Notes under the pieces: model-generated
Database searches by the model: none
What the model was told of the DNA's origin: nothing
What the model saw: the letters and a program-made list of their open reading frames with translations, nothing else
Translations under genes and position numbers: made by a program
In this document: positions 1-64,000 of the stretch, piece after piece
How the letters are laid out: the number at the start of each line of letters is the position of its first letter
Numbering within the stretch: position 1 is the stretch's first letter
Source of the DNA: Bacteroidota bacterium
GTDB lineage: Bacteria; Bacteroidota; Bacteroidia; UKL13-3
Assembly: GCA_040388375.1 (NCBI GenBank)
Contig: JAZKBU010000003.1
Location: forward strand, 434,001-498,000
Direction: 5' to 3'
Length of the DNA: 64,000 nt

Positions 1-60
1 CAAAAAAATGCAATGGATTTCAGAAAAACCGATTGGAAAAACAAGAATATCATTAAATAG
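1..60 (+). CDS. C-terminal end of a truncated gene
   Basis: From base 1 a frame of 19 sense codons runs into a TAG stop at 58-60. The peptide ends DFRKTDWKNKNIIK, which is lysine- and asparagine-rich like other C-termini in this AT-rich genome. It is directly followed by a palindromic repeat, as is the next gene on the same strand. The fragment is too short to name a family, and the frame could be chance. It is listed because it is the only frame across the window edge that ends cleanly before the repeat. Confidence 0.45.
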   Translation, partial: QKNAMDFRKTDWKNKNIIK

Positions 61-61
61 A

Positions 62-93
62 AATTACCCGTAGAGACGTTGCACGCAACGTCT
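62..93 (+). repeat. REP-like palindrome with GTAG foot, copy 1
   Basis: AATTACCC is followed by GTAG (70-73) and then a 9-bp stem AGACGTTGC / GCAACGTCT (74-82 and 85-93) with a 2-base loop. Two more copies lie at 743 and 879 in the same orientation, with the same upstream AATTA and the same GTAG foot. Confidence 0.85.
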
Positions 94-119
94 TTATATT
101 TTACATTGTTAAACTATTT

Positions 120-148
120 GTCCGTGGTTGGCGTCCTTACCAACCACG
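120..148. repeat. GTCC-loop palindrome, copy 1
   Basis: A 9-bp stem CGTGGTTGG / CCAACCACG (123-131 and 140-148) encloses a loop that begins CGTCC. A second GTCC sits at 120-123 on the outer edge of the left arm. A related copy with the same stem is at 1837-1861. Confidence 0.8.
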
Positions 149-189
149 TTTTATAGATATTATTTTTTATTTAACAAACCCAAAAGCCT

Positions 190-738
190 ATGCCAGCCAT
201 TTACGAAGCGTATGCCATTTACGCAGAATGTACCGGTTCCGACCTCGGAACCGAAGAGATGAAAGAGAATATGCCCAACCGCATCTTCAACAAAGTAGAA
301 GCATTTTCAGGCAATGCAATCCATATTCCCAAAGAATTCAAGGGCGAACGGATTTGTTTGCAGCGTGGAGTATATCGCGTAAATGGCCTTTCATTCCTCA
401 CCATGCTCAGTGCAGGTGTTCCACCCGTGCCACCCGTTCCCGTAAGTCCCCTTATCGATGTATATCCCGGCTATTGCATATTGTATGATGCCAATAATCC
501 ACCAACACTCAATAACATGACAGGAGCTTTATGCGTAGGAACCATGGGCACAGCTTACGATGGTACACCCAGTATTTTCGATTGCGTGTTAGAAGTAAAA
601 GATAAGCCACTCGAAATTTCACTCGGGCATCAATGCTCGTATAACAATCCGCAAGCACCGTACCCTAAAGTTTACCTGCGAATTGGTGGGTCCGACTATC
701 ACGTTTGTGCACGTATAGCTATTTTTAAAATTGCGTAA
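190..738 (+). CDS. Hypothetical protein
   Basis: This encodes a 182-residue protein that I do not recognise. No signal peptide, lipobox or membrane segment is visible. It carries a proline-rich stretch at about residues 76-87 (GVPPVPPVPVSP) and appears beta-rich on both sides of it, with several scattered cysteines. The start ATG at 190 is preceded by AT-rich sequence without a clear ribosome binding site, which is normal for this phylum. REP-like palindromes lie on both sides (62-93 and 743-780), and the downstream copy has a T-run and could end transcription. Codon use looks less AT-biased than that of its neighbours, which fits accessory DNA. The coding call is good; the function is unknown. 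Confidence 0.7.
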   Translation: MPAIYEAYAIYAECTGSDLGTEEMKENMPNRIFNKVEAFSGNAIHIPKEFKGERICLQRGVYRVNGLSFLTMLSAGVPPVPPVPVSPLIDVYPGYCILYDANNPPTLNNMTGALCVGTMGTAYDGTPSIFDCVLEVKDKPLEISLGHQCSYNNPQAPYPKVYLRIGGSDYHVCARIAIFKIA

Positions 739-742
739 CCGC

Positions 743-780
743 AATTACCTGTAGAGACGTTGCATTGCAACGTCTTTTTT
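743..780 (+). repeat. REP-like palindrome, copy 2, with T-run
   Basis: AATTACCT is followed by GTAG (751-754) and a 9-bp stem AGACGTTGC / GCAACGTCT (755-763 and 767-775), then a run of T to 780. It lies five bases after the stop of the 190-738 gene and could act as its terminator. Confidence 0.85.
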
Positions 781-819
781 GTTAAAATAGAAAGAATCTG
801 TACTACTAATATTGTCCGC

Positions 820-837
820 TCCCGATAGCTATCGGGA
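820..837. repeat. Perfect 18-bp palindrome
   Basis: TCCCGATAGCTATCGGGA is a perfect palindrome without a loop. It stands in a 178-base gene-free stretch (739-916) between two REP-like copies. A partial repeat of its edge, TCTCCCGACC, follows at 842-851. Confidence 0.75.
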
Positions 838-878
838 AGTGTCTCCCGACCAACCGCTACTATTCAACCTATAAAAGT

Positions 879-914
879 AATTATTTGTAGAGATGTTGCA
901 TGCAACGCCTCTAC
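879..914 (+). repeat. REP-like palindrome with GTAG foot, copy 3
   Basis: AATTATTT is followed by GTAG (887-890), then AGATGTTGCA / TGCAACGCCT and CTAC. Here the pairing extends over 14 positions (887-900 with 901-914) with two mismatches. It ends two bases before the stop of the convergent dihydrofolate-reductase-like gene, so it may double as that gene's 3' end signal. Confidence 0.8.
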
Positions 915-916
915 GG

Positions 917-1474
917 TTATTTTACCGTTTCATAGTAAAGTATTACCGGTCCCGAATCAAATGTTTTAGTATGTAAAAACTTAAGGCTAACACTGTCAGT
1001 TATGTTTTTAAATAATGGCAAGCCCTTACCTAAAATAACGGGCTGTATGCAAAGCTGGTATTCATCAACTAAGCCCAGTTCCGTTAAAGCCACTATTAAA
1101 CTCGGGCTGCCGGCACAAATGTTTTTACCAGCCTGTTGCTTAAGCGCTAAAATTTCCTCTTTAATAATTTCTCTTTTCAATGTTGAGTTTTTCCAGTCAA
1201 CCCGTTCAAGCGTGCGCGAAAAAACAAATTTATCAATATTGTCTATAAGCACCGCAAAGTCATCCGTAGCTTTGTTACCCGTAGGTTCCTTTACTATCGT
1301 TGGCCAATAACTTTCCATTAATTGATAAGTTTTCCTTCCGTATAAAAGAACATCAGCATTCCGGAGTAGCTCATTATAATGTTCATGTATCTCATCATCT
1401 ACAATCATTCCATCGGCATCGTGGTTGCAAAACCCGTCCAGAGTCATATTAATGGCTGCAATTATTTTTCTCAT
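917..1474 (-). CDS. Dihydrofolate reductase family protein (RibD C-terminal type)
   Basis: The product is 185 residues, the usual size of the small stand-alone RibD-C/DHFR-like proteins. The N-terminus MRKIIAAINMTLDGFCNHD matches the family opening strand and the SLDG-type turn. VLLYGRKTYQLM at about 43-54 and AGSPSLIVALTELGLVDEYQLCIQPVILGKGLPLF at about 121-155 match the nucleotide-binding glycine turns and the GKG loop. Family members reduce pteridine- or flavin-like substrates with NAD(P)H, but most are uncharacterised and true folate activity should not be assumed. The start ATG overlaps the stop of the upstream 1471-1740 gene by four bases, so the two are probably co-transcribed and translationally coupled. 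Confidence 0.88.
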   Translation of the reverse strand: MRKIIAAINMTLDGFCNHDADGMIVDDEIHEHYNELLRNADVLLYGRKTYQLMESYWPTIVKEPTGNKATDDFAVLIDNIDKFVFSRTLERVDWKNSTLKREIIKEEILALKQQAGKNICAGSPSLIVALTELGLVDEYQLCIQPVILGKGLPLFKNITDSVSLKFLHTKTFDSGPVILYYETVK

Positions 1475-1740
1475 ATAGCTGGTTCATTTTTAAGTTCACC
1501 ATTTTCATTTTTTTTACAAATCCCGCAATACTCAGCTTCATTATATTCATTGCCACACCACTTACATCCGCGAGGGTTTCTTAACCCAAACGAAGAGATA
1601 ATAAAATAGCCGATTAAAGGAGTAGTTATTACACATATAAAAAGGGCCACAAAGAAATTGATTCTACGTTTTTTACTCTCTTGCCAACACATTAAAATAG
1701 CAAGGAGAAAAAACACAATTAATATTATAGTCAATAGCAT
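1471..1740 (-). CDS. Small membrane protein with cysteine pairs
   Basis: This is an 89-residue protein of unknown function. Two hydrophobic segments, at about 2-19 and 29-50, are followed by a short soluble tail with CKWC and CGIC spaced like a minimal zinc ribbon (about residues 59-75). The charged turn between the segments (QESKKRRI) suggests both termini lie on the same side of the membrane. Its stop overlaps the start of the downstream DHFR-like gene by four bases, so they form a two-gene operon. The metal-binding reading is inference from the two CxxC pairs only. Confidence 0.65.
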   Translation of the reverse strand: MLLTIILIVFFLLAILMCWQESKKRRINFFVALFICVITTPLIGYFIISSFGLRNPRGCKWCGNEYNEAEYCGICKKNENGELKNEPAI

Positions 1741-1836
1741 AGTTTCTTGTTTTTGGTATTACGGATAATTGATAAGTTATACAATAATATGTAGTTTTTA
1801 CTTTTGTTACAATAGCTCGTAAATTGTCTTGTGTCC

Positions 1837-1861
1837 GTGGTTGGTGTCCCTCACCAACCAC
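1837..1861. repeat. GTCC-loop palindrome, copy 2
   Basis: GTGGTTGGTG / CACCAACCAC (1837-1846 and 1852-1861) form a 10-bp stem around TCCCT. GTCC precedes the stem at 1833-1836, as in the copy at 120-148. Confidence 0.8.
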
Positions 1862-1883
1862 AAATAAACGCCTGTTATTAATC

Positions 1884-1944
1884 TCAAACAAATGCTTCCT
1901 AACCTCAAACAAATTGCTTCAAGGGTCAAACAAATACTTTATGG
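1884..1944. repeat. Direct repeat with 21-base period, three copies
   Basis: TCAAACAAAT begins at 1884, 1905 and 1926, so the period is exactly 21 bases. The first two copies continue into GCTTC and the third into ACTTT. No gene starts directly beside it. Confidence 0.65.
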
Positions 1945-2004
1945 TGAATAAAACAAAGTGTACTAAAAAAGGTGCAAACAGAACATCTATTACCAATTAG
2001 CCAT

Positions 2005-2024
2005 TGCAGGCGTCCTCGCCTGCA
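2005..2024. repeat. TGCAGGCG palindrome with TCCT loop
   Basis: TGCAGGCG / CGCCTGCA form an 8-bp stem around TCCT. The same stem with an AGGA loop, i.e. the reverse orientation, occurs at 2879-2898. The two copies flank the 2043-2735 lipoprotein gene. Confidence 0.8.
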
Positions 2025-2042
2025 TGGATAGAAAAACATTTT

Positions 2043-2735
2043 TCATCGATCAAACTTTTTGAAGTTGTTTTTCCAGTATGTTTCGATAAATACCCATTTA
2101 TCATCTTGTTTTGAAATATGCTTTAAATAAGAAAGACGCTCAACTAATTTCTTTTCTCCATTATTTGAATCACTTACTTTATATATTTCTATCACTTGTG
2201 GAGTAGCTTTTGTTTCAAAGTCGCAACCTTGTCCATAAAGGTAACCGTAATTTACCAATTTATAATTGTCAATTTTACTTAAATAACTTTCCCAATTCAA
2301 GTCTCCACATCCAGCCCTGTTATAAGAGTAATAAAAAGGCGTACTCTTTATTTTTTGTATATCAAGGTCACAATGCTCAATGAGTTTAAATGTTCTAAGT
2401 TCCTTGTCAAATAGATAATTGTCACATTCATTTGGAGTATTACCAACTACAAAAACGCGAATGTCTTTGTAACCATCTTCATCAATGTCTAAAAACGAAG
2501 CTTCATGGTAATAGTTTGCAGGTTTTACTATTGTATCGCCTTGTATAGAAAATAAACAATAGAATTTATCGTCCTTTAAAATCTGAACATATTGGTAGTT
2601 ATTAATTCTTAAAGTATCTCGTCTTTGAATATCACTTTTAATAGGTGATTGATTATTGACACTAGTTTTATCATTCACACTTGAGTTACAAGCGGTCAAG
2701 ATGAGAAGTAATAGTATGCTTAATCGAGTTGTCAT
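2043..2735 (-). CDS. Lipoprotein with EF-hand-like turn (XAC2610-like)
   Basis: This is a 230-residue predicted lipoprotein. The signal MTTRLSILLLLILTAC ends in a lipobox Cys at residue 16. The segment FLDIDEDGYKDIRVF, near residues 81-95, has the Asp-rich turn of XAC2610-like and FG-GAP-type proteins, where it sits in a beta-propeller-like or calcium-binding context. Four or more cysteines follow in the second half (NECDNY, EHCDLD, AGCGDL, QGCDFE), suggesting disulfides in the periplasm. Inverted copies of one palindrome lie on both sides (2005-2024 and 2879-2898). The lipoprotein call is firm; the domain assignment is tentative. Confidence 0.7.
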   Translation of the reverse strand: MTTRLSILLLLILTACNSSVNDKTSVNNQSPIKSDIQRRDTLRINNYQYVQILKDDKFYCLFSIQGDTIVKPANYYHEASFLDIDEDGYKDIRVFVVGNTPNECDNYLFDKELRTFKLIEHCDLDIQKIKSTPFYYSYNRAGCGDLNWESYLSKIDNYKLVNYGYLYGQGCDFETKATPQVIEIYKVSDSNNGEKKLVERLSYLKHISKQDDKWVFIETYWKNNFKKFDR

Positions 2736-2878
2736 AAAATTATCAGCAATGTTTCCTAAACAGTTTTAGTTGCGAGTTGCAAAACGAAAGTCCGTAACTA
2801 AGATAAAAATAAATGCAAAATTTAATGATGAATTTAAGTACTATGATAGCAATTGTATAAGTTTGTTATTTCCGCAAT

Positions 2879-2898
2879 TGCAGGCGAGGACGCCTGCA
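2879..2898. repeat. TGCAGGCG palindrome with AGGA loop
   Basis: The stem TGCAGGCG / CGCCTGCA is identical to that at 2005-2024 but the loop is the reverse complement, so the two copies are in opposite orientation. The stretch 2736-3025 holds no other clear feature. Confidence 0.8.
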
Positions 2899-3025
2899 TC
2901 GGCTACAAAACTTTCATTGTTATTTGTCAACCTTTGGCAATAGTTTGCCCATATTTTTCCAAGATTTGAGTTTACATGAATATGAGTTTCAACTTTTGTC
3001 AAATGCTTATTACCAATTAATATTT

Positions 3026-3562
3026 CTATTCTTTCGAGTACAAAATGCCCCATTGGCCATATTTCATTTCTTTCTCAAAAATTTCACCCGGCTTATATTC
3101 TCGATAAACCTCTAAATGTATGTTGTCATTGTCATAAGGATTGCTAATATCAATATAATGTCTTAATCTTCCATTTTTTGTCACCTCTGGTCTGTATTTA
3201 ATTATTGTTTGCCTAATTATAACTAATTGTGATTTGCCAAAACTATTTGTTGTTATGATTAATGAAAAAAACATTCCACAAAATATTATTGAACTATAAC
3301 ATATCATTATTATTATAGAAAAAATGTCTCTTGCTTTTTCCTTCAATTTAGATTGTGTTAAATAACTATCAAGTGGTTTTACTTTTTTGAAGTAAAATCT
3401 TGGTCCAAATAAACAGAGACAAATGAAAGTAGGCCCAAGAAAATATTTTGCAGTTATTTTCAAGGCTTTTTCTGTTTCAAAATATTTAATGGCAAAAAAT
3501 GGATAGCTAATTACAATTGCAGATAAAATAAGAAAAACAATTACTTTAACCTTCCAATGCAT
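3026..3562 (-). CDS. Hypothetical membrane protein
   Basis: This encodes a 178-residue protein that I do not recognise. Three hydrophobic segments are visible, at about 5-25, 38-56 and 80-104, followed by a soluble C-terminal domain of about 70 residues containing RLRHYIDISNPYDNDNIHLEVYREYKPGEIF. The ATG at 3562 has no competing upstream start. It lies 58 bases downstream of the 3621-4085 lipoprotein gene on the same strand, so the two could be co-transcribed. The C-terminal part may be a small beta domain facing the periplasm or cytoplasm. No function is proposed. Confidence 0.6.
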   Translation of the reverse strand: MHWKVKVIVFLILSAIVISYPFFAIKYFETEKALKITAKYFLGPTFICLCLFGPRFYFKKVKPLDSYLTQSKLKEKARDIFSIIIMICYSSIIFCGMFFSLIITTNSFGKSQLVIIRQTIIKYRPEVTKNGRLRHYIDISNPYDNDNIHLEVYREYKPGEIFEKEMKYGQWGILYSKE

Positions 3563-3620
3563 AATTTTTTACTATTTTTATTAGAATAGTTACAGCTATT
3601 GTCTCTATTTATTTTAATAA

Positions 3621-4085
3621 TTACTTCTTCTTAGCTGTTAATCCAACAGGTATCTTTAGGTCACCCTTATCATACATATTTATAAAAATAGTAACAGTGT
3701 CTTTAGAGCCTATCCAAGTTACTCTATATTTATCTAACAAGCCCATATTATCAAAAAGTCCATTAGGTGTTTTAAACGGACAACAACTTCCGGCTCTAAA
3801 GTATTTTGATTCCTCGCCATTGGGTCCCAATAAAGCATTTAAAAACTTCCTTTCATTGCTAGGCCCACCACCTTCACCACCTACTTTAATTGGATTTAAT
3901 TTATCGAACCCATAAGATTTATCCTCACTTATTTCAGTCAGTAAAAATGTATTCTCATTTATAAACTCTACTGGCTTGGTTCTGGTGTCTCCTTGCCCAA
4001 CGGAGGAAGTAGCTGAGTTCTTTTTCGAAGCACATCCAACCAAGATAGTTAATCCAATAATTATTAATATTTTATTCATCAGCAT
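3621..4085 (-). CDS. Small conserved lipoprotein
   Basis: This is a 154-residue predicted lipoprotein with signal MNKILIIIGLTILVGC and lipobox Cys at residue 18 from the ATG at 4085. A second ATG at 4079 is equally possible. The mature part contains NTFLLTEISEDKSYGFDKLNPIKVGGEG, NERKFLNALLGPNGEE and GSCCPFKTPNGL, which I recognise as a small family common in Bacteroidota. From memory, members are sometimes labelled 2-dehydro-3-deoxyphosphooctonate aldolase, but nothing here resembles the barrel of that enzyme and 154 residues is far too short. The paired cysteines in SCCPF may form a disulfide or bind a ligand. Function unknown. Confidence 0.7.
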   Translation of the reverse strand: MLMNKILIIIGLTILVGCASKKNSATSSVGQGDTRTKPVEFINENTFLLTEISEDKSYGFDKLNPIKVGGEGGGPSNERKFLNALLGPNGEESKYFRAGSCCPFKTPNGLFDNMGLLDKYRVTWIGSKDTVTIFINMYDKGDLKIPVGLTAKKK

Positions 4086-4166
4086 ATTATTTTGTTCAAA
4101 TTATAGACAATAATATAATATTTTTACTTCTCTCACAATGATTAGAAAAAAGCAAGGAATTCACAA

Positions 4167-4532
4167 CTATATTCTATCCAAACTCTCCTTCGTCAACTCA
4201 CCTTTTGTATTGCCCGTATTTAAAGTAGTATTCGGTTCAAACAATAAAACAGAAACTTCCTCCTTCGCTACAGGCCGGTGCTCCACACCTCTGGGCACTA
4301 CCAAAAATTCATTTTCGTTAAGCGTAACTTTCTTATTACGAAACTCCATCACAAAGCTGCCTTTAACCACCAAAAACATTTCATCCTCCTGCTCATGTTG
4401 GTGCCATACAAATTCACCTTTAAACTTAACCAGCTTCACATGTTGCCCGTTCAACTCCGCCACAATACGCGGGTTCCAGTAATCAGTAAACAAAGCCAGC
4501 TTTTCGGCAATATTAATTTTATCCATTTTCAA
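4167..4532 (-). CDS. Cupin-domain protein
   Basis: This is a 121-residue single-cupin protein. The first cupin motif appears as FVWHQHEQEDEMFLVVKGSF at about 41-60, with two His and a Glu positioned to bind a metal. The second motif follows as NEFLVVPRGVEHRP at about 74-87, with the third His. No signal peptide is seen, so it should be cytoplasmic. Proteins of this size bind small ligands or act as isomerases or dioxygenases, and the substrate cannot be read from the sequence. Start codons at 4532 and 4526 (MKMDK / MDK) are both possible. It is divergent from the rhodanese-thioredoxin gene. Confidence 0.85.
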   Translation of the reverse strand: MKMDKINIAEKLALFTDYWNPRIVAELNGQHVKLVKFKGEFVWHQHEQEDEMFLVVKGSFVMEFRNKKVTLNENEFLVVPRGVEHRPVAKEEVSVLLFEPNTTLNTGNTKGELTKESLDRI

Positions 4533-4653
4533 TTTTATTGTGAGGGCAAATTATGCAATACATTTTAAATAATATTGGCCGGCATACCAAAGAAATATTG
4601 TAGCACAATATTGCAGGATAATAATTAATTTGCAGCCACATTTAAACACAACA

Positions 4654-5358
4654 ATGATCAGAACATATTTATTCATAGTACTCAGCATTTTATTAGGTGC
4701 TTGCTCAAACGGACAAAACAATACATCGCTAACCGCTACTGCATTCAGCGAGAAAATAAAACAATCAAACCAAGCCATTATAGTAGATGTAAGAACCCCG
4801 GGCGAATATGCCGAAGGCCATATTGCTAATGCCCATAATATAGATTACAACGGAGCCGATTTTGATAAGCAAATAGCTGCACTTGATACAAGCAAAGAAT
4901 ACATGGTATATTGTTTAAGTGGAGGCAGAAGCTCATCAGCAGCCAATAAAATGCGTAAGGCAGGTTTTACCAAAGTATATGAGTTGCAAGGAGGCATGAT
5001 GAAATGGAGAGCCGCTAAGCTGCCCGAAGTAAGCACCACTCCCCAGATAAACACAAGCGGTTTAACCAAACAACAATTTGAGCAATTACTCAATACCAAT
5101 AAAATAGTATTGGTCGATTTTTACGCAGACTGGTGTGCACCATGCAGAAAAATAAAACCATATATAGAAGAAATTGCCAAAGAAATGAAAGACAAAGTAG
5201 AGGTAATTACAATCAATGCAGACGACAATAAAGCCTTGTTAGACCAATTGCAAATAGACGAATTACCTACCTTACAAATATACCGCAACAAAAAAGCAAC
5301 CTGGACCAATATAGGTTTAACTACGAAAGAAGAAATAGTAAAAGCTTTAAATAAATAA
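4654..5358 (+). CDS. Rhodanese-thioredoxin fusion lipoprotein
   Basis: This is a 234-residue lipoprotein combining two sulfur-redox domains. The signal MIRTYLFIVLSILLGAC places the lipidated Cys at 17. Residues 30-125 are a rhodanese domain with the active loop CLSGGRSS (Cys87) and the DVRTPGEYAEGHI turn. Residues 137-234 are thioredoxin-like with CAPC at 161-164 and a cis-Pro in ELPT at 205. ATG 4654 is chosen because it starts the lipoprotein signal; an upstream TTG at 4630 would only add eight residues. Such fusions are found in Bacteroidota and presumably handle periplasmic sulfane sulfur or thiol redox. A terminator follows at 5371. Confidence 0.9.
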   Translation: MIRTYLFIVLSILLGACSNGQNNTSLTATAFSEKIKQSNQAIIVDVRTPGEYAEGHIANAHNIDYNGADFDKQIAALDTSKEYMVYCLSGGRSSSAANKMRKAGFTKVYELQGGMMKWRAAKLPEVSTTPQINTSGLTKQQFEQLLNTNKIVLVDFYADWCAPCRKIKPYIEEIAKEMKDKVEVITINADDNKALLDQLQIDELPTLQIYRNKKATWTNIGLTTKEEIVKALNK

Positions 5359-5367
5359 AAGAATTTT

Positions 5368-5402
5368 AAAAAAACATCAGTTAACTAAACTGGTGTTTTT
5401 TT
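5368..5402 (+). terminator. Terminator after the rhodanese-thioredoxin gene
   Basis: AACATCAGTT (5373-5382) pairs with AACTGGTGTT (5388-5397) through one G-T pair, flanked by an A-run and a T-run. Confidence 0.7.
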
Positions 5403-5420
5403 ATGCAGTAAAATGAAGAC

Positions 5421-6332
5421 ATGGAAAAAATAAAAGCCATATTTTGTTGGAGCGGGGGTAAAGATAGCGCTATGGCTTTGTATACCATTTTGCAGGAAAA
5501 CAAATACGAAGTAAAGTATTTGCTAACCACCATAAACGGACAAAACCACCGCATAGCTATGCATGGCGTAAAAGAAGCTTTGCTTGATGCGCAGGCACAA
5601 GCCATAGGTATACCACAATTAAAAGTATACACATACGAAGCCACCAACGATGCCTATGAAAAAGCCATGGAACAAACCCTACTGCAAGCAAAAGCCGAAG
5701 GCATACAGCATGTTATTTTTGGCGATATATTTTTAGAAGACCTGCGTACCTATCGCGAAAACAATTTAGCCAAAGTACAAATGCAAGCCGTGTTTCCCTT
5801 ATGGAAACAAGACACCACATACCTTGTCAATAAATTTATAGATACCGGTTTTAAAACAATTACCTGTTGCATTAACGATGCCTGTTTAACAGCCGAACAT
5901 GTAGGTCAGCTAATTACCCACGACTACATCAATCAACTACCTGTCGGAGTTGACCCTTGCGGTGAAAATGGCGAATTCCATACCTTTTGTTTTGATGGCC
6001 CCATATTTAACCAAGCCATTCCTATAGAAGCAGAACAAAAAATATACATGCCATTAACCCTTCCTGTCAATACCGATAACGATGTTTGCAATACAGAAAT
6101 AAAAACCAAAGGATTTTGGTACAACGAATTAAGTTTAATAGACCCAAGCAATACCCAATACAAAAAGTGTCCCCATTGCTTCACCTATTTTAAATGTAAG
6201 GTTGATGATATAAGCCAATGCCAGTGCAGTACCGTAAAGCTAAATGCCAACCAACTTAATTATATAGCTAGTAAATATACCGATTGTTTGTGTGCTAACT
6301 GTATGCAACAGTTAGCCGCTGAAGCAAACTAA
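5421..6332 (+). CDS. Dph6-like ATP pyrophosphatase fused to a cysteine-rich CWC domain
   Basis: This is a 303-residue two-domain protein. Residues 1-220 are an adenine-nucleotide alpha-hydrolase of the diphthine-ammonia-ligase-like family (MJ0570 type), with the PP-loop SGGKDS at 11-16, a GDIFLEDLRTYRENNL segment near 100-115, and GVDPCGENGEFHTFCFDGP near 175-193, the hallmark of this family. Residues 248-300 carry CPHC (from Cys250), KCK, CQCS and DCLCANC, the pattern of the cysteine-rich CWC family, probably a metal site. Bacteria lack diphthamide, so the amidation substrate is unknown. The second domain suggests binding of metal or nucleic acid. No signal peptide is seen. Confidence 0.85.
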   Translation: MEKIKAIFCWSGGKDSAMALYTILQENKYEVKYLLTTINGQNHRIAMHGVKEALLDAQAQAIGIPQLKVYTYEATNDAYEKAMEQTLLQAKAEGIQHVIFGDIFLEDLRTYRENNLAKVQMQAVFPLWKQDTTYLVNKFIDTGFKTITCCINDACLTAEHVGQLITHDYINQLPVGVDPCGENGEFHTFCFDGPIFNQAIPIEAEQKIYMPLTLPVNTDNDVCNTEIKTKGFWYNELSLIDPSNTQYKKCPHCFTYFKCKVDDISQCQCSTVKLNANQLNYIASKYTDCLCANCMQQLAAEAN

Positions 6333-6344
6333 AGCTATTAAAGC

Positions 6345-7745
6345 TTAGCGTTCTTTTAATAAAAGCTCATCCAAAAAAGTGGGGTAGTCCTGTTGCCAAA
6401 ACTGGTTTAGCATATTGTTATAAGCATCCTTACTCGCATTTTCAGGCGTTAATTGAAAACCCCTAACACCTTTGATGGCATCCTTATAAATCTCCGCATT
6501 GTTCTTTACATCAACAATACTTATTTCCATATTTATTTCAGCCTGCAACATTTTGCCCCACATAACCCCTAAGTCAGTAGTGTTGGCATTTATTTTTACT
6601 TCGTAGTCAGCCTCTTTTAAAGTGCCTACAAAATTACAGCCACTCTCCACCAATTTACGTTTTAGCTGAGGCTCCATAATATTAAACTCAATCCTCTTAC
6701 CCAATATTAATTCAGTACTATTTGTAAAAACCTTTACAGGTTCCACTAATAACCTGATAATGGCACTCGGTGCATCAATACTCAGTAAAATATTTTTAAG
6801 CGAGTTATTTAAACTATCCGTTTTTATAATGCTTGCTATATCAACCGAAACCTTTATTTGCTGAATAGGGTCCTTATTAATTACACGAGCAATAGCCATC
6901 GTAGCATCGCCCAACTGATCAGTTTCAGTATTGCCACCATAACTTACATTACCCTTTTCAGCAATCAAAGTCAAAGGCATATATGGTACAACAGTATTAT
7001 TGCTGCGTACTTTTACCGAAGCTTTAAAAGTATTCTTAATAGGCTTTCCCACTTTACCTTTTAATTCAATAATATCCGTTTTAACCTGAAGCTTGTATAA
7101 TTGGTCTTGCAATTCATTAATAATTTCATTCACCAAAAAAACCTTTTTGTTATTGTAAACAGTGGCAATATCCTCGTTCAAATAACTTTGCAAAGCACCA
7201 AGCGCCTTTACACGCAAACGTACTATCTGCATAAAATTATCATTTACCGTAAGCCTGTCAGCACGCTCCAAATAATCCAACGACTGATTAATGGCAGCCT
7301 GCAGTTTTCTTCTTTTAGCCGCTTCATATTCCTCTTTCGATAAGCGATAGTAAATCCAGAAATCACTTTTGTTCTCCCAGCTGTCCACCACCTCAAAACC
7401 CTCCACCATAGCCTGTGCATTTACCTTCGTATCGTTGGCAAATATTTGGCTAAAATTACTGTTGTTCTGGTATTGCGATAAAATAGAATTGGTTGAAACC
7501 ACTACCTTTATCTCCCCAATCAAATCATTCAAAGCATTCTTTTTAGCTATTTGTTGGTAATCCATTGGGTTCAACGATTTATTTACATAACCCACGCCAA
7601 CATAATACAGGCTGTTCACAGGCCTTTGTTGTACCCAGTCAGGCTGTGCATTCCGGTCCTTTCTGTTAACTCCGTTTTTGGTAGTGCCGCAGGCACCAAA
7701 CCCAATTAACAGTAAAGCTAAATAATATGTAAATAAGTGTTTCAA
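6345..7745 (-). CDS. LPP20-like lipoprotein, TTG start
   Basis: This is a 466-residue lipoprotein when started at TTG 7745 (LKHLFTYYLALLLIGFGAC), which gives a clean lipoprotein signal with Cys at 19. The longer frame from 7817 would run through a transcription terminator (7762-7810), so the TTG is preferred. The part following the signal (DWVQQRPVNSLYYVGVGYVNK...MDYQQIAKKNALNDLIGEIKVVVST) matches LPP20-type domains that precede repeated beta domains. The rest is long and beta-rich with no named domain. The gene upstream on the same strand (7833-8426) encodes a short LPP20-type lipoprotein, so the two may be outer-membrane partners. Function unknown. Confidence 0.8.
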   Translation of the reverse strand: MKHLFTYYLALLLIGFGACGTTKNGVNRKDRNAQPDWVQQRPVNSLYYVGVGYVNKSLNPMDYQQIAKKNALNDLIGEIKVVVSTNSILSQYQNNSNFSQIFANDTKVNAQAMVEGFEVVDSWENKSDFWIYYRLSKEEYEAAKRRKLQAAINQSLDYLERADRLTVNDNFMQIVRLRVKALGALQSYLNEDIATVYNNKKVFLVNEIINELQDQLYKLQVKTDIIELKGKVGKPIKNTFKASVKVRSNNTVVPYMPLTLIAEKGNVSYGGNTETDQLGDATMAIARVINKDPIQQIKVSVDIASIIKTDSLNNSLKNILLSIDAPSAIIRLLVEPVKVFTNSTELILGKRIEFNIMEPQLKRKLVESGCNFVGTLKEADYEVKINANTTDLGVMWGKMLQAEINMEISIVDVKNNAEIYKDAIKGVRGFQLTPENASKDAYNNMLNQFWQQDYPTFLDELLLKER

Positions 7746-7761
7746 AGTATTTTGTTGTAAT

Positions 7762-7810
7762 AAAAAGGCTGCATCAAAAGTATTAATTAAATAACCTTTT
7801 GAGGCAGCCC
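7762..7810 (-). terminator. Terminator after the short LPP20-like gene
   Basis: GGCTGCATCAAAAG (7767-7780) pairs with CTTTTGAGGCAGCC (7796-7809) with one mismatch. On the minus strand it is followed by a T-run, 23 bases after the stop of the 7833-8426 gene. Confidence 0.8.
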
Positions 7811-7832
7811 GTATCAAATTTTCAGATTAGAA

Positions 7833-8426
7833 TTAGTTACCTCTTTCTTTGGCTAACTTATCCATTTCAGAGTTAAAAGTATCTTCAAATTTTTTCTTGT
7901 CGTAGTCTTGGTTCAATTTAGCATTGTTAGTAATACCTTTTTGCAAGCCGTTCAATACATCTTGTTTGTTAGCTTCAATAGCAACCCAATAAGTATAAGC
8001 ACCGTTTTGCTCCTTAAAAGCTTTCTCGCCAATAATCTTAATATCGCTCAACTCTTGGTTAGTAACCTCGCGGGCTAACTCTTCAAACTTATTGTTAAAC
8101 TCAACTTTGTTATCAATATTACGTTGTTGCGTATATTGGTCCGTAACCTTTTTAACAGTAGTATTAATTAAGCTGGCCATTTGCGATTTTGCATTTTGCA
8201 AAGCAATTTTCTTGGCAGTTTGTAAATCAGGGCTTGCACCACTTGAAGTAGAGCGGAAGTTTTCTTTATCGCTAAAAAACTCCTTACTGCTAAAAGGTAA
8301 CGAAAGTTCAACAGCACCTGTGCTTTTCTCAATAGAAGTTACTCCTTTTTTTGATTTACATGAAGGTAAAATAAGGGCTAATGCCACAGCAGCAACGCCT
8401 ATTGATTTAATCATTGTGGTTTTCAT
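7833..8426 (-). CDS. LPP20-family lipoprotein
   Basis: This is a 197-residue lipoprotein. The signal MKTTMIKSIGVAAVALALILPSC ends at Cys23. The segment FRSTSSGASPDLQTAKKIALQNAKSQMASLINTTVKKV (about 57-95) is the LPP20 signature, in which a short strand is followed by a long Ala/Lys helix. A second strand-helix unit, YWVAIEANKQDVLNGL, follows near 147-162. The C-terminus is a charged helix (DKKKFEDTFNSEMDKLAKERG). LPP20 proteins are outer-membrane-associated; their role is unclear. A terminator separates it from the longer LPP20-like gene downstream, so the two may be transcribed separately. Confidence 0.85.
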   Translation of the reverse strand: MKTTMIKSIGVAAVALALILPSCKSKKGVTSIEKSTGAVELSLPFSSKEFFSDKENFRSTSSGASPDLQTAKKIALQNAKSQMASLINTTVKKVTDQYTQQRNIDNKVEFNNKFEELAREVTNQELSDIKIIGEKAFKEQNGAYTYWVAIEANKQDVLNGLQKGITNNAKLNQDYDKKKFEDTFNSEMDKLAKERGN

Positions 8427-8581
8427 AATAATAATTTTATTGTTCGAAAATAATTGTTGTTTCGGTATTTACAAACCCTGTGCCAAAACAAATTAATATT
8501 AAGTTACCTTTTGCAAATAGTTAGGTAATTATTAGTTAAATGGTTGAGCATAATTATGTATGGAGGTGCCGGATTAAATAA

Positions 8582-8589
8582 TAGATTTG
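8582..8589 (+). promoter_or_regulatory. -7 promoter element TAGATTTG
   Basis: An exact match to the Bacteroidota -7 consensus TAnnTTTG lies 30 bases before the ATG at 8620. No good -33 TTG is present at the usual spacing. Confidence 0.55.
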
Positions 8590-8619
8590 TACTCCGTTTC
8601 ACCGTTAAACAACTCTAAC

Positions 8620-9576
8620 ATGCCTTATTTAATAAGTAGTTTTAAAGGAAATAAATATTTTGCCAATAGGCACTTTGAAACTATTTACCCCGCTTTATTT
8701 AGAAAAACAAACGTGGCTTATAAACGGGAGCGTTTAGAATTAAACGATGGTGATTTTTTAGATTTAGACTGGAAAAGAAACAACCACGATAAGCTGCTCA
8801 TACTGTTCCATGGTTTAGAAGGCAGCTCCCAATCAAGTTATATAAAAGGCTTTGCAGAATACTTCTCCAACAGAGGATACGATATTTGTGCCGTTAACTT
8901 CAGAAGCTGTAGCGGTGAGAACAACCGTTTGCTAAGCACCTACCACGGTGGCAAATCAGTCGATGTAACACACGTATTAAAACACATAGAACAACAGTAC
9001 AATTATTCCCAATACATTATGGGTGGCTTTAGCTTGGGCGGTAATGTATTGCTTAAATACCTGGGCGAACAAGCCGAAAACATCAATACAAAAATAAAAA
9101 GAGCCTTTGCCTTTTCAGTACCCGTTGATATGGTAGGCTGTGCCATTACCATGAGCAAAACATCAAACAAAGTATATATGCAAAGGTTTTTAAACTCGCT
9201 CAATAAAAAGATGGTGTTTAAAGCCAAACAGTTTCCCAATCAAATTAGTACCGACCAAATAAAACATATTAAAACATTTTATGAGTGGGACAATGCCTAT
9301 ACCGCTAAATTGAATGGATTTGACAGTGCACACGAATATTACAAACAATCAAGCTCGTTACAGTTTTTACCGGCCATTACCATTCCTACCTTGCTGGTAA
9401 ATGCCATGAACGATCCTTTTCTTTCAGAAACTTGTTATCCGGTTGATATAGCTAAACAAAGTGATTATTTGTTTTTAGAAACACCACCCAAAGGAGGGCA
9501 TGTGGGTTTTGCATTAAGTCATGCAACTGGTGCTTATTATAGTGAGAAAAGAGCTTTTGAATTTGTATCGGTGTAA
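8620..9576 (+). CDS. YheT-family alpha/beta hydrolase
   Basis: This is a 318-residue cytoplasmic hydrolase of the YheT (UPF0017, AB-hydrolase 4) family. Family marks include the opening ISSFKGNKYFANRHFETIYPALFRK, LILFHGLEGSSQSSY with the oxyanion turn, and VNFRSCSGENNR. The nucleophile elbow is GGFSLGGN, the acid is in NAMNDPFL and the His is in PKGGHVGF. Length is typical. ATG 8620 is preferred to the upstream TTG at 8587, because a -7 element TAGATTTG (8582-8589) overlaps that codon. The physiological substrate in bacteria is not established. It faces the ABC permease gene tail to tail, with 11 bases between stops. Confidence 0.92.
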   Translation: MPYLISSFKGNKYFANRHFETIYPALFRKTNVAYKRERLELNDGDFLDLDWKRNNHDKLLILFHGLEGSSQSSYIKGFAEYFSNRGYDICAVNFRSCSGENNRLLSTYHGGKSVDVTHVLKHIEQQYNYSQYIMGGFSLGGNVLLKYLGEQAENINTKIKRAFAFSVPVDMVGCAITMSKTSNKVYMQRFLNSLNKKMVFKAKQFPNQISTDQIKHIKTFYEWDNAYTAKLNGFDSAHEYYKQSSSLQFLPAITIPTLLVNAMNDPFLSETCYPVDIAKQSDYLFLETPPKGGHVGFALSHATGAYYSEKRAFEFVSV

Positions 9577-9587
9577 AGCGATACTTC

Positions 9588-10820
9588 TTATTCAAAGCGG
9601 AGTGCTTCAATCGGGTCAAGCTGACCCGCTTTTTTTGCAGGATAATAACCCGAGGCAATACCCACAATAAAACACAAAGTTAAACCCAGCAATATCCAAG
9701 CCCACGGAACAACAAAGCCCCCACCAATAAACGAGGTAACAATATTACCAACAATAATACCCAATATAATACCGCCAATGCCACCCATCTGGCAAATAAC
9801 CAAAGCTTCAATTAAAAACTGTTTGCGAATAGTACTTTGCGTAGCCCCTAACGATTTACGAATACCAATTTCGCGCGTACGTTCCGTAACCGAAACCAGC
9901 ATAATATTCATTAAACCAATAGCAGCACCCAATAACGTAATAAAGCCAATAACCGTAGCGGCTATAGTTATAAAACTAAGCTGACTAATAACCTTGTTGG
10001 CTACATTATCAGCTTTCATTATTTCAAAATTATTTTCCTCCGTAGCTTTTAGCCTGCGCACCCTTCTAAACACACTCACCGCCTCATCAACCGCAAATTC
10101 CATATTGGTAACATTAGAAACAGCTACCGTTACTACCGCACTCATTACCCTATCAGTAAATACCTGGTAAGCATTATTAATAGGTACAAGCACCATCCTG
10201 TCGCCACCAAAACCCATCGAAGAGCCTTTCTCTTTCAGTACGCCAATTACCCTGTATTTGGCTCCGCCAATGGCAATCATTTCGCCTAAAGGTATTTTGG
10301 TTTTAAAAAGTTTATCCTTTACATCTTTACCAATAATACAAACATTGGCAGCCGAAGCAACATCCTGTTTCGAAAAATTACGACCAATACTTAATTCATA
10401 GGCGGCTACCTGTAAATAATTTTCATCGCCACCCAGTACCATAATATTAGGCTCCGTTTTAAAGCTTTCATACTTAACAGTGGAAGCAAAACTGGCATTT
10501 ACCGAAGTTGAGAAAACACAGGGAAATTGAAAAAACTCAGCAAACTTCTCTGCTTCCTGTTGCGTAATGGTTTTATATTTTTTCTGCGGCTTTCCATTCA
10601 CACCAAACCGCACATTATTACCCCTGTTCTTAATGGTAAACGTATTAGCCCCTATATTGTTAAAGCTTTTATTAATGCTTATTTTCATGCCATCAATAGC
10701 CGTTAATATGCCAACCAATGCCATAATACCAATAGAAATAATAAGGGCAGTAATAACAGCCCTTGTTTTATTGGCACTGATAGAGGTAAAAGCAATTTTT
10801 ATATTTTCGGTTAATGTCAT
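9588..10820 (-). CDS. MacB/FtsX-type ABC transporter permease
   Basis: This is a 410-residue permease with the MacB arrangement: one N-terminal membrane segment (about 20-42), a large periplasmic MacB-PCD domain (about 45-270), and three C-terminal FtsX-type segments (about 275-300, 330-355 and 365-395). The motif [22 protein letters not shown] matches the coupling helix region of the family. The start at 10820 ([11 protein letters not shown]) fits homologues; the ATG at 10853 would add eleven atypical residues. No ATPase gene is adjacent, so its nucleotide-binding partner must be elsewhere. It could serve in efflux of peptides or drugs, or lipoprotein handling. Confidence 0.9.
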
Positions 10821-10980
10821 GCGCTTATAAAAACAACATAAAGTGCGATGCAAAATAAGAGTAAGTTGTCAATTCGCATATGTTTTTATTTAAAAGGAAA
10901 AAACAGTTATCAATAGGCATAAAACAAAAAAACGGCATAATTTTTATAATGTAAACAATGCAAAATATATTGCGCCCACT

Positions 10981-12399
10981 ATGAGAAAGTTTTATTTCGT
11001 TGTTGCCTGCTTTTTAGTGTTTATAATCCATGCCTGTAAAACAAAAATAATTACAGCACCCAAACCACCCGCTGTAAGTATAGTAGTGCCACCCAAGCCA
11101 ACCTCTATTATTGGTTTACCTATTCATATTAATACAGCCGGTATCGCTTCATCCATCAATAAAAAATTTACTATAGAGTTATATAAAGACGATAAGTTTG
11201 ACGACAACGGCAACGATAATTTAAAACTAACCGTACTCAAAAGAACCGATTTTATTGTAAATACAGCCAACGATGGATTGACCATTACCGCACCATTGCA
11301 TATAGATTTTGTATACAATATAAAAGTATTCGGTGGTTTCGAAAAACCAATCAGCCAATCCCTCAACCTAACCGTTATTTTTAATACCACACCCTCCATT
11401 GACAGAGATTGGAATTTAAATTTAAACAGCAAAGGTAAAATCTATTGGGACGATTTACCCGTTATCAATTTGGGTATTACCAAACTCGATTTACCACAAT
11501 TGTTTGGTGCCATTATTCAGGGCCAGGTAAATAAAATGGCCAGTAAAATAGACCAAGAAGTTCCCAAATCAGTTCCACTCAAAAAAATGGTAGGCGATAC
11601 CTGGAAAAGTTTGGCAGAACCCACTTTGTTAGATACAGCATATAATGCTTGGTTAGTATTAAAACCTAAAAACATATTTATTACACCCATTACCTATACC
11701 GAGCAGGAAATGCAAATTAAGCTAGGCATAGCAAGTATTATAGAAGTAGTTTCTGGTTATAAACCCACCAACGATTCATTTAATTTAGCCTTGCCACCTT
11801 TAAGGCAAGCCAATCAGTTAAATGATGAGGTGAAGATAAACCTGGCAGCCACCATTGCCTTTGACCAGATAAACGCAAGCATAAATAAACAGTTTACTGC
11901 TAAGCCAATGGTGCTCGAATCAAACGAGTATAAAATAAATATTAAAGAAGCCAAAGCCTTTGCATACGGCACCAAAATAATGATAGCAATAGATTTAGAA
12001 GGCAAGGTGCAAAAAGGGAAAATGGGTAAAGGCATTAAAGGAATAGTGTACGTTACCGGTATTCCATCCTATAACCCAATCAATAAATCAATAGAAATAA
12101 AGCAGTTTGATTTTGATATAAAAACCCGTGATATATTGGTAAAAAGCGCCTCTTGGTTAGTAAACTCCAAAAAATTCAGGGAGAACATAGAGAAGCAAAT
12201 GGTATTCTCCATTGCCGACCAGTTAGCCGAAGCTAAGAAAGTAGCCAACGAAGCAGTTAATAAAAAATGGATTGATATGATAGATATAAACGGTACCATC
12301 AAAAATATAGAACCATCAACTATTTATATTACACCCAATGCACTCAACATAAATATAATTACCGAAGGTAATTTAAAAGTAATCATGAATGGCTTTTAA
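10981..12399 (+). CDS. DUF4403 family lipoprotein
   Basis: This is a 472-residue lipoprotein. The signal MRKFYFVVACFLVFIIHAC ends in a lipobox Cys at 19, followed by a Pro-rich linker (APKPPAVSIVVPPKP). The mature part has the DUF4403 pattern: SIIGLPIHINTAGIASSINKKF near 42-63, then several similar beta-alpha units including WLVLKPKNIFITPI near 224-237 and the C-terminal IDINGTIKNIEPSTIYITPNALNINIITEGNLKVIM. The repeated tube-like units suggest relation to lipid-binding BPI/SMP-type folds, but this is inference. It is monocistronic as far as can be seen. A hairpin overlaps its stop (12388-12410). Confidence 0.85.
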   Translation: MRKFYFVVACFLVFIIHACKTKIITAPKPPAVSIVVPPKPTSIIGLPIHINTAGIASSINKKFTIELYKDDKFDDNGNDNLKLTVLKRTDFIVNTANDGLTITAPLHIDFVYNIKVFGGFEKPISQSLNLTVIFNTTPSIDRDWNLNLNSKGKIYWDDLPVINLGITKLDLPQLFGAIIQGQVNKMASKIDQEVPKSVPLKKMVGDTWKSLAEPTLLDTAYNAWLVLKPKNIFITPITYTEQEMQIKLGIASIIEVVSGYKPTNDSFNLALPPLRQANQLNDEVKINLAATIAFDQINASINKQFTAKPMVLESNEYKINIKEAKAFAYGTKIMIAIDLEGKVQKGKMGKGIKGIVYVTGIPSYNPINKSIEIKQFDFDIKTRDILVKSASWLVNSKKFRENIEKQMVFSIADQLAEAKKVANEAVNKKWIDMIDINGTIKNIEPSTIYITPNALNINIITEGNLKVIMNGF

Positions 12400-12410
12400 T
12401 GAAAGCCATT
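12388..12410. terminator. Hairpin spanning two convergent stop codons
   Basis: AATGGCTTT (12388-12396) and AAAGCCATT (12402-12410) form a 9-bp perfect stem with a 5-base loop. The stem and loop include the stop codons of both the DUF4403 gene and the facing acetyltransferase gene. There is no T-run. Confidence 0.55.
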
Positions 12411-12951
12411 AGGCTGCGTATTCCTTTTTCAACAATCCGAAGATAACAGAATCTTCCGGTACACCATCCACGCAATAATGTTCCTTTAAGAGGCCTTCTT
12501 CTTTAAAGTTATAATGTTTTGCCAACTTGAGCGAAGGCTCGTTTTTAGGGCTTATAACAGCTTCTATGCGGTTTAAGTTCATATTGTTAAAACCATAAGC
12601 AATAATAGCTTGCAAAGCCTCTTTCATAAAACCTTTGCGTTTATTGTTATCATCACGTAAATGATAACCAATTTCAGACCTGCTGTGCATGGCAAACCAA
12701 TTATGAAAACCACAGGCACCTATGTTTTGTTGCGTAGCCTTATCAATTAAATGAAACAACAAAAAAGAGCGGTTATAAGAAGTGTACCCGTTATTATATT
12801 TATCCTTTTCCTTTTGTAATTCCTCGTCTGTAGTCAATCCGAAAAAAGTTTTCAATCCATCATCAGTATAATGCTTAAAAATATAATGAAATTCCTCTAT
12901 CGATGATTTTCTTAATAAAAGCCTTTCCGTATGTAAAATCTCAAAATCCAT
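12409..12951 (-). CDS. GNAT-family N-acetyltransferase (RimJ/RimL-like)
   Basis: This is a 180-residue acetyltransferase starting at ATG 12951 (MDFEILHTERLLLRK), the classic opening of RimJ/RimL-like GNAT proteins. IGYHLRDDNNKRKGFMKEALQAIIAYGFNNMNLNRIEAVISPKNEPSLKLAKHYNF holds the acetyl-CoA binding loop (normally RxxGxG/A, here KRKGFM) and the conserved NxxS segment. Closing EHYCVDGVPEDSVIFGLLKKEY is typical of the group. On the minus strand TATTTTTG sits only a few bases before the ATG, so the transcript may be nearly leaderless. The acceptor substrate, protein or small molecule, is unknown. Confidence 0.9.
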   Translation of the reverse strand: MDFEILHTERLLLRKSSIEEFHYIFKHYTDDGLKTFFGLTTDEELQKEKDKYNNGYTSYNRSFLLFHLIDKATQQNIGACGFHNWFAMHSRSEIGYHLRDDNNKRKGFMKEALQAIIAYGFNNMNLNRIEAVISPKNEPSLKLAKHYNFKEEGLLKEHYCVDGVPEDSVIFGLLKKEYAA

Positions 12952-13059
12952 GCGCCAAAAATAGCAGATAACAAATGTAATTAAAATGCATGTTGTGAAA
13001 ATTGACATTTGGGTTTTTATGTTCGTATTCAGGATTTAACTATAATTGTTTTTCGAAGC

Positions 13060-13938
13060 ATGAATAAATGGAATACAAGTGTAATGATGGTTATAAATAG
13101 ATACCTCGCTCAATGGATGATTGTACTGGCTGTATGTATTGGTTTAACTTTAACAAGCCGTGCAGAAGAACCTAGTAATCGTCCGTTTGGGATGGTTAAA
13201 ATAAACGATACTTTATACATGGATGAAACAGAAGTAAGCGTTGGCATGTGGCTGGCCTTTTATAACTGGACATTGAAACATGAAACGCTGGATGCAGCCA
13301 ATGCATTATTACCCGATAGCAGTGCCATAGAACCCGCTATATGGACTTTTATACAAAGAAGCTGTATGGAGTTTGATATCGCTATCAGGTTAAAGCAATC
13401 AAAAACCGAATTAGATATTGTAAAAGTATCAGACTTAAAAACCTATTTAGGCTATTACCAAACCAGCAAATTAAGTAAAGATGAGTCAGCATTATTAGAT
13501 GTAGCCATTACAGGCATTAATCACAAACAGGTAATGAAGTTTTGTAAATGGCGTTCCACATTATTTACCACAACCAACTATGCATACAGGTTAGCCAATT
13601 TGCAGGAGTGGACAGGAATAGCTACGTATGTTTTAACAGCAAACAAAAATGATACACTGTTTAAAGGCAAGTATCCCTTGTTTAACTATAACAATCAATT
13701 GGTAGAAAAGTGGCCTGCTTTTAAAACCGCTATTCAACCCAACGGAATGTTTCCCGGTAATAATTTAGGTTTAGATAATTTCTTTGGCAATGTTTCAGAA
13801 ATGGTAATGGACGAAGGCAAAGCAGTAGGAGGTAACTACAATTTATATGCCTGGCAATGCCAACCGGATAATGTGCAGATATATACTAAACCCCGGCTTT
13901 GGTTAGGGTTCAGGTGCATTTATACTACCAGTCAATAA
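13060..13938 (+). CDS. SUMF1/FGE-like domain protein, secreted
   Basis: This is a 292-residue exported protein from ATG 13060, with a hydrophobic signal in the first 35 residues (MVINRYLAQWMIVLAVCIGLTLTSRAEE). The mature part is SUMF1-like: MVKINDTLYMDETEVSVGMWLAFYNW opens the fold, ITGINHKQVMKFCKWRS and YRLANLQEWTGIA correspond to the PV..VSWxDA..F..W and RLPTEAEWEYA segments, and NFFGNVSEMVMDE and GGNYNLYAWQC to GNVWEW...GGS. The ending LWLGFRCI matches IGFRC. The catalytic Cys pair of true formylglycine-generating enzymes is not apparent, so a binding or structural role (compare GldJ/GldK) is more likely. The region between the first and second segments is long. Confidence 0.8.
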   Translation: MNKWNTSVMMVINRYLAQWMIVLAVCIGLTLTSRAEEPSNRPFGMVKINDTLYMDETEVSVGMWLAFYNWTLKHETLDAANALLPDSSAIEPAIWTFIQRSCMEFDIAIRLKQSKTELDIVKVSDLKTYLGYYQTSKLSKDESALLDVAITGINHKQVMKFCKWRSTLFTTTNYAYRLANLQEWTGIATYVLTANKNDTLFKGKYPLFNYNNQLVEKWPAFKTAIQPNGMFPGNNLGLDNFFGNVSEMVMDEGKAVGGNYNLYAWQCQPDNVQIYTKPRLWLGFRCIYTTSQ

Positions 13939-13948
13939 AAGTAGGGGC

Positions 13949-13994
13949 AAAAAAAGAGTCCGCGTATAATTGAATATACGCGGACTCTTTTTTT
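13949..13994. terminator. Bidirectional terminator, 20-bp stem
   Basis: A perfect 20-bp stem (13949-13968 with 13975-13994) has A-run and T-run outer ends around a GAGTCCGCGTATA core and a 6-base loop. It serves the facing SUMF1-like and PurF-like genes. Confidence 0.93.
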
Positions 13995-14011
13995 GAATGT
14001 TATGAGAGCTA

Positions 14012-15907
14012 TTAGTAAGCCCTGGCATTGCTGCCTTCGTAATAATTAATAAAAGCTTTGTTTACTACTTTGGTTCCGCCCGGAGTAGGGTAGTGTCCGC
14101 TAAAGTACCAGTCGCCTTTGTGGTTAGGACAAGCTTCGTGTAAATTATCTATGCTTTGGAAAATAATGGCTACCTCCGCTGTAATTTCAGCAGGCGTTAC
14201 AATTTGAGCAATCTTAGCCGATATTTCATCATCAGTAAATAAGCTATACAAATCAATCAGGTAGTTTTTCATTTGCTCCTTAGGTAAGTTTTCCTGCGCT
14301 TTACATTTTTTGTAAACCTCATCAATTTTCTTATCTAATTTACGTTCTTTAACCAAAGCTATCATGGCCTGGAAAGCCACAAAGTCCTTTAAACGACTCA
14401 TGTCAATTCCATAACAGTCAGGATAACGTATTTGCGGAGCCGATGAAACAATCACTATTTTTTTAGGATGTAACCTGTCTAATATACGTAAGATAGAACT
14501 TTTTAAAGTTGTTCCCCTTACAATAGAATCATCAATAACAACAAGCGTATCTACATGGTTTTTAACAATACCATAAGTAACATCGTACACGTGTGCTACC
14601 ATATCTTCCCTGTTAGTATCGTCTGTAATAAAAGTACGCAGTTTAGCATCTTTAACAGCTACTCGTTCCCTGCGCGGGTGCATGGCTAAAATAGTTTTTA
14701 GCTGGCCTTCGTTTATTTCAGAACCTAATTTTTTTATCTGCTCAATTTTATGAATGTTCAGTAAATCGTTTATACCATCAATCATTCCGTAAAATGAAAC
14801 AGCTGCTGTATTCGGTATATAACTGAAAACCGTATTTTCAAAATCGTTACCAACCGATTTCATAATTTTATCAGCCAATAAAAATCCTAATTGTTTGCGT
14901 TCCTTGTAAATATCTTTATCGTTTCCACGGCTAAAATAAATACGTTCAAACGAGCATGCTTTGTTTTCGGCCTGAGGAATAATATTTACCTCACTTATTT
15001 TACCATCTTTTTTTATAATTAAGGCATTACCTCTGCCTAATTCTTTAATATCTCTCAGCGGAATATTGAAACCCGTTTGTATAGCAGGGCGCTCACTGGT
15101 TACTACTGCAATTTCATCATCGTAGTAATAAAAGCAAGGTCTTATTCCATTCGGGTCACGCACTACAAATGCATCTCCGTGACCTAATAAACCGGCCATT
15201 ACATAACCCCCATCCGCATCGCGTAAGGAGCGTTTTAATATATTTTCAATATTTAATTCGCTGGCTATTAAGCTCGATATTTGTTGATTGCTGTGTCCTT
15301 CAATTTTATAGCGCGTAAACAAACGTTGGTTTTCTTCATCTATAAAATGTCCAAATTTCTCAAGCATCGTTACCGTATCAGCTTTTTCACTCGGATGTTG
15401 TCCTAATTCTACCAATACATTAAAAAGCTCGTCAACATTGGTTAAGTTAAAATTACCTGCAAGCATTAAATTTCTGCTCATCCAGTTGTTTTCGCGAATA
15501 AACGGATGGCACAAATCAACACTGTTGCCACCATGCGTTCCGTAACGCAAATGACCTAACAGCAACTCACCCGCAAAAGGTACATTGGAGCGCAAGTAAT
15601 CAGGGTCCTTTAATTGCTCTTTGGTACCCGATTTGGTAATTTTTTTATTTAGCTTTTCAAAAATTTCCGCTATGGCGTTGCTGCCATTGGCACGTTGCCT
15701 GTTAATATAAGTTTCGCCCGGTAAAGCATTAATTTTAATGGTTCCAACACCGGCACCGTCTTGCCCCCGGTTATGCTGTTTTTCCATTAAAAGATAAAGG
15801 CGCTTTAAACCGTATAATACAGAGCCATACTTTTGTTCATAAAAACTTAACGGTTTTAAAAGGCGGATAAGGGCTATTCCGCATTCGTGTTTGATAGGAT
15901 CACTCAT
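14012..15907 (-). CDS. Long amidophosphoribosyltransferase (PurF) homologue
   Basis: This 631-residue protein has a class II glutamine amidotransferase domain at the N-terminus and a phosphoribosyltransferase domain at the C-terminus. Cys9 in HECGIA is the expected nucleophile after an eight-residue propeptide-like leader; QHNRGQDGAG (near 44-53), LGHLRYGTHG and RDPNGIRPC are standard PurF motifs. The PRPP loop is VVIDDSIVRGTT. It is about 130 residues longer than ordinary PurF, with insertions in the glutaminase half and a C-terminal extension. Bacteroidota often carry such a long form besides a normal PurF; whether it makes phosphoribosylamine is unknown. A -7 element lies at 15919-15926. 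Confidence 0.9.
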   Translation of the reverse strand: MSDPIKHECGIALIRLLKPLSFYEQKYGSVLYGLKRLYLLMEKQHNRGQDGAGVGTIKINALPGETYINRQRANGSNAIAEIFEKLNKKITKSGTKEQLKDPDYLRSNVPFAGELLLGHLRYGTHGGNSVDLCHPFIRENNWMSRNLMLAGNFNLTNVDELFNVLVELGQHPSEKADTVTMLEKFGHFIDEENQRLFTRYKIEGHSNQQISSLIASELNIENILKRSLRDADGGYVMAGLLGHGDAFVVRDPNGIRPCFYYYDDEIAVVTSERPAIQTGFNIPLRDIKELGRGNALIIKKDGKISEVNIIPQAENKACSFERIYFSRGNDKDIYKERKQLGFLLADKIMKSVGNDFENTVFSYIPNTAAVSFYGMIDGINDLLNIHKIEQIKKLGSEINEGQLKTILAMHPRRERVAVKDAKLRTFITDDTNREDMVAHVYDVTYGIVKNHVDTLVVIDDSIVRGTTLKSSILRILDRLHPKKIVIVSSAPQIRYPDCYGIDMSRLKDFVAFQAMIALVKERKLDKKIDEVYKKCKAQENLPKEQMKNYLIDLYSLFTDDEISAKIAQIVTPAEITAEVAIIFQSIDNLHEACPNHKGDWYFSGHYPTPGGTKVVNKAFINYYEGSNARAY

Positions 15908-15918
15908 AAAAAGAAGTA

Positions 15919-15926
15919 CAAAAGTA
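15919..15926 (-). promoter_or_regulatory. -7 promoter element TACTTTTG for the PurF homologue
   Basis: An exact TAnnTTTG on the minus strand lies 11 bases before the ATG. A -33 TTG is not found at the usual spacing. Confidence 0.5.
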
Positions 15927-15972
15927 ACCCTTTATTTTAAAATAATAGGTTTAATATGCTAAATTTATTGTA

Positions 15973-16002
15973 TTGAAGTAAAAGAATATTTTGTTAAACT
16001 TG
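15973..16002 (+). promoter_or_regulatory. Promoter TTG-N19-TAAACTTG
   Basis: TTG at 15973-15975 and TAAACTTG at 15995-16002 are 19 bases apart. The -7 element has one mismatch to TAnnTTTG, and the ATG follows 23 bases later. Confidence 0.55.
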
Positions 16003-16025
16003 CCATTCAAAACAAACTAAAGTTA

Positions 16026-17252
16026 ATGAAAAAACTATTTACAATTTTAGCCCTTTCCCTTTCATTTTTTGTAAGCCAGGCCCAACGTTATAAAGATAAA
16101 ATTTTTACCAATGTTACTATTGATAGTGTTGTGTATGGCAATGCTGCCCAATACAATAACATAGCTATTGACCTTAAAATGAATATTTACCAACCAATGG
16201 GAGACACTGCTACCAACCGTCCTTTATTGGTATTGGCACACGGTGGTTCTTTTGTTAATGGAACCCAATACGATGCAGATGTGGTTTACCTTTGTAATGA
16301 GTTTGCAAAACGTGGTTACGTTTGTATTTCTTTACAATACCGTTTAGGGGTTAACATTTCCGAAATAATATTAGACCAAAACCAAGCGGGCCCTCAGTTT
16401 GCCAATGCAGTATGGCGCGGAACGCTTGATGGTAGGGCAGCTGTAAGATATTTAAGAGCCCATTTAAATACTTATAAAATTAGCGCAGGACAAGTATATT
16501 TAGGTGGTGTTTCAGCAGGTGGTGTATTGGGTTTGCATGAAGCCTTTTTAGATTTACCGGGAGAAGTAGGTAACAGCACACCTAAAATTGATACGACCAG
16601 TATTGGTGGAGTTGAAGGCTCAACAGGTTCGCCCGGATATAGCTGGAGAGTAAAAGGTATTATTAACTTATGTGGTGGTTTAGGCGATATAGAATGGATG
16701 CGAAACAATACAAACCTTTCTATATTCAGCGTGCACGGAACCAATGACCAAACTGTTCCTTATAAAACAGATTATTTTTATGCTTCAGGTATTAAAGTAG
16801 CCAGATTAAGCGGCAGTTTTGTGGTAGATTCTATGGCTAAAGCATTGGGCATGAAGTCCGTTTTCTATACTTTCCAAAATGCACCGCATGTTCCTTTTTC
16901 ACCGGGTGTAGGTTCTGCAGAAAGCAGTACTGCTTATATGGATACTACCGAAAGAATGTTAAGCGATTTTTTGTTTGATGATATTAAAACAAACGGGGTA
17001 GGAGTAAAAAGTGTAACAGCTAATACTTTAAAATTATACCCTAATCCGACTAATGGTAAAGTAAATATAGAGTTTAGCAATAACATCTTAAGAAACATAG
17101 AGATTATTGATTTAAGTGGTAAAACAATGAAAGAACTGGTAAGTTCACAAACTATGAATAGCGTAGATGTAAGCGATTTAAAACAAGGTATTTATTTTGT
17201 TAAAGCTTATACTGATAACGGAACCAGCACTCAAAAATTAATAATAGAGTAA
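16026..17252 (+). CDS. Secreted esterase-like alpha/beta hydrolase with T9SS sorting domain
   Basis: This is a 408-residue exported hydrolase. The signal peptide is MKKLFTILALSLSFFVSQA (1-19). Residues 25-320 form a carboxylesterase/lipase-like fold with the HGG oxyanion motif at 72-74, nucleophile elbow GGVSAGG with Ser163, a probable acid in GTNDQTVP and a His in NAPHVPF. The last about 75 residues (LYPNPTNGKVNIEF...GIYFVKAYTDNGTSTQKLIIE) are a type A T9SS sorting domain, so the enzyme is exported across the outer membrane and either released or anchored. Substrate unknown; a short-chain or feruloyl-type ester is possible. A promoter lies upstream and a terminator at 17275. Confidence 0.9.
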   Translation: MKKLFTILALSLSFFVSQAQRYKDKIFTNVTIDSVVYGNAAQYNNIAIDLKMNIYQPMGDTATNRPLLVLAHGGSFVNGTQYDADVVYLCNEFAKRGYVCISLQYRLGVNISEIILDQNQAGPQFANAVWRGTLDGRAAVRYLRAHLNTYKISAGQVYLGGVSAGGVLGLHEAFLDLPGEVGNSTPKIDTTSIGGVEGSTGSPGYSWRVKGIINLCGGLGDIEWMRNNTNLSIFSVHGTNDQTVPYKTDYFYASGIKVARLSGSFVVDSMAKALGMKSVFYTFQNAPHVPFSPGVGSAESSTAYMDTTERMLSDFLFDDIKTNGVGVKSVTANTLKLYPNPTNGKVNIEFSNNILRNIEIIDLSGKTMKELVSSQTMNSVDVSDLKQGIYFVKAYTDNGTSTQKLIIE

Positions 17253-17274
17253 GTTTAAAAATTGTAACTTATGG

Positions 17275-17310
17275 GGGTTATTGCATGTAGTGTGCAATAA
17301 CCCTTTTTTA
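17275..17310 (+). terminator. Terminator after the esterase gene
   Basis: GGGTTATTGCA (17275-17285) pairs perfectly with TGCAATAACCC (17293-17303), followed by a T-run. Confidence 0.9.
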
Positions 17311-17402
17311 TTGTGTAATGTAATCTGTCTTACAAATCCAAACAATTAAAAAAATCGTTTGTTATTTAAAGTTACACATTTGTAGCAGTAAAAATTACCA
17401 AG

Positions 17403-18068
17403 ATGAAAACAATTAAAAATATTACCTATGTAATTACCTTATTGCTTATTTGTATGCATACAGGCTGTGCACAAAACAATAATAAAGCCACTACTAGCAA
17501 AACAAACAATATGACAACAGAAAATTTAGATACTTTACAAACCGCTGTTTTTGGCGCAGGCTGTTTTTGGTGTGTTGAAGCCGTATTTCAACGTATAGAC
17601 GGAGTCGTAAAAATAGAAAGTGGTTATACCAATGGCGATGTGAAAAACCCAACTTACCGCGAGGTATGTTATGGTAAAACCGGCCATGCAGAAGTATGTA
17701 AAATATGGTACGATTCTTCCAAAGTTTCGTTTGAAACACTGCTTTCCGTATTTTGGCAAACACACGACCCAACTACTTTAAACAGACAGGGCAATGATGT
17801 TGGTACTCAATACCGTTCGGGTGTATTTTATACTACCGAAAATCAAAAACTAATAGCCGAAAAATACAAAGCAGAATTAAGCCAGTCAGGTGCTTTTAGT
17901 AGCCCTATTGTAACTGAAATTACAGCGCTGAATAATTATTACCCGGCCGAAGATTACCACCAAGATTATTACAATCAAAATGGGGATCAGCCTTACTGCC
18001 AGTTTGTAATAGCCCCTAAGTTAGAGAAGTTTAAAAAAGTATTTGGCGATAAATTGCGCCAGAAATAA
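17403..18068 (+). CDS. msrA: Peptide-methionine (S)-S-oxide reductase MsrA, lipoprotein
   Basis: This is a 221-residue MsrA that repairs oxidised methionine. The signal [22 protein letters not shown] makes it a lipoprotein with Cys22 lipidated, so it acts in the periplasm. [18 protein letters not shown] begins at 51 and holds the nucleophile Cys54; [48 protein letters not shown] and [10 protein letters not shown] are all canonical. Recycling cysteines normally near the C-terminus appear to be reduced to one (YCQF). No msrB is adjacent. The protein may protect surface proteins against oxidants together with the exported catalase encoded at 51605. Confidence 0.95.
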
Positions 18069-18070
18069 AC

Positions 18071-18100
18071 TTGCTTAACCTTTTGAATTGGCTACTTTTG
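18071..18100 (+). promoter_or_regulatory. Promoter TTG-N19-TACTTTTG
   Basis: TTG (18071-18073) and TACTTTTG (18093-18100) are separated by 19 bases. The -7 lies 26 bases before ATG 18127 and inside the longer TTG-started frame, which argues for the ATG as start. Confidence 0.75.
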
Positions 18101-18126
18101 TGCTTTGTTTAAAAGTAATTACCACC

Positions 18127-18669
18127 ATGTTTCGTAAACTGTTTTTTGTTTTATGTGCGCTTGTTTTACTGCAAAATGTATATGCACAAAAACAAACCAA
18201 TACTACTTACACACCCGATACCACTAAAATGAGCCGCCCTAAGAAAGCTACCTTGCTGGCTTTCGTACCGGGTTTGGGTCAGATTTACAATAAAAAATAT
18301 TGGAAACTACCTATTGTATATGGTGGCTTTGCTGCATTAATTTATTCGGTTAGTTTTTACCAAAATCAATACGATATATATAGGGTAGCTGTTCAAAAGC
18401 GCAATGCAAAACAACCCATTGGCGATCCTCAAATAGAACCGCTACAGGATTCTTATTTGATTGAATTGAGAGATTTTTACAGGGAAAGCCGCGATTTATC
18501 GTGGATAGGAATTGGCGGTTTATATGCATTGCAAATAATAGATGCGGCTGTTGATGCACATTTGCAAGAATTTGATGTGAGCGAGAATTTAACCCTACGT
18601 TGGGATCCTAGTTACCAAGTAGTTTACGGACACGCCTTTGTTGGAGCATCAGTAAGGTTAAAGTTTTAA
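18127..18669 (+). CDS. DUF5683 domain membrane protein
   Basis: This is a 180-residue protein of the DUF5683 family. From ATG 18127 it begins with a signal peptide (MFRKLFFVLCALVLLQNVYAQ). The family core SRPKKATLLAFVPGLGQIYNKKYWKLPIVYGGFAALIYS has a Gly/Pro-rich turn leading into a membrane segment; a second hydrophobic stretch, WIGIGGLYALQIIDAAVDAHL, follows. The closing strand LTLRWDPSYQVVYGHAFVGASVRLKF may reach the outer membrane. In many Bacteroidota the gene sits near parB or lepB, but no such gene is here. The end overlaps the facing methyltransferase gene by four bases. Confidence 0.88.
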   Translation: MFRKLFFVLCALVLLQNVYAQKQTNTTYTPDTTKMSRPKKATLLAFVPGLGQIYNKKYWKLPIVYGGFAALIYSVSFYQNQYDIYRVAVQKRNAKQPIGDPQIEPLQDSYLIELRDFYRESRDLSWIGIGGLYALQIIDAAVDAHLQEFDVSENLTLRWDPSYQVVYGHAFVGASVRLKF

Positions 18670-19379
18670 GCTTTACGTTTTCCTACTATTAGCCACCTGA
18701 AAGCCCAGGCCCAATTGATGGTAATGTGCAATTGTTTTATTTTCGCCTGCATTAAAATAGTTTCCCAGTCCGTTTTACCGAAAGCCCTCAGTACAGATAG
18801 TTTTGCATCGTTTTTTACCAAGTAAGATTTACTGAATAGACTTGTTAACCATGCTATGGAGTAATAGGCAAACCAATGCCGGTGCAAATCATTAATAACA
18901 AAACCAACTTGAGCATTCTCATCGCACCAACTGATTAAATCACTAATTTCATTATTGCTTAAGTGGTGGGTAAACAAACAGGCCAAAGCAATATCGAACG
19001 AGTAATTAAATTGTGGTAAGTTTCTATAATCGGTTTCTATAAAACTAATTTCCGAAAAAGCGGCACATTGCTTCTTTGCGTAATCAATACAATCTTTTTT
19101 TAAATCAACCCCTAATAAATTAAAGGTGTATCCATTTTTCCTAGCCCATTTTGCCACAAAAATTAAATTATCGCCACCTCCGCAGCCAATATCAATGAGG
19201 GTATAGGTTTTTTGTTTCGATAAATTAAGATATTCCAAGCCTTTAACGGTTACTTTGTGTCCGCCCAGCCAAGTATTGATGAAAGCCAGCTCTTTCAGGT
19301 TTTGGTATAAATCGGCAGTGGGTATATCACTATTGTCTAATAACTCTTTTTGTAACGAACGATTTGAAAATTTGGACAT
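18666..19379 (-). CDS. Class I SAM-dependent methyltransferase
   Basis: This is a 237-residue methyltransferase. Motif I is TLIDIGCGGGDNL near 59-72, followed by LLGVDLKKDCIDYA with the ribose-binding Asp, then FIETDYRNLP and FDIALACLFTHHLSNNEI. The opening RSLQKELLDNSDIPTADLYQNLKELAFINTWLGGHKVTVKGL is shared with a Bacteroidota group that, as I recall, often neighbours a type III polyketide synthase and an FAD-dependent reductase; neither is present here. The substrate is therefore open. The C-terminal part is Trp- and Leu-rich and may form a lid. It is tail to tail with the DUF5683 gene. Confidence 0.88.
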   Translation of the reverse strand: MSKFSNRSLQKELLDNSDIPTADLYQNLKELAFINTWLGGHKVTVKGLEYLNLSKQKTYTLIDIGCGGGDNLIFVAKWARKNGYTFNLLGVDLKKDCIDYAKKQCAAFSEISFIETDYRNLPQFNYSFDIALACLFTHHLSNNEISDLISWCDENAQVGFVINDLHRHWFAYYSIAWLTSLFSKSYLVKNDAKLSVLRAFGKTDWETILMQAKIKQLHITINWAWAFRWLIVGKRKA

Positions 19380-19475
19380 TGTGCATGAGATTGTGATAAC
19401 TTGATTACTAATATAGTTTTAAGAGTTTTGTTTTTGCTTTTTATTTGCAATATAAAATCAATTCTTTATCCCAAA

Positions 19476-20267
19476 ATGAAAAAACACATTTTACTACCCC
19501 TATTTTTACTTTTTGTTTGCCAAGCTACGTGGGCAACTATAACAAAACAAGTAATTAATCAAACGCTTGATTCTACTGTAACATCGTATCAGCTTGACAT
19601 TAATGGAGATCAAGCCTTTGATGCTACTTTTAATTATTTTGCCAATGGTGCTTTTACTATTACAACCCGCGTTGGTAATGGCAATGCTTATATGTTGGCA
19701 ACGGAAACAATAAGCGGCTCCAACAGCCGTCCTTGCAAGGTGTCAAACAACCAAACTTTTACCAGTTTACCAAACTGGAAATCGAATGGCATATTTATCC
19801 ATAGCCCCGGTTTAGGTTATACAGGTTTTGCAGGTACCGGTAATCAATACATAGCAGGTCGCATGAATTTAACAGGCGGTACTGACTATTTCTATTTCTG
19901 GATATTGGTTAATGTAAATTCAACAGGTTCGCAATTAAGTATTTTAAAAACCGCTATGGAAAGTGAGCCTAATTTGGCGTTAACTACCGAAAACGAAGGA
20001 CAGACGGGTGTTGGTTATAAATTATTAAGCAAAACAAAAGTATTTACTTTGTATCCACAACCAGCCAGCAGTAGTGTAGAAGTAATTACTGATGAAAAAA
20101 TTGAAACATATAAAATATTCAATATAAACGGACAACTGATATTGAGTCGTCCAATGCCTACCACTAATGTAATAGATGTAACCAATATATCAAAAGATGT
20201 TTACTTGCTACAGTTATTAAACAATAACGAAATTATCCATATTCAAAAAATTATAATTGATAAATAA
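19476..20267 (+). CDS. Secreted protein with T9SS sorting domain
   Basis: This is a 263-residue exported protein. ATG 19476 gives a clean signal peptide (MKKHILLPLFLLFVCQATWAT); the longer frame from 19401 adds an unrelated hydrophobic stretch. The middle part is beta-rich with SYQLDINGDQAFDATFNY, a calcium-type Asp loop, and a Gly-rich region, but no enzyme motif. Residues about 195-263 are a T9SS type A domain (LYPQPASSSVEVI...DVYLLQLLNNNEIIHIQKIIIDK), with Gln in place of the usual Asn in YPNP. Its stop is one base before the ATG of the M49 peptidase gene, so the two are probably co-transcribed. Confidence 0.8.
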   Translation: MKKHILLPLFLLFVCQATWATITKQVINQTLDSTVTSYQLDINGDQAFDATFNYFANGAFTITTRVGNGNAYMLATETISGSNSRPCKVSNNQTFTSLPNWKSNGIFIHSPGLGYTGFAGTGNQYIAGRMNLTGGTDYFYFWILVNVNSTGSQLSILKTAMESEPNLALTTENEGQTGVGYKLLSKTKVFTLYPQPASSSVEVITDEKIETYKIFNINGQLILSRPMPTTNVIDVTNISKDVYLLQLLNNNEIIHIQKIIIDK

Positions 20268-20268
20268 T

Positions 20269-22350
20269 ATGAAAGTAAACGGTTTACTAGTTACAATAGC
20301 AACAGGAGTAAGTTTAACATTAACCAGTTATGGTAGTAATAACAACATAAAAGGTATGAGTGAAAAAGAAAAAGTGGTAAAGAAAGACAGCTTTGAAGTA
20401 GAGTGCGATCGGTTTGCCGATTTACAAATACTACGTTACCATATTGACGGTTTTGAAAAATTAACGATACAGCAAAAAAAGCTGGCTTATTATTTATTTG
20501 AAGCAGCTAACGCAGGCCGCGATATTATTTACGACCAGAAGTATAAACACAACTTAGCTATCCGTAAAACAATTGAAGCCATTTACAGCAGCTATAAAGG
20601 TGACAGGAAATCGGTAGAGTTTAAACAATTTGAAACTTATGCCAAGCGCGTGTTTTTCTCAAACGGTATTCACCACCATTATTCTAATTTAAAATTTGTA
20701 CCAAGCTGCTCGTTCGAGTTTTTTAGCGGATTAGTTAAAAATACAAATGCAGCTTTGTTACCATTAAAAACCGGAGAGACTGTTGATGCATTTTTAGGTT
20801 CGATGAAAAACATCATGTTCGATCCTAACTTTGAAAGCAAATCGGTTGATTTAGCATCAGGTATTGACAATGTAAAAGCATCGGCTAATAATTTTTATGA
20901 GGGCCTTACCCAACAAGAAGTAGAAGCCTATTACGATGCCCGTATGAAAAAAGACGATGCAGAACCTATTAGTTGGGGTTTAAACAGCAAAATGGTAAAA
21001 GAGAATGGTAACGCAGTAGAAAAAATTTGGAAGTCAGGCGGTATGTACGGTGCTGCTATTGATAAAATAGTTTATTGGTTAGAAAAAGCGGTGAAAGTGG
21101 CGGAAAACGCAAAGCAAGAAAGAGCCTTATCATTGTTAATTGAGTTTTACAAAACAGGCGATTTGAAAAAATGGGACGAATACAATATAGCCTGGGTAGC
21201 TGATACCGAAAGCCGCATAGATGTAGTAAATGGTTTTATTGAAGTATATGGCGATGCAATAGGCAAACGTGCCAGCTACGAAAGTGTAGTTTCTATGAAA
21301 GATATGGAAGCCACCAAACGTATTGCTGCAGTAGCTAAAGAGGCACAATGGTTTGAAAATAATTCACCCATTATGGCTGAGCATAAAAAGAAAGAAGTAA
21401 AAGGAATTACTGCTAAAGTTATTACTGTAATACAAGAAGCAGGTGATGCTGCACCTTCTACACCAATAGGTATTAATTTACCAAATGCCAATTGGATTCG
21501 TCAGCAACACGGTAGTAAATCAGTATCGTTAAGTAATATAGTACACAGTTATAATATAGTGGCCGCTAAAAGTCCTATGTCAAAAGAGTTTGCTGAAAAC
21601 AAAGGACAAATAGAGCGTGCTAAATTACATGGTGCATTGGCAGGCGATTTACATACCGATTTGCATGAAGTAATCGGACATGCTAGCGGACAAATAAACA
21701 AAGGTGTTGGTGACCCTGACCAAACTTTAAAAAATTACGCAAGTACTTTAGAAGAAGCCCGTGCAGACTTAGTGGCTTTATACTATATCATGGATAAAAA
21801 ACTAGTTGATATGGGTGTAATGCCTAGCCTTGAGGTAGGTAAAGCAGAGTACGATAACTATATTATGAATGGATTAATTACCCAATTAACCCGTTTAAAT
21901 GTTGGAGAAAACTTAGAAGAAGCACACATGCGCAACAGACAATTAAATGCTAAATGGGCTTACGAAATGGGTAAAAAAGACAATGTAATAGAGTTTATTA
22001 AACGCGATGGTAAAACCTATGTACGTGTAAATAACTATGAAAAGTTACGCGACTTATTTGGCCAGTTGTTAAAAGAAATCCAACGTATAAAATCAGAAGG
22101 CGATTACAAAGCAGCTACTGCCTTGGTTGAGGGTTACGGTGTAAACGTTGATCAGGAGCTTTTAAAAGAAGTAAAAGAACGTTTTACTAAATTAGATGTA
22201 GCTCCTTACAAAGGTTTTATTCAACCTAAATTAGTACCGGTAATGAAAGGCAATGAAATGGTTGATGTAAAAGTAGAATACCCTAAGAACTTTTTAGAAA
22301 ATCAATTACAGTTGGGTAAACAATACGGAATACTGCCGGTTGAAAACTAA
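20269..22350 (+). CDS. Dipeptidyl peptidase III family zinc peptidase (M49)
   Basis: This is a 693-residue metallopeptidase of family M49, which removes dipeptides from peptide N-termini. The zinc motif HExxGH appears as HEVIGH at 466-471, followed by EEARAD at 495-500 carrying the third zinc ligand. The N-terminus from ATG 20269 looks like a signal peptide (MKVNGLLVTIATGVSLTLTSYG), so the enzyme is probably periplasmic. KDSFEVECDRFADLQILRYHIDGFEKL and the downstream NIMFDPNFESK match bacterial M49 proteins, and the length is near that of Bacteroides homologues. It sits one base after a T9SS-domain protein and is followed by a strong terminator. Confidence 0.92.
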   Translation: MKVNGLLVTIATGVSLTLTSYGSNNNIKGMSEKEKVVKKDSFEVECDRFADLQILRYHIDGFEKLTIQQKKLAYYLFEAANAGRDIIYDQKYKHNLAIRKTIEAIYSSYKGDRKSVEFKQFETYAKRVFFSNGIHHHYSNLKFVPSCSFEFFSGLVKNTNAALLPLKTGETVDAFLGSMKNIMFDPNFESKSVDLASGIDNVKASANNFYEGLTQQEVEAYYDARMKKDDAEPISWGLNSKMVKENGNAVEKIWKSGGMYGAAIDKIVYWLEKAVKVAENAKQERALSLLIEFYKTGDLKKWDEYNIAWVADTESRIDVVNGFIEVYGDAIGKRASYESVVSMKDMEATKRIAAVAKEAQWFENNSPIMAEHKKKEVKGITAKVITVIQEAGDAAPSTPIGINLPNANWIRQQHGSKSVSLSNIVHSYNIVAAKSPMSKEFAENKGQIERAKLHGALAGDLHTDLHEVIGHASGQINKGVGDPDQTLKNYASTLEEARADLVALYYIMDKKLVDMGVMPSLEVGKAEYDNYIMNGLITQLTRLNVGENLEEAHMRNRQLNAKWAYEMGKKDNVIEFIKRDGKTYVRVNNYEKLRDLFGQLLKEIQRIKSEGDYKAATALVEGYGVNVDQELLKEVKERFTKLDVAPYKGFIQPKLVPVMKGNEMVDVKVEYPKNFLENQLQLGKQYGILPVEN

Positions 22351-22367
22351 CCGAAAATTAAATAAAC

Positions 22368-22401
22368 AAAAAAGCTCAACACATTGTGTTGAGCTTTTTT
22401 T
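22368..22401. terminator. Bidirectional terminator
   Basis: AAAAAAGCTCAACACA and its complement form a 16-bp stem (22368-22383 with 22385-22400), with A- and T-runs at the ends. It lies between the M49 gene and the facing PKD-protein gene. Confidence 0.92.
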
Positions 22402-22431
22402 ATGCATGGAGAAATACTTTCAATAACTATT

Positions 22432-25400
22432 TTATTCTTTAATTACTTTAATACTTTGGTTACTGATGCCTTCAATGCTTAGTAAGTAAATACCCGCACT
22501 CAATGACTCTAAGTTAACAGTTGTTTCTTCTGCATTTAATTTTCCACTCAAAAGCATTTGTCCTATGGTATTACTAATAATATAGTTTTTACCTACAAGG
22601 TTGTTATTGGTATTGTTAATACGAATGCTTGACTTAGTTGGATTAGGGTAAATACTTAGTTCCTGATTGATATTGATATCGTGTATACCTACATTATTAA
22701 TGTTCACATTTAAAGAAGCCGAGTCTTTGCAACCATTGGTATTGGTAGCCAATACACCTAATTTACCTGTTCCTTTGCTGGTCCACATCACAGAAATGGC
22801 ATTGGTATTTTGACCTGATTGTATAGTACCATTTTGAATGCTCCAATTATAGGTAGCATTGTTTTGTGCAGGTACTGAGTATGGTATTGCAATACCCGGA
22901 TTACTTACATTTATACTACCCGTTATACTACCCGTTATACTACCTATTATTGGGTTAGGGAACACAGTAATATTTTGACTTATAGAATCAATACATTTAT
23001 CGTTAACTGTTACTACCAATGTAATAGGGTATGTGTTACTATTGCTATACGTTATTGATGGAGAACGTTGTATTGAGTTGTTTCCATTACCCAATTGCCA
23101 ATAATATTTTACAGTGCTGTTATCTGGAGTACTGGTATTAGTAAAAACAAAATTGTTGTTTTTTAAACATTGTGCAGAGTCGTTAATTGTAAAACTGGCT
23201 TTAGGTGAAGCAATAACAGCAACATTGGTGCTGAAAGAGTCAATACATTTGTTATTGGCAGTAACCAAAAGTTTTACACTGTAAACATTGAATGTATTAT
23301 AAGAATAATCAGGCGAACGTTGGGTAGAAGTATCACCATTACCAAACTGCCACATATACTTTATAGTAATGTTATCAGGGGTACTGGAATTGTTAAATAA
23401 GAAATTATTATTTTTTAAACATTGACTAGCTTTATTAACCGTAAAACCAACATTAGTAGCATTGGCAATTACAGTCACATTTTTTGTAAGCGTATCAGTA
23501 CAACCGTTGTTATTGCTTATCAGTTTCACAATGTAATTACCTACATTTGGGTAAGAATAGTTTTGAGTGATATTATTAGAAGCAATAAAACCAGTACCCC
23601 AGTTCCAAATATAATTAACAGATGCACCTTGATTATTGGTTTGGTTGGTGAACACAAAGGCATTGTTTTTTACACATTGCGAAGAATCATTGATACTGAA
23701 TTGAGGGGTTACTGTTTGTTTTACAATTATTATTTTTTGTATAGAATCAATACAGTTCTTATCAGAGGTAGCAATTAGTTTAACCGTTAAACTCCCTGTA
23801 TCAACCATGTTTTTGATAGGTGATGTTAAATTAGAGTTAGTCCCATCACTAAACTTCCAGTTGTAGCTCATTGTTCCACTGTTAATGGCGCTAGTATTGA
23901 TAAAACTAACTGGATTATTTGGTAAACAAATAAGATTGCCACTGGTAAAAGAAGGAATAGGAAGAGGATAAAAATGAAAAGTTTTAACTACTGAAGTATC
24001 ACTACAACCGGTATTGCTTACAATGGCTCTGATAGCACCAGTCGTATCTAACCATAAACTATCATTATTGGCAGCAGGAATAACGGTATTGTTGAATAAC
24101 CATTTAAAAGTATAGTTGCTGTCATTGGGTAATACCGAAAGCAAAATATTGGAACCTTTGCAAATAGAATCTGTATTGCTGAAAATAATGGGTTGAGTAA
24201 AACCAGGTACAATGCTAATAGGGAAATAGGGGTCATAAGCAGTACTATCACTGGATACCCTAAGTCTTAATTTATAATTACCAGTAGTACTTAGTTCACT
24301 GGGTATATTTAAATTAATGCTACCAGTATTGGCATTACTTATTTTAGAACCGACAAGAATAGGGGTATTAAAATTACCTAATGAATCGGACAAATGCGCA
24401 TAGAATATATTGCCAGCCGTTAAGGTTATACCGCTTACCTTATAACTCATACTTACAGGTATTATTTTATTGGCACAAAACACTTTTCTATTGGTACTAT
24501 CAAAACTTACTTTGGCGAAAAGAGGTGTATTTACTTTTATACTAATTCCTCGTATGGCAGAAGCATTTAATGGACAAAATCTATCTCTACCTGTAACGGT
24601 AAATAAATAAGGTTGATCTCTAATAGCAGAGGTAGGAGGCGTCCAACAAAATTTAAAACTGTCGTTTAAAGGGCCAGATGTACTCCTTTGTGATAGTATA
24701 TAGTTTCTTGCCCAAGTGGCATTAGCCATGACGGGGATATATTGTAGCGGGTTATTCCATGTTAAGTCTGTCGAATCGGCTAATATAGGATTGGGTGTAG
24801 CACTTAAATTTGCTTGGTCTGCCGCCACAATATCTAAACATATTTGTTGATTAACATTAACAGAAAAGCTTTGGGTGTTTTGTAAAATACCATCTTGATA
24901 TATTTTTATTCTGGGTGTTAAATTGCCATTACACAATTGCGTTTGGAATTGTATATCACGTCTTGTTATACCCACATTTACTCGGGTATTTCCTGATTTT
25001 TTCCATTGGGTTACTTCTATTACCAAATTTGAAACCCATGCACCGCTGGGTCTGAACATCACATCACCAGTTATAGGGTCAATTCGCAAGCCTGCAGGAT
25101 AGGGTCCACTAGCGTTGGGTGCTCCCAGATAAGCAAAAGGGTAACCAGCACTGTAAGGAGGATTATAGGTAACTGACGAACCTGGGTTTTGTAAACTGGC
25201 GCCAAAGGTATAGCTTAAGGAATCACCATCGGGGTCAATAGCGCCTAAATTGTATACATAATCAACACCGGCACAAACCAAAGGAACTGCTTCGTTGGTA
25301 AAAATGGGGGAATTATTACAGCTTGTTAAGCAACGGTTAATGATACATTCCGTATAAAGATTACTAGGTAAAAAATTTGTTATAGCCTCAGTTCTACAAC

Positions 25401-25890
25401 ATATACTTAAACCCAAAGCTACCTTACAGCACGAAGTTGGTAAGGAGTTTAAATTCACATTGCCTTCAAAAATATATACTTCTATACCAGGCGCAAAAGT
25501 ACCAGCAGTGCGCGTATTACAATTGGTGCAAATAGTTTTTACCGAATCACATGTTTGAATAATATCATACCCATTGATTCCTGATTGTATGGCTAAAGTA
25601 TAGTTTCCAAAGCTAGTTCCTAAACAGGATGAGTCTGCCCCAATAATAGGCGTACCAAAACCCGCATTTGTGGTCGTGCATCCGGCTGTAGTGCCATTTG
25701 GTATGGCTTGCGAACACCCATTACAGAGGGGCACCCCTTGGCAACTACGATATACTTTAAGGTTTACTTTATACACTCCTAAGGTAGGTGTACATTGGTA
25801 ACTTAAATCGGCTCCTAATATCTCCGCTTTTGTTGTTTTTCCAAGTATAAGAAGTAAAAGAAAAAAAAAGAAGTAGTGTTTTGTTTTCAT
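22432..25890 (-). CDS. Large PKD-repeat surface protein with T9SS sorting domain
   Basis: This is a 1152-residue exported adhesin-like protein. The signal peptide is MKTKHYFFFFLLLLILGKTTKA. The next about 330 residues (EILGADLSYQC...VYRSC...) are cysteine-rich and typical of the N-terminal part of Bacteroidota PKD proteins. A middle region of Ig-like strands follows. From about residue 690 to 1010 there are at least four PKD-type units of about 90 residues with similar wording (CLKNNNFxFxNxSTPDNxTVKYxWQxGNG...QRSPxxxY...NKCIDS). A GSIT triplet precedes the C-terminal type A T9SS domain (SIYPNPTKSSIRI...GIYLLSIEGISNQSIKVIKE). The role is probably surface attachment or gliding-related; no enzyme motif is seen. 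Confidence 0.9.
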   Translation of the reverse strand: MKTKHYFFFFLLLLILGKTTKAEILGADLSYQCTPTLGVYKVNLKVYRSCQGVPLCNGCSQAIPNGTTAGCTTTNAGFGTPIIGADSSCLGTSFGNYTLAIQSGINGYDIIQTCDSVKTICTNCNTRTAGTFAPGIEVYIFEGNVNLNSLPTSCCKVALGLSICCRTEAITNFLPSNLYTECIINRCLTSCNNSPIFTNEAVPLVCAGVDYVYNLGAIDPDGDSLSYTFGASLQNPGSSVTYNPPYSAGYPFAYLGAPNASGPYPAGLRIDPITGDVMFRPSGAWVSNLVIEVTQWKKSGNTRVNVGITRRDIQFQTQLCNGNLTPRIKIYQDGILQNTQSFSVNVNQQICLDIVAADQANLSATPNPILADSTDLTWNNPLQYIPVMANATWARNYILSQRSTSGPLNDSFKFCWTPPTSAIRDQPYLFTVTGRDRFCPLNASAIRGISIKVNTPLFAKVSFDSTNRKVFCANKIIPVSMSYKVSGITLTAGNIFYAHLSDSLGNFNTPILVGSKISNANTGSINLNIPSELSTTGNYKLRLRVSSDSTAYDPYFPISIVPGFTQPIIFSNTDSICKGSNILLSVLPNDSNYTFKWLFNNTVIPAANNDSLWLDTTGAIRAIVSNTGCSDTSVVKTFHFYPLPIPSFTSGNLICLPNNPVSFINTSAINSGTMSYNWKFSDGTNSNLTSPIKNMVDTGSLTVKLIATSDKNCIDSIQKIIIVKQTVTPQFSINDSSQCVKNNAFVFTNQTNNQGASVNYIWNWGTGFIASNNITQNYSYPNVGNYIVKLISNNNGCTDTLTKNVTVIANATNVGFTVNKASQCLKNNNFLFNNSSTPDNITIKYMWQFGNGDTSTQRSPDYSYNTFNVYSVKLLVTANNKCIDSFSTNVAVIASPKASFTINDSAQCLKNNNFVFTNTSTPDNSTVKYYWQLGNGNNSIQRSPSITYSNSNTYPITLVVTVNDKCIDSISQNITVFPNPIIGSITGSITGSINVSNPGIAIPYSVPAQNNATYNWSIQNGTIQSGQNTNAISVMWTSKGTGKLGVLATNTNGCKDSASLNVNINNVGIHDININQELSIYPNPTKSSIRINNTNNNLVGKNYIISNTIGQMLLSGKLNAEETTVNLESLSAGIYLLSIEGISNQSIKVIKE
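22911..22945. repeat. 12-bp tandem repeat inside the PKD-protein gene
   Basis: TTATACTACCCG is repeated nearly three times (22911, 22923, 22935). On the coding strand it encodes GSIT-GSIT-GSI, so copy-number change would stay in frame. Confidence 0.85.
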
Positions 25891-26198
25891 AATAGGCTTG
25901 GGTTATGTTGCTAATATATAGTATTGTATACCAGGCTTAAACATAATAAATTCTTAATGCCCTGATTTATGAAACTATTAAGAGTATGGATTACTAAATA
26001 TTTTAAAATAGGAGGATACTCTTTTATTGGACGAATTAATCATTCATAAAACCTGTGACCTCTTGTAAATAAGTGCTATTCATAAAATTAAAACATTAAT
26101 GGCATCCGTTTGTAAAATTTAAGCACAAATTTTCATGGTTATTTTTCCTTTAGCGCTTATTATTGTTGCGTTCATTTAAAAAGCAATTATTTATTGGT
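25891..26198. other. Divergent intergenic stretch
   Basis: About 308 AT-rich bases separate the PKD-protein gene from the CCG-domain gene. Both promoters must lie here but no exact TAnnTTTG with a spaced TTG is evident. ATTCATAAAA occurs twice, at about 26041 and 26089. Nothing else is seen. Confidence 0.45.
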
Positions 26199-26984
26199 AT
26201 GGAATTTAAGGTAAAAACTTTAGCTAATGTAGTAGCTGCGGGTGAAGAGGTAGAAATATTATTTTGGGTTGGCTGTGCCGGTAGTTTTGATGAACGTGCA
26301 CAAAAAATTACCAAGGCCGTAGCTAAAATTCTACATCATGCAGATATAAAATTTGCTATTTTGGGTACAGAAGAAGCCTGTACTGGCGATCCGGCTAAAA
26401 GAGCAGGTAATGAGTTTTTATTCCAGATGCTAGCCATGCAAAACATTACTACCATGAATGCTTATGGCGTAAAAAAAATTGTTACTGCCTGCCCACATTG
26501 TTTTAATACTTTAAAAAATGAATACCCTGTTTTAGGAGGTAATTACGAAGTAGTTCACCATACTGCTTTAATCAATGAATTATTAACTACAGGCAAACTT
26601 TCCATTGAAGGCGGCCCCTATAAAGGCAAACGTATTACCTACCACGATAGCTGTTATTTAGGCAGAGCCAATGGTATTTACGAAGCGCCTAGAAATATTA
26701 TTGAGAAGTTGGATGTGGAGTTGGTGGAGATGAAACGTTCAAAAGCCAATGGCTTGTGTTGTGGTGCCGGTGGGGCACAAATGTTTAAAGAAGCAGAAAA
26801 CGGAACTAAAGAAGTTAACTTGGAAAGAGCAGACGATATGTTGGAAACACAATCAAATATAGTAGCAGCTGCTTGTCCATTTTGTATGACTATGTTGCGT
26901 GATGGTATAAAACACCACAATAAAGAACAGGAAGTACAGGTATTGGATGTAGCAGAATTAATAGCTACAGCGATAGATTTGTAA
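26199..26984 (+). CDS. CCG-domain (Fe-S)-binding protein, HdrB/LutA-like
   Basis: This is a 261-residue protein with two cysteine-rich CCG domains like those of heterodisulfide reductase subunit B and LutA. The first has FWVGCAGSFDERAQ near 24-37 and CPHCFNTLKNEY near 100-111; the second has HDSCYLGRANG near 150-160, LCCGAGGAQMF near 184-194 and CPFCMTML near 227-234. These Cys clusters bind an unusual iron-sulfur centre and exchange electrons with thiols or a dehydrogenase. The start at 26199 (MEFKVKTLANVVAAGEEVE) fits homologues. The usual 4Fe-4S partner protein is not beside it here. The TPR sensor gene follows after 36 bases. Confidence 0.9.
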   Translation: MEFKVKTLANVVAAGEEVEILFWVGCAGSFDERAQKITKAVAKILHHADIKFAILGTEEACTGDPAKRAGNEFLFQMLAMQNITTMNAYGVKKIVTACPHCFNTLKNEYPVLGGNYEVVHHTALINELLTTGKLSIEGGPYKGKRITYHDSCYLGRANGIYEAPRNIIEKLDVELVEMKRSKANGLCCGAGGAQMFKEAENGTKEVNLERADDMLETQSNIVAAACPFCMTMLRDGIKHHNKEQEVQVLDVAELIATAIDL

Positions 26985-27020
26985 AACTAAAACTCACTCA
27001 TTGCTTACATACTTATACAC

Positions 27021-28661
27021 TTGAAAAAACAATTTTTCTTACTACTACTTGTATTATTTTATAGTATTACTGGCACTGCTCAAAACCACAAAATTGACAG
27101 TGTTTGGCAAAAGGTGTATGCTTTTGAAAAAACCAATAACTATAAAACAGACACCAATTATTTAAATACACTTAACCAGTTAGCACATTTATACCAGCAG
27201 GTTAATCCAGATAGCTCCATTGCGTTAGCGCGTAAATGTTTTGCTTTGAGTGTAAATGTAGTGGGTAGTAAAGTAGAGGCTTTAAGAGGTATTGGCTTGG
27301 CATTAACCACCAAAGGTAGGTATGCGGAAGCCTTAGCTAATTTTAATATAGCCTTAGCACTGGCTCAGGAAAACAGGATTGAAAAAGAAATAGGCAAGTT
27401 ATATAACTCCATAGCTATTGTTTATAAATACCAGGGAAAATATACCGAAGCAATGAATTTATATTATAAGTCGTTGCATATAAAGGAAAAGGTTGGTGAT
27501 AAAAAAGGCATTGCCAATAGTTATGGTAATATTGCTATTGTATACAGAAAACTAAAACAGTATAAATTAGCAGAGAAAACGTACCAAAAAGCGTTGGCTA
27601 TATTTATAGAACTAAAAGATAGTTTAAGTATTTCAAATTCTTATTATAATTTAGGGAGTGTTTGTCTTTCCAACCGTTCCTATGCACAAGCACTAAAGCT
27701 GTTCAACAGAGCACTAATCATTCAGCAAATATATAATGATAAAAAAAGTTTAGCTATAACATTGCATAACATAGGTAATGTGCTGTCATTGTTGAAAAAG
27801 AGCCAAGATGCTTTGACGTATTATTTAAAAGCATTGCAAATACATCAGGAAGTAGATAACCAATCAGGTGTATACGATGTTTATTTTAGTTTAAGCGAAT
27901 GTTACGATAAGCTCCATAACAATGATAAAGCTTTTTATTATGCAAAACAGGCATTGATTATTGCTAAACAATTGGGCAATAAAGACAATAACCGAGATAT
28001 AAATGAACATTTAAGTGCTTTATATAAAAAGGCAAATAATTATAATGAAGCACTGTATCATTATGAACAGTTTAAATTGTATTCCGACAGTCTAATCAAC
28101 AACGGACGAGATTGGGAAATAGCGAGGCTTGAGGCTGCTTTTGATTTTGAAAATAAAGCAGCATTATTAAAGACTGAACAGTTAGAAAAAGAAGCTGCTT
28201 ATTTACGTGAAAACAACAGGCAAAAAACATTGATTGTAATTATATTAACCGGATTGGCTTTTAGTGTGTTGACCTTGATTTTGATTTTACGTAGCAGGCG
28301 TAAACTGCGTCAGGCATATTCACAATTGCAGTTAGCCAATGAATCTATTCAAAAACAAAAAAACGAAATTGATTTGCTAAACAATACTTTGCAGGAACGT
28401 GTGAAAGAACGTACCCTTACTTTAGAAAATGCAAACAGCAAATTAAGACAATATACCTTTACCAATAATCATTTGGTGCGCAGACCTGTTGCCAATATTT
28501 TAGGGCTAACAAAATTGTTTAACAATGATAATTCAAGTGAGTCGGAAAATGCGGAAGTGGTAAAAATGATAGCACAAAGCGCTCATGAATTAGACGATAT
28601 TATCCGTGAAATAAACAACCATTTAAACATAGAAGAATATCCGGATAGTAACAAAGCCTAG
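27021..28661 (+). CDS. TPR sensor with a solitary histidine-phosphotransfer-like helix pair, TTG start
   Basis: This is a 546-residue protein. It starts at TTG 27021, because the signal peptide (KKQFFLLLLVLFYSITGTAQ) begins at once and no ATG lies nearby. About six TPR units fill residues 65-370 (for example LYNSIAIVYKYQGKYTEAMNLYYKSL). A membrane segment, TLIVIILTGLAFSVLTLILIL, lies near 395-415, then a coiled coil to about 470. The end, FTNNHLVRRPVANILGLTKLF, resembles the DHp helix of Bacteroidota histidine kinases with His484 as candidate phosphoacceptor, and a second helix closes the protein. No ATP-binding domain follows. Its 3' end overlaps the facing LRR-kinase gene by four bases. Confidence 0.85.
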   Translation: MKKQFFLLLLVLFYSITGTAQNHKIDSVWQKVYAFEKTNNYKTDTNYLNTLNQLAHLYQQVNPDSSIALARKCFALSVNVVGSKVEALRGIGLALTTKGRYAEALANFNIALALAQENRIEKEIGKLYNSIAIVYKYQGKYTEAMNLYYKSLHIKEKVGDKKGIANSYGNIAIVYRKLKQYKLAEKTYQKALAIFIELKDSLSISNSYYNLGSVCLSNRSYAQALKLFNRALIIQQIYNDKKSLAITLHNIGNVLSLLKKSQDALTYYLKALQIHQEVDNQSGVYDVYFSLSECYDKLHNNDKAFYYAKQALIIAKQLGNKDNNRDINEHLSALYKKANNYNEALYHYEQFKLYSDSLINNGRDWEIARLEAAFDFENKAALLKTEQLEKEAAYLRENNRQKTLIVIILTGLAFSVLTLILILRSRRKLRQAYSQLQLANESIQKQKNEIDLLNNTLQERVKERTLTLENANSKLRQYTFTNNHLVRRPVANILGLTKLFNNDNSSESENAEVVKMIAQSAHELDDIIREINNHLNIEEYPDSNKA

Positions 28662-29965
28662 TTATTTATTGCCTGTAATTGAATATTGATTTCGCTAAAA
28701 GAAGGCCTTTGTGAAATACTAGCTTGCATACAATCATCTTTCAATAGACTTAATTTATTTATCACATTTTGTTGTTTGTCTTCATTAGGCAAATAGCCCA
28801 ATAAATCATCTAGTAAACAACCATAAGCCCTTACCTCAATTCTTTCTATGGCTGCTCCTTCGTTTGTTTGCGGGTTGTAAAAAGTAGCTGCACCAAAATC
28901 ACCAAACAAATGATTTCCTGCCTGGTCGTACATAATATTATGTGCATATAAATCGCCATGGTTAATGCCAAGACTATGTAAGTGCTCGCCAACTGAAGCC
29001 ATGCCTTTGGCAATAGTTAGTATTTGTTGTAAGCTAAAAGAAGTTCCATTATCAAATACATCGCGTGAACAACTGGCTAAGTTGGGAGGATTACCCAAGT
29101 TTTTAAAATGAGCGGGAATTAACGACAATACCAAGGCTTCTTTTTGTTCAGGATGGTTGTGGACTTTACCCATTACTGCTATTAGATTAGGGTGGTTACC
29201 GGCAGCCATGCAAGCATTCATTTCGTTCAGTGGTAAACCATCGCTGGTTACTTCACCTTTAAATATTTTAACCGCTACTGTTTCTTGCGTATCCTTGTTT
29301 AAATAAGCTTTATAAATAACACCCGATGCACCCTGGCCTAATTGTTCCAGTAAATGAATATTGTTCCAATCAATCAGTGCTAATTTATTGGGTATTTGGT
29401 GCGTTTCGGTAAATGGATTACCTGCGTAAGCCAGCCATGAAAGTTTAGGTAATTGTAAAATCCATACAGGTAACTCAGTAAGTAAGTTAGCCGATATTCT
29501 TATCAACTCAAGACTTTTACAATTTGCCATTTCAGCAGGCAATGCTTTTATTTTATTGCCGGCCAAAGCCAGTTTTTGTAAGCGGTAACATTTACCTATA
29601 GAAGCGGGAATTACTTCAATTTGGTTGTTGGTTAATATAAGCCAGTGTGTTATTTCTGGTAACGATTCTTCGCTTACTGTTTTTATTTGATTCGATTTAA
29701 AACCAATCATTTCTAAACTTTTGCATTTGCCTAAAACCGCAGGCAATTCAGTAAAGTTATTATCAGAGAAAAAAGCAATTTTAAGTTTGCTTAAACAGGC
29801 AAATTCATTGGGTAAACTGCTTAATTCGTTTTGGGATAAATCTAAAATTTCCAATGTATCCGCCAGGTTGAAAATTTCAGTAGGAAATTCAGTTAAGCCG
29901 GCAGCAATTTTTATATGTGTGGCGCCTTGTAATTGGCCTTGTTTAAGTTGAGCTAAAGTATGCAT
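28658..29965 (-). CDS. Leucine-rich-repeat protein kinase
   Basis: This is a 435-residue cytoplasmic protein. Residues 15-185 hold about seven leucine-rich repeats (LEILDLSQNELSSLPNEF type, period about 23). Residues 200-435 are a eukaryotic-type protein kinase domain with all main catalytic parts: Gly-loop GQGASG at 210-215, Lys233 in VAVKIF, Glu248, HGDLYAHN with Asp338 and Asn343 (HGD in place of HRD), and DFG at 356-358. It should therefore be an active Ser/Thr or Tyr kinase with an LRR target-recognition part. No membrane segment or signal peptide is seen. It overlaps the TPR-sensor gene tail to tail by four bases. Confidence 0.9.
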   Translation of the reverse strand: MHTLAQLKQGQLQGATHIKIAAGLTEFPTEIFNLADTLEILDLSQNELSSLPNEFACLSKLKIAFFSDNNFTELPAVLGKCKSLEMIGFKSNQIKTVSEESLPEITHWLILTNNQIEVIPASIGKCYRLQKLALAGNKIKALPAEMANCKSLELIRISANLLTELPVWILQLPKLSWLAYAGNPFTETHQIPNKLALIDWNNIHLLEQLGQGASGVIYKAYLNKDTQETVAVKIFKGEVTSDGLPLNEMNACMAAGNHPNLIAVMGKVHNHPEQKEALVLSLIPAHFKNLGNPPNLASCSRDVFDNGTSFSLQQILTIAKGMASVGEHLHSLGINHGDLYAHNIMYDQAGNHLFGDFGAATFYNPQTNEGAAIERIEVRAYGCLLDDLLGYLPNEDKQQNVINKLSLLKDDCMQASISQRPSFSEINIQLQAINN

Positions 29966-29987
29966 TTATTTTCAGGCTGCCGGCTAT

Positions 29988-30662
29988 CTAGTTTTCTTTT
30001 ACGGTTTCTAAATTAGCGCTTTCAAAAACTGCTACAGGTGAAATAACTTTCTCTTGGTAATTAATGTTATTACCATAACGTTTCCGCATAATACGTTTTA
30101 CCAACTCGTTACTCAAATCAAACTCTTTAAGTGTAGCCAACTTGCCAATTTCTATTCCTGCACCACGTTTATAAATTTTCCAAACCAACTCTGAGCAATA
30201 TATTTTATCATCACTCCATTCAAAAGTAATATCGTAATCTTTACCTAAAAACTGGTTGCCAATTGTTTTCATGTTATTCAATATACTGTCGGTTAACAGT
30301 TGACCTGCATTTTTCAAACGTTTAACCACATAATGCCCCGCATTACCCCTTGCAATAAAAGAAGCCAATGCAGTTGTTTTAACAGGCTGTACCGCCTCTA
30401 AAACATAATACTCATGGTCCTTTATATAAATCATTCCGCAATGTGTGTATTTAGAATGAGTAGCTAATTCAATGGCTTTGCTTTGTGTCGATTTTGAATT
30501 CTGGAAAATAATATCTCCGTTCTTCAATAAATCCAAATCACTTAAAACCTTTACTTCTTCTTTGGCTTTAACCAATAAAGTATTTGTTGAATAGTATTTC
30601 CATTTTATAAATACACCACCAAACAGTATAAATGCCAGTGTAATGATTAGCGCCTTTTTCAT
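29988..30662 (-). CDS. YiiX/YebB-like NlpC/P60 cysteine hydrolase
   Basis: This is a 224-residue protein with an N-terminal hydrophobic anchor (MKKALIITLAFILFGGVFI). The circularly permuted NlpC/P60 (YiiX) fold is indicated by LKNGDIIFQNSKSTQSKAIELATHSKYTHCGMIYI, which holds the conserved His, and by DKIYCSELVWKIYKRG, which holds the likely catalytic Cys. Members cleave amide bonds in peptidoglycan-like or lipid substrates; the exact substrate is unknown. It faces the periplasm. It is 22 bases from the LRR-kinase gene on the same strand, so they may share a transcript. The fhs gene lies just upstream on the same strand. Confidence 0.88.
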   Translation of the reverse strand: MKKALIITLAFILFGGVFIKWKYYSTNTLLVKAKEEVKVLSDLDLLKNGDIIFQNSKSTQSKAIELATHSKYTHCGMIYIKDHEYYVLEAVQPVKTTALASFIARGNAGHYVVKRLKNAGQLLTDSILNNMKTIGNQFLGKDYDITFEWSDDKIYCSELVWKIYKRGAGIEIGKLATLKEFDLSNELVKRIMRKRYGNNINYQEKVISPVAVFESANLETVKEN

Positions 30663-30686
30663 GAAATTAATTGATAAAGTATTGAA

Positions 30687-32351
30687 TTAACTCAAGCCGG
30701 TAATTTCACCGTTTACAAAATCAATAACCATAGCTGCAGGTTCTTTTGGTAAACCCGGCATACGCATAATTTCACCAGCTACTGCTACTATAAATCCGGC
30801 ACCATTGTTTAGTACCAAATTTTCAATATGAATATTAAAACCTTCCGCAGCACCAACCAATGCAGCATTGTCAGTAAAGCTAAATTGTGTTTTGGCTATA
30901 CATACTGGTAATTTATCGGCACCCAAATCAGTTATTTTTTTCAAAGCAGCTTTGGCATTTTTACCCAAAGTTATGCTACTGCCTTTGTATATCGTAGTAA
31001 CAATTTTTCTTATTTTTTCTTCAACCGAATCAGTTAATTCATACGTGTGGTTAATGCTTTTGCTCGCTTTGTTCTCCACTACTTCAACCACTTTTTTAGC
31101 CAAGGCTACAGCACCATCACCACCATTGGCAAAGCCTTCATTTATAGCAAACTCAGCTCCTTTTTCTTTACACCAGTTTTGTATAAAATTAATTTCTTCT
31201 TCCGTATCAAAACCAAATTTGTTTAAAGCAACTATGACTGTTTGTCCAAACTGTTGTAAGTTTTCAATATGGCGTTCTACATTTTTTATTCCTGCTTTTA
31301 AACCTTCCATATTGGGTTGTTTAATCAGTTTCTCATCAACTTTACCATGTAGTTTTATACTTTGTGTAGTAGTAACCAATACCGCTGCTTTAGGACTTAT
31401 TCCTGCTGCACGGCATTTTATATTTAAAAATTTCTCGCCTCCTAAATCACTTCCAAACCCTGCCTCCGTTACTGCATACTCTCCATGTTGCATAGCAGCT
31501 TTGGTCGCCATAATACTATTACAACCATGCGCTATATTGGCAAAAGGTCCACCATGAATAAAAGCCGCACCCCCTTCAATGGTTTGTACCAGATTAGGTT
31601 GAAAAGCATCTTTTAACAAAGTAACCAAAGCACCCGCTACACCTAAATCCTTTACATAAAAAGGAGTGTTATCGTACTTATAGCCAATTAAAATACGTTC
31701 AATACGTTTACGCAAATCATCAAGCGAAGTTGATAAACAGAATATAGCCATTATTTCAGAAGCAGGTGTAATATCAAAACCCGTTTCAGTGGGTATACCA
31801 TTACTTGAACCATTTAAGCCCGAAACCATATAGCGCAACGAACGATCATTTACATCAAGCACCCTGCGCCATAATATTTGTTTTAATCCGTTTGCATTGT
31901 TTTTATTATAGTATTGGTAGTTATCAATTAAAGCAGCTAACGTATTGTTAGCTGAAGTAATAGCATGAAAGTCACCGGTAAAATGCAGGTTAATATCTTC
32001 CATTGGTAAAACCTGGCTGTAACCGCCACCGGCAGCGCCACCCTTCATACCAAAACATGGGCCTAAGCTGGGCTCGCGTAAAGCAACAATGGCTTTTTTG
32101 CCAATTTTATTTAAGCCCTGTGCCAGGGCAACAGATGTAGTTGTTTTACCACTTCCACTTTTGTTAGGTGTAGTGGCAGTTACTAAAATCAAATTGCTCT
32201 GCGCTATTTTAGCATCATCAAAATCAAAGCTGATTTTAGCTTTGTATTTTCCGTATTGCTCTAGTTGATCTTCGTTAATACCAATTTGTGCAGCAATTTT
32301 TTGAATAGGTTGAAGCTTAACTTCGCGGGCAATTTCTATATCTGATTTCAT
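30687..32351 (-). CDS. fhs: Formate-tetrahydrofolate ligase
   Basis: This is a 554-residue enzyme that joins formate to tetrahydrofolate with ATP, giving 10-formyl-THF. The start at 32351 (MKSDIEIAREVKLQPIQKIA) matches the family; the longer frame adds 36 unrelated residues. The P-loop is TATTPNKSGSGKTTTSVAL, slightly different from the common PAGEGKTT form. REPSLGPCFGMKGGAAGGGYSQVLPMEDINLHFTGDFHAIT is the highly conserved substrate region, and GPFANIAHGCNS and EAGFGSDLGGEKF follow. Length is typical of the family. Cytoplasmic one-carbon metabolism. Confidence 0.97.
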   Translation of the reverse strand: MKSDIEIAREVKLQPIQKIAAQIGINEDQLEQYGKYKAKISFDFDDAKIAQSNLILVTATTPNKSGSGKTTTSVALAQGLNKIGKKAIVALREPSLGPCFGMKGGAAGGGYSQVLPMEDINLHFTGDFHAITSANNTLAALIDNYQYYNKNNANGLKQILWRRVLDVNDRSLRYMVSGLNGSSNGIPTETGFDITPASEIMAIFCLSTSLDDLRKRIERILIGYKYDNTPFYVKDLGVAGALVTLLKDAFQPNLVQTIEGGAAFIHGGPFANIAHGCNSIMATKAAMQHGEYAVTEAGFGSDLGGEKFLNIKCRAAGISPKAAVLVTTTQSIKLHGKVDEKLIKQPNMEGLKAGIKNVERHIENLQQFGQTVIVALNKFGFDTEEEINFIQNWCKEKGAEFAINEGFANGGDGAVALAKKVVEVVENKASKSINHTYELTDSVEEKIRKIVTTIYKGSSITLGKNAKAALKKITDLGADKLPVCIAKTQFSFTDNAALVGAAEGFNIHIENLVLNNGAGFIVAVAGEIMRMPGLPKEPAAMVIDFVNGEITGLS

Positions 32352-32508
32352 AGTTAAATAAAAATGCAATATTGAATAGTTAATTGAAATTACAAAACTT
32401 GTTTTGAAAGGTGTTTTTTTAATTCCATAAAACGCAATGTCTAATAACAAATGGAGCATACAAACTATGTTTATTTTTACTATACTTGTTCATTAAAGTT
32501 TACCCCCT

Positions 32509-35052
32509 ATGGAAATATTCTTATTGGTAATTATACTCGGTCTGATTGTTATTTTTTATTTTCAAACCAAGGACAGGTTAGAAAAAATAGAACAAAAACT
32601 TTTTGATATACACAATCAAAAAAGCCATGAAGCAGCACCACAAAAAGAGATAGTACAGAAACAGGAAAAAGAGGTAGCAGCACCAATAAATATATTTGAA
32701 ACGTATAAAAATAGGGAGCCGGATTTAGCGGTAAACAATGCCGCTATTGTTGAAACCAAAGAAGAAATTTTAGAAAAACCGCAAACGTTTGTAGCAGAAA
32801 TAAATAAATATATAACCGAAAGTGTTAAGCCGATAGAGGAGAAGATAGAAGCTGAGCAGAAGCCTATTAACATGTTTAGCCAGGTAAAAGAAGAGCCTGT
32901 AAAAGAAGAAGAAAAATCGTGGTTTGCGGGCATGGTTGAGAATAACGATTTAGAGAAATTTATTGGAGAAAACCTGATAAGCAAAATAGGTATAGCTATA
33001 TTGGTTTTAGGCATAGCCTTTTTTGTAAAATATGCTATTGACCAAAACTGGATAAACGAAATAGCGCGTGTTGGCATTGGTATTTTGGCAGGTGGTATTA
33101 TATTAGGTTTTGCCCATAAACTTCGCGAAAATTTTAAAGCATTCAGTACCGTTTTAGTAGCAGGAGGTATCAGTACATTCTACTTTACCATAGGCTTAGC
33201 CTTTCAAGAGTATCATTTATTTAGCCAAACAGTAGCCTTTGCCATTATGCTGGTAATAACAGCTTTTAGCGTATTTATTTCCATAGGTTATAATAGGCAG
33301 GAGTTGGCTATACTTTCTATTATAGGAGGTTTTGCCACACCATTTATAGTGAGTACAGGAAGTGGAAACTATATAGTTTTATTCTCTTATGTTTTAATAC
33401 TCGATTTAGGTATGCTCGTATTGGCTTTTGTACGTAAATGGACATTGGTTAATATAATAACTTACGTATTAAGTTTAATACTATACATAGCATGGTTAAC
33501 AACCAAAGGCCTGCCTAATCATCCGGAGTATTTTAGCAGTGCATTTATATTTGCTACCTTATTTTACTTTGTATTTGTAGCCATGAATATTGCTTACAAT
33601 ATTAAGCACAAGCAGTATTTTAAAAGCATTGATTTTGGCATTTTATTAAGCAACACTTTTGCTTATTACGGTATAGGCATTGCATTGTTCAGTGCTTACA
33701 ATCCGCAGCTAAAAGGGGCATTTACTTTGGGTCTTGCTTTGAGTAATTGTTTACTGGCCTGGTTTATTGTTAAAAACAGCAAAGCCGATAAAAATTTATT
33801 GTACGTACTAATAGGTTTGGCTTTAACATTTATAACCCTGGCTGCACCAATACAGTTAAAAGGAAATTACATTACCCTGTTCTGGGCAGCTGAAGGAGCT
33901 TTGTTATTATGGTTATCGCAAAAATCGGGTATGAATATATTTAGGGTAACCTCGGCTATTACCTATGTTTTAGCCTTGCTTAGTCTGATAATAGACTGGA
34001 ATCAGCAATATGCATTACAATCAACATTACCTATAATCATTAACAAAGGTTTTATAGCCGGCACATTTGTATGTGTAAGCTTATGGATTAATACCATTTT
34101 ATTGAAAAAAGACAAAGAGCTGGTTTTAGATTTTTATGGAGTAATTTATGAAGCAGCTGTCTATTTAAAAGTGAGTAAATTCCTTTTAGTTGCTTTGGTT
34201 TATATAGCCGGTTTGTTAGAAGTAAGTTACCAGTTAAACACAAGATTAAGCCCTCCTGAAGCGGCCTATTTCCTCACCGGAATGTATCATTTTCTGTTTA
34301 CAAGCATTCTTATATTCTTCATCAATAAACAAATTTCACATGCGTTTGCCAATACCATTAAAACAATCGGTATCATTAATTTAATTATATATGTATGCTA
34401 CTTTAATAGCCTTCCGTTTAAAGAGCTCGAATACAATTTTTCATGGGAATATATAAATGATGTTTTAACCTTTAACAAAGCAAGCCATTTGGCTTTTGCC
34501 TTCCATTACGTTTCGTTGGCTTGCATATTTTACCAGGCATTTATCACCTATGGATTGTTTAAACAAGACATTGAAACCAAAAAAATGTCAAACAAAATAT
34601 TGTATTGGAGTTCCGTTATAGCGATAACATTTTTAGCCAGTAGCGAAGTAATTTTACATGTGGTTAAAATAAAAATGGTACGGGTTATGCCTACGGCCAA
34701 AGATGTAACCGATAGTGCATTTTACGTTAATTTCGATATTTATAACGACCTGATAAAACAAACCGGTAAAGTATTTTTACCGGTGCTATGGGGCGTTTTG
34801 TCATTTTTATTTTTATGGTTTGGTATAAAAAACCAGATAAAACACTTACGTATAGCTGCTTTGTATTTATTAGGATTAACCCTAATAAAATTATTTGTAT
34901 ACGATATTAGAGAAGTTTCAGAAGGTGGAAAAATTTTGGCATTCATATTGTTAGGCATTGTGCTACTTGTTATATCATTCATGTATCAAAAAATTAAAGC
35001 AATCATTATTAACGATGAACCCAAAGAAATTACCAATGAAGAAAATTTATAG
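32509..35052 (+). CDS. DUF2339 multi-pass membrane protein
   Basis: This is an 847-residue inner-membrane protein of family DUF2339. An N-terminal anchor (MEIFLLVIILGLIVIFYF) is followed by a charged coiled-coil and Glu/Lys-rich linker to about residue 145. The family signature ENLISKIGIAILVLGIAFFVKYAIDQNWINEIARVGIGILAGGIILG then leads into more than 20 hydrophobic segments. Function is not established; no transport or enzyme motif is visible. The following gene starts 17 bases before this stop, so the pair is translationally coupled, and this pairing with a DUF3999-like protein also occurs in other bacteria. Confidence 0.9.
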   Translation: MEIFLLVIILGLIVIFYFQTKDRLEKIEQKLFDIHNQKSHEAAPQKEIVQKQEKEVAAPINIFETYKNREPDLAVNNAAIVETKEEILEKPQTFVAEINKYITESVKPIEEKIEAEQKPINMFSQVKEEPVKEEEKSWFAGMVENNDLEKFIGENLISKIGIAILVLGIAFFVKYAIDQNWINEIARVGIGILAGGIILGFAHKLRENFKAFSTVLVAGGISTFYFTIGLAFQEYHLFSQTVAFAIMLVITAFSVFISIGYNRQELAILSIIGGFATPFIVSTGSGNYIVLFSYVLILDLGMLVLAFVRKWTLVNIITYVLSLILYIAWLTTKGLPNHPEYFSSAFIFATLFYFVFVAMNIAYNIKHKQYFKSIDFGILLSNTFAYYGIGIALFSAYNPQLKGAFTLGLALSNCLLAWFIVKNSKADKNLLYVLIGLALTFITLAAPIQLKGNYITLFWAAEGALLLWLSQKSGMNIFRVTSAITYVLALLSLIIDWNQQYALQSTLPIIINKGFIAGTFVCVSLWINTILLKKDKELVLDFYGVIYEAAVYLKVSKFLLVALVYIAGLLEVSYQLNTRLSPPEAAYFLTGMYHFLFTSILIFFINKQISHAFANTIKTIGIINLIIYVCYFNSLPFKELEYNFSWEYINDVLTFNKASHLAFAFHYVSLACIFYQAFITYGLFKQDIETKKMSNKILYWSSVIAITFLASSEVILHVVKIKMVRVMPTAKDVTDSAFYVNFDIYNDLIKQTGKVFLPVLWGVLSFLFLWFGIKNQIKHLRIAALYLLGLTLIKLFVYDIREVSEGGKILAFILLGIVLLVISFMYQKIKAIIINDEPKEITNEENL

Positions 35053-36253
35053 CCTTTTTATTTTATTGGTTTTTATTGTTTCCAGCAGTGCAGCACAGCA
35101 ATTTACCCATAAGGCATTATTAAATCAAGTAGCCAAAAAAGCCTATTGCAAAATACATGTACCCAATAGTTTACGCCAGTTTGCCGGGCCCGATTTATAC
35201 GATGTAAGAATATTAGATGAAAAAAACAAACAAGTTCCTTATAAAGTAAGCAAATTTATTACCCAGCTGGCTGTTAACAGCATAGAACCTTTGCAATATG
35301 TAAATAACAACAATACCGAGTTTATTATAGAAAAAGGTGATAAGCCAACTTGGAGTCAGGTTGTTTTAAAAATAAAAAACAGTGCCGTTACCAAACAATA
35401 TACCGTAAGTGGTAGTAACGATAAGAAAAAATGGTTTGCCTTAACCGATACCAGTAACCTTACCCTGTATGTAGACAACCAGGAAGTAGCAGTGAATAAA
35501 GTAATTGATTTTCCTTTGGTTGATTATAACTACATAAAGATAAATATAGACAATAGCACCTCAGTTCCATTAAACGTATTATCCATTGGTTACTCAACAA
35601 GCGAAGTAATAGCCAATACATTAGATAAAATACAACCTTTTACTTTTACTGTAGCCAATGATAGCATAGCCGATAAAACAACCATACACATTCGTTTTGA
35701 ACAGGCACAACAAATAGACCAGATGAAACTGTATGTTACCGGTCCCAGCTATTATGTACGCGAAGCCAATTTGTATAAAATAGTAAGCAATAAGTACAAG
35801 AATAAAACGGTACAATACAATGGTGCCTTAACAGCATTTCAAATTCGTTCCAAGACCAACTTGATGTACGATGTAAATTTATTTGAAAACGATTTTTACA
35901 TTGAAATAGCGAATTACGACAATGAACCACTGCAAATTGATTCCATTAATTTTTATCAAAACCCATATTATCTGGCAGCAGAACTTGCTCCCAATAACAA
36001 CTACACCATTCAGTGTGGCGATAACAACTTAAATACACCCATTTATGATATTGCCAATTTTCATGAGTTAGATGCAAGCATTTTACCGGAAGTATTGGTT
36101 GGCGAAACAATAGATTTAAGATTGCCACAAAACCAGATAATAGCTATCAAACCATTTTACGAGCAACAATGGTTTATGTGGGCATGTATTGGTGTTGGCA
36201 TATTGGCCTTGGGTTTATTTTCGGCCAGCTTGTTAAAAGATGTGAAAAAATAA
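35036..36253 (+). CDS. DUF3999-like membrane-anchored protein
   Basis: This is a 405-residue protein starting at ATG 35036, which opens a signal peptide (MKKIYSLFILLVFIVSSSAAQQ). The next Mets upstream lack one. The first half is beta-rich with a discoidin-like wording (QYTVSGSNDKKKWFALTDTSNL), and the end has one membrane segment (WACIGVGILALGLFSASLL) and a short basic tail. This layout and the position after DUF2339 agree with DUF3999, although the similarity is judged by eye. The large domain should be periplasmic, perhaps binding a ligand for its DUF2339 partner. It overlaps that gene by 17 bases. Confidence 0.78.
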   Translation: MKKIYSLFILLVFIVSSSAAQQFTHKALLNQVAKKAYCKIHVPNSLRQFAGPDLYDVRILDEKNKQVPYKVSKFITQLAVNSIEPLQYVNNNNTEFIIEKGDKPTWSQVVLKIKNSAVTKQYTVSGSNDKKKWFALTDTSNLTLYVDNQEVAVNKVIDFPLVDYNYIKINIDNSTSVPLNVLSIGYSTSEVIANTLDKIQPFTFTVANDSIADKTTIHIRFEQAQQIDQMKLYVTGPSYYVREANLYKIVSNKYKNKTVQYNGALTAFQIRSKTNLMYDVNLFENDFYIEIANYDNEPLQIDSINFYQNPYYLAAELAPNNNYTIQCGDNNLNTPIYDIANFHELDASILPEVLVGETIDLRLPQNQIIAIKPFYEQQWFMWACIGVGILALGLFSASLLKDVKK

Positions 36254-36283
36254 AACAGCTTTTTTTTCAGGTTTGCACTTTGA

Positions 36284-36640
36284 TTAACCCAATATTTTTC
36301 GCCACCATTTAACCGTTAAACCTACGTACACGCCATCATCTTTTAACTGCGTAGGGTAGGTGTCAACGTAATCACCTTGATTGGCTAAACCCTTTCCTGT
36401 TCGTGGGTTGTATTTGTAGCGGTGAATAGGGCAAATAACATTTTCGTTTTCATCACATTTACCTGATCCAAGAGGTGCTCCCGCATGCGGACACTTATCA
36501 TCAATAGCAAAATAACCATCGTGTAAACGAGTTAAGCAAATACGTTTTCCTTCTATGTCAATTGTTCTAACCGTATTGATGGCTTGTGGGTCAGTTCCGT
36601 CCAGTTTAAAGTCGTAAACTTTATAAAATTGAATAGCCAT
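36284..36640 (-). CDS. Rieske-type 2Fe-2S ferredoxin
   Basis: This is a 118-residue soluble Rieske protein. The cluster ligands are in CPHAGAPLG (Cys and His near 51-53) and CPIHRYKYN (Cys and His near 70-73), giving the C-x-H and C-x-x-H pattern. No signal peptide or oxygenase domain is present, so it should be a stand-alone electron carrier, as in dioxygenase or nitrite-reductase small subunits. The gene starts with the A of the alanine dehydrogenase stop codon (TAATG overlap at 36640), so it is tightly coupled to it. The redox partner is unknown. Confidence 0.92.
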   Translation of the reverse strand: MAIQFYKVYDFKLDGTDPQAINTVRTIDIEGKRICLTRLHDGYFAIDDKCPHAGAPLGSGKCDENENVICPIHRYKYNPRTGKGLANQGDYVDTYPTQLKDDGVYVGLTVKWWRKILG

Positions 36641-37884
36641 TAAATATGTGCTGTTAACAATAAATCCAAATCCTTGTGGTAAATATTTAATCTATTGCCA
36701 ATATGTTTATCAGTTAAATTACCCCTGTATACATACACACCATTACGTGCGCCTGCATTTTGGTACAAGAAAGTAGCAGTGTCTTTAGTATTGGCTAACT
36801 TTAATAATAAAGGCGTAAAAATATTACTTAAAGCATAACTGGCCGTACGGCATACTCTGCTGGTAATATTAGGTACACAGTAATGTATTACATCATGCTT
36901 AATAAATGTGGGTTCTTTATGCGAAGTAATTTCACAGGTTTCAAAAATACCGCCTTGGTCCACACTAATATCAATAATAACCGATTTAGGTTTCATTTGA
37001 CAAACCATTTCTTCCGTTATTATAACAGGGCTTCGTCCATCGTCACCACGCATACAGCCAATAACTACATCTGCTGTTTGCAAAGCCTTTTGAATAATTT
37101 TAGGATGCAATAAACTAGTATAAATACTGCTCGATAAGTTGTTTTGAATTCTGCGCAATTTAGCCAATGAGTGGTCAAATACCTTTACACTGGCTCCTTT
37201 GCCTAAGGCAGATTTAGCTGCATATTCTCCAACAGTACCAGCCCCAATAATAACTATTTCAGTGGGTGGAATACCCGTTATACCACCTAACATCTCCCCT
37301 TTGCCACCTTGCGTAGTACTAAGCAATTCAGAGGCAACAGCTATAGAAGTAATACCCGCAATTTCGCCCATACTTCTTATAATGGGATATAAACCATCAC
37401 TATCCTTTAAGTTTTCATAAGCCAACGCAGTTAATTTTTTCTGCATCAATTGCTTAATAAAAGAATCACTCTTGCTGGCATGTTGTAACGCTGAAATTAA
37501 CAAATGCTCATGAGTCAATAATTTTATTTCATCCTCCGTTGGCGGCTCAACTTTTAAAATAACATTGGCTTTAAAAACCTCCTCTTTACTATAACAAATT
37601 TTTGCTCCCGCTTCACTAAAATCCTTATCACTGAAATGAGCTTGCTTACCCGCATTCGTTTCAATCCAAACCTCGTTACCATTGCTTACTAAAAGTTGTA
37701 TAGACGAAGGCGTTAATGGAATTCGTCCTTCTTGTAAAGTAGTTTCTTTAGGAACACCAATGTAAAGTGTATTGTGTGGATTGCGCTTTTCAAGCAATGC
37801 TTCTTTAGGTTGTAGTGAGGCCTGTTTTGCTAATTCAGAAAATCCAAAATGTTGGTCCATAAATGAGTTAAGTAATACCTCCAA
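36640..37884 (-). CDS. ald: Alanine dehydrogenase
   Basis: This is a 414-residue NAD-dependent alanine dehydrogenase of the AlaDH/PNT family that interconverts alanine and pyruvate plus ammonia. GVPKETTLQEGRIPLTP (near 43-60) holds the substrate Arg, ILKVEPP the Lys, and LLISALQHA the catalytic His region. IVIIGAGTVGEYAA is the Rossmann motif and IIDISVDQGGIFE holds the catalytic Asp. It is about 40 residues longer than classical enzymes at the N-terminus; a later start at 37860 (MDQHFGF) is possible. The Rieske gene is coupled downstream. A lysine-type saccharopine-reductase relative is less likely. Confidence 0.92.
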   Translation of the reverse strand: MEVLLNSFMDQHFGFSELAKQASLQPKEALLEKRNPHNTLYIGVPKETTLQEGRIPLTPSSIQLLVSNGNEVWIETNAGKQAHFSDKDFSEAGAKICYSKEEVFKANVILKVEPPTEDEIKLLTHEHLLISALQHASKSDSFIKQLMQKKLTALAYENLKDSDGLYPIIRSMGEIAGITSIAVASELLSTTQGGKGEMLGGITGIPPTEIVIIGAGTVGEYAAKSALGKGASVKVFDHSLAKLRRIQNNLSSSIYTSLLHPKIIQKALQTADVVIGCMRGDDGRSPVIITEEMVCQMKPKSVIIDISVDQGGIFETCEITSHKEPTFIKHDVIHYCVPNITSRVCRTASYALSNIFTPLLLKLANTKDTATFLYQNAGARNGVYVYRGNLTDKHIGNRLNIYHKDLDLLLTAHI

Positions 37885-37918
37885 AAGTATGGAATTTAAC
37901 TAAAATAACAATAACCTT

Positions 37919-39382
37919 TTAACGTACTACCAATATTCTGCTGATACTTTTAGTAGATTCTTTGCCCGTAAAAACCACATAATAATTGCCCGGTAGCATA
38001 CCCGCTAAATCAATCAGGTATTGTTTCCTTTCCTGGTAAGTTACAGTATATTTTCCATATTTATGAAGAGTTGGAGGATTGTTTATTTCCTTTACCATAA
38101 GGCCATCATCCGTTAAAATTTTAAAATTTAAAGCATCCGTTTCAACGGTTACATTTCCCTGTGCTGGGTTTGGGTAAATAGTGGCAAATATCAACTCACT
38201 TTTACCGGGTCGTTGGTCAAACTTAGTAAGATTTGCTTTATTAGGGTTGTATCCGTCAAAGAGCCATTCATAGGCAGGCCTGAATTGTTTCGACCAAAAA
38301 ACCTCATTGTGTGAGCCCGTCATTTTAGCTGCTACATTTACCTCCGTATCAAAATAATTGGCACTGTCTTGTAAATAATCAGCAAGCTCTTCACAATCTT
38401 TAATATTCACAAGGCTGTCGTTATAAGCATAAGTAATATAAAAGCGTTTGGGTCGAAAACGTTTATTTTTAGCTACAAAGCCAAAAATAGAATCGCGGTT
38501 TTCAAATATAGGAGAAAAAAGCCCCACCTTAGAAAAGCCAAAGTGATTATTAAGCCCGATAAACAAAGCCATAGAAGCAAATTTACCTGCCCCTACAATG
38601 GCATTGTAGTAATCACTGCGCTTGGTTCTATAAACGGAGTCAACATAAGGCTTGAGTTGAAAATTAATAAAGAGACCAAATTGAAAAGCAGTACCCGTAT
38701 CGTTAGCAAAAAAACCTTTGTAAAAAGGATTTATTTCTTTGTTGGTGTATTTAGGTAACTCTTCAATGCCAATTACAATACAACCGTTATCACCCTGCTT
38801 CTGGAATATACGTAAGGTTTCATCCATGCGCCATTCCTTGTATTGGGCTGTATAGTTGTCAAATAGATTTTGCCCTTGAAAAGCATAAACAACAGGATAC
38901 CTTTTATCAGGTTGCTGGTAATAATCATTAGGCAGGTAAACATATATTTTGCGTGCATAGCCAAGCATAGATGCATAAAAACTATCACTTAGCATTTCAA
39001 CATTCCTATTGGCCGAATGTTCCTTTTGTAAATCATTCCAGTTAGCCACATCAATAGTCACCAACGATTTTTTTTGATAAGGATAAACCACCCTGTTCTG
39101 AATGCTTTCATAATTAGAGTCAACCTCTATGCTGTTATTAGAAGCACGTGTTACTTTAAAATAAAAAGTATCTTTTAATGGAGGTAAAGCAAGTTGCCAT
39201 TTATTCTTTATCTTTTTAAATTGAAATAGACTGTCAGTAGCATTCCAGTCGTTTTGTTCGCACACAATACTGTACGTAGCCCCGGCAGGTGTATTGCCCG
39301 GTAAGTTATTTAACTGCAATACAATTTGAGCATTTGAAAAATGTAAACTGCAAATAAAAATAAGGGTAAAAATTAGACGCAT
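37919..39382 (-). CDS. Esterase-like secreted protein with T9SS domain, nucleophile apparently lost
   Basis: This is a 487-residue exported protein. The signal peptide is MRLIFTLIFICSLHFSNA. Residues 130-385 resemble the esterase D / enterochelin esterase fold: RKIYVYLPNDYYQQPDKRYPVVYAFQGQNLFD, a TNKEINPFY loop, and a late His in GSHNEVFW. At the nucleophile elbow, where GxSxGG is expected, the sequence is AIVGAGKFASMALF, with no Ser at the right place. The C-terminal about 75 residues (IYPNPAQGNVTVE...GNYYVVFTGKESTKSISRILVVR) are a T9SS type A domain. It may therefore bind ligand or protein rather than cleave esters. A TATGTTTG -7 element lies 15 bases upstream of the ATG. Confidence 0.82.
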   Translation of the reverse strand: MRLIFTLIFICSLHFSNAQIVLQLNNLPGNTPAGATYSIVCEQNDWNATDSLFQFKKIKNKWQLALPPLKDTFYFKVTRASNNSIEVDSNYESIQNRVVYPYQKKSLVTIDVANWNDLQKEHSANRNVEMLSDSFYASMLGYARKIYVYLPNDYYQQPDKRYPVVYAFQGQNLFDNYTAQYKEWRMDETLRIFQKQGDNGCIVIGIEELPKYTNKEINPFYKGFFANDTGTAFQFGLFINFQLKPYVDSVYRTKRSDYYNAIVGAGKFASMALFIGLNNHFGFSKVGLFSPIFENRDSIFGFVAKNKRFRPKRFYITYAYNDSLVNIKDCEELADYLQDSANYFDTEVNVAAKMTGSHNEVFWSKQFRPAYEWLFDGYNPNKANLTKFDQRPGKSELIFATIYPNPAQGNVTVETDALNFKILTDDGLMVKEINNPPTLHKYGKYTVTYQERKQYLIDLAGMLPGNYYVVFTGKESTKSISRILVVR

Positions 39383-39397
39383 ATTATTTCAATAACA

Positions 39398-39405
39398 CAA
39401 ACATA
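39398..39405 (-). promoter_or_regulatory. -7 promoter element TATGTTTG
   Basis: An exact TAnnTTTG on the minus strand lies 15 bases before the esterase-like gene's ATG. The upstream sequence is almost pure A/T and no -33 TTG is seen. Confidence 0.5.
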
Positions 39406-39572
39406 TTTTTTTTAGTATTAAAATTTTAATTTAAAAATACACGCTATAATAAATACCATTAAAATACCCTTTAATTTCCTATTCATTTCTTTTCTAAAAT
39501 ATTTTTTTATCATTGTTTTAGTCCTTTTTAAAAACAAATAGTATTATTAGCAAAAATTAATTTAACCTCCTC

Positions 39573-42206
39573 ATGAAGATACTCGATATAAAAACAATGC
39601 GCGGCCCCAATTATTGGAGCGTTCGCAGACATAAGCTTATTCAAATGCGTTTGGATTTAGAAGACATGGAGCAAAAACCAACCAACAAAATTGAAGGCTT
39701 TGGGGAGCGTTTAGAAAAAATGTTTCCAAGCATGTATAGCCACCGTTGTTCCGTTGGTGCACCGGGAGGTTTTTTTAGCAGAGTAAAAGAAGGTACATGG
39801 ATGGGCCATGTAATAGAGCATATAGCACTTGAAATACAAACACTGGCGGGGATGGAAACAGGCTTTGGTCGTACACGTTCTACCGGAAAAGAAGGAGTGT
39901 ATAATGTAGTGTTTAGCTACATGGAAGAAAAAGCAGGCGTGTTTGCAGCCCGTGCTGCCGTGCGCATAGCCGAAGCATTAATCAGTGCAAGCGAATACGA
40001 TTTAGCCAGCGATATACAAGAGTTAAGAGAAATACGCGAAGACGAACGCTTAGGGCCAAGCACTGGTTGTATAGTTGACGAAGCCGTAGCAAGAGGTATT
40101 CCATACATACGTTTAAACAGAAACTCATTAGTACAGTTAGGCTATGGTGTAAACCAAAAGAGAATAAGAGCTACTATTGCCAGTACCACAGGTAGTATAG
40201 CAGTTGATATAGCTTGCGATAAAGAAGAAACCAAAAATCTTTTAGGTGCAGCAGAAATTCCTGTACCCAAAGGCCGCATAGTATATGGCGAAGAAGGATT
40301 ACAGGCAGCCATAGAAAGTATAAAATATCCAATAGTTACCAAGCCCGTTGATGGAAACCATGGTAAAGGAGCTACAACCAATATAAACAATTGGGAAGAT
40401 GCCGTAAAAGGATTAGAAGCCGCTAAAAAATATTCACGCGGAGTAATAGTAGAGAAATTTATAACAGGGTTAGACCACCGTGTTTTAGTAATCAACTACA
40501 AATTTGTAGCCGCAGCTATTCGCAAGCCGGCTGCCGTTACAGGCGATGGTAAGCACACCATTGAGGAGTTAATTGACATTACCAACGAAGACCCACGCAG
40601 AGGGTATGGCCACGAAAAAACATTAACCAGCATAAAAGTAGATCAGTTTACCCTAGATATTTTAACCAATAAAAATTTAACCCTCGAAAGCGTTTTACCT
40701 GCAGGCGAAGAGTTATGGTTAAAACCTACAGCCAACCTCTCAACCGGAGGAACAGCAACCGACATAACAGACCTTGTACATCCCGATAACATATTTATGT
40801 GCGAGCGCATAGCACGCATTATAGGTTTAGATATATGCGGAATAGATATTATGGCCGAAACCCTGAGCGAGCCTGTAAGCGAAACAGGAGGAGGCGTTAT
40901 AGAAGTAAATGCAGCACCGGGCTTCCGTATGCATATTGACCCTGCTTCAGGCTTACCACGTAACATAGCAGAGCCCGTAATAGATATGCTATACCCGATT
41001 GGAAGCACCGCCCGTATTCCAATTATAGCCGTAACAGGAACAAATGGAAAAACCACTACTACTCGTTTAATGGCGCACATGGTAAAAACCATGGGACATA
41101 AAGTAGGTTATACCACCACCGATGGTGTATATATTCAAAACCAGTTAATGATGAGAGGCGATTGTACAGGCCCTGTAAGTGCAGAGTTTGTATTGAAAGA
41201 TCCAACCGTTGATTTTGCCGTATTAGAATGTGCAAGAGGAGGTATTTTACGTTCAGGTTTAGGTTTCCATAATTGCGATATAGCCATCGTAACCAATATA
41301 GCCGAAGACCATTTAGGCCTTGGCGATATAGATACCATAGAACAGTTAGCCAGGGTAAAAGCAGTAGTGCCCGAAAGCGTTTTACCCGGAGGTTACGCCA
41401 TATTAAATGCAGACAATGTACATACCGTGGGTATGACCAAAGACCTGCGTTGTAAACATGCATTCTTTAGCATGGATGAAAACAACCCGATTATAAAAGC
41501 ACATACAGCAGCAGGAGGTTTAGCTGCTATTTACGAAAACGACTATGTAACCATTTGCAAAGGCACTTGGAAAATAAGAGTAGAAAAAGCCATTAACATA
41601 CCACTTACATTTGGTGGTAAAGCCACTTACAATATAGCCAACGTATTACCCGTAATATTAGCAGGGTTCATCCGCAATTATAAAATAGAAGATATGCGCT
41701 TAGCATTAGCTACCTTTATTCCCGGTCCTGCACAAACACCCGGTCGCATGAATATATTCCGTTTTAAAAACTTTGATGTAATGGTTGACTATGCACACAA
41801 TACTGCCGGTTTTGAAGCCATTTCAGAAATGTTAAGTAAAATAGATGCAACAGAAAAAGTAGGTGTTATAGCAGGTGTGGGTGATAGGAGAGATGAAGAT
41901 ACCATTAACCTGGGTAAAGTAGCCGCTAAAATGTTTGATGAAATAATTATACGTCAGGATAAAAACTTACGAGGTAAAACCGAAGAAGAGATTATTGATT
42001 TGATGACGTCCGGTATCAGCCAAATAGATGCCAATAAAAAAGTAACGACCATTAAAAAAGAAAAAGAGGCCATTGAGTACGCCATTAAACATGCTAAAAA
42101 AGGTAGCTTTATTACCATTTGCAGCGATGTAGTGCCGGATGCATTAGACCAGATAATGAAACTAAAAGAAGAAGAAGATTTAGGGCATATTGAATTAGGA
42201 AAATAA
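39573..42206 (+). CDS. cphA: Cyanophycin synthetase
   Basis: This 877-residue enzyme polymerises aspartate and arginine into cyanophycin, a nitrogen reserve granule. The CphA layout is complete. The N-terminal domain opens with MKILDIKTMRGPNYWS. An ATP-grasp domain follows (about 215-480, with KPVDGNHGKG and EVNAAPGFRMHIDP). The C-terminal part is Mur-ligase-like with P-loop GTNGKTTTTR near 491, then ECARGGILRSGLGF, TNIAEDHLG and VMVDYAHNTAGFE. Length is typical of CphA1. No cyanophycinase or isoaspartyl dipeptidase gene is within this window, so mobilisation genes must lie elsewhere or be absent. A bidirectional terminator follows. Confidence 0.97.
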   Translation: MKILDIKTMRGPNYWSVRRHKLIQMRLDLEDMEQKPTNKIEGFGERLEKMFPSMYSHRCSVGAPGGFFSRVKEGTWMGHVIEHIALEIQTLAGMETGFGRTRSTGKEGVYNVVFSYMEEKAGVFAARAAVRIAEALISASEYDLASDIQELREIREDERLGPSTGCIVDEAVARGIPYIRLNRNSLVQLGYGVNQKRIRATIASTTGSIAVDIACDKEETKNLLGAAEIPVPKGRIVYGEEGLQAAIESIKYPIVTKPVDGNHGKGATTNINNWEDAVKGLEAAKKYSRGVIVEKFITGLDHRVLVINYKFVAAAIRKPAAVTGDGKHTIEELIDITNEDPRRGYGHEKTLTSIKVDQFTLDILTNKNLTLESVLPAGEELWLKPTANLSTGGTATDITDLVHPDNIFMCERIARIIGLDICGIDIMAETLSEPVSETGGGVIEVNAAPGFRMHIDPASGLPRNIAEPVIDMLYPIGSTARIPIIAVTGTNGKTTTTRLMAHMVKTMGHKVGYTTTDGVYIQNQLMMRGDCTGPVSAEFVLKDPTVDFAVLECARGGILRSGLGFHNCDIAIVTNIAEDHLGLGDIDTIEQLARVKAVVPESVLPGGYAILNADNVHTVGMTKDLRCKHAFFSMDENNPIIKAHTAAGGLAAIYENDYVTICKGTWKIRVEKAINIPLTFGGKATYNIANVLPVILAGFIRNYKIEDMRLALATFIPGPAQTPGRMNIFRFKNFDVMVDYAHNTAGFEAISEMLSKIDATEKVGVIAGVGDRRDEDTINLGKVAAKMFDEIIIRQDKNLRGKTEEEIIDLMTSGISQIDANKKVTTIKKEKEAIEYAIKHAKKGSFITICSDVVPDALDQIMKLKEEEDLGHIELGK

Positions 42207-42230
42207 AATATACCATTAACCCTTTAAATT

Positions 42231-42270
42231 AAAAAGACTAGCTATAATATTATAGCTAGTCTTTATTTTT
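42231..42270. terminator. Bidirectional terminator, 16-bp palindrome arm
   Basis: AAAGACTAGCTATAAT and its complement form a perfect palindrome centred at 42248/42249, with a T-run to 42270 and an A-run on the other side. It lies between cphA and the facing lipoprotein gene. Confidence 0.88.
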
Positions 42271-42705
42271 TTAGTTCCCTTCAAAGTAATAAACATATGT
42301 ATTACCATCAACAGATTTGCGCAACCACAATTCGGAAGATGCTAACCTTTGAATATTGTATACGTCAGCCGCACCATCTATAGTGATTCTAACATCTTCA
42401 TCATCATTTTCAAATGCCCATGTTCCACTTTTAACAGTTTTTACAGGAGCACCAAAAAGAGCTCCTTCAATAGTTTGTGTTAAAGTACCACTGTTAAATA
42501 TGTTATAAATATAAGAAGTACCGTTTAAATCCTGGTTAATTCCATTTTTTTCATATTTAGCCAAGGTCCAGGTATTTGTAAATCTATCCTTCCTTGTTCT
42601 AAGCGAAACAATAGGATCATCAGATCCTTTTTTACATGATGGAAGTAAAGTGAGAAGGCCGGTGCATATTAGCAGTGCATAAAGCGTGATTTTAATTGTT
42701 TTCAT
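42271..42705 (-). CDS. Lipocalin-like lipoprotein
   Basis: This is a 144-residue lipoprotein. The signal MKTIKITLYALLICTGLLTLLPSC ends at Cys24. The mature part, RFTNTWTLAKYEKNGINQDLNGTSYIYNIFNSGTLTQTIEG...SGTWAFENDDEDVRITI, resembles the small lipocalin-like domains common in Bacteroidota: a Trp strand, then a series of strands ending in a reactive-looking ELWLRK. It probably has an eight-strand barrel and faces the periplasm or surface. The ligand is unknown. The downstream end shares a bidirectional terminator with cphA. Confidence 0.8.
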   Translation of the reverse strand: MKTIKITLYALLICTGLLTLLPSCKKGSDDPIVSLRTRKDRFTNTWTLAKYEKNGINQDLNGTSYIYNIFNSGTLTQTIEGALFGAPVKTVKSGTWAFENDDEDVRITIDGAADVYNIQRLASSELWLRKSVDGNTYVYYFEGN

Positions 42706-42926
42706 AATTTGGTTGTATTCTTGATTGTAAAATACAATACAAAGGTGCTTTTAGCAGGCCTTTTTAGCTTATATAATAATTTGTTTTTATTGTATAATTA
42801 TTGTTTTCAAAACATAATTTTTACCGCATAAATGAATATGCTTGTTAATTACCCATGTTTTAACCTTTCATCACAAAATTTTTGATGATATAGCCTTTAT
42901 AGACAATATTGCTCAAAAAATAAACT

Positions 42927-44315
42927 ATGAAAATAATAAATACTTTACTACTTACCATTGTCACTGGTAGCATTATGGCTCAGGTTCCACAAGTCATTAA
43001 CGATAAGTTAAACAAAACTTATGATAGCATATGCACCAAGCTTAATATAAAAGGTTCGTCAGCAGCTATACTTATTCCTAATGTGGGTATATGGAAAAGA
43101 AATTTTGGCATATCACATACCGGTAAAAGTACCGATACCGAAATGTTGTTTACATTAGGTAGCAATACCAAAACATACACCGCTACCGTTATATTAAAAT
43201 TACACCAGTTAGGTATGTTAAACATAAACGATACAATAGGAAAATGGTTTAACAATGTAAGCAATGTAAACGGTACTGCTAAAATACAGCAGCTTTTAAA
43301 CCACACCAGCGGAATAGCCAGTTATACCAACAATAATACCTTTTGGTCAACAGTAAATAATGATTTAGCCAAACCATGGACACCCGAAGAAATACTTCCT
43401 TATATTCCTGCTGCATCTTTTGCGCCCGGTGCCAGTTGGGAGTACTCCAACTCTAACTATTTACTAGCAGGTATTATTATTAAACAAGTAACAGGTAAAT
43501 CATTGTCAGAAGCATACCGCACTTATATTTTCAATCCCTTAAGTTTAGGCAAAACCTTTTTACCTGCAGAAGAAACAACCAATATGGATGTAGCGCATCA
43601 TTGGAGTACATCAATTGGCAATCCCTATTTAACAGATTGGGAAGGTTTAGGATTAAGTTATGTAGCTATGGATAAAGTGTCGTGGGCAGCAGGAGGATTG
43701 TATGCAACTGCAGAAGATAATGTTAAATTTTTCAATGCGCTTTTTAATACCAAAACCATTATTGCCGATAGTATGATTACCAAAATGAAAGTAACCCGTA
43801 ATATAGGAAATGGGGCAGCTTATGGTTTAGGCATATTTACCTACGCAGGTTTTAACGGACGCACTGTATACAGCCATGGAGGTAGCAATCTAGGAGGCGT
43901 TAATGAAAACCTGTACGATCCCGTTAATTCAGTGTCCATGTCAATATTAACCAATCAGGATAGCATTGATAACGATATGGTTTTAATACCATTACTATAC
44001 AACTTACATAAAGATTTGATAGCGTTAAAAGTAGGTGTAAACAATATAGAAAATAACATTAGCCAAAACATCAAAATATATCCAAATCCATCGAATGGAA
44101 ATGTAGCAATAGATATAGACCAGGGTTTAGAGGATGATATAACCATAAGCATAGTTGATATGAGTGGTAAACAGATAATGGACTTAGGTAGTTTTCAAAA
44201 ACAAAACGCACGACATTTAAAAGTAGATGTAAGTAATTTGCAAAAAGGTATTTACCTAATTACAGGTAAATCAACCAATCATACATTTACCAAAAAACTA
44301 ATGCTAGTCGATTAG
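42927..44315 (+). CDS. Secreted serine hydrolase (class C beta-lactamase fold) with T9SS domain
   Basis: This is a 462-residue exported enzyme. The signal peptide is MKIINTLLLTIVTGSIMA. The serine-hydrolase motifs are present: SxxK as SNTK with Ser79 and Lys82, YSN in WEYSNSNYLLAG near 170, and HGG in YSHGGSNLGG near 315. This is the class C / D-aminopeptidase / esterase fold, and beta-lactamase activity should not be assumed. Residues about 390-462 (IYPNPSNGNVAIDI...GIYLITGKSTNHTFTKKLMLVD) are a T9SS type A domain, so it is delivered to or beyond the cell surface. The 221 bases upstream show no clear promoter match. Confidence 0.9.
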   Translation: MKIINTLLLTIVTGSIMAQVPQVINDKLNKTYDSICTKLNIKGSSAAILIPNVGIWKRNFGISHTGKSTDTEMLFTLGSNTKTYTATVILKLHQLGMLNINDTIGKWFNNVSNVNGTAKIQQLLNHTSGIASYTNNNTFWSTVNNDLAKPWTPEEILPYIPAASFAPGASWEYSNSNYLLAGIIIKQVTGKSLSEAYRTYIFNPLSLGKTFLPAEETTNMDVAHHWSTSIGNPYLTDWEGLGLSYVAMDKVSWAAGGLYATAEDNVKFFNALFNTKTIIADSMITKMKVTRNIGNGAAYGLGIFTYAGFNGRTVYSHGGSNLGGVNENLYDPVNSVSMSILTNQDSIDNDMVLIPLLYNLHKDLIALKVGVNNIENNISQNIKIYPNPSNGNVAIDIDQGLEDDITISIVDMSGKQIMDLGSFQKQNARHLKVDVSNLQKGIYLITGKSTNHTFTKKLMLVD

Positions 44316-44342
44316 TATAAGTAAGTATTAATACAATGAAAG

Positions 44343-44369
44343 AGGCTGCCTGCAAAGGGTAGCCTTTTT
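44343..44369 (+). terminator. Terminator after the serine hydrolase gene
   Basis: AGGCT (44343-44347) pairs with AGCCT (44361-44365), supported by CC/GG pairs inside and followed by TTTTT. Confidence 0.65.
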
Positions 44370-44467
44370 GCGTTTGGTAAGTTCCCGTTTATAGCAAATA
44401 CATAGCTATTATTTATTAGTAAAAACATAGCACAATTTTTATATTCGTTTTCATAAAAATAGTTACT

Positions 44468-46312
44468 ATGAAAAAAGTATTGTTTGTTCTTGTCTGTTTA
44501 ATAAGTAATGTAAGTTGGGCGCAATCGTATAAGCCATTAAACAGAGTTGACCCTCCGTTTTGGTGGAATAATTTAAACAACAAAGAATTGCAATTACAAT
44601 TGTATGGTAGAGATATAGCTAGTAACTCAGTTAAAATAATCAATCCCAAAGTAAAACTGGTAAGAATAGAAAAGGTTGAGAGCCCTGACTACTTATATGT
44701 GTACGTTAATCTGCAACATTGTAACGATACACAGTTTATCATACAGTTTACAAAAGGAACAGAAACTTTCCGTTACCCCTATAAGTTACAAAAACTAAGT
44801 AAGGATATAGATAACATAACCCAAGCCGATTTAATCTATTTAGCTATGCCCGATAGGTTTGCCAATGGCGATACCACCAACGATGTAGTGGCGGGTTTAA
44901 GAGAAGACAGCTGCAATAGAAATTCATATCATGGACGCCATGGAGGCGATTTGCAAGGAGTAATTACCCATTTAGATTATCTGGACGAATTAGGAGTAAC
45001 AGCATTATGGTTAAACCCCACTTTAATAAACGATCAGCCTAAATACAGTTACCACGGTTATGCCTTAACCGACCATTACAAAACAGACCCACGCTTTGGT
45101 ACTAATGCTGACTATAAAAAATTAGGACAAGAATTAAAAAAACGCCATATGAAACTAATTATGGATTTAGTACCTAACCATATTGGCGATAAGCATTGGA
45201 TGTTTTTAAACATGCCCGAAAAAAGTTTTGTAAACCAATGGCCGGGTTTTACCCGTACCAATTATAGAGCAACAACCCATTTTGATCCCTATGCAAGTAC
45301 AGCCGAAAAAAAACAAATGGTTGATGGATGGTTTGATAACCAAATGCCCGATATAAACCAACGCAACCCGCGCATAGCAACCTATTTAATGCAAAGCTAT
45401 TTATGGTGGATTAACTATGCAGGAATAGACGGATTTAGAATAGATACATACAGTTATAACGATTATGAATTTATGAATAAGTGTATGGACTATATAAAAA
45501 AAGAATACCCTAACTTTTGGAGCTCAGGTGAAATATGGGAAAGAGGTGTTTTAAGCAATGCTTATTTTACACAACAAACAGCCTATTCAAAATCGCCCAA
45601 AAGTAATTTAACCAGTGCCATAGATTTTAACTTGCATTGGGCCATACACGAAGCCTTGCTCGATACACCCGACTGGGATAAAGGAACAGCCCAATTGTAC
45701 CGCACATTAACCCAGGATGGCTTGTACAATGAGCCACATTTAAACATGACATTTTTAGACAACCATGACCTGAACAGGTTTTATTCAATCATGAAAAATG
45801 ACATCAGGAAATTTAAGATGGGTATAGGCTTGTTGCTAACATTACGGGGCGTACCAAGTATTTATTATGGAACAGAATTATTGGTAAAAAACCCACAATT
45901 ACCAAGAACAAACGATGGGCAGGTGCGCATGGATTTTGAAGGAGCATGGCCTGGCGATAAGCAAAATAAGTTTACAGCAGCAGGCCGGACAGAAGAAGAG
46001 AATGAAGCATTTAAATATGTGAAAAAATTAGCTAATTGGCGAAAAAATAATGCAGCTATCACACAAGGAAAAACATTGCATTTTGCTCCCAACGATGGAG
46101 TATACGTTTACTTCAGGTATACCAATACAAAAGCAGTAATGGTTATTTTAAATAGAAATGTAAAAGCACAACAGGTCAACTTTATCAGGTTTAGCGAAAT
46201 TTTAAAAAACTATACCAAAGCATACCATATAATAAATGAACAAAGTATTAATTTAAATGAATCACATAGTGTTTTACCCGATACGATAGAGATTATAGAA
46301 TTAGAAAAATAA
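44468..46312 (+). CDS. Exported GH13 alpha-amylase-family enzyme
   Basis: This is a 614-residue glycoside hydrolase family 13 protein with signal peptide MKKVLFVLVCLISNVSWA. Residues 20-110 are an N-terminal beta domain of cyclomaltodextrinase type. The barrel follows: DLVPNHIGDKHWM near 233-245, GFRIDTY with nucleophile Asp326, SGEIW with acid/base Glu355, and FLDNHD with Asp434. A short C-terminal beta domain closes the protein. No T9SS domain is present, so it is probably periplasmic. The fold and motifs suggest cyclomaltodextrinase or neopullulanase-like cleavage of alpha-glucans. No SusC/SusD or transporter genes are nearby. Confidence 0.92.
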   Translation: MKKVLFVLVCLISNVSWAQSYKPLNRVDPPFWWNNLNNKELQLQLYGRDIASNSVKIINPKVKLVRIEKVESPDYLYVYVNLQHCNDTQFIIQFTKGTETFRYPYKLQKLSKDIDNITQADLIYLAMPDRFANGDTTNDVVAGLREDSCNRNSYHGRHGGDLQGVITHLDYLDELGVTALWLNPTLINDQPKYSYHGYALTDHYKTDPRFGTNADYKKLGQELKKRHMKLIMDLVPNHIGDKHWMFLNMPEKSFVNQWPGFTRTNYRATTHFDPYASTAEKKQMVDGWFDNQMPDINQRNPRIATYLMQSYLWWINYAGIDGFRIDTYSYNDYEFMNKCMDYIKKEYPNFWSSGEIWERGVLSNAYFTQQTAYSKSPKSNLTSAIDFNLHWAIHEALLDTPDWDKGTAQLYRTLTQDGLYNEPHLNMTFLDNHDLNRFYSIMKNDIRKFKMGIGLLLTLRGVPSIYYGTELLVKNPQLPRTNDGQVRMDFEGAWPGDKQNKFTAAGRTEEENEAFKYVKKLANWRKNNAAITQGKTLHFAPNDGVYVYFRYTNTKAVMVILNRNVKAQQVNFIRFSEILKNYTKAYHIINEQSINLNESHSVLPDTIEIIELEK

Positions 46313-46336
46313 ATTGTACGTTGGCGTAATTCAATA

Positions 46337-46350
46337 ATGAGATATCTCAT
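46337..46350. promoter_or_regulatory. Perfect 14-bp palindrome upstream of InsA-like gene
   Basis: ATGAGATATCTCAT lies 52 bases before ATG 46403 and could be an operator for the DNA-binding protein encoded there, or a relic of a mobile-element end. A weak -33/-7 pair follows it (TTG 46355, AATATTTG 46374). Confidence 0.45.
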
Positions 46351-46402
46351 GGCATTGGTAATGAAATATTTATAATATTTGTTGAGCCCTAAATACCATT
46401 TT

Positions 46403-46828
46403 ATGGATACAGCAATTAAATGCCCCAAATGTGCTACTGACAAAGTTATTAAAAGTGGAATAGTACAAGACCGCCAACGACACAAGTGTAAGAGTTGCGG
46501 TTACTTTTTTACTGTAGATAAACTAGGTAAGCGAATAGATAATTACTATGTAACTAAATCCATACAACTTTATTACGAAGGATTAAGTTATAGAGATATA
46601 GAACGTTTGTTAGGAGTAAGCCACGTAAGCGTTATGAATTGGGTTAAACAATACGGTGTTGTACGCCCTGATATATTGCAACGCAATCCCGAAGTTGAAT
46701 TACTAAGCCATGAAGAGTTAATGAAATACATGGAAGCCAAAGATAATTTGAAAGATATGGGCTATGTGCTTTCCGAAGTAGGTGATAAGTTTTTATTAAT
46801 TAAATGGAATAAACAGAGGCCCAAATAA
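46403..46828 (+). CDS. InsA-like zinc-ribbon / HTH DNA-binding protein
   Basis: This is a 141-residue protein starting at ATG 46403. Residues 5-40 are a zinc ribbon of the IS1 InsA type (CPKCATDKVIKSG...DRQRHKCKSCGYFFTV). Residues about 50-85 are a helix-turn-helix (YYEGLSYRDIERLLGVSHVSVMNWVKQYG). A further about 55 residues follow without a DDE catalytic domain. No InsB-like gene and no obvious terminal repeats or target duplication flank it, so it looks like a domesticated transposase domain used as a regulator rather than an IS. The 14-bp palindrome upstream is a candidate self-operator. A strong terminator follows. Confidence 0.82.
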   Translation: MDTAIKCPKCATDKVIKSGIVQDRQRHKCKSCGYFFTVDKLGKRIDNYYVTKSIQLYYEGLSYRDIERLLGVSHVSVMNWVKQYGVVRPDILQRNPEVELLSHEELMKYMEAKDNLKDMGYVLSEVGDKFLLIKWNKQRPK

Positions 46829-46847
46829 CCATTAGGTTTATAAGCAT

Positions 46848-46882
46848 AAAAAAAGCAGGATTAATTAATCCTGCTTTTTTTT
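46848..46882. terminator. Bidirectional terminator
   Basis: The palindrome GCAGGATTAATTAATCCTGC at 46855-46874 is flanked by A7 and T8. It is shared by the InsA-like gene and the facing RRM-protein gene. Confidence 0.93.
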
Positions 46883-46900
46883 ATTCGGTACTTACAAATA

Positions 46901-47221
46901 TTAAAATCTGCGAGGACCTCTGTCGTTGTTGTTACGGTTTCCACCACCAAATCCACCACGACCACCACCAGTATTCTCTGTACGTGGGCGAGCTTCAGTT
47001 ACGTTAATCACTTTGCCAACATGTTCTGTTTGGTGTAATTTTTCAATAGCATTTTGAGCTTCTGAATCGTTAGACATTTCAACGAATCCAAAACCACGTG
47101 AGCGTCCTGTTTCGCGATCTAAAATAACTTTTGCCGAAGTAACTTCTCCATATCCTTCGAATAATTGTTGCAGTTGTTCGCTAGAAACACTGTAATTTAA
47201 ATTTGCAACGTAAATGTTCAT
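46901..47221 (-). CDS. RRM-domain RNA-binding protein
   Basis: This is a 106-residue protein with one RNA recognition motif. RNP2 is NIYVANLNYSV at 2-12 and RNP1 is SRGFGFVEM near 42-50, with the expected aromatic residues. A Gly/Arg/Asn-rich tail (GGGRGGFGGGNRNNNDRGPRRF) of about 25 residues resembles eukaryotic and cyanobacterial glycine-rich RNA-binding proteins. In bacteria such proteins are often cold-induced and act as RNA chaperones. The 5' leader carries a small hairpin and is AT-rich. Cytoplasmic. Confidence 0.93.
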   Translation of the reverse strand: MNIYVANLNYSVSSEQLQQLFEGYGEVTSAKVILDRETGRSRGFGFVEMSNDSEAQNAIEKLHQTEHVGKVINVTEARPRTENTGGGRGGFGGGNRNNNDRGPRRF

Positions 47222-47398
47222 TTAATTAAATATTATATTGTTTTAAAGCCTTGTGGCTTTCTCTTACAAGTGTAATAAATTAATTTTGTATTTTCATACA
47301 GTCTCAATTTTTTTTTAATTTTTTTTTGCTTTCAGTAGTAAAATTAAGCATTACGATTGTGTTAAATTTTAATGTGTTATTTTTTGCAGGCTAAAAAC
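47222..47398. other. AT-rich leader of the RRM gene
   Basis: On the minus strand a TACACTTG element (47267-47274) and a hairpin AAAGCC-TTGT-GGCTTT (47245-47260) precede the ATG. The rest is poly-T-rich sequence with no gene. A cold-responsive leader is possible but not shown. Confidence 0.4.
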
Positions 47399-47428
47399 TT
47401 GTTTCACGCAATAAAAAATATATTTTTG
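47399..47428 (+). promoter_or_regulatory. Promoter TTG-N19-TATTTTTG for the bactofilin gene
   Basis: TTG at 47399-47401 and an exact -7 TATTTTTG at 47421-47428 are 19 bases apart. The ATG follows 45 bases later. Confidence 0.75.
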
Positions 47429-47473
47429 TTTGGTTTGAAATAAACAATTTTTAACCTTAACACACATGTAACA

Positions 47474-47899
47474 ATGGCGATATTTAATGCTAATAAAAAC
47501 CAAACATTCAATCCGCAGGAAATAAATATTATTAATGCAGGAACGAGTATTGTTGGAAATATAAACTCAGAAGGAGATTTGAGAATAGATGGTTCAGTAA
47601 AAGGATCAATAGTGGTAAAGAGTAAATTAGTTATTGGGCCAAGTAGTAAAATTGAAGGTAATATTAAAGCAGCCAATTGCGATATTTCAGGATTAGTAAG
47701 TGGCAATATGGAAATAGGCGAATTACTTTCAGTAAAAGCAACCGCCAAAATAGTAGGCGATATTACGTCACAAAAACTAATTATTGAATCAGGAGCTGAG
47801 TTTAACGGACGTAGCCAAATGGGTATAAGTAAATCATCAAATGGTGCACAAAAACCTTCCAATCCAATTAATGTAAAACCTGCGGTTGTAGCAGAGTAA
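47474..47899 (+). CDS. Bactofilin family cytoskeletal protein
   Basis: This is a 141-residue bactofilin. The core at about 20-115 is the Gly/Ile-rich beta-helix (NIINAGTSIVGNINSEGDLRIDGSVKGSIVVKSKLVIGPSSKIEGNIKAANCDISGLVSGNMEI...) that assembles into non-polar filaments without nucleotide. Short unstructured ends flank it. Bactofilins organise cell-wall enzymes and cell shape; no M23 peptidase gene is adjacent here. It has its own promoter and a small terminator before rsmE. Confidence 0.95.
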   Translation: MAIFNANKNQTFNPQEINIINAGTSIVGNINSEGDLRIDGSVKGSIVVKSKLVIGPSSKIEGNIKAANCDISGLVSGNMEIGELLSVKATAKIVGDITSQKLIIESGAEFNGRSQMGISKSSNGAQKPSNPINVKPAVVAE

Positions 47900-47925
47900 A
47901 CTTATCACACAATATTAAATGCAAA

Positions 47926-47953
47926 AGAAGACGTATTTCATGCGTCTTTTTTT
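47926..47953 (+). terminator. Terminator after the bactofilin gene
   Basis: AAGACG (47928-47933) pairs with CGTCTT (47943-47948), followed by a T-run to 47953. Confidence 0.75.
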
Positions 47954-47962
47954 ATATAAACC

Positions 47963-48679
47963 ATGCAATTATTTTTTCATTCCAATTTACAAGATTCAAC
48001 TATAGAATTACCCGAAGATGAATCAAAACATTGTATAAGAGTACTACGTAAACAGCTGGGTGATATTTTAACATTAATAGATGGCAAAGGAAACGAAGCC
48101 CAATGTGAAATTACCAATGCCAATCCTAAAAAATGCATTTTAAAAACAGTACAAATTAAACACCATCCTAAACCAAACAGCAGACACTTACACTTGGTTG
48201 TAGCACCAACAAAAAACTTTGACAGAATGGATTGGATGTTGGAAAAATGTACAGAAATTGGTATTGATGAAATAACCTTTATTGAAGCAGAAAATTCAGA
48301 AAGAGATAAAATAAATAAAGAACGTAGCGAAAAAATTTTAGTACAGTCCATTAAACAAAGCAAGCAATATTGGTTACCTCAATTAAACAATATTATAAGT
48401 TTAAAAGAATTGCTAAGTAAAGAAACCGTACAAACCACAAAATTCATTGCGTGGTGCAAAACAGAAACCACACAAGGTTTAGCCAAACACTTACTACAAA
48501 GTAAAGATTATTCAATAATGGTGTTAATTGGCCCCGAAGGCGATTTTACCGATAATGAATTGGCACAATGCGAAGCAAAAGGATTTATACCTGTTTCCTT
48601 AGGTAATACTATTTTACGTACAGAAACAGCAGCTATGTATGCTTGTTCAGTTATCAATAGTCAAATAGACAATGCATAA
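47963..48679 (+). CDS. rsmE: 16S rRNA (uracil-1498-N3)-methyltransferase
   Basis: This is a 238-residue SPOUT methyltransferase that modifies U1498 of 16S rRNA in the decoding region. The N-terminal PUA-like part has HCIRVLRKQLGD near 23-34. The knot region includes LIGPEGDFTDNEL near 192-204 and SLGNTILRTETAAM near 213-226, both hallmark motifs. Length is typical. The following PAP2 gene starts 8 bases before this stop, so translation is coupled. Confidence 0.96.
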   Translation: MQLFFHSNLQDSTIELPEDESKHCIRVLRKQLGDILTLIDGKGNEAQCEITNANPKKCILKTVQIKHHPKPNSRHLHLVVAPTKNFDRMDWMLEKCTEIGIDEITFIEAENSERDKINKERSEKILVQSIKQSKQYWLPQLNNIISLKELLSKETVQTTKFIAWCKTETTQGLAKHLLQSKDYSIMVLIGPEGDFTDNELAQCEAKGFIPVSLGNTILRTETAAMYACSVINSQIDNA

Positions 48680-49379
48680 AATTAAATTAGCCATACTACT
48701 AAGTTTTGTGCTTGCTAAACAAATTGTTCTAGCCCAAACAGATAGTATAGCTAAACCCCAATTTACTGTTAGTAGTTACATTATTCCTGCAGCTTTAGTG
48801 GGTTATGGTTTAGTTTGTTTTGATAACAATGGTTGGCCAAGTAGCAAGCAAGTAGAAACGTGGCGTAATGATAACTTTGCCGGTTTTAAGGATGGAACAG
48901 ATGATTTTTTAGTTTTTGGTCCGGGTTTATTGTTGTTAAGTTTAGATGCTTGTAAAGTAAAAAGTGCAAGTAATTTCCCTAATCAAGCTGCTATTACAGC
49001 CAAAGCAGTTATACTTAGTTTAGGTATAGCCAATATTTTAAAATACAGTACACAAGTAACACGCCCCGATGGCTCAGCCGATAATTCATTTCCGAGCGGG
49101 CATTCTGTATTTGCTTTTACCTTAGCAGAAGTATTACATCAGGAATTTAAAAATAAACCCCTTGTTTATATAAGTGGTTATACTATGGCTACAGTGGCTG
49201 CAAGCATGCGCATACTCAATAACCGCCATTGGTTTAGCGATGTATTAGTAGGAGCAGGTATAGGTATAGCCGCAACCAAATTGGTGTACAGCACCCATCA
49301 ATATAAATGGAAAATGAATAAAGGAGGTTTTATGCCCATTATAGGCAGTAACCAAATGGGTTTTGTTTATCAGTTCTGA
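48672..49379 (+). CDS. PAP2-superfamily phosphatase
   Basis: This is a 235-residue membrane or exported phosphatase. The signal-like N-terminus is MHKIKLAILLSFVLAKQIVLA. The PAP2 motifs are complete: KYSTQVTRP near 117-125, SFPSGHS near 132-138 and RILNNRHWFSD near 177-187, which carry the catalytic His residues. Hydrophobic segments around them fit an integral membrane enzyme. Substrates could be undecaprenyl pyrophosphate, phosphatidate or lipid A. It overlaps rsmE by 8 bases and overlaps the facing hutH gene by 10 bases at its 3' end. Confidence 0.92.
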   Translation: MHKIKLAILLSFVLAKQIVLAQTDSIAKPQFTVSSYIIPAALVGYGLVCFDNNGWPSSKQVETWRNDNFAGFKDGTDDFLVFGPGLLLLSLDACKVKSASNFPNQAAITAKAVILSLGIANILKYSTQVTRPDGSADNSFPSGHSVFAFTLAEVLHQEFKNKPLVYISGYTMATVAASMRILNNRHWFSDVLVGAGIGIAATKLVYSTHQYKWKMNKGGFMPIIGSNQMGFVYQF

Positions 49380-50863
49380 TTGATAAATAAAATGCTCTCT
49401 TCAATATCGTTGTGCAGCAATCTGTCCTTAGCCACAAACGAAACCCTTTTTCTATAATCAGCCACAAATGCTTCTACCTGAGCAGAGCTTTTTAAGGGGC
49501 GTCTAAACTCAAGTGCCTGGGCAGCATTTAATAATTCAATAGCCAATATACGTTCTAGGTTTTTAACCACACGTAAACACTTCGTAGCCGCATTAGCACC
49601 CATACTCACATGGTCTTCTTGTCCATTGCTGCTTACAATGCTATCAACACTGGCAGGCGTACACAATTGTTTATTTTGACTTACAATGCTTGCCGCTGTA
49701 TATTGAGGAATCATAAAGCCAGAATTAAGACCAGGGTTACTCACTAAAAATGCAGGTAAATTTCTTTGTCCCGAAATTAACTGATACGTTCTGCGTTCAC
49801 TGATACTGCCTAATTCAGCCAAAGCAATAGCCAGAAAATCCAAATGAATAGCCAAAGTTTGTCCGTGAAAATTGCCACCCGAAATAATTAAATCCTCTTC
49901 TACAAACACATTCGGATTGTCCGTAACAGCATTTATCTCCGTATTAAAAACAGTACGAATGTGTTTAATAGCATCCCTGCTGGCACCGTGTACCTGCGGT
50001 ATACATCTAAAAGCATATTGGTCCTGTACCTGCACTTTAGGTTGTTTACTAATTTCACTACCTTCCAGTATAGCTAAAATAGTTTTAGCCGTTTCAATTT
50101 GCCCTTCGTGTGGACGCACTTGGTGAATTAAATGGTGGAAAGGTTCCAATCTGCAATCAAAGCCATCAATAGAAACACAAGCTATTAGATTACCTGCGTT
50201 TATTAAATGGTTAGCTTTTAGCAAGCAATAAACACCGTATGCACTCATAAACTGAGTGCCATTAATCAAAGCTAAACCTTCTTTCGATTTTAATTTTATA
50301 GGCTGTAAATTATGCTGTTTTAATACAGTACCGGCATCATACATTTCATATTTACCGTTCTCTTCTATCCAAACTTTACCTTCACCTATTAAAGGTAAAC
50401 TTAAATGAGCCAAGGGAGCTAAATCTCCACTCGCGCCTAATGAACCCAGCTCAAATACCACAGGTAAAATATTGTGGTTGAAAAAATAAATCAACCTTTC
50501 AACAGTTTCTAATTGACTGGCCGAATGACCGTATGATAAACTTTGTACTTTAAGCAATAACATCAACTTAACAATATCCTGGGGTACATAATCGCCCGTA
50601 CCACAGGCATGACTAAGCAATAAATTTACCTGCAATTGCTCTAAATCCTCATTGTTTATTTTAGTGCTGTGTAAGCTGCCAAAACCCGTATTAATACCAT
50701 AAATAGGTTGTTGGTTATTGGCCATTTTATTATCCAGGTAATCTCTGCAACGTGTAATTTTAGCTTTAGCCGATTGACTTAATTGAATGGTTTTGTTTTG
50801 ACTAATAATAGCGATAATGTCATCAAAAGTAAGTTGTTCAGTTATTTCAAAAGTACTATGCAT
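49370..50863 (-). CDS. hutH: Histidine ammonia-lyase
   Basis: This is a 497-residue enzyme converting histidine to urocanate. The self-made MIO cofactor motif Ala-Ser-Gly is at 144-146 in SLGASGDLAPLAH, and the catalytic Tyr is in YGINTGFG near 55. The ISGGNFHGQ and QEDHVSMG segments are family hallmarks. No hutU, hutI or transporter is adjacent, so it stands alone in the window. A tyrosine ammonia-lyase specificity is possible but the sequence reads most like HutH. A promoter with 19-base spacing lies at 50904-50934. Confidence 0.94.
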   Translation of the reverse strand: MHSTFEITEQLTFDDIIAIISQNKTIQLSQSAKAKITRCRDYLDNKMANNQQPIYGINTGFGSLHSTKINNEDLEQLQVNLLLSHACGTGDYVPQDIVKLMLLLKVQSLSYGHSASQLETVERLIYFFNHNILPVVFELGSLGASGDLAPLAHLSLPLIGEGKVWIEENGKYEMYDAGTVLKQHNLQPIKLKSKEGLALINGTQFMSAYGVYCLLKANHLINAGNLIACVSIDGFDCRLEPFHHLIHQVRPHEGQIETAKTILAILEGSEISKQPKVQVQDQYAFRCIPQVHGASRDAIKHIRTVFNTEINAVTDNPNVFVEEDLIISGGNFHGQTLAIHLDFLAIALAELGSISERRTYQLISGQRNLPAFLVSNPGLNSGFMIPQYTAASIVSQNKQLCTPASVDSIVSSNGQEDHVSMGANAATKCLRVVKNLERILAIELLNAAQALEFRRPLKSSAQVEAFVADYRKRVSFVAKDRLLHNDIEESILFINQN

Positions 50864-50903
50864 ATTGGTTGTTCCTGTTTTAAAAGTTAAATGTAATCAG
50901 CCG

Positions 50904-50934
50904 CAATGCTAAGTTGTTTTTCTTTTTTTACAAA
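50904..50934 (-). promoter_or_regulatory. Promoter TTTG-N19-TAGCATTG for hutH
   Basis: On the minus strand TTTG (50931-50934) and TAGCATTG (50904-50911, one mismatch to TAnnTTTG) are 19 bases apart, with a leader of about 40 bases to the ATG. Confidence 0.55.
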
Positions 50935-51017
50935 AGAATATTATACAAAGTTTTATTCCCCTTAATCTATGTGTTAATGAAGGGATTAGAGAACTGATTT
51001 TAACAATTGGTGAGCAT

Positions 51018-51053
51018 AAAAAAAGCCTGTCGATACTATCTGACAGGCTTTTT
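51018..51053 (-). terminator. Terminator of the dps-catalase-ankyrin operon
   Basis: AAAAAAAGCCTGTC (51018-51031) pairs with GACAGGCTTTTT (51042-51053). It lies just after the ankyrin gene's stop. Confidence 0.9.
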
Positions 51054-51055
51054 AT

Positions 51056-51592
51056 TTATTGTAGCAAATGAACCATTTCACTATTGCCCTGGATAAAGGC
51101 GTGGTCCAGTGCTGTTTTGTTATTACTGTCCCGCCAATAAGGGTCAGCCTTATTTTTCAATAACAGACGTACAATATCCTGATGCCCGAAAGTAACAGCA
51201 AATATAAGCGGGCTGGCATTGTTAAAATTAACCAGGTTAATATTTGCCTTGTGTTTTATGAGTAATTCAGCAATGCCAAAATACCCTTTAAAACAAACAC
51301 CAATTAAGGCCGTATTGCCCATCATATCCTGTTGGTTTACGTTGGCTCCATTTTCAATTAAAATCTCAACTATTTCCTTTTGGTTATTGTAAGCCGCAAT
51401 AATCAACGGAGTATATCCTTTGCTGTCTATGGAGTTTATTACCGAACTATCTGTTTTTAACAATTGTTTTAACAAAACAGTATCTCCTTGTCTGCAGGCA
51501 TAAAATATGCTTTGCGTTTGTATACTTTGCGCTTGAATGGTTTGCATAAATAAAATAATTAAACTGACTAAAAATGTTTTAAGTGTATACAT
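51056..51592 (-). CDS. Exported ankyrin-repeat protein
   Basis: This is a 178-residue protein from ATG 51592, with signal peptide MYTLKTFLVSLIILFMQTIQA. About four ankyrin repeats follow (for example YTPLIIAAYNNQKEIVEILIENGANVNQQD and SPLIFAVTFGHQDIVRLLLKNKADPYWRD). It is the last gene of an operon after dps and an exported catalase. The order catalase-ankyrin matches Pseudomonas aeruginosa katB-ankB, where the periplasmic ankyrin protein supports catalase activity. A similar helper role here is an inference from context. Its ATG is 12 bases past the catalase stop. Confidence 0.88.
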   Translation of the reverse strand: MYTLKTFLVSLIILFMQTIQAQSIQTQSIFYACRQGDTVLLKQLLKTDSSVINSIDSKGYTPLIIAAYNNQKEIVEILIENGANVNQQDMMGNTALIGVCFKGYFGIAELLIKHKANINLVNFNNASPLIFAVTFGHQDIVRLLLKNKADPYWRDSNNKTALDHAFIQGNSEMVHLLQ

Positions 51593-51604
51593 AGTATTAA
51601 ACAA

Positions 51605-53113
51605 TTAATGCATAAAGTCTTCTTTAGTAAAACCCAATGCTTTCGCTAGTTGCATGCCATAGTCCTTATCAGCCAGGTAAAAATGAGTAATCATTTTCTT
51701 TTGTACATCTTTGTTTTTTACCTGACCTAAATCGCCTGCTAAATTGGCAATTAAATTAGCCTGCATTTGTTTGCTGTACGACCTGAATAAAACACCTGCT
51801 TGTGCAAAGTCGTTTGTTTTTTCTATTTTTTGTTGCGCAATAAAAGCATTGGTATAAACAGTAGGAGCTACTTTGTACTCAGAGTTGTCATTTATAGTGC
51901 CACTACTTACACTGGGTTGGTAATTAACATCAGACTGCACATTCTTATTGGCAAAGTTGCCATCCTGATTATGGTTTGAAGCTTTGCTTTGTTGCGGTGC
52001 ATTTACAGGTATACGTTGAAAATTAGTGCCCAATCGGTAACGTTGTGTATCAAAGTACGAAAACAAGCGACCTTGCAATAATTTGTCTTCCGAAGCTTCA
52101 ATACCCGGCACTAAGCTACCCGGAGCAAAAGCCAGTTGTTCTACTTCTTCAAAATAATTATCCGCATTTTTATGTAAAGTCATCGTGCCCACCTTTACCA
52201 TCGGTATTTTATCTACTGGCCAGTCTTTGGTAGCATCCAACGGGTAAAAATCAAAATTGTTTAAGTCTGCAGCTTTTATCATTTGCACATATAAATCCCA
52301 TTTAGGTGCATCACCTTTTTGAATAGCATTATATAAATCATTGGTTGCATGTTGGAAGTCCTTGCCTTGTATAGCTTCTGCTTCCTTTACAGTTAAATTC
52401 TTTTCACCCTGTAAAGTTTTCCATGCATATTTTACATAAGTAACTTCACCCTTATTGTTTACCCATTTAAAGGCATGTACGCTGCTGCCATCCATATTGC
52501 GGTACGAAGCAGGAATACCCTTATCAGAATATAAATAAGTAAACATTTGAGTGGCTTCAGGAATATGTGAGAAAAAATCAAATACCCTGTTAGGGTCTTG
52601 CTTATTGGTAACAGGCGAAGGTTTTAAAGCATGTACCATATCAGGAAACTTCATGGCATCGCGTATGAAAAAAACAGATAAATTATTTCCAACAATATCA
52701 TAGTTTCCATCTTCCGTATAAAATTTAGTAGCAAAACCCCTTGGGTCGCGTAAAGTTTCAGGCGAACCCGTTCCGTGAATAACAGTGGAGAAACGAACTG
52801 CTACAGGCGTTGTTTTACCTTTAGCAGAAAATAATTTTGCTTTGGTGAAAGCCGAGAAATCAGCTTCAGAAACAAATTCTCCAAAGGCTCCAGCACCTCT
52901 TGCATGTACAACCCTTTCTGGTATACGTTCCCTGTCAAAAGCAGCTAATTTTTCCACCAAATGAATATCTTGTAAAAGAACAGGTCCATTAGGTCCAACA
53001 GTTTGTGAGTTTTGGTTATCGCCAACGGGCGCACCGGTGTTAGTTTTCATAGTTTGTGCGTAGTTTGTTAAAGAGGCTGCCATAAGCAGTGCCATCGTAA
53101 TTAATTTTTTCAT
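51605..53113 (-). CDS. katA: Exported monofunctional catalase
   Basis: This is a 502-residue heme catalase with signal peptide MKKLITMALLMAASLTNYA, so it should act in the periplasm. The catalytic His70 is in VVHARGAGAFGEF, followed by VRFSTVIHGTGSPETLRDPRGFATKFY, the Asn in NNLSVFFIRDA, and the heme-ligand Tyr in RLFSYFDTQRYRLG near 355. It is of the small-subunit clade. The gene lies 5 bases after dps and is followed by the ankyrin gene, so they form an oxidative-stress operon controlled by the divergent oxyR. Confidence 0.96.
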   Translation of the reverse strand: MKKLITMALLMAASLTNYAQTMKTNTGAPVGDNQNSQTVGPNGPVLLQDIHLVEKLAAFDRERIPERVVHARGAGAFGEFVSEADFSAFTKAKLFSAKGKTTPVAVRFSTVIHGTGSPETLRDPRGFATKFYTEDGNYDIVGNNLSVFFIRDAMKFPDMVHALKPSPVTNKQDPNRVFDFFSHIPEATQMFTYLYSDKGIPASYRNMDGSSVHAFKWVNNKGEVTYVKYAWKTLQGEKNLTVKEAEAIQGKDFQHATNDLYNAIQKGDAPKWDLYVQMIKAADLNNFDFYPLDATKDWPVDKIPMVKVGTMTLHKNADNYFEEVEQLAFAPGSLVPGIEASEDKLLQGRLFSYFDTQRYRLGTNFQRIPVNAPQQSKASNHNQDGNFANKNVQSDVNYQPSVSSGTINDNSEYKVAPTVYTNAFIAQQKIEKTNDFAQAGVLFRSYSKQMQANLIANLAGDLGQVKNKDVQKKMITHFYLADKDYGMQLAKALGFTKEDFMH

Positions 53114-53118
53114 ATAGT

Positions 53119-53604
53119 TTATTTAGTTTTAGTCAGAAAAGAGCGGTACATCCATATCAGTTTCTCTTGCTCTCTGATATTATCACTCATCAGGGCATTC
53201 GTTCCTTCATCAGTAGCCCTGCCAGCTAAGTCCAATATCTCTCTTTGTAATACAATAATTATTTGCAAAGCATCTACCAACAGTTTAACACATTCCTTTC
53301 CATCACTTGTGGTGTCCACTTCCTTTATATCCGCATGTTGTATATACTTTGCATACGTGTGCAATGGTGTTTCGCCCAGCGTTAAAATACGCTCTGCTAT
53401 ATCGTCAATCTTAATTTGAAAATTATTGTATAGCTCCTCAAATTTTAAGTGCAATTCAAAAAACTTCTCGCCTTTTATATTCCAGTGAAAACTGCGGGTG
53501 TTCATGTATAAAATTTGATAGTTTGCCAAAAGGGTATTTAGCTTTACAGCTAACTCGTTACTCAATGCCGTATCTAAGCCGATAGATGTTAAGTGATGTT
53601 TCAT
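53119..53604 (-). CDS. dps: Dps-family DNA-binding/ferritin-like protein
   Basis: This is a 161-residue Dps-type ferritin. The start at 53604 (MKHHLTSIGLD) is preferred; the longer frame adds a hydrophobic stretch not found in the family. The ferroxidase site is visible in SFHWNIKGEKFFELHLKFEELYNNFQIKIDDIAERILTLGE, with His, Asp and Glu ligands contributed at the subunit interface. It stores iron and protects DNA from hydrogen peroxide. It is the first gene of the dps-katA-ankyrin operon; a promoter (53625-53656) and candidate OxyR operator (53656-53691) lie upstream. Confidence 0.95.
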   Translation of the reverse strand: MKHHLTSIGLDTALSNELAVKLNTLLANYQILYMNTRSFHWNIKGEKFFELHLKFEELYNNFQIKIDDIAERILTLGETPLHTYAKYIQHADIKEVDTTSDGKECVKLLVDALQIIIVLQREILDLAGRATDEGTNALMSDNIREQEKLIWMYRSFLTKTK

Positions 53605-53624
53605 AATGGTGTTGTTTAGTGAAA

Positions 53625-53656
53625 CAAAGATGAAGCGAATAATAAATTCAATCAAA
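53625..53656 (-). promoter_or_regulatory. Promoter TTTG-N20-CATCTTTG for dps operon
   Basis: On the minus strand TTTG (53653-53656) and CATCTTTG (53625-53632, one mismatch to TAnnTTTG) are 20 bases apart, about 20 bases before the dps ATG. Confidence 0.65.
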
Positions 53657-53691
53657 TTGATATTTTCTAATACTTAATAGATGTTATCTAA
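53656..53691. promoter_or_regulatory. Candidate OxyR operator between oxyR and dps
   Basis: ATAGATGTTATCTAA (53677-53691) matches the enteric OxyR half-site ATAGntnnnanCTAT at all but the last position. A weaker half-site, ATTGATATTTTCTAA, is at 53656-53670. Start-to-start spacing is 21 bases against 22 in the E. coli consensus. Confidence 0.6.
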
Positions 53692-53698
53692 TAATAAA

Positions 53699-53706
53699 TA
53701 TATTTG
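53699..53706 (+). promoter_or_regulatory. -7 promoter element TATATTTG of oxyR
   Basis: An exact TAnnTTTG lies 24 bases before the oxyR ATG and just downstream of the better OxyR half-site, which suits autorepression. Confidence 0.65.
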
Positions 53707-53730
53707 TAATAACTAAATAATGAACGTAAA

Positions 53731-54666
53731 ATGAATTTACAACAACTGGAGTATATAGTAGCTATTGACAATTACAGACATTTTTTAAAAGCCGCCAATG
53801 CATGTAATATAACACAGGCCACTTTAAGTATGATGGTGAAAAAACTGGAAGAAGAATTAAATGCTATTATTTTTGATAGAAGTAAACAACCCGTTGTGCC
53901 TACTTTGGTAGGCGAAAAAATAATAGCACAGGCACGCAGAGTTTTAAACGAAGGCAAACAATTGAAAGAAATTGTATTGTCAGAACATGGGCAAATAAGC
54001 GGAGATTTAAAAGTAGGTATTATACCAACCATAGCACCTTATTTATTACCCTTGGTTTTAAAAAACATCAGTAAAAAGTATCCAAAACTGAATTTATTTA
54101 TATACGAGTTTACTACCAACATTATTATAGAAAAACTAAAATCAGGTGAAATAGATGTAGGTATTTTAGCAACACCTTTAGCAGAAAAAACAATTGTAGA
54201 AATGCCCTTATACTATGAGCAATATTTTTTATACATTAACAAAAATGAAACACAGTTTGACAAGAAATATGTTTTACCACAACATATAACACTCGATAAA
54301 TTGTGGCTTTTAGAAGAAGGGCATTGTATGCGCTCACAAATATTTAATTTTTGCGAGTTAAAGAAAGAACAACATTTTCAATCGCAATTTACTTATGAAG
54401 CAGGAAGCATTGAAACATTAATGAATTTGGTAGATAGCAACTATGGCGTAACCATTATTCCCGAGTTGGCTTGCTCAAAAATTTCAGCCAAACAAAAAAT
54501 GCAATTACGTTATTTTAAATCGCCCACTCCGGTACGAGAAGTAAGTTTAGTTACCCACCATCAATACGTAAAGGAAAAGCTGATAAAAGCCTTGAAAGAA
54601 ATTATTTTAAATAGTGTACCTGAGGAAATGAAAACAAAAGCCAATCAGAATATAATTGCCATTTAA
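53731..54666 (+). CDS. oxyR: LysR-type peroxide regulator OxyR
   Basis: This is a 311-residue LysR-family regulator. The N-terminal winged HTH (residues 1-65, with ANACNITQATLSMMVKKLEEEL) binds DNA and the rest is the sensing domain. The redox pair of E. coli OxyR is conserved at the same numbers: Cys199 and Cys208 in EGHCMRSQIFNFC, so it should form a disulfide with peroxide. It is divergent from dps-katA-ankyrin and shares a 126-base regulatory region with it. It overlaps the facing cytochrome gene by four bases. Confidence 0.95.
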   Translation: MNLQQLEYIVAIDNYRHFLKAANACNITQATLSMMVKKLEEELNAIIFDRSKQPVVPTLVGEKIIAQARRVLNEGKQLKEIVLSEHGQISGDLKVGIIPTIAPYLLPLVLKNISKKYPKLNLFIYEFTTNIIIEKLKSGEIDVGILATPLAEKTIVEMPLYYEQYFLYINKNETQFDKKYVLPQHITLDKLWLLEEGHCMRSQIFNFCELKKEQHFQSQFTYEAGSIETLMNLVDSNYGVTIIPELACSKISAKQKMQLRYFKSPTPVREVSLVTHHQYVKEKLIKALKEIILNSVPEEMKTKANQNIIAI

Positions 54667-55127
54667 TTGTCAATAGGCATTTTCCTGATTCTACGTAAAG
54701 GTCCGCTACAGTAGTTCTCGTGGCAGCCAATACAAGCTTGAATCATTAAATTATAATATTTTTTTTGTTCACCTGGGTGTGTAAAAACAGCTTTGTGTGC
54801 TGCCTGAAATACTTTGGCATTTTCAAAAAATTGAGGTTCTAATACATCCTTGTCAGTTGGTTCTACCAAATAAAACCGAATGAAAGGAAAACTTAAACTA
54901 TCTAAACTTTCACCACGTAAAAGTTTAGCTTTCATACTATCAGCATTAGCTGCCATTTGGCGCATCATCAAAGCCATTGGTTTCGGATGGTTAGGATCTT
55001 TAATGGTATTTTCTACTTTTAAAGAGTCCTTTGCTGGTTGTTGCTTGCTTTCAGGGCTATTATTACAGGCAGCTATGCCCAAAGCAACAGTAATAACCAA
55101 TAACAGATAGTATATTGTTTTTTTCAT
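54663..55127 (-). CDS. Monoheme c-type cytochrome lipoprotein
   Basis: This is a 154-residue lipoprotein. The signal MKKTIYYLLLVITVALGIAAC ends at Cys21. A single heme-binding motif, CIGCH, lies near 132-136 at the C-terminal end of a mostly helical domain and is followed by ENYCSGPLRRIRKM. The late CxxCH and helical character resemble cytochrome c prime, with the caveat that the family call is by eye. It sits in the periplasm or outer membrane, near the peroxide-defence genes, and overlaps oxyR by four bases. The electron partner is unknown. Confidence 0.88.
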   Translation of the reverse strand: MKKTIYYLLLVITVALGIAACNNSPESKQQPAKDSLKVENTIKDPNHPKPMALMMRQMAANADSMKAKLLRGESLDSLSFPFIRFYLVEPTDKDVLEPQFFENAKVFQAAHKAVFTHPGEQKKYYNLMIQACIGCHENYCSGPLRRIRKMPIDN

Positions 55128-55144
55128 AAATGATAGGATAAAAA

Positions 55145-55211
55145 ATAAGCAGTAAATGAAAATATAAGCCGGGCACTATATCCGGACTTTGTTTTAGCAT
55201 TTACTGCTTAT
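55145..55211 (-). terminator. Long inverted repeat with inner hairpin
   Basis: ATAAGCAGTAAATG (55145-55158) and CATTTACTGCTTAT (55198-55211) pair perfectly around 39 bases that contain a CCGG-based inner hairpin. On the minus strand a T-run follows, so it probably ends the DUF4920 transcript. Confidence 0.75.
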
Positions 55212-55217
55212 GAGTAA

Positions 55218-55730
55218 TTATCTTAAGATAACACCATTGGCTTCAAACACCAATTCTTTTTTAGGTTCTTTAATAGCTGCAATAGCTTCTTTACTTTGGT
55301 TATCGTCCTTAGCATATTCTTTTAAATCAGCTATGCTTGTTTCTTCAATTTTAGCCACACCCTCTACTATAGCTGTTTTACCGGCACAATCCATTGGCAT
55401 AAAGAATTCGTAGTTTTTAAATGTAACGCGCATGCTTTCACCAGCGGCATTTTTTATATTCATCCAACAGCCTTTCTTTTGGCAAACAGCCTCTACTTCA
55501 CCGGTTACTTTAGTGTTTAATTCTTTCTTATCACCCATAGCTGTTTTTAAATCAGCTAAAGCAATTGCACCTTCTTCAGTTATTTTGTCGCCAAAATATT
55601 GCGCTTGAGCAGTACTGTCACTTTTTACTTCAGTACTATCAGTTGGTTTTGTTTCCTGTTTTGGTGTATTGTTATTTCCACATGAGAAAAGAGCCAAAAC
55701 AATGGCAGAACTTAAAATTATTTTTTTCAT
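55218..55730 (-). CDS. DUF4920 lipoprotein
   Basis: This is a 170-residue lipoprotein. The signal MKKIILSSAIVLALFSC ends at Cys17, then a Thr/Lys/Ser-rich linker to about 50. The domain has FGDKITEEGAIALADLKTAMGDKKELNTKVTGEVEAVCQKKGCWMNI...MRVTFKNYEFFMPMDCAGKTAIVEGVA, which is the DUF4920 pattern: an OB-like barrel with a conserved CxxxxCWM and a later Cys. The cysteines and Met may bind a metal such as copper, an inference from their spacing. It lies upstream of the cytochrome gene but is separated by a strong inverted repeat. Confidence 0.88.
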   Translation of the reverse strand: MKKIILSSAIVLALFSCGNNNTPKQETKPTDSTEVKSDSTAQAQYFGDKITEEGAIALADLKTAMGDKKELNTKVTGEVEAVCQKKGCWMNIKNAAGESMRVTFKNYEFFMPMDCAGKTAIVEGVAKIEETSIADLKEYAKDDNQSKEAIAAIKEPKKELVFEANGVILR

Positions 55731-55793
55731 ATTAAAGTATAATAAGGTGGCAAAATAATAAATTTAATATGCAATGAAGTAAAATTTTAAAAC

Positions 55794-55823
55794 TTGGTTT
55801 TATTCTGGTATTGAATATATTTG
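55794..55823 (+). promoter_or_regulatory. Promoter TTG-N19-TATATTTG for the unknown operon
   Basis: TTG at 55794-55796 and an exact -7 TATATTTG at 55816-55823 are 19 bases apart. The first ATG of the four-gene operon follows 24 bases later. Confidence 0.8.
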
Positions 55824-55847
55824 TTTGTATAGGTATAATACAATTAA

Positions 55848-56306
55848 ATGAGCAAAAACCTCTTTTTCATATTTATAATTTTCTCTTCAATGAGTTCTTG
55901 CTGTTGCGGTGATGATGGTGGATATGGGTCAATTCCAGGTTATAAAAGGAGAGTGAGAATTACCGATACTACCGATAAAATAGTAGAGATAAGTTATAGC
56001 AATTCAGATAAGGTATTCAAATCAAATGATACGATAGTTGATTTGGTTATTTCGGAAAATGTAGAGAACATTATTTATGTTAAAACCAAAACCCATTTGG
56101 ATACTATAGTTTTATACAATAAAGTCACCTATTACTATAACGAGGCAGATGAGTGTAGTGGTGCAGATATGTCTAAATATGTAGTTAAAAAACCAATTAT
56201 AGTAGCACATACTTTTAATAATGCTTATTTTAGAAGTGGTTCATATCAACGTAGTAGTTGGTATAATGATAGAATTGATTTTGATGATTTAATAATAACA
56301 CCTTAA
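55848..56306 (+). CDS. Unknown lipoprotein, first gene of a four-gene exported operon
   Basis: This is a 152-residue protein that I do not recognise. The signal MSKNLFFIFIIFSSMSSC ends in three consecutive cysteines (18-20), the first of which is the likely lipidation site; GDDGGYGS follows. The rest is beta-rich with alternating strands (VRITDTTDKIVEISYSNSDKVFKSNDTIVDLVISENVENIIYVKTKTHLDTIVLY) ending in an aromatic/Asp-rich tail. An excellent promoter precedes it and three exported-protein genes follow with 2, 0 and -4 bases between them. Function unknown. Confidence 0.8.
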   Translation: MSKNLFFIFIIFSSMSSCCCGDDGGYGSIPGYKRRVRITDTTDKIVEISYSNSDKVFKSNDTIVDLVISENVENIIYVKTKTHLDTIVLYNKVTYYYNEADECSGADMSKYVVKKPIIVAHTFNNAYFRSGSYQRSSWYNDRIDFDDLIITP

Positions 56307-56308
56307 AC

Positions 56309-56980
56309 ATGAAAATTTATTTGCTAATTACTTATATATTCATTCATGGTTTAAGTATAACCACTTATGCTCAGTACAGTAGTAGAAGGGAAAAATTAAA
56401 TGTAATTGGACTCCAAGCCAGGCTTATAGATTTAATGCCATTTGAACTTTCTTATTTACACCTTTCAGGTAAAAAATTACCGTCATATGCATTAAAATTA
56501 GGGTATGGTAAAGGTTACAAAAATGCGGTAGGAAATGCTGGAATATATGTGTATCCGCCTTCTGACCCAAACTTTAGTATTGACCAATCTTTTACTGCCT
56601 ATTTTATAAAACCGGGCATTGTTCTTTATGCTAAAAAGGGAGCTATTCTTAGGTCTGCTTGTATACTAAATTACTGTATTGCTCAAAGTAAAGATAAAAT
56701 GGTTATTACCTCACAGGATCAATTATTTGGAACGCTACAACAAACCTATAACGAAACCAATACTTATCAATCAATAGAACTCGAGGCTAATCATTCATTT
56801 TACAGGACATCTTTGTTTGAATTAACTTTTGGTTATACCGCTGGCTTTAAGTTTCAGAACCCAATACCATTTACTACTGTTGTTAATGGTATCGAGAATG
56901 GTTCCACATACTCACCAGGACAGGGAGTAGGACGGTTTGTTTATGTTAATTTATATATTGGTTTTTCAGTAAAATTATAA
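56309..56980 (+). CDS. Unknown outer-membrane-like protein, second gene of the operon
   Basis: This is a 223-residue exported protein, signal MKIYLLITYIFIHGLSITTYA. The mature part reads like an outer-membrane beta barrel of about eight strands: alternating polar and hydrophobic residues with aromatic caps, for example SYALKLGYGKGYKNAVG, SFTAYFIKPGIVLYAKKGAILRSACILNYCIA and LFELTFGYTAGFKFQ, ending in the strand FVYVNLYIGFSVKL. The closing residue is Leu rather than Phe. I do not recognise a family. The ATG is two bases after the first gene's stop. Confidence 0.78.
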   Translation: MKIYLLITYIFIHGLSITTYAQYSSRREKLNVIGLQARLIDLMPFELSYLHLSGKKLPSYALKLGYGKGYKNAVGNAGIYVYPPSDPNFSIDQSFTAYFIKPGIVLYAKKGAILRSACILNYCIAQSKDKMVITSQDQLFGTLQQTYNETNTYQSIELEANHSFYRTSLFELTFGYTAGFKFQNPIPFTTVVNGIENGSTYSPGQGVGRFVYVNLYIGFSVKL

Positions 56981-57478
56981 ATGAAAAGTAATTTAACTAT
57001 TATATTATTCCTGTTGCAATTTGTATGGTGCACGAATTGTTATGCCCAAGTAAAGGAAGTGGTTTTTACCAATAAAAAAAAGGGTTCGCAGGAAGTCTAT
57101 AAACTACCACATCAGGCTGAAATTAATTTAATAGATGAGAATCCTAATTTTTTTAGCAACGTAATTTTAGATTCAGTAAGCAATGATACTTTTTACATTA
57201 CCAATCCCAGGAATGCCAAACAGCAATTAGCTGTACCCTTTAATGTGGTTAATTCAATAAAGCTATCCGGGCAATCTTTGAAGCGAGGCTTTCGGGTATT
57301 CCATATTACATTTCTTTCCTCATTGTTGCTTATAGGAATAATTACGCCTAAGTATAAGTACGATACAAATATAATAACTATCCCTCTTTTGCTGGGCGGA
57401 GTTGGCTTTTTAATAGGGATTCCATATACCAAAAAATATCACAATACCGGTTTTGAAATAAAGGGGAGAAACAAATGA
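56981..57478 (+). CDS. Unknown exported protein with beta domain and two membrane segments, third gene
   Basis: This is a 165-residue protein. After the signal (MKSNLTIILFLLQFVWCTNCYA) comes a small beta domain at about 24-95 (VKEVVFTNKKKGSQEVYKLPHQAEINLID...SNDTFYI...LAVPFNVVNSIKL), then two hydrophobic segments at about 107-121 and 129-147, and a short basic end. The fourth gene encodes the same layout, with matching DT-F/L-Y and V/I-P-F/I-N turns, so they look like diverged paralogues. Similar beta-plus-two-membrane proteins occur widely in Bacteroidota without a known role. The stop overlaps the fourth gene's start by four bases. Confidence 0.78.
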   Translation: MKSNLTIILFLLQFVWCTNCYAQVKEVVFTNKKKGSQEVYKLPHQAEINLIDENPNFFSNVILDSVSNDTFYITNPRNAKQQLAVPFNVVNSIKLSGQSLKRGFRVFHITFLSSLLLIGIITPKYKYDTNIITIPLLLGGVGFLIGIPYTKKYHNTGFEIKGRNK

Positions 57479-58071
57479 AAAACGTTATTCTTTTCCTTTT
57501 TATACTATTTACAATCAATACTTTCGGACAGGATAGAAGGGGTATTTATTTTCGGAATAAAAACAACAATAAGATGATTAAGTTGTGTTTTAATGACAGG
57601 ACTGAATTTAAAATAAAAGACAACTACTTAAAAGAATTAAGTGATTCTATACAGGTTAAACATAAAATGTCAGGAAGCCTTATCGCTACTTTAATAATTG
57701 CAAGTTTAGATACCTTATATTTTGAAGACTCTCTCCATATTCCAATTAACCAATTAGAATGGATTTATACAAAATCAAATTCCTATTACGCCAACATGAT
57801 TGCATTTACCGGAAGTATGGTTTTATTAGGTTTTTTAAACTATGATATATTGTATAATAATCAAAGCATAGGATCACTGATTACCTGTAATATACTAATA
57901 GGGGGTAGTTCACTTATAATGATTCCTATTGTTATTAGGAAAAATGTAGTTTATACCGAAAATTGGGAGCCGATAGCAATTGCTAAAAGAAATAGAAACA
58001 CTTTTAAACCCAATAGTAAAACACATACCATTTTTGATAGATTAGAATTACCTTCTCCTCAACGGAAATAA
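57475..58071 (+). CDS. Unknown exported protein, paralogue of the third gene
   Basis: This is a 198-residue protein. The signal is MKNVILFLFILFTINTFG. The beta domain (RGIYFRNKNNNKMIKLCFNDRTEFKIKDNYLKE...SLDTLYFEDSLHIPINQLEWIYT) and two membrane segments near 105-121 and 132-151 mirror the third gene product. It differs by a longer, basic C-terminal tail (IAKRNRNTFKPNSKTHTIFDRLELPSPQRK). Start ATG overlaps the previous stop by four bases. About 120 AT-rich bases with no clear terminator separate it from the tRNA. Confidence 0.78.
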   Translation: MKNVILFLFILFTINTFGQDRRGIYFRNKNNNKMIKLCFNDRTEFKIKDNYLKELSDSIQVKHKMSGSLIATLIIASLDTLYFEDSLHIPINQLEWIYTKSNSYYANMIAFTGSMVLLGFLNYDILYNNQSIGSLITCNILIGGSSLIMIPIVIRKNVVYTENWEPIAIAKRNRNTFKPNSKTHTIFDRLELPSPQRK

Positions 58072-58167
58072 AATCGGTTAGAATTGATTATAACGATTGA
58101 TTTTTAGTACTTAACTAAAAAAATACAGTCACAATTGATTTTTTTATACCTATGTAAATAATATTTA

Positions 58168-58175
58168 TATATTTG
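58168..58175 (+). promoter_or_regulatory. -7 promoter element TATATTTG of tRNA-Cys
   Basis: An exact TAnnTTTG lies 18 bases before the tRNA. No -33 TTG is found at 19-base spacing. Confidence 0.6.
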
Positions 58176-58193
58176 CACTCCTTTAAAGCATAA

Positions 58194-58267
58194 GGTATCG
58201 TGGCCGAGTGGCTAGGCAGAGCTCTGCAAAAGCTCCTACAGCAGTTCGAATCTGCTCGATACCTCCA
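58194..58267 (+). tRNA. tRNA-Cys (anticodon GCA)
   Basis: The acceptor stem GGTATCG / CGATACC (58194-58200 with 58257-58263) pairs fully. The anticodon stem GAGCT / AGCTC encloses CTGCAAA with anticodon GCA at 58226-58228. The T-arm is AGCAG-TTCGAAT-CTGCT at 58240-58256. The discriminator is U at 58264 and CCA is encoded at 58265-58267. U73 and the GCA anticodon both fit cysteine. Confidence 0.97.
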
Positions 58268-58269
58268 AC

Positions 58270-58298
58270 AAAAAAGCCCTTATTAAAGGGCTTTTTTG
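58270..58298. terminator. Bidirectional terminator after tRNA-Cys
   Basis: AAAAAAGCCCTT (58270-58281) pairs with AAGGGCTTTTTT (58286-58297). It also covers the stop of the facing glycosyltransferase gene. Confidence 0.92.
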
Positions 58299-59035
58299 TT
58301 TTGCATAAACAAACTTTTTATTTTCCTTATAATCCATTTAGGTGAGGTTTTGTTCATATACCGTAGTTGTACCTGCAGTTTTTCCTGAAAAGCATCTTTA
58401 ATATTTTGACTTTTAGCCTCTTTGTGTATACGGTAAGATGCAAATTGTTTATTGATGAAAAAACTATGCGTTTCCTTTAACAGATATAATATCAAATCAT
58501 AGTCGAAAGTATATTGCAACGAACTATCCAAAAAGTACGAACGTTCAATTCTGCTTCTATTAAAAAAACAAGCAGGCTGAAATACTTTTGGTAGCATACC
58601 TTTATCAAGAGCCCATTCTACTGAAATACGCTCTCCCTCAGGTTCTCGTAGTTCTGTACCTGTTTCATCTATAGTAGCACATTTGCCATATACAAAACCA
58701 ATATTCGGGTTCACTTCAAAACATCTTACAGCCGACTCAACGGCTGTTGGCAATAAAAGATCATCAGAATTTAAGAAGGCAATAATTTTACCTTTACACC
58801 TATCAAATGCCTGGTTAATGGCATCAGCTTGGCCTTTATCCGCTTTCGACTGCCAGTAAGTTATTTGAGAATCGTATTTTTTTATAATGTCAAGACTTCC
58901 GTCCGTTGACCCACCGTCCATTACAAAATATTCAATGTTTTTGTAAGTTTGGTTCAATACAGAACATATTGTTTCCTCTAAAAACTTAGCTTGGTTGAAA
59001 CTCGGAGTAATTATGCTTACTAATGGATTATCCAT
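58283..59035 (-). CDS. Family 2 glycosyltransferase
   Basis: This is a 250-residue GT-A glycosyltransferase. The opening PLVSIITPSFNQAKFLEETICSVLNQTYKNIEYFVMDGGSTDGS is the GT2 nucleotide-binding region, and AFLNSDDLLLPTAVE holds the DxD-type motif near 90-93. FDYDLILYLLKE near 175-186 is the acceptor/catalytic-base region. No membrane segment is present, so it works at the cytoplasmic face, probably on a polysaccharide or glycolipid. Sugar and acceptor are unknown. Its 3' end shares a terminator with tRNA-Cys. Confidence 0.93.
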   Translation of the reverse strand: MDNPLVSIITPSFNQAKFLEETICSVLNQTYKNIEYFVMDGGSTDGSLDIIKKYDSQITYWQSKADKGQADAINQAFDRCKGKIIAFLNSDDLLLPTAVESAVRCFEVNPNIGFVYGKCATIDETGTELREPEGERISVEWALDKGMLPKVFQPACFFNRSRIERSYFLDSSLQYTFDYDLILYLLKETHSFFINKQFASYRIHKEAKSQNIKDAFQEKLQVQLRYMNKTSPKWIIRKIKSLFMQNKKAL

Positions 59036-59258
59036 GGTATCGGGCTATAAATTGATTATATCAATTTACGTATAAAATAAACGTATGGTTTTTTTGAATA
59101 TTATTTAATTTTCCAATGGCAATATATACCATAATTATCATTAAAAATGATAGAGTTGATGAGTTGCAGCGTGTTTGATTTATAATCAGGCAACAGTAGT
59201 TTAAACGACAACGGGAGAAAATGCAATTATAACAGCTAATATTTTTATTAATGGAGGA

Positions 59259-60476
59259 TTAATCGAACTTGATTGACTTTACTGGATGTATCTTACTAAC
59301 TAGATTAGCAGGTAATAGTAAAAGTATGATACATATGCAAAAGCACGCAATGTTAATGATAATAAAATCAGTTACAGCAAATGAAATAGGTACTGCACCT
59401 ATATAATAATCCTTTTCAGAAAGCTTAATAAATTGAAAGTTATATTGCAAATAGCCCAATAGCCCGGCCAATAAATTGCCTAATAAAAGCCCTCTGAACA
59501 CAATGAAAGAAGCCAAATTGATAAATATTTTAATAATATTTTTATTGCTGCTTCCCAAGGCTTTTAGCATGCCAATCATATTGCTGCGTTCCACAATTAA
59601 TATCAATAGTGCTGTGGTCATATTGATAATAGCTACTGCAGCCATTAACACCAATACTATCAATACATTTACATCAAGCATTTTTAACCAGTTAAATAGT
59701 TCAGGATAAATAGAAGTAATTGGTGTAATACCCATAGTATAAGGTGTTACACCTGAGAGTAAGTCCATTTGCGTATCAAGCGAATCAAAATTATTGATAA
59801 AAACTTCGTAGCCGGTAATAACATTACTTGGCCAATTGTTTAATTTTTGTATTTGTTTTAAGTCAACAATAGCATAAAGGTCATCCAGTTCACCCAGGTT
59901 CGTATCAAAAATGCCTGTTACATTAAACTTACGTACCCGTGGAGGTTCCTGAATAAAATATATCATAATTGCATCGCCTATTTTAAAGCCCAGTTTTTGG
60001 GCCAGCGATGAAGAAATAATTATTTCGTTCGATGTTTTATGGCTGTTTATATTAAGAAGAGAACCCGCAATCAGGCTCTTTTTTATAAAACTCCAGTCAA
60101 ATGTGCTATCAATACCTTTTAGTACAACACCTTGAAAATCGTTCTCCGTTTTTATAATTCCGGTTTTTATACCATATTTTTGAAAATGTTTAAAGCCATT
60201 CTGAGTTGATAAAAACTGTTCAACTGTTTTGTTTTGTTCTATGGGGAAACTTTCGTATGATTGGTTTTGATCTAAGTTATTAATAACAATATGCGATTGA
60301 AAGCCAGCCAGTTTTGCTTTAACCTGTTGTTGATAGCCTCTGGAAATAGCTACAGCTAAAAGCATTACAGCAATACTTAAAGCCACCGCTAAAGTGGCTA
60401 TTTTTACAATAAGCTTTGAAAACGAAGTTTGTTTACTTTGGCTTAAACGTTTTGATATAAAAAAACTTAATTGCAA
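59259..60476 (-). CDS. LolC/E-like FtsX-family ABC permease, TTG start
   Basis: This is a 405-residue permease with one N-terminal membrane segment (about 22-46), a periplasmic domain (about 50-255) and three C-terminal segments (about 265-290, 315-340 and 365-395). The arrangement and IVERSNMIGMLKALGSSNKNIIKIF match LolC/LolE-type lipoprotein-release permeases. The start is TTG 60476 (MQLSFFISKRL); the next in-frame ATG is past the first membrane segment. A TATATTTG -7 element on this strand lies at 60499-60506, inside the divergent NamZ gene. No LolD ATPase is adjacent. The 223 bases downstream hold no gene. Confidence 0.88.
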   Translation of the reverse strand: MQLSFFISKRLSQSKQTSFSKLIVKIATLAVALSIAVMLLAVAISRGYQQQVKAKLAGFQSHIVINNLDQNQSYESFPIEQNKTVEQFLSTQNGFKHFQKYGIKTGIIKTENDFQGVVLKGIDSTFDWSFIKKSLIAGSLLNINSHKTSNEIIISSSLAQKLGFKIGDAIMIYFIQEPPRVRKFNVTGIFDTNLGELDDLYAIVDLKQIQKLNNWPSNVITGYEVFINNFDSLDTQMDLLSGVTPYTMGITPITSIYPELFNWLKMLDVNVLIVLVLMAAVAIINMTTALLILIVERSNMIGMLKALGSSNKNIIKIFINLASFIVFRGLLLGNLLAGLLGYLQYNFQFIKLSEKDYYIGAVPISFAVTDFIIINIACFCICIILLLLPANLVSKIHPVKSIKFD

Positions 60477-60481
60477 TCCAA

Positions 60482-61651
60482 ATGAGAAATAAATTGTCCA
60501 AATATAAGAGTCGCATTTGTTTTTTAATGCTTTTGCTGCTTAATTATCAATCGCAGGCCCAAATAGTTTTGGGTGCTGCAAGATTAAGTACGTATTTACC
60601 ATTGCTTAAAAACAAAAAAGTTGGATTAGTAGTAAACCAAAGCAGTGTTTTAAACCAAACCCATTTGGTAGATACTTTAATAAGCTTACGTGTAAATGTA
60701 AGTACCTTGTTTTCTCCTGAACATGGTTTACGTGGCAATTATTCTGCTGGCGAAAAAGTTAAAAGTACCATTGATGAAAAAACAGGATTACCTGTTGTTT
60801 CATTGTACGGAAATAATAAAAAGCCAAGTGCTGCCCAGCTAAAAAATGTAGATATACTCATTTTAGATTTACAGGATGTTGGAGCCAGGTTCTATACCTA
60901 CATAAGTACATTGCATTATGTAATGGAGGCTTGTGCAGAAAACAATAAAACGTTAATAGTATTAGATAAACCAAACCCTAATGGAGATATAATAGATGGT
61001 CCTATTTTAGATACAGCTTATAAATCGTTTATAGGTATGCATACCATACCTATATTACATGGAATGACAATGGGAGAGTATGCCCAAATGATAAATGGAC
61101 AAGGGTGGTTACATAAAAAAGTAAAGTGCAAACTGAAAGTAATTACTATGTTGAATTATACCCATCACACACCATATACACCACCCATTTTTCCTTCACC
61201 TAATCTACGTACCTACGAAGCCATAAGATTATATGCCAGCTTGTGCTTTTTTGAAGGAACAGATGTGAGTTTAGGACGAGGAACCGAAAAGCCTTTTGAG
61301 TGTATTGGTATACCCAATAGTAAAATTGGAAATTATGAGTTTACACCAGTAGCAATTAAAGGCGTGGCTGACAATCCTCCACAGAAAGACAAGTTATGCA
61401 AAGGTTTTTTATTAACTAATGAAGCTAAAAATATTAAGCAATTAAACCTGTCATGGTTACTTGATTTTTATAATGCACGCAACGATAGCAGTCAGTTTTT
61501 TACTAGTTTTTTCGAAAAATTAGCAGGAACTGATAAGCTAAGAAAGCAAATAATAGCAGGTTTAAGCGAGGAGCAAATAAAACAAAGTTGGCAACCCGGT
61601 TTGGTAAAATACAAAACCATGCGTAAAAAATATTTACTGTATAAAGATTAA
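60482..61651 (+). CDS. namZ: Exo-beta-N-acetylmuramidase NamZ (DUF1343)
   Basis: This is a 389-residue exported protein of family DUF1343, now known as NamZ (GH171), which removes terminal MurNAc from peptidoglycan fragments. The signal is RICFLMLLLLNYQSQAQ. Family marks: KVGLVVNQSSVLNQTHLVDTL, LFSPEHGLRGNYSAGEKV, LILDLQDVGARFYTYISTLHYVMEAC and LDKPNPNGDIIDGP, then ILHGMTMGEYA and FEGTDVSLGRGTEKPFE. It is probably periplasmic and recycles wall sugars. ATG 60482 leaves only 5 bases to the divergent permease start; ATG 60527 (MLLLLNYQSQAQ) is an alternative. The glycosyltransferase and MFS genes follow on the same strand. Confidence 0.93.
   Translation: MRNKLSKYKSRICFLMLLLLNYQSQAQIVLGAARLSTYLPLLKNKKVGLVVNQSSVLNQTHLVDTLISLRVNVSTLFSPEHGLRGNYSAGEKVKSTIDEKTGLPVVSLYGNNKKPSAAQLKNVDILILDLQDVGARFYTYISTLHYVMEACAENNKTLIVLDKPNPNGDIIDGPILDTAYKSFIGMHTIPILHGMTMGEYAQMINGQGWLHKKVKCKLKVITMLNYTHHTPYTPPIFPSPNLRTYEAIRLYASLCFFEGTDVSLGRGTEKPFECIGIPNSKIGNYEFTPVAIKGVADNPPQKDKLCKGFLLTNEAKNIKQLNLSWLLDFYNARNDSSQFFTSFFEKLAGTDKLRKQIIAGLSEEQIKQSWQPGLVKYKTMRKKYLLYKD
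60499..60506 (-). promoter_or_regulatory. -7 promoter element TATATTTG of the permease gene
   Basis: An exact TAnnTTTG on the minus strand lies 22 bases before the TTG start of the permease and inside the first codons of namZ as drawn. Confidence 0.55.
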
Positions 61652-61660
61652 GTGTGTAAG

Positions 61661-62638
61661 ATGAAAATATTAATAGTAAGGTTTAGTTCCATTGGAGACA
61701 TTGTTTTGACAACACCCGTTATCAGGTGTATAAAGCAGCAGCTAAATGCGGAAGTACACTTTTTAACCAAGCCTAATTTTAAACCCATACTCGAAACCAA
61801 TCCATACATTGATAAGCTGCATATATTAGATAAAAGTGTTTATGCCAAAGCCAAAGAATTACGTGCACAAAATTTTGATTACGTAATAGATTTACACAAT
61901 AATATCCGCACCCTTATTTTCAAAAAAACAATTGATGTAGAAGCCTGGTCATTCCCCAAATTAAATTTTGAAAAATGGTTATTGGTTAATTTAAAAGTAA
62001 ATAAAATGCCCGACATACATATAGTTGACAGGTATTTTGAGCCAGCTTCACAGCTTGGTGTAGTAAACGATAACAAAGGCCTAGATTATTTTTTACCGTC
62101 CAATTTTGAATGGGATTACCCCGTTGATGTGAAAGAAAATTATATAGCATGGGCCATCGGTGCACAGCATTTTACCAAACAGTTTCCAGTTAGTAAAATA
62201 ATAAATATTTGCAATCAGATAAATAAACCCATTTACCTGCTAGGAGGAAAAGAAGATATAAGTAATGCCGAAAGTATAATTGCTGCAACTGGTAGTCATG
62301 TAAAAAGTTTGTGCGGAAAGTTGAGTTTACATCAATCAGCTTATATGGTGAAAGAAAGCAATTTTTTAATTACCAATGATACCGGTTTAATGCATATTGG
62401 TGCTGCTTACCAAAAACCAATTATTTCATTGTGGGGAAACACCACACCATTGCTGGGTATGTATCCTTATTATGGCAATAGCAATGTGAAACAAACCATC
62501 ATTGAAAACAACAATTTAAACTGCCGTCCATGTAGTAAAATTGGTTATCATCAGTGTCCTAAAAAACATTTTAAATGTATGATAGATTTAGATGAAGCCA
62601 CTATTATTAAAACAATAAATGGATATATTGCTAATTGA
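61661..62638 (+). CDS. Family 9 glycosyltransferase (heptosyltransferase-like)
   Basis: This is a 325-residue GT9 protein. ATG 61661 opens the typical MKILIVRFSSIGDIVLTTPVIRCIKQQ; the GTG upstream adds only three residues. The C-terminal half has ITNDTGLMHIGAAYQKPIISLWGNTTP near 244-270, the sugar-nucleotide binding region of ADP-heptose transferases. The end is Cys-rich (CRPCSKIGYHQCPKKHFKCM), as in other Bacteroidota members. It probably adds heptose or a related sugar to lipopolysaccharide. It is nine bases after namZ, in the same operon. Confidence 0.92.
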   Translation: MKILIVRFSSIGDIVLTTPVIRCIKQQLNAEVHFLTKPNFKPILETNPYIDKLHILDKSVYAKAKELRAQNFDYVIDLHNNIRTLIFKKTIDVEAWSFPKLNFEKWLLVNLKVNKMPDIHIVDRYFEPASQLGVVNDNKGLDYFLPSNFEWDYPVDVKENYIAWAIGAQHFTKQFPVSKIINICNQINKPIYLLGGKEDISNAESIIAATGSHVKSLCGKLSLHQSAYMVKESNFLITNDTGLMHIGAAYQKPIISLWGNTTPLLGMYPYYGNSNVKQTIIENNNLNCRPCSKIGYHQCPKKHFKCMIDLDEATIIKTINGYIAN

Positions 62639-62665
62639 ATAAGCCTATAGAAACTTTGATATAAA

Positions 62666-63922
62666 ATGAATAAAAAACTTACTTTTTTAATTATAGTAGC
62701 AGCCCTCGGTTACTTCGTAGATATTTATGATTTGATTGTTTTCAATGTAGTAAAACAAGAAAGTTTATTGGATTTTATTCCGGCCAATCAAATGGATAAA
62801 ACAGATACTTTTTTATTCAATTGTCAAATGACAGGTATGTTGTTAGGAGGTTTAATTTGGGGCATTTTAGGCGATAAAAAAGGACGTATATCCGTTCTGT
62901 TTGGTTCTATTATTTTGTATTCATTAGCCAATATAGCCAATGCTTTTGTAACAGATGTTCCCTCGTATGCTTTGATGCGTTTTTTAGCAGGTATAGGTTT
63001 AGCAGGTGAGTTAGGTGCGGGTATTACATTGGTAAGCGAGAACATGGAAAAATCGAAAAGAGGAATTGGCACCATGATTATTGTAACCGTTGGTGCTTTG
63101 GGTGCTATTGCAGCAGCAGCAGTGGCTAAAAACGGACATTATATAGTAGATTTTCTATCCAGTAATTTTTCAGTTACTTTAAAAAACTGGCAGGTAACTT
63201 ATTTGGTAGGTGGTGTATTAGGTTTAATGCTCCTATTGTTGCGTGCAGGTACTTACGAAAGTGGTATGTATAAAGAAGTAGCCAATAACCATCATATCAA
63301 AAAAGGTAATTTGTTAAGTTTATTAGCCAATAAAAATAACCTGCTTAAATATTTAGCATGTATTGCCATTGGTTTACCTATTTGGTTTAGCATAGGTGTA
63401 TTGGTTAATAAATCGCATTTGTTTGCCCGTACTTTAGGTATTGAAATTAAAGTAGCTGATAGTGTTATGTTTGCTTATATAGGCTTATCCGTTGGCGATT
63501 TATTCAGTGGCTTATTCAGCCAGTTATTAAAGAGCCGCAAAAAAGTTATCTATGCCTATTTAGGTTTTAGTTTTATACTCTATTTTATTTATTTGTTCAA
63601 TAATCAGGTATCAGTAACGTATTTTAAAACCATGTGTTTTTTATTGGGTGCTGCAACAGGTTATTGGGCTCTTTTTGTAACAGTAGCCTGCGAGCAGTTT
63701 GGCACCAATATACGTTCAACAGTAACCAATACAGTGCCCAATTTTGTTAGAGGTGCAGTTGTGCCTATTACATTAGGATTTGCAGCATTGCAAAATAGCT
63801 TTGGCTTTAACATTACTTATGCGGCCTTATTGGTAGGTGTTATTTGTTTGTTATTGGCATTGGTTTCAACCTTGTATGTAGAAGAAAGCTTTCATAAAGA
63901 TTTAGATTATTTAGAAAAATAA
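62666..63922 (+). CDS. Major facilitator superfamily transporter
   Basis: This is a 418-residue transporter with twelve predicted membrane segments. Motif A between segments 2 and 3 reads GILGDKKGRISVL near 67-79, and the AGIGLAGELGAG segment near 109-120 is typical of the metabolite:H+ symporter / sugar porter branch. A loop of about 35 residues separates the two halves. The substrate cannot be read from the sequence; the position after namZ and a GT9 gene would allow a role in wall-sugar or metabolite uptake. It is 27 bases after the GT9 gene. Confidence 0.92.
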   Translation: MNKKLTFLIIVAALGYFVDIYDLIVFNVVKQESLLDFIPANQMDKTDTFLFNCQMTGMLLGGLIWGILGDKKGRISVLFGSIILYSLANIANAFVTDVPSYALMRFLAGIGLAGELGAGITLVSENMEKSKRGIGTMIIVTVGALGAIAAAAVAKNGHYIVDFLSSNFSVTLKNWQVTYLVGGVLGLMLLLLRAGTYESGMYKEVANNHHIKKGNLLSLLANKNNLLKYLACIAIGLPIWFSIGVLVNKSHLFARTLGIEIKVADSVMFAYIGLSVGDLFSGLFSQLLKSRKKVIYAYLGFSFILYFIYLFNNQVSVTYFKTMCFLLGAATGYWALFVTVACEQFGTNIRSTVTNTVPNFVRGAVVPITLGFAALQNSFGFNITYAALLVGVICLLLALVSTLYVEESFHKDLDYLEK

Positions 63923-63927
63923 GCTGA

Positions 63928-64000
63928 CTAAATTTTCCAAAAAACCATACTGATAATGCCCAATACCATAATTAGTTTTGAAATAAAACTCAATTTGGTA
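63928..64000 (-). CDS. C-terminal end of a truncated membrane protein
   Basis: On the minus strand a frame enters from the window edge and ends at a TAG (63928-63930). Its last residues, LSFISKLIMVLGIISMVFWKI, look like a terminal membrane helix. It lies five bases from the MFS stop, convergent. The fragment is too short to name and could be chance. Confidence 0.4.
   Translation of the reverse strand, partial: TKLSFISKLIMVLGIISMVFWKI

Follow-up and report, generated by a model that had tools for sequence, protein, structure and literature searches.

A modular lipoprotein-barrel cassette in uncultured Bacteroidota, its core most likely a diverged branch of the DUF6452-DUF6048 pair

What are four tightly packed genes for exported proteins, none with a direct match to a named family, doing side by side? 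The question comes from a 64,000-nucleotide stretch of DNA (the window), positions 434001-498000 of contig C3 in the 3.97-Mb draft genome of an uncultured Bacteroidota bacterium. An earlier note on this DNA described an operon with an excellent promoter, a triple-Cys lipoprotein, a barrel-like outer-membrane protein and a pair of paralogues (here p3 and p4), and could name none of the four. The open reading frames lie where that note placed them, with the same gaps of +2, 0 and -4 bases, gene 4 overlapping gene 3 by 4 bases (Table 1). Scans of the four proteins against Pfam, NCBIfam and PADLOC gave no credible match, nor did profiles of three of the cassette families against PDB sequences. With no match in PADLOC, a defence system was ruled out as the identity of the cassette.

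All four genes are under purifying selection, with dN/dS between 0.05 and 0.38 in the informative, closely related pairs; two other pairs were uninformative, one being near-identical (dS 0.01) and one saturated. Because of these values and because the gene order is conserved across genera, the four are not chance open reading frames. Signal sequences are present in 4/4 of the proteins, and the reading of the genes as one exported, operon-like set is supported. A Bacteroidota-type promoter-like site does lie ~25 bases upstream of the gene 1 ATG and is plausible from its sequence. However, "excellent" was too strong a word for it, as the + strand of the window contains 2 such sites against 4.8 +/- 2.4 expected from simulated sequence, which is no enrichment.

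On its upstream side, the cassette is divergent from a gene for a DUF4920 lipoprotein, and the same neighbour occurs in two other genomes of the genus (L028 and L029). Another, small lipoprotein encoded in the window bears the haem-binding motif CxxCH (as CIGCH), and a gene related to it adjoins the DUF4920 gene in L029 as well. A tRNA-Cys (GCA) gene lies 3' of gene 4.

Table 1. Features of the locus and of related loci. Positions in the first eight rows are those of the window.
Feature	Location	Strand	Description
Small lipoprotein gene	54663-55127	-	CxxCH haem-binding motif (CIGCH)
DUF4920 lipoprotein gene	55218-55730	-	divergent from cassette
Promoter-like site	55794-55823	+	Bacteroidota-type, plausible: TTGG-18-TATATTTG
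Gene 1, lipoprotein	55848-56306	+	152 aa; lipobox-type Cys, C18 the putative lipid anchor, then acidic/Gly-rich residues
Gene 2, barrel	56309-56980	+	223 aa; predicted 8-stranded outer-membrane beta-barrel, OmpA/OprF/OmpW-like
Gene 3, p3	56981-57478	+	165 aa; signal peptide, small beta domain (judged by pattern), two hydrophobic segments; paralogue of gene 4
Gene 4, p4	57475-58071	+	198 aa; plan of gene 3 plus C-terminal tail with F[DE]R motif
tRNA-Cys (GCA)	58194-58267	+	3' of gene 4
Complete four-gene order	window, G036, G009, G010, G012, G016, G008 (twice), G005, G007, G015		lipoprotein-barrel-p3-p4
Partner-keeping copies	G010: L034, L038 twice; G013: L032, L046; G018: L033, L049		lipoprotein-barrel pairs; three in G010
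Second pair, same genome	G000:C9:187124-188210 (L089 5122-6211)	-	lipoprotein-barrel pair
Pair variant	L108 1501-3236 (G037:C30)		same genus; lipoprotein, barrel, DUF3575-type barrel
DUF3575-type barrel triplets	L096 4021-5927; L098 4298-6204; L100 4269-6138		third genus (g13)
~300-aa protein family	L037 5773-6741; L039 3776-6670; L044 5803-6726		second genus
p3-like genes	L052 5891-8938 (G044:C15)		same genus; six in a row

A conserved core with optional partners

The earlier note had staked its reading on relatives keeping the gene order, and the order is kept across two genera. Lipoprotein, barrel, p3 and p4 follow one another in 11 copies from 10 genomes, two of which (G012 and G016) are close to one another; most copies have 4-base overlaps, and -4 is the typical gap between cassette genes across loci. 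Among 64 genomes of the same family, a single-sequence search found the barrel in 21 and p3 in 4, and a profile raised the count for the barrel to 30, the weakest matches being DUF3575-like. The relatives are Bacteroidota MAGs; the search for them with five close barrel sequences returned four loci, all in MAGs. Class-wide absence of the cassette is to be read as a lower bound, with 7-9 first-look candidates scored per genome.

Partial sets also occur. One genome (G003) carries barrel-p3-p4 where a contig ends, another (G040) has lipoprotein-barrel-p4, and a third (G001) carries three sets of the latter kind in tandem; repeated cassettes are found in G001, G008 and G010. Lipoprotein-barrel pairs number 33, from 22 genomes, four genera and about ten neighbourhoods. 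The cassette is modular, with an invariant core of lipoprotein and barrel and with p3 and p4 as options; copies have neither of these, p4 only or both. Since the flanking genes differ between groups (the DUF4920 gene, c30, c35/c36, c4/c5 and others), the conserved order is not mere frozen synteny.

Small barrels appear in further arrangements. One locus in the same genus has a lipoprotein, a barrel and a DUF3575-type barrel in succession, which is another variant of the pair, and conserved triplets of DUF3575-type barrels are found in a third genus. In the second genus, proteins of ~300 aa are encoded directly upstream of or between cassettes, with up to three in tandem. They possibly combine a small N-terminal beta domain with a DUF3575-like barrel. 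The p4-like domain aligns to them with an hhalign probability of 59% (E 9.4e-5, signal peptides included), and dedicated profiles kept the two apart when loci were mapped.

The lipoprotein and its barrel

An AlphaFold2 model of the gene 2 product, built on an alignment of five sequences, has eight strands (mean pLDDT 71, pTM 0.67). Searched against the PDB with Foldseek, the model is closest to OmpA-type barrels (E 1e-5), and its Z scores in VIA-align are 16.0 for a Thermus major OMP, 15.8 for OprF, 14.6 for OmpA and 14.0 for OmpW. Model and fold match bear out the barrel that had been read from the letters, and predict an 8-stranded outer-membrane protein of the OmpA/OmpW type. Fold and strand number are those of the OmpA N-terminal domain, OprF, OmpW, NspA and OmpX. 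However, identity to these barrels is ~10% or less, and the window barrel is paired with a lipoprotein and has no C-terminal peptidoglycan-binding domain: Pfam matches none, and the last strand of the model ends at residue 222 of 223, leaving no periplasmic domain.

Gene 1 encodes a lipoprotein that has no Pfam match even at E 1. Among 28 homologues, C18, the first of the three cysteines, is the only invariant one; a triple cysteine is therefore not a feature of the family. In Bacteroidota lipoproteins, an acidic motif after the lipidated cysteine leads to surface export, and the signals that were tested lie at +2 to +6 (PMC5080379). Residues +2 to +8 include at least one acidic residue in 23/28 of the lipoproteins and at least two in 16/28, and K and R are nearly absent after the lipid Cys. 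From these acidic residues, the lipoprotein is likely to be exposed at the surface. In surface-exported lipoproteins of Bacteroidota, the signal (LES) lies soon after the cysteine and consists of K or a polar residue and then two acidic residues. The window lipoprotein starts CCCGDDGGY, with D at +5 and +6 in a Gly-rich context; this is not exactly one of the tested signals, and surface export may not apply to it.

No relationship was detected between lipoprotein and barrel themselves. Their trees agree. The distance correlation is 0.78, a value that 0/1000 permutations reach, and 13/24 splits are shared. Shared species history contributes to this agreement. However, several genomes hold two or three pairs from different clades, and in each case the partner sits in the matching clade (Table 1). 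The trees thus indicate that the lipoprotein-barrel pair duplicates and moves as one unit.

Probable kinship with the DUF6452-DUF6048 pair

A class-wide search with the barrel profile led to a genome of another family (G392), in which the barrel is preceded by a DUF6452 lipoprotein (27.3 bits against a cut-off of 27.1; E 4.3e-6). At DUF6452 loci, the next gene is an adjoining, overlapping, barrel-like gene in 32/32 cases, and the five of these barrels that were scanned are DUF6048 (E 6e-23 to 6e-41). The window and 32 further pairs have the same layout, with the lipoprotein directly upstream of the barrel.

Profile comparisons point the same way. Over their full length, signal peptides included, cassette lipoproteins match DUF6452 with 95% probability (E 3.4e-8) and cassette barrels match DUF6048 with 91% (E 9.9e-7). 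For mature proteins only, the barrel still matches DUF6048 in hhalign at 88% (E 3.2e-6) and scores 45.5, compared to a maximum of 16.2 in 60 column shuffles. The mature lipoprotein scores 22.2 against DUF6452, compared to 14.5 for the reversed control and a shuffle maximum of 13.7, with an hhalign probability of 10-20%. Crossed comparisons stay at or near background. DUF3575 (PF12099) was also considered as the home of the barrel. Its members are small Bacteroidota barrels with distant profile similarity, but the mature-only score is weaker than for DUF6048 (30.3 vs 45.5), and the DUF3575 triplets of the third genus have no lipoprotein partner.

The genome that contains the window carries a second lipoprotein-barrel pair (Table 1). 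Of 851 ORFs searched with the two DUF profiles, its members score best (E 5.9e-9 for DUF6452, 5.7e-6 for DUF6048). Its mature proteins match the DUF profiles and the cassette profiles alike, and its counterpart in G036 (L090) matches the DUF profiles only weakly. By these matches, the second pair bridges the cassette to the DUF6452-DUF6048 pair.

The two systems are alike in several ways. In both, a lipoprotein gene stands just upstream of a barrel gene with a short overlap, the profiles of both members are similar, less strongly so for the lipoprotein, the barrels have D-P-x-[WYF]-G-like and P-G-x-G motifs, and acidic residues follow the lipid Cys. They differ in that the window proteins fall under the Pfam thresholds (PF20050 and PF19515), that the lipoprotein N-terminus is rich in Gly, Tyr and Asp where many DUF6452 proteins have CEKDDIC-like starts, and that the cassette is multiplied in some genomes and extended by p3 and p4. 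Further neighbours were not seen at the listed DUF6452 loci, within fetched stretches that are too short to rule them out. DUF6452 does not exceed its Pfam cut-off in any genome of this family or in any of the 28 lipoprotein homologues. Likewise, the window barrel has no Pfam match at E <= 1, and the 27-row barrel family matches neither DUF6048 nor DUF3575. Because the thresholds are unmet, we do not file genes 1 and 2 as members of these families.

Could genes 1 and 2 instead be an independent pair, unrelated to DUF6452 and DUF6048, that converged on the same layout? The missing direct Pfam matches would fit such an origin, as would the fact that small barrels are alike by architecture, the barrel family also scoring, more weakly, against DUF3575 barrels. 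We nevertheless regard convergence as improbable: both members match the two DUFs in the same order, no shuffle scores as high as the mature-only comparisons, and the second pair of the genome, an intermediate, matches on both sides. The profiles make a strong case that the barrel is distantly related to DUF6048, and a weaker one that the lipoprotein is related to DUF6452. Genes 1 and 2 are most likely a diverged, multiplied, lineage-specific branch of the DUF6452-DUF6048 pair. Whereas the earlier note could put a name to no gene of the four, the first two can now be linked to these families; genes 3 and 4 belong to a wider Bacteroidota family for which Pfam has no model.

p3, p4 and the possible working of the cassette

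The resemblance between p3 and p4 had been noticed from the letters, and it proves real in profile-profile comparison (E 3.7e-12 with signal peptides, 3.1e-8 without), with a score of 53.8 against a maximum of 15.2 in shuffled controls. Homologues of the two fall into two clean groups, with the gene order p3-p4, which dates the duplication to before the two genera split. By these comparisons the two are ancient paralogues. Each carries an export signal, and in the joint alignment a Q where cleavage is likely to occur is invariant. A hydropathy scan picks two hydrophobic segments in each, and the sequence pattern points to a small beta-rich region. The plan is shared by a wider Bacteroidota family (L121, L163), which aligns mature-only to p4 at 81% and to p3 at 54%; the one member that was scanned has no Pfam match.

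How p3 and p4 sit in a membrane is less clear. In the window proteins and their homologues, K and R together number ~2.0-2.5 before and after the hydrophobic pair and 0.7-1.0 in the loop between, counts for which the simple hydropathy scan mis-picked a few segments. With an exported N-terminal domain, the positive-inside rule would predict the reverse, which makes ordinary inner-membrane insertion uncertain. One contig of the same genus encodes six p3-like genes consecutively with no lipoprotein or barrel (L052). Because p3-like genes exist without the core, and the core without p3 and p4, the link between the two halves of the cassette is partial.

Complexes of a barrel and a surface lipoprotein are a hallmark of Bacteroidota (PMC12578637). 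In Bacteroides thetaiotaomicron, Bt1926-Bt1927 comprise an S-layer lipoprotein and a predicted 8-stranded barrel, its putative anchor or secretion partner (PMC12578637). The partnership of a surface lipoprotein with a small barrel is comparable in kind; the lipoprotein there, at ~100 kDa, is far larger than the one of 152 aa in the window.

On balance, we favor a lineage-specific outer-membrane cassette in which a diverged DUF6452-DUF6048 core is joined by p3 and p4 and the lipoprotein is anchored at the surface on the barrel; we hold this to be probable, with real room for doubt. The barrel would sit in the outer membrane. The lipoprotein, once lipidated, would reach the surface by way of its acidic N-terminus, with its cognate barrel as anchor or escort, a role of the kind proposed for the barrel of another Bacteroidota pair; the two would presumably dock as a one-to-one complex. 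p3 and p4, optional partners that the core gained in some of the lineage, would act jointly on the periplasmic side, tethered by hydrophobic hairpins.

A stronger version, a self-contained trans-envelope assembly that extends the DUF6452-DUF6048 pair in modular fashion by coupling lipoprotein and barrel at the surface to a periplasmic p3-p4 heteromer, seems to us unlikely. Less likely again is a trans-envelope sensor or relay, in which surface lipoprotein and barrel sense the outer membrane and pass a signal to p3 and p4 at the inner membrane, like RcsF-OmpA-IgaA of E. coli. The parallel is an analogy only: one unit holds an outer-membrane lipoprotein, a barrel like OmpA and two periplasmic proteins associated with a membrane, and RcsF, a lipoprotein exposed at the surface, binds both OmpA and the inner-membrane protein IgaA (PMC7553776). 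However, the part of OmpA that RcsF binds is the periplasmic C-terminal domain (PMC7553776), which the cassette barrel lacks. Furthermore, p3 and p4 show no cytoplasmic signalling domain and are missing from many copies, and the cassette has no regulator, with neither IgaA-like nor Rcs regulator genes. Finally, that many copies lack p3 and p4 and that p3-like genes stand alone elsewhere might suggest exported neighbours without common function, kept together by slow rearrangement, but this is very improbable given about ten different neighbourhoods with changing flanks around the core, repeated cassettes, stop/start overlaps, partner-specific co-divergence and, for p3 and p4, the same order in two genera amid different flanks.

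The lineage-specific cassette with a DUF6452-DUF6048 core bears on more than this locus. DUF6452 and DUF6048 occur across Bacteroidota and are adjacent at every locus examined, and our literature search found no paper naming either. A lineage with no Pfam-detectable copy most likely carries a diverged, multiplied and extended version of the pair, which would connect several sets of unknowns and mark lipoprotein and barrel as a single unit that evolves together. That the barrel carries its own lipoprotein to the surface, or holds it there, is testable in cultivable species. The trans-envelope assembly, if true, would show a role for the DUF6452-DUF6048 pair, whether in exporting or anchoring surface lipoproteins or in sensing at the envelope.
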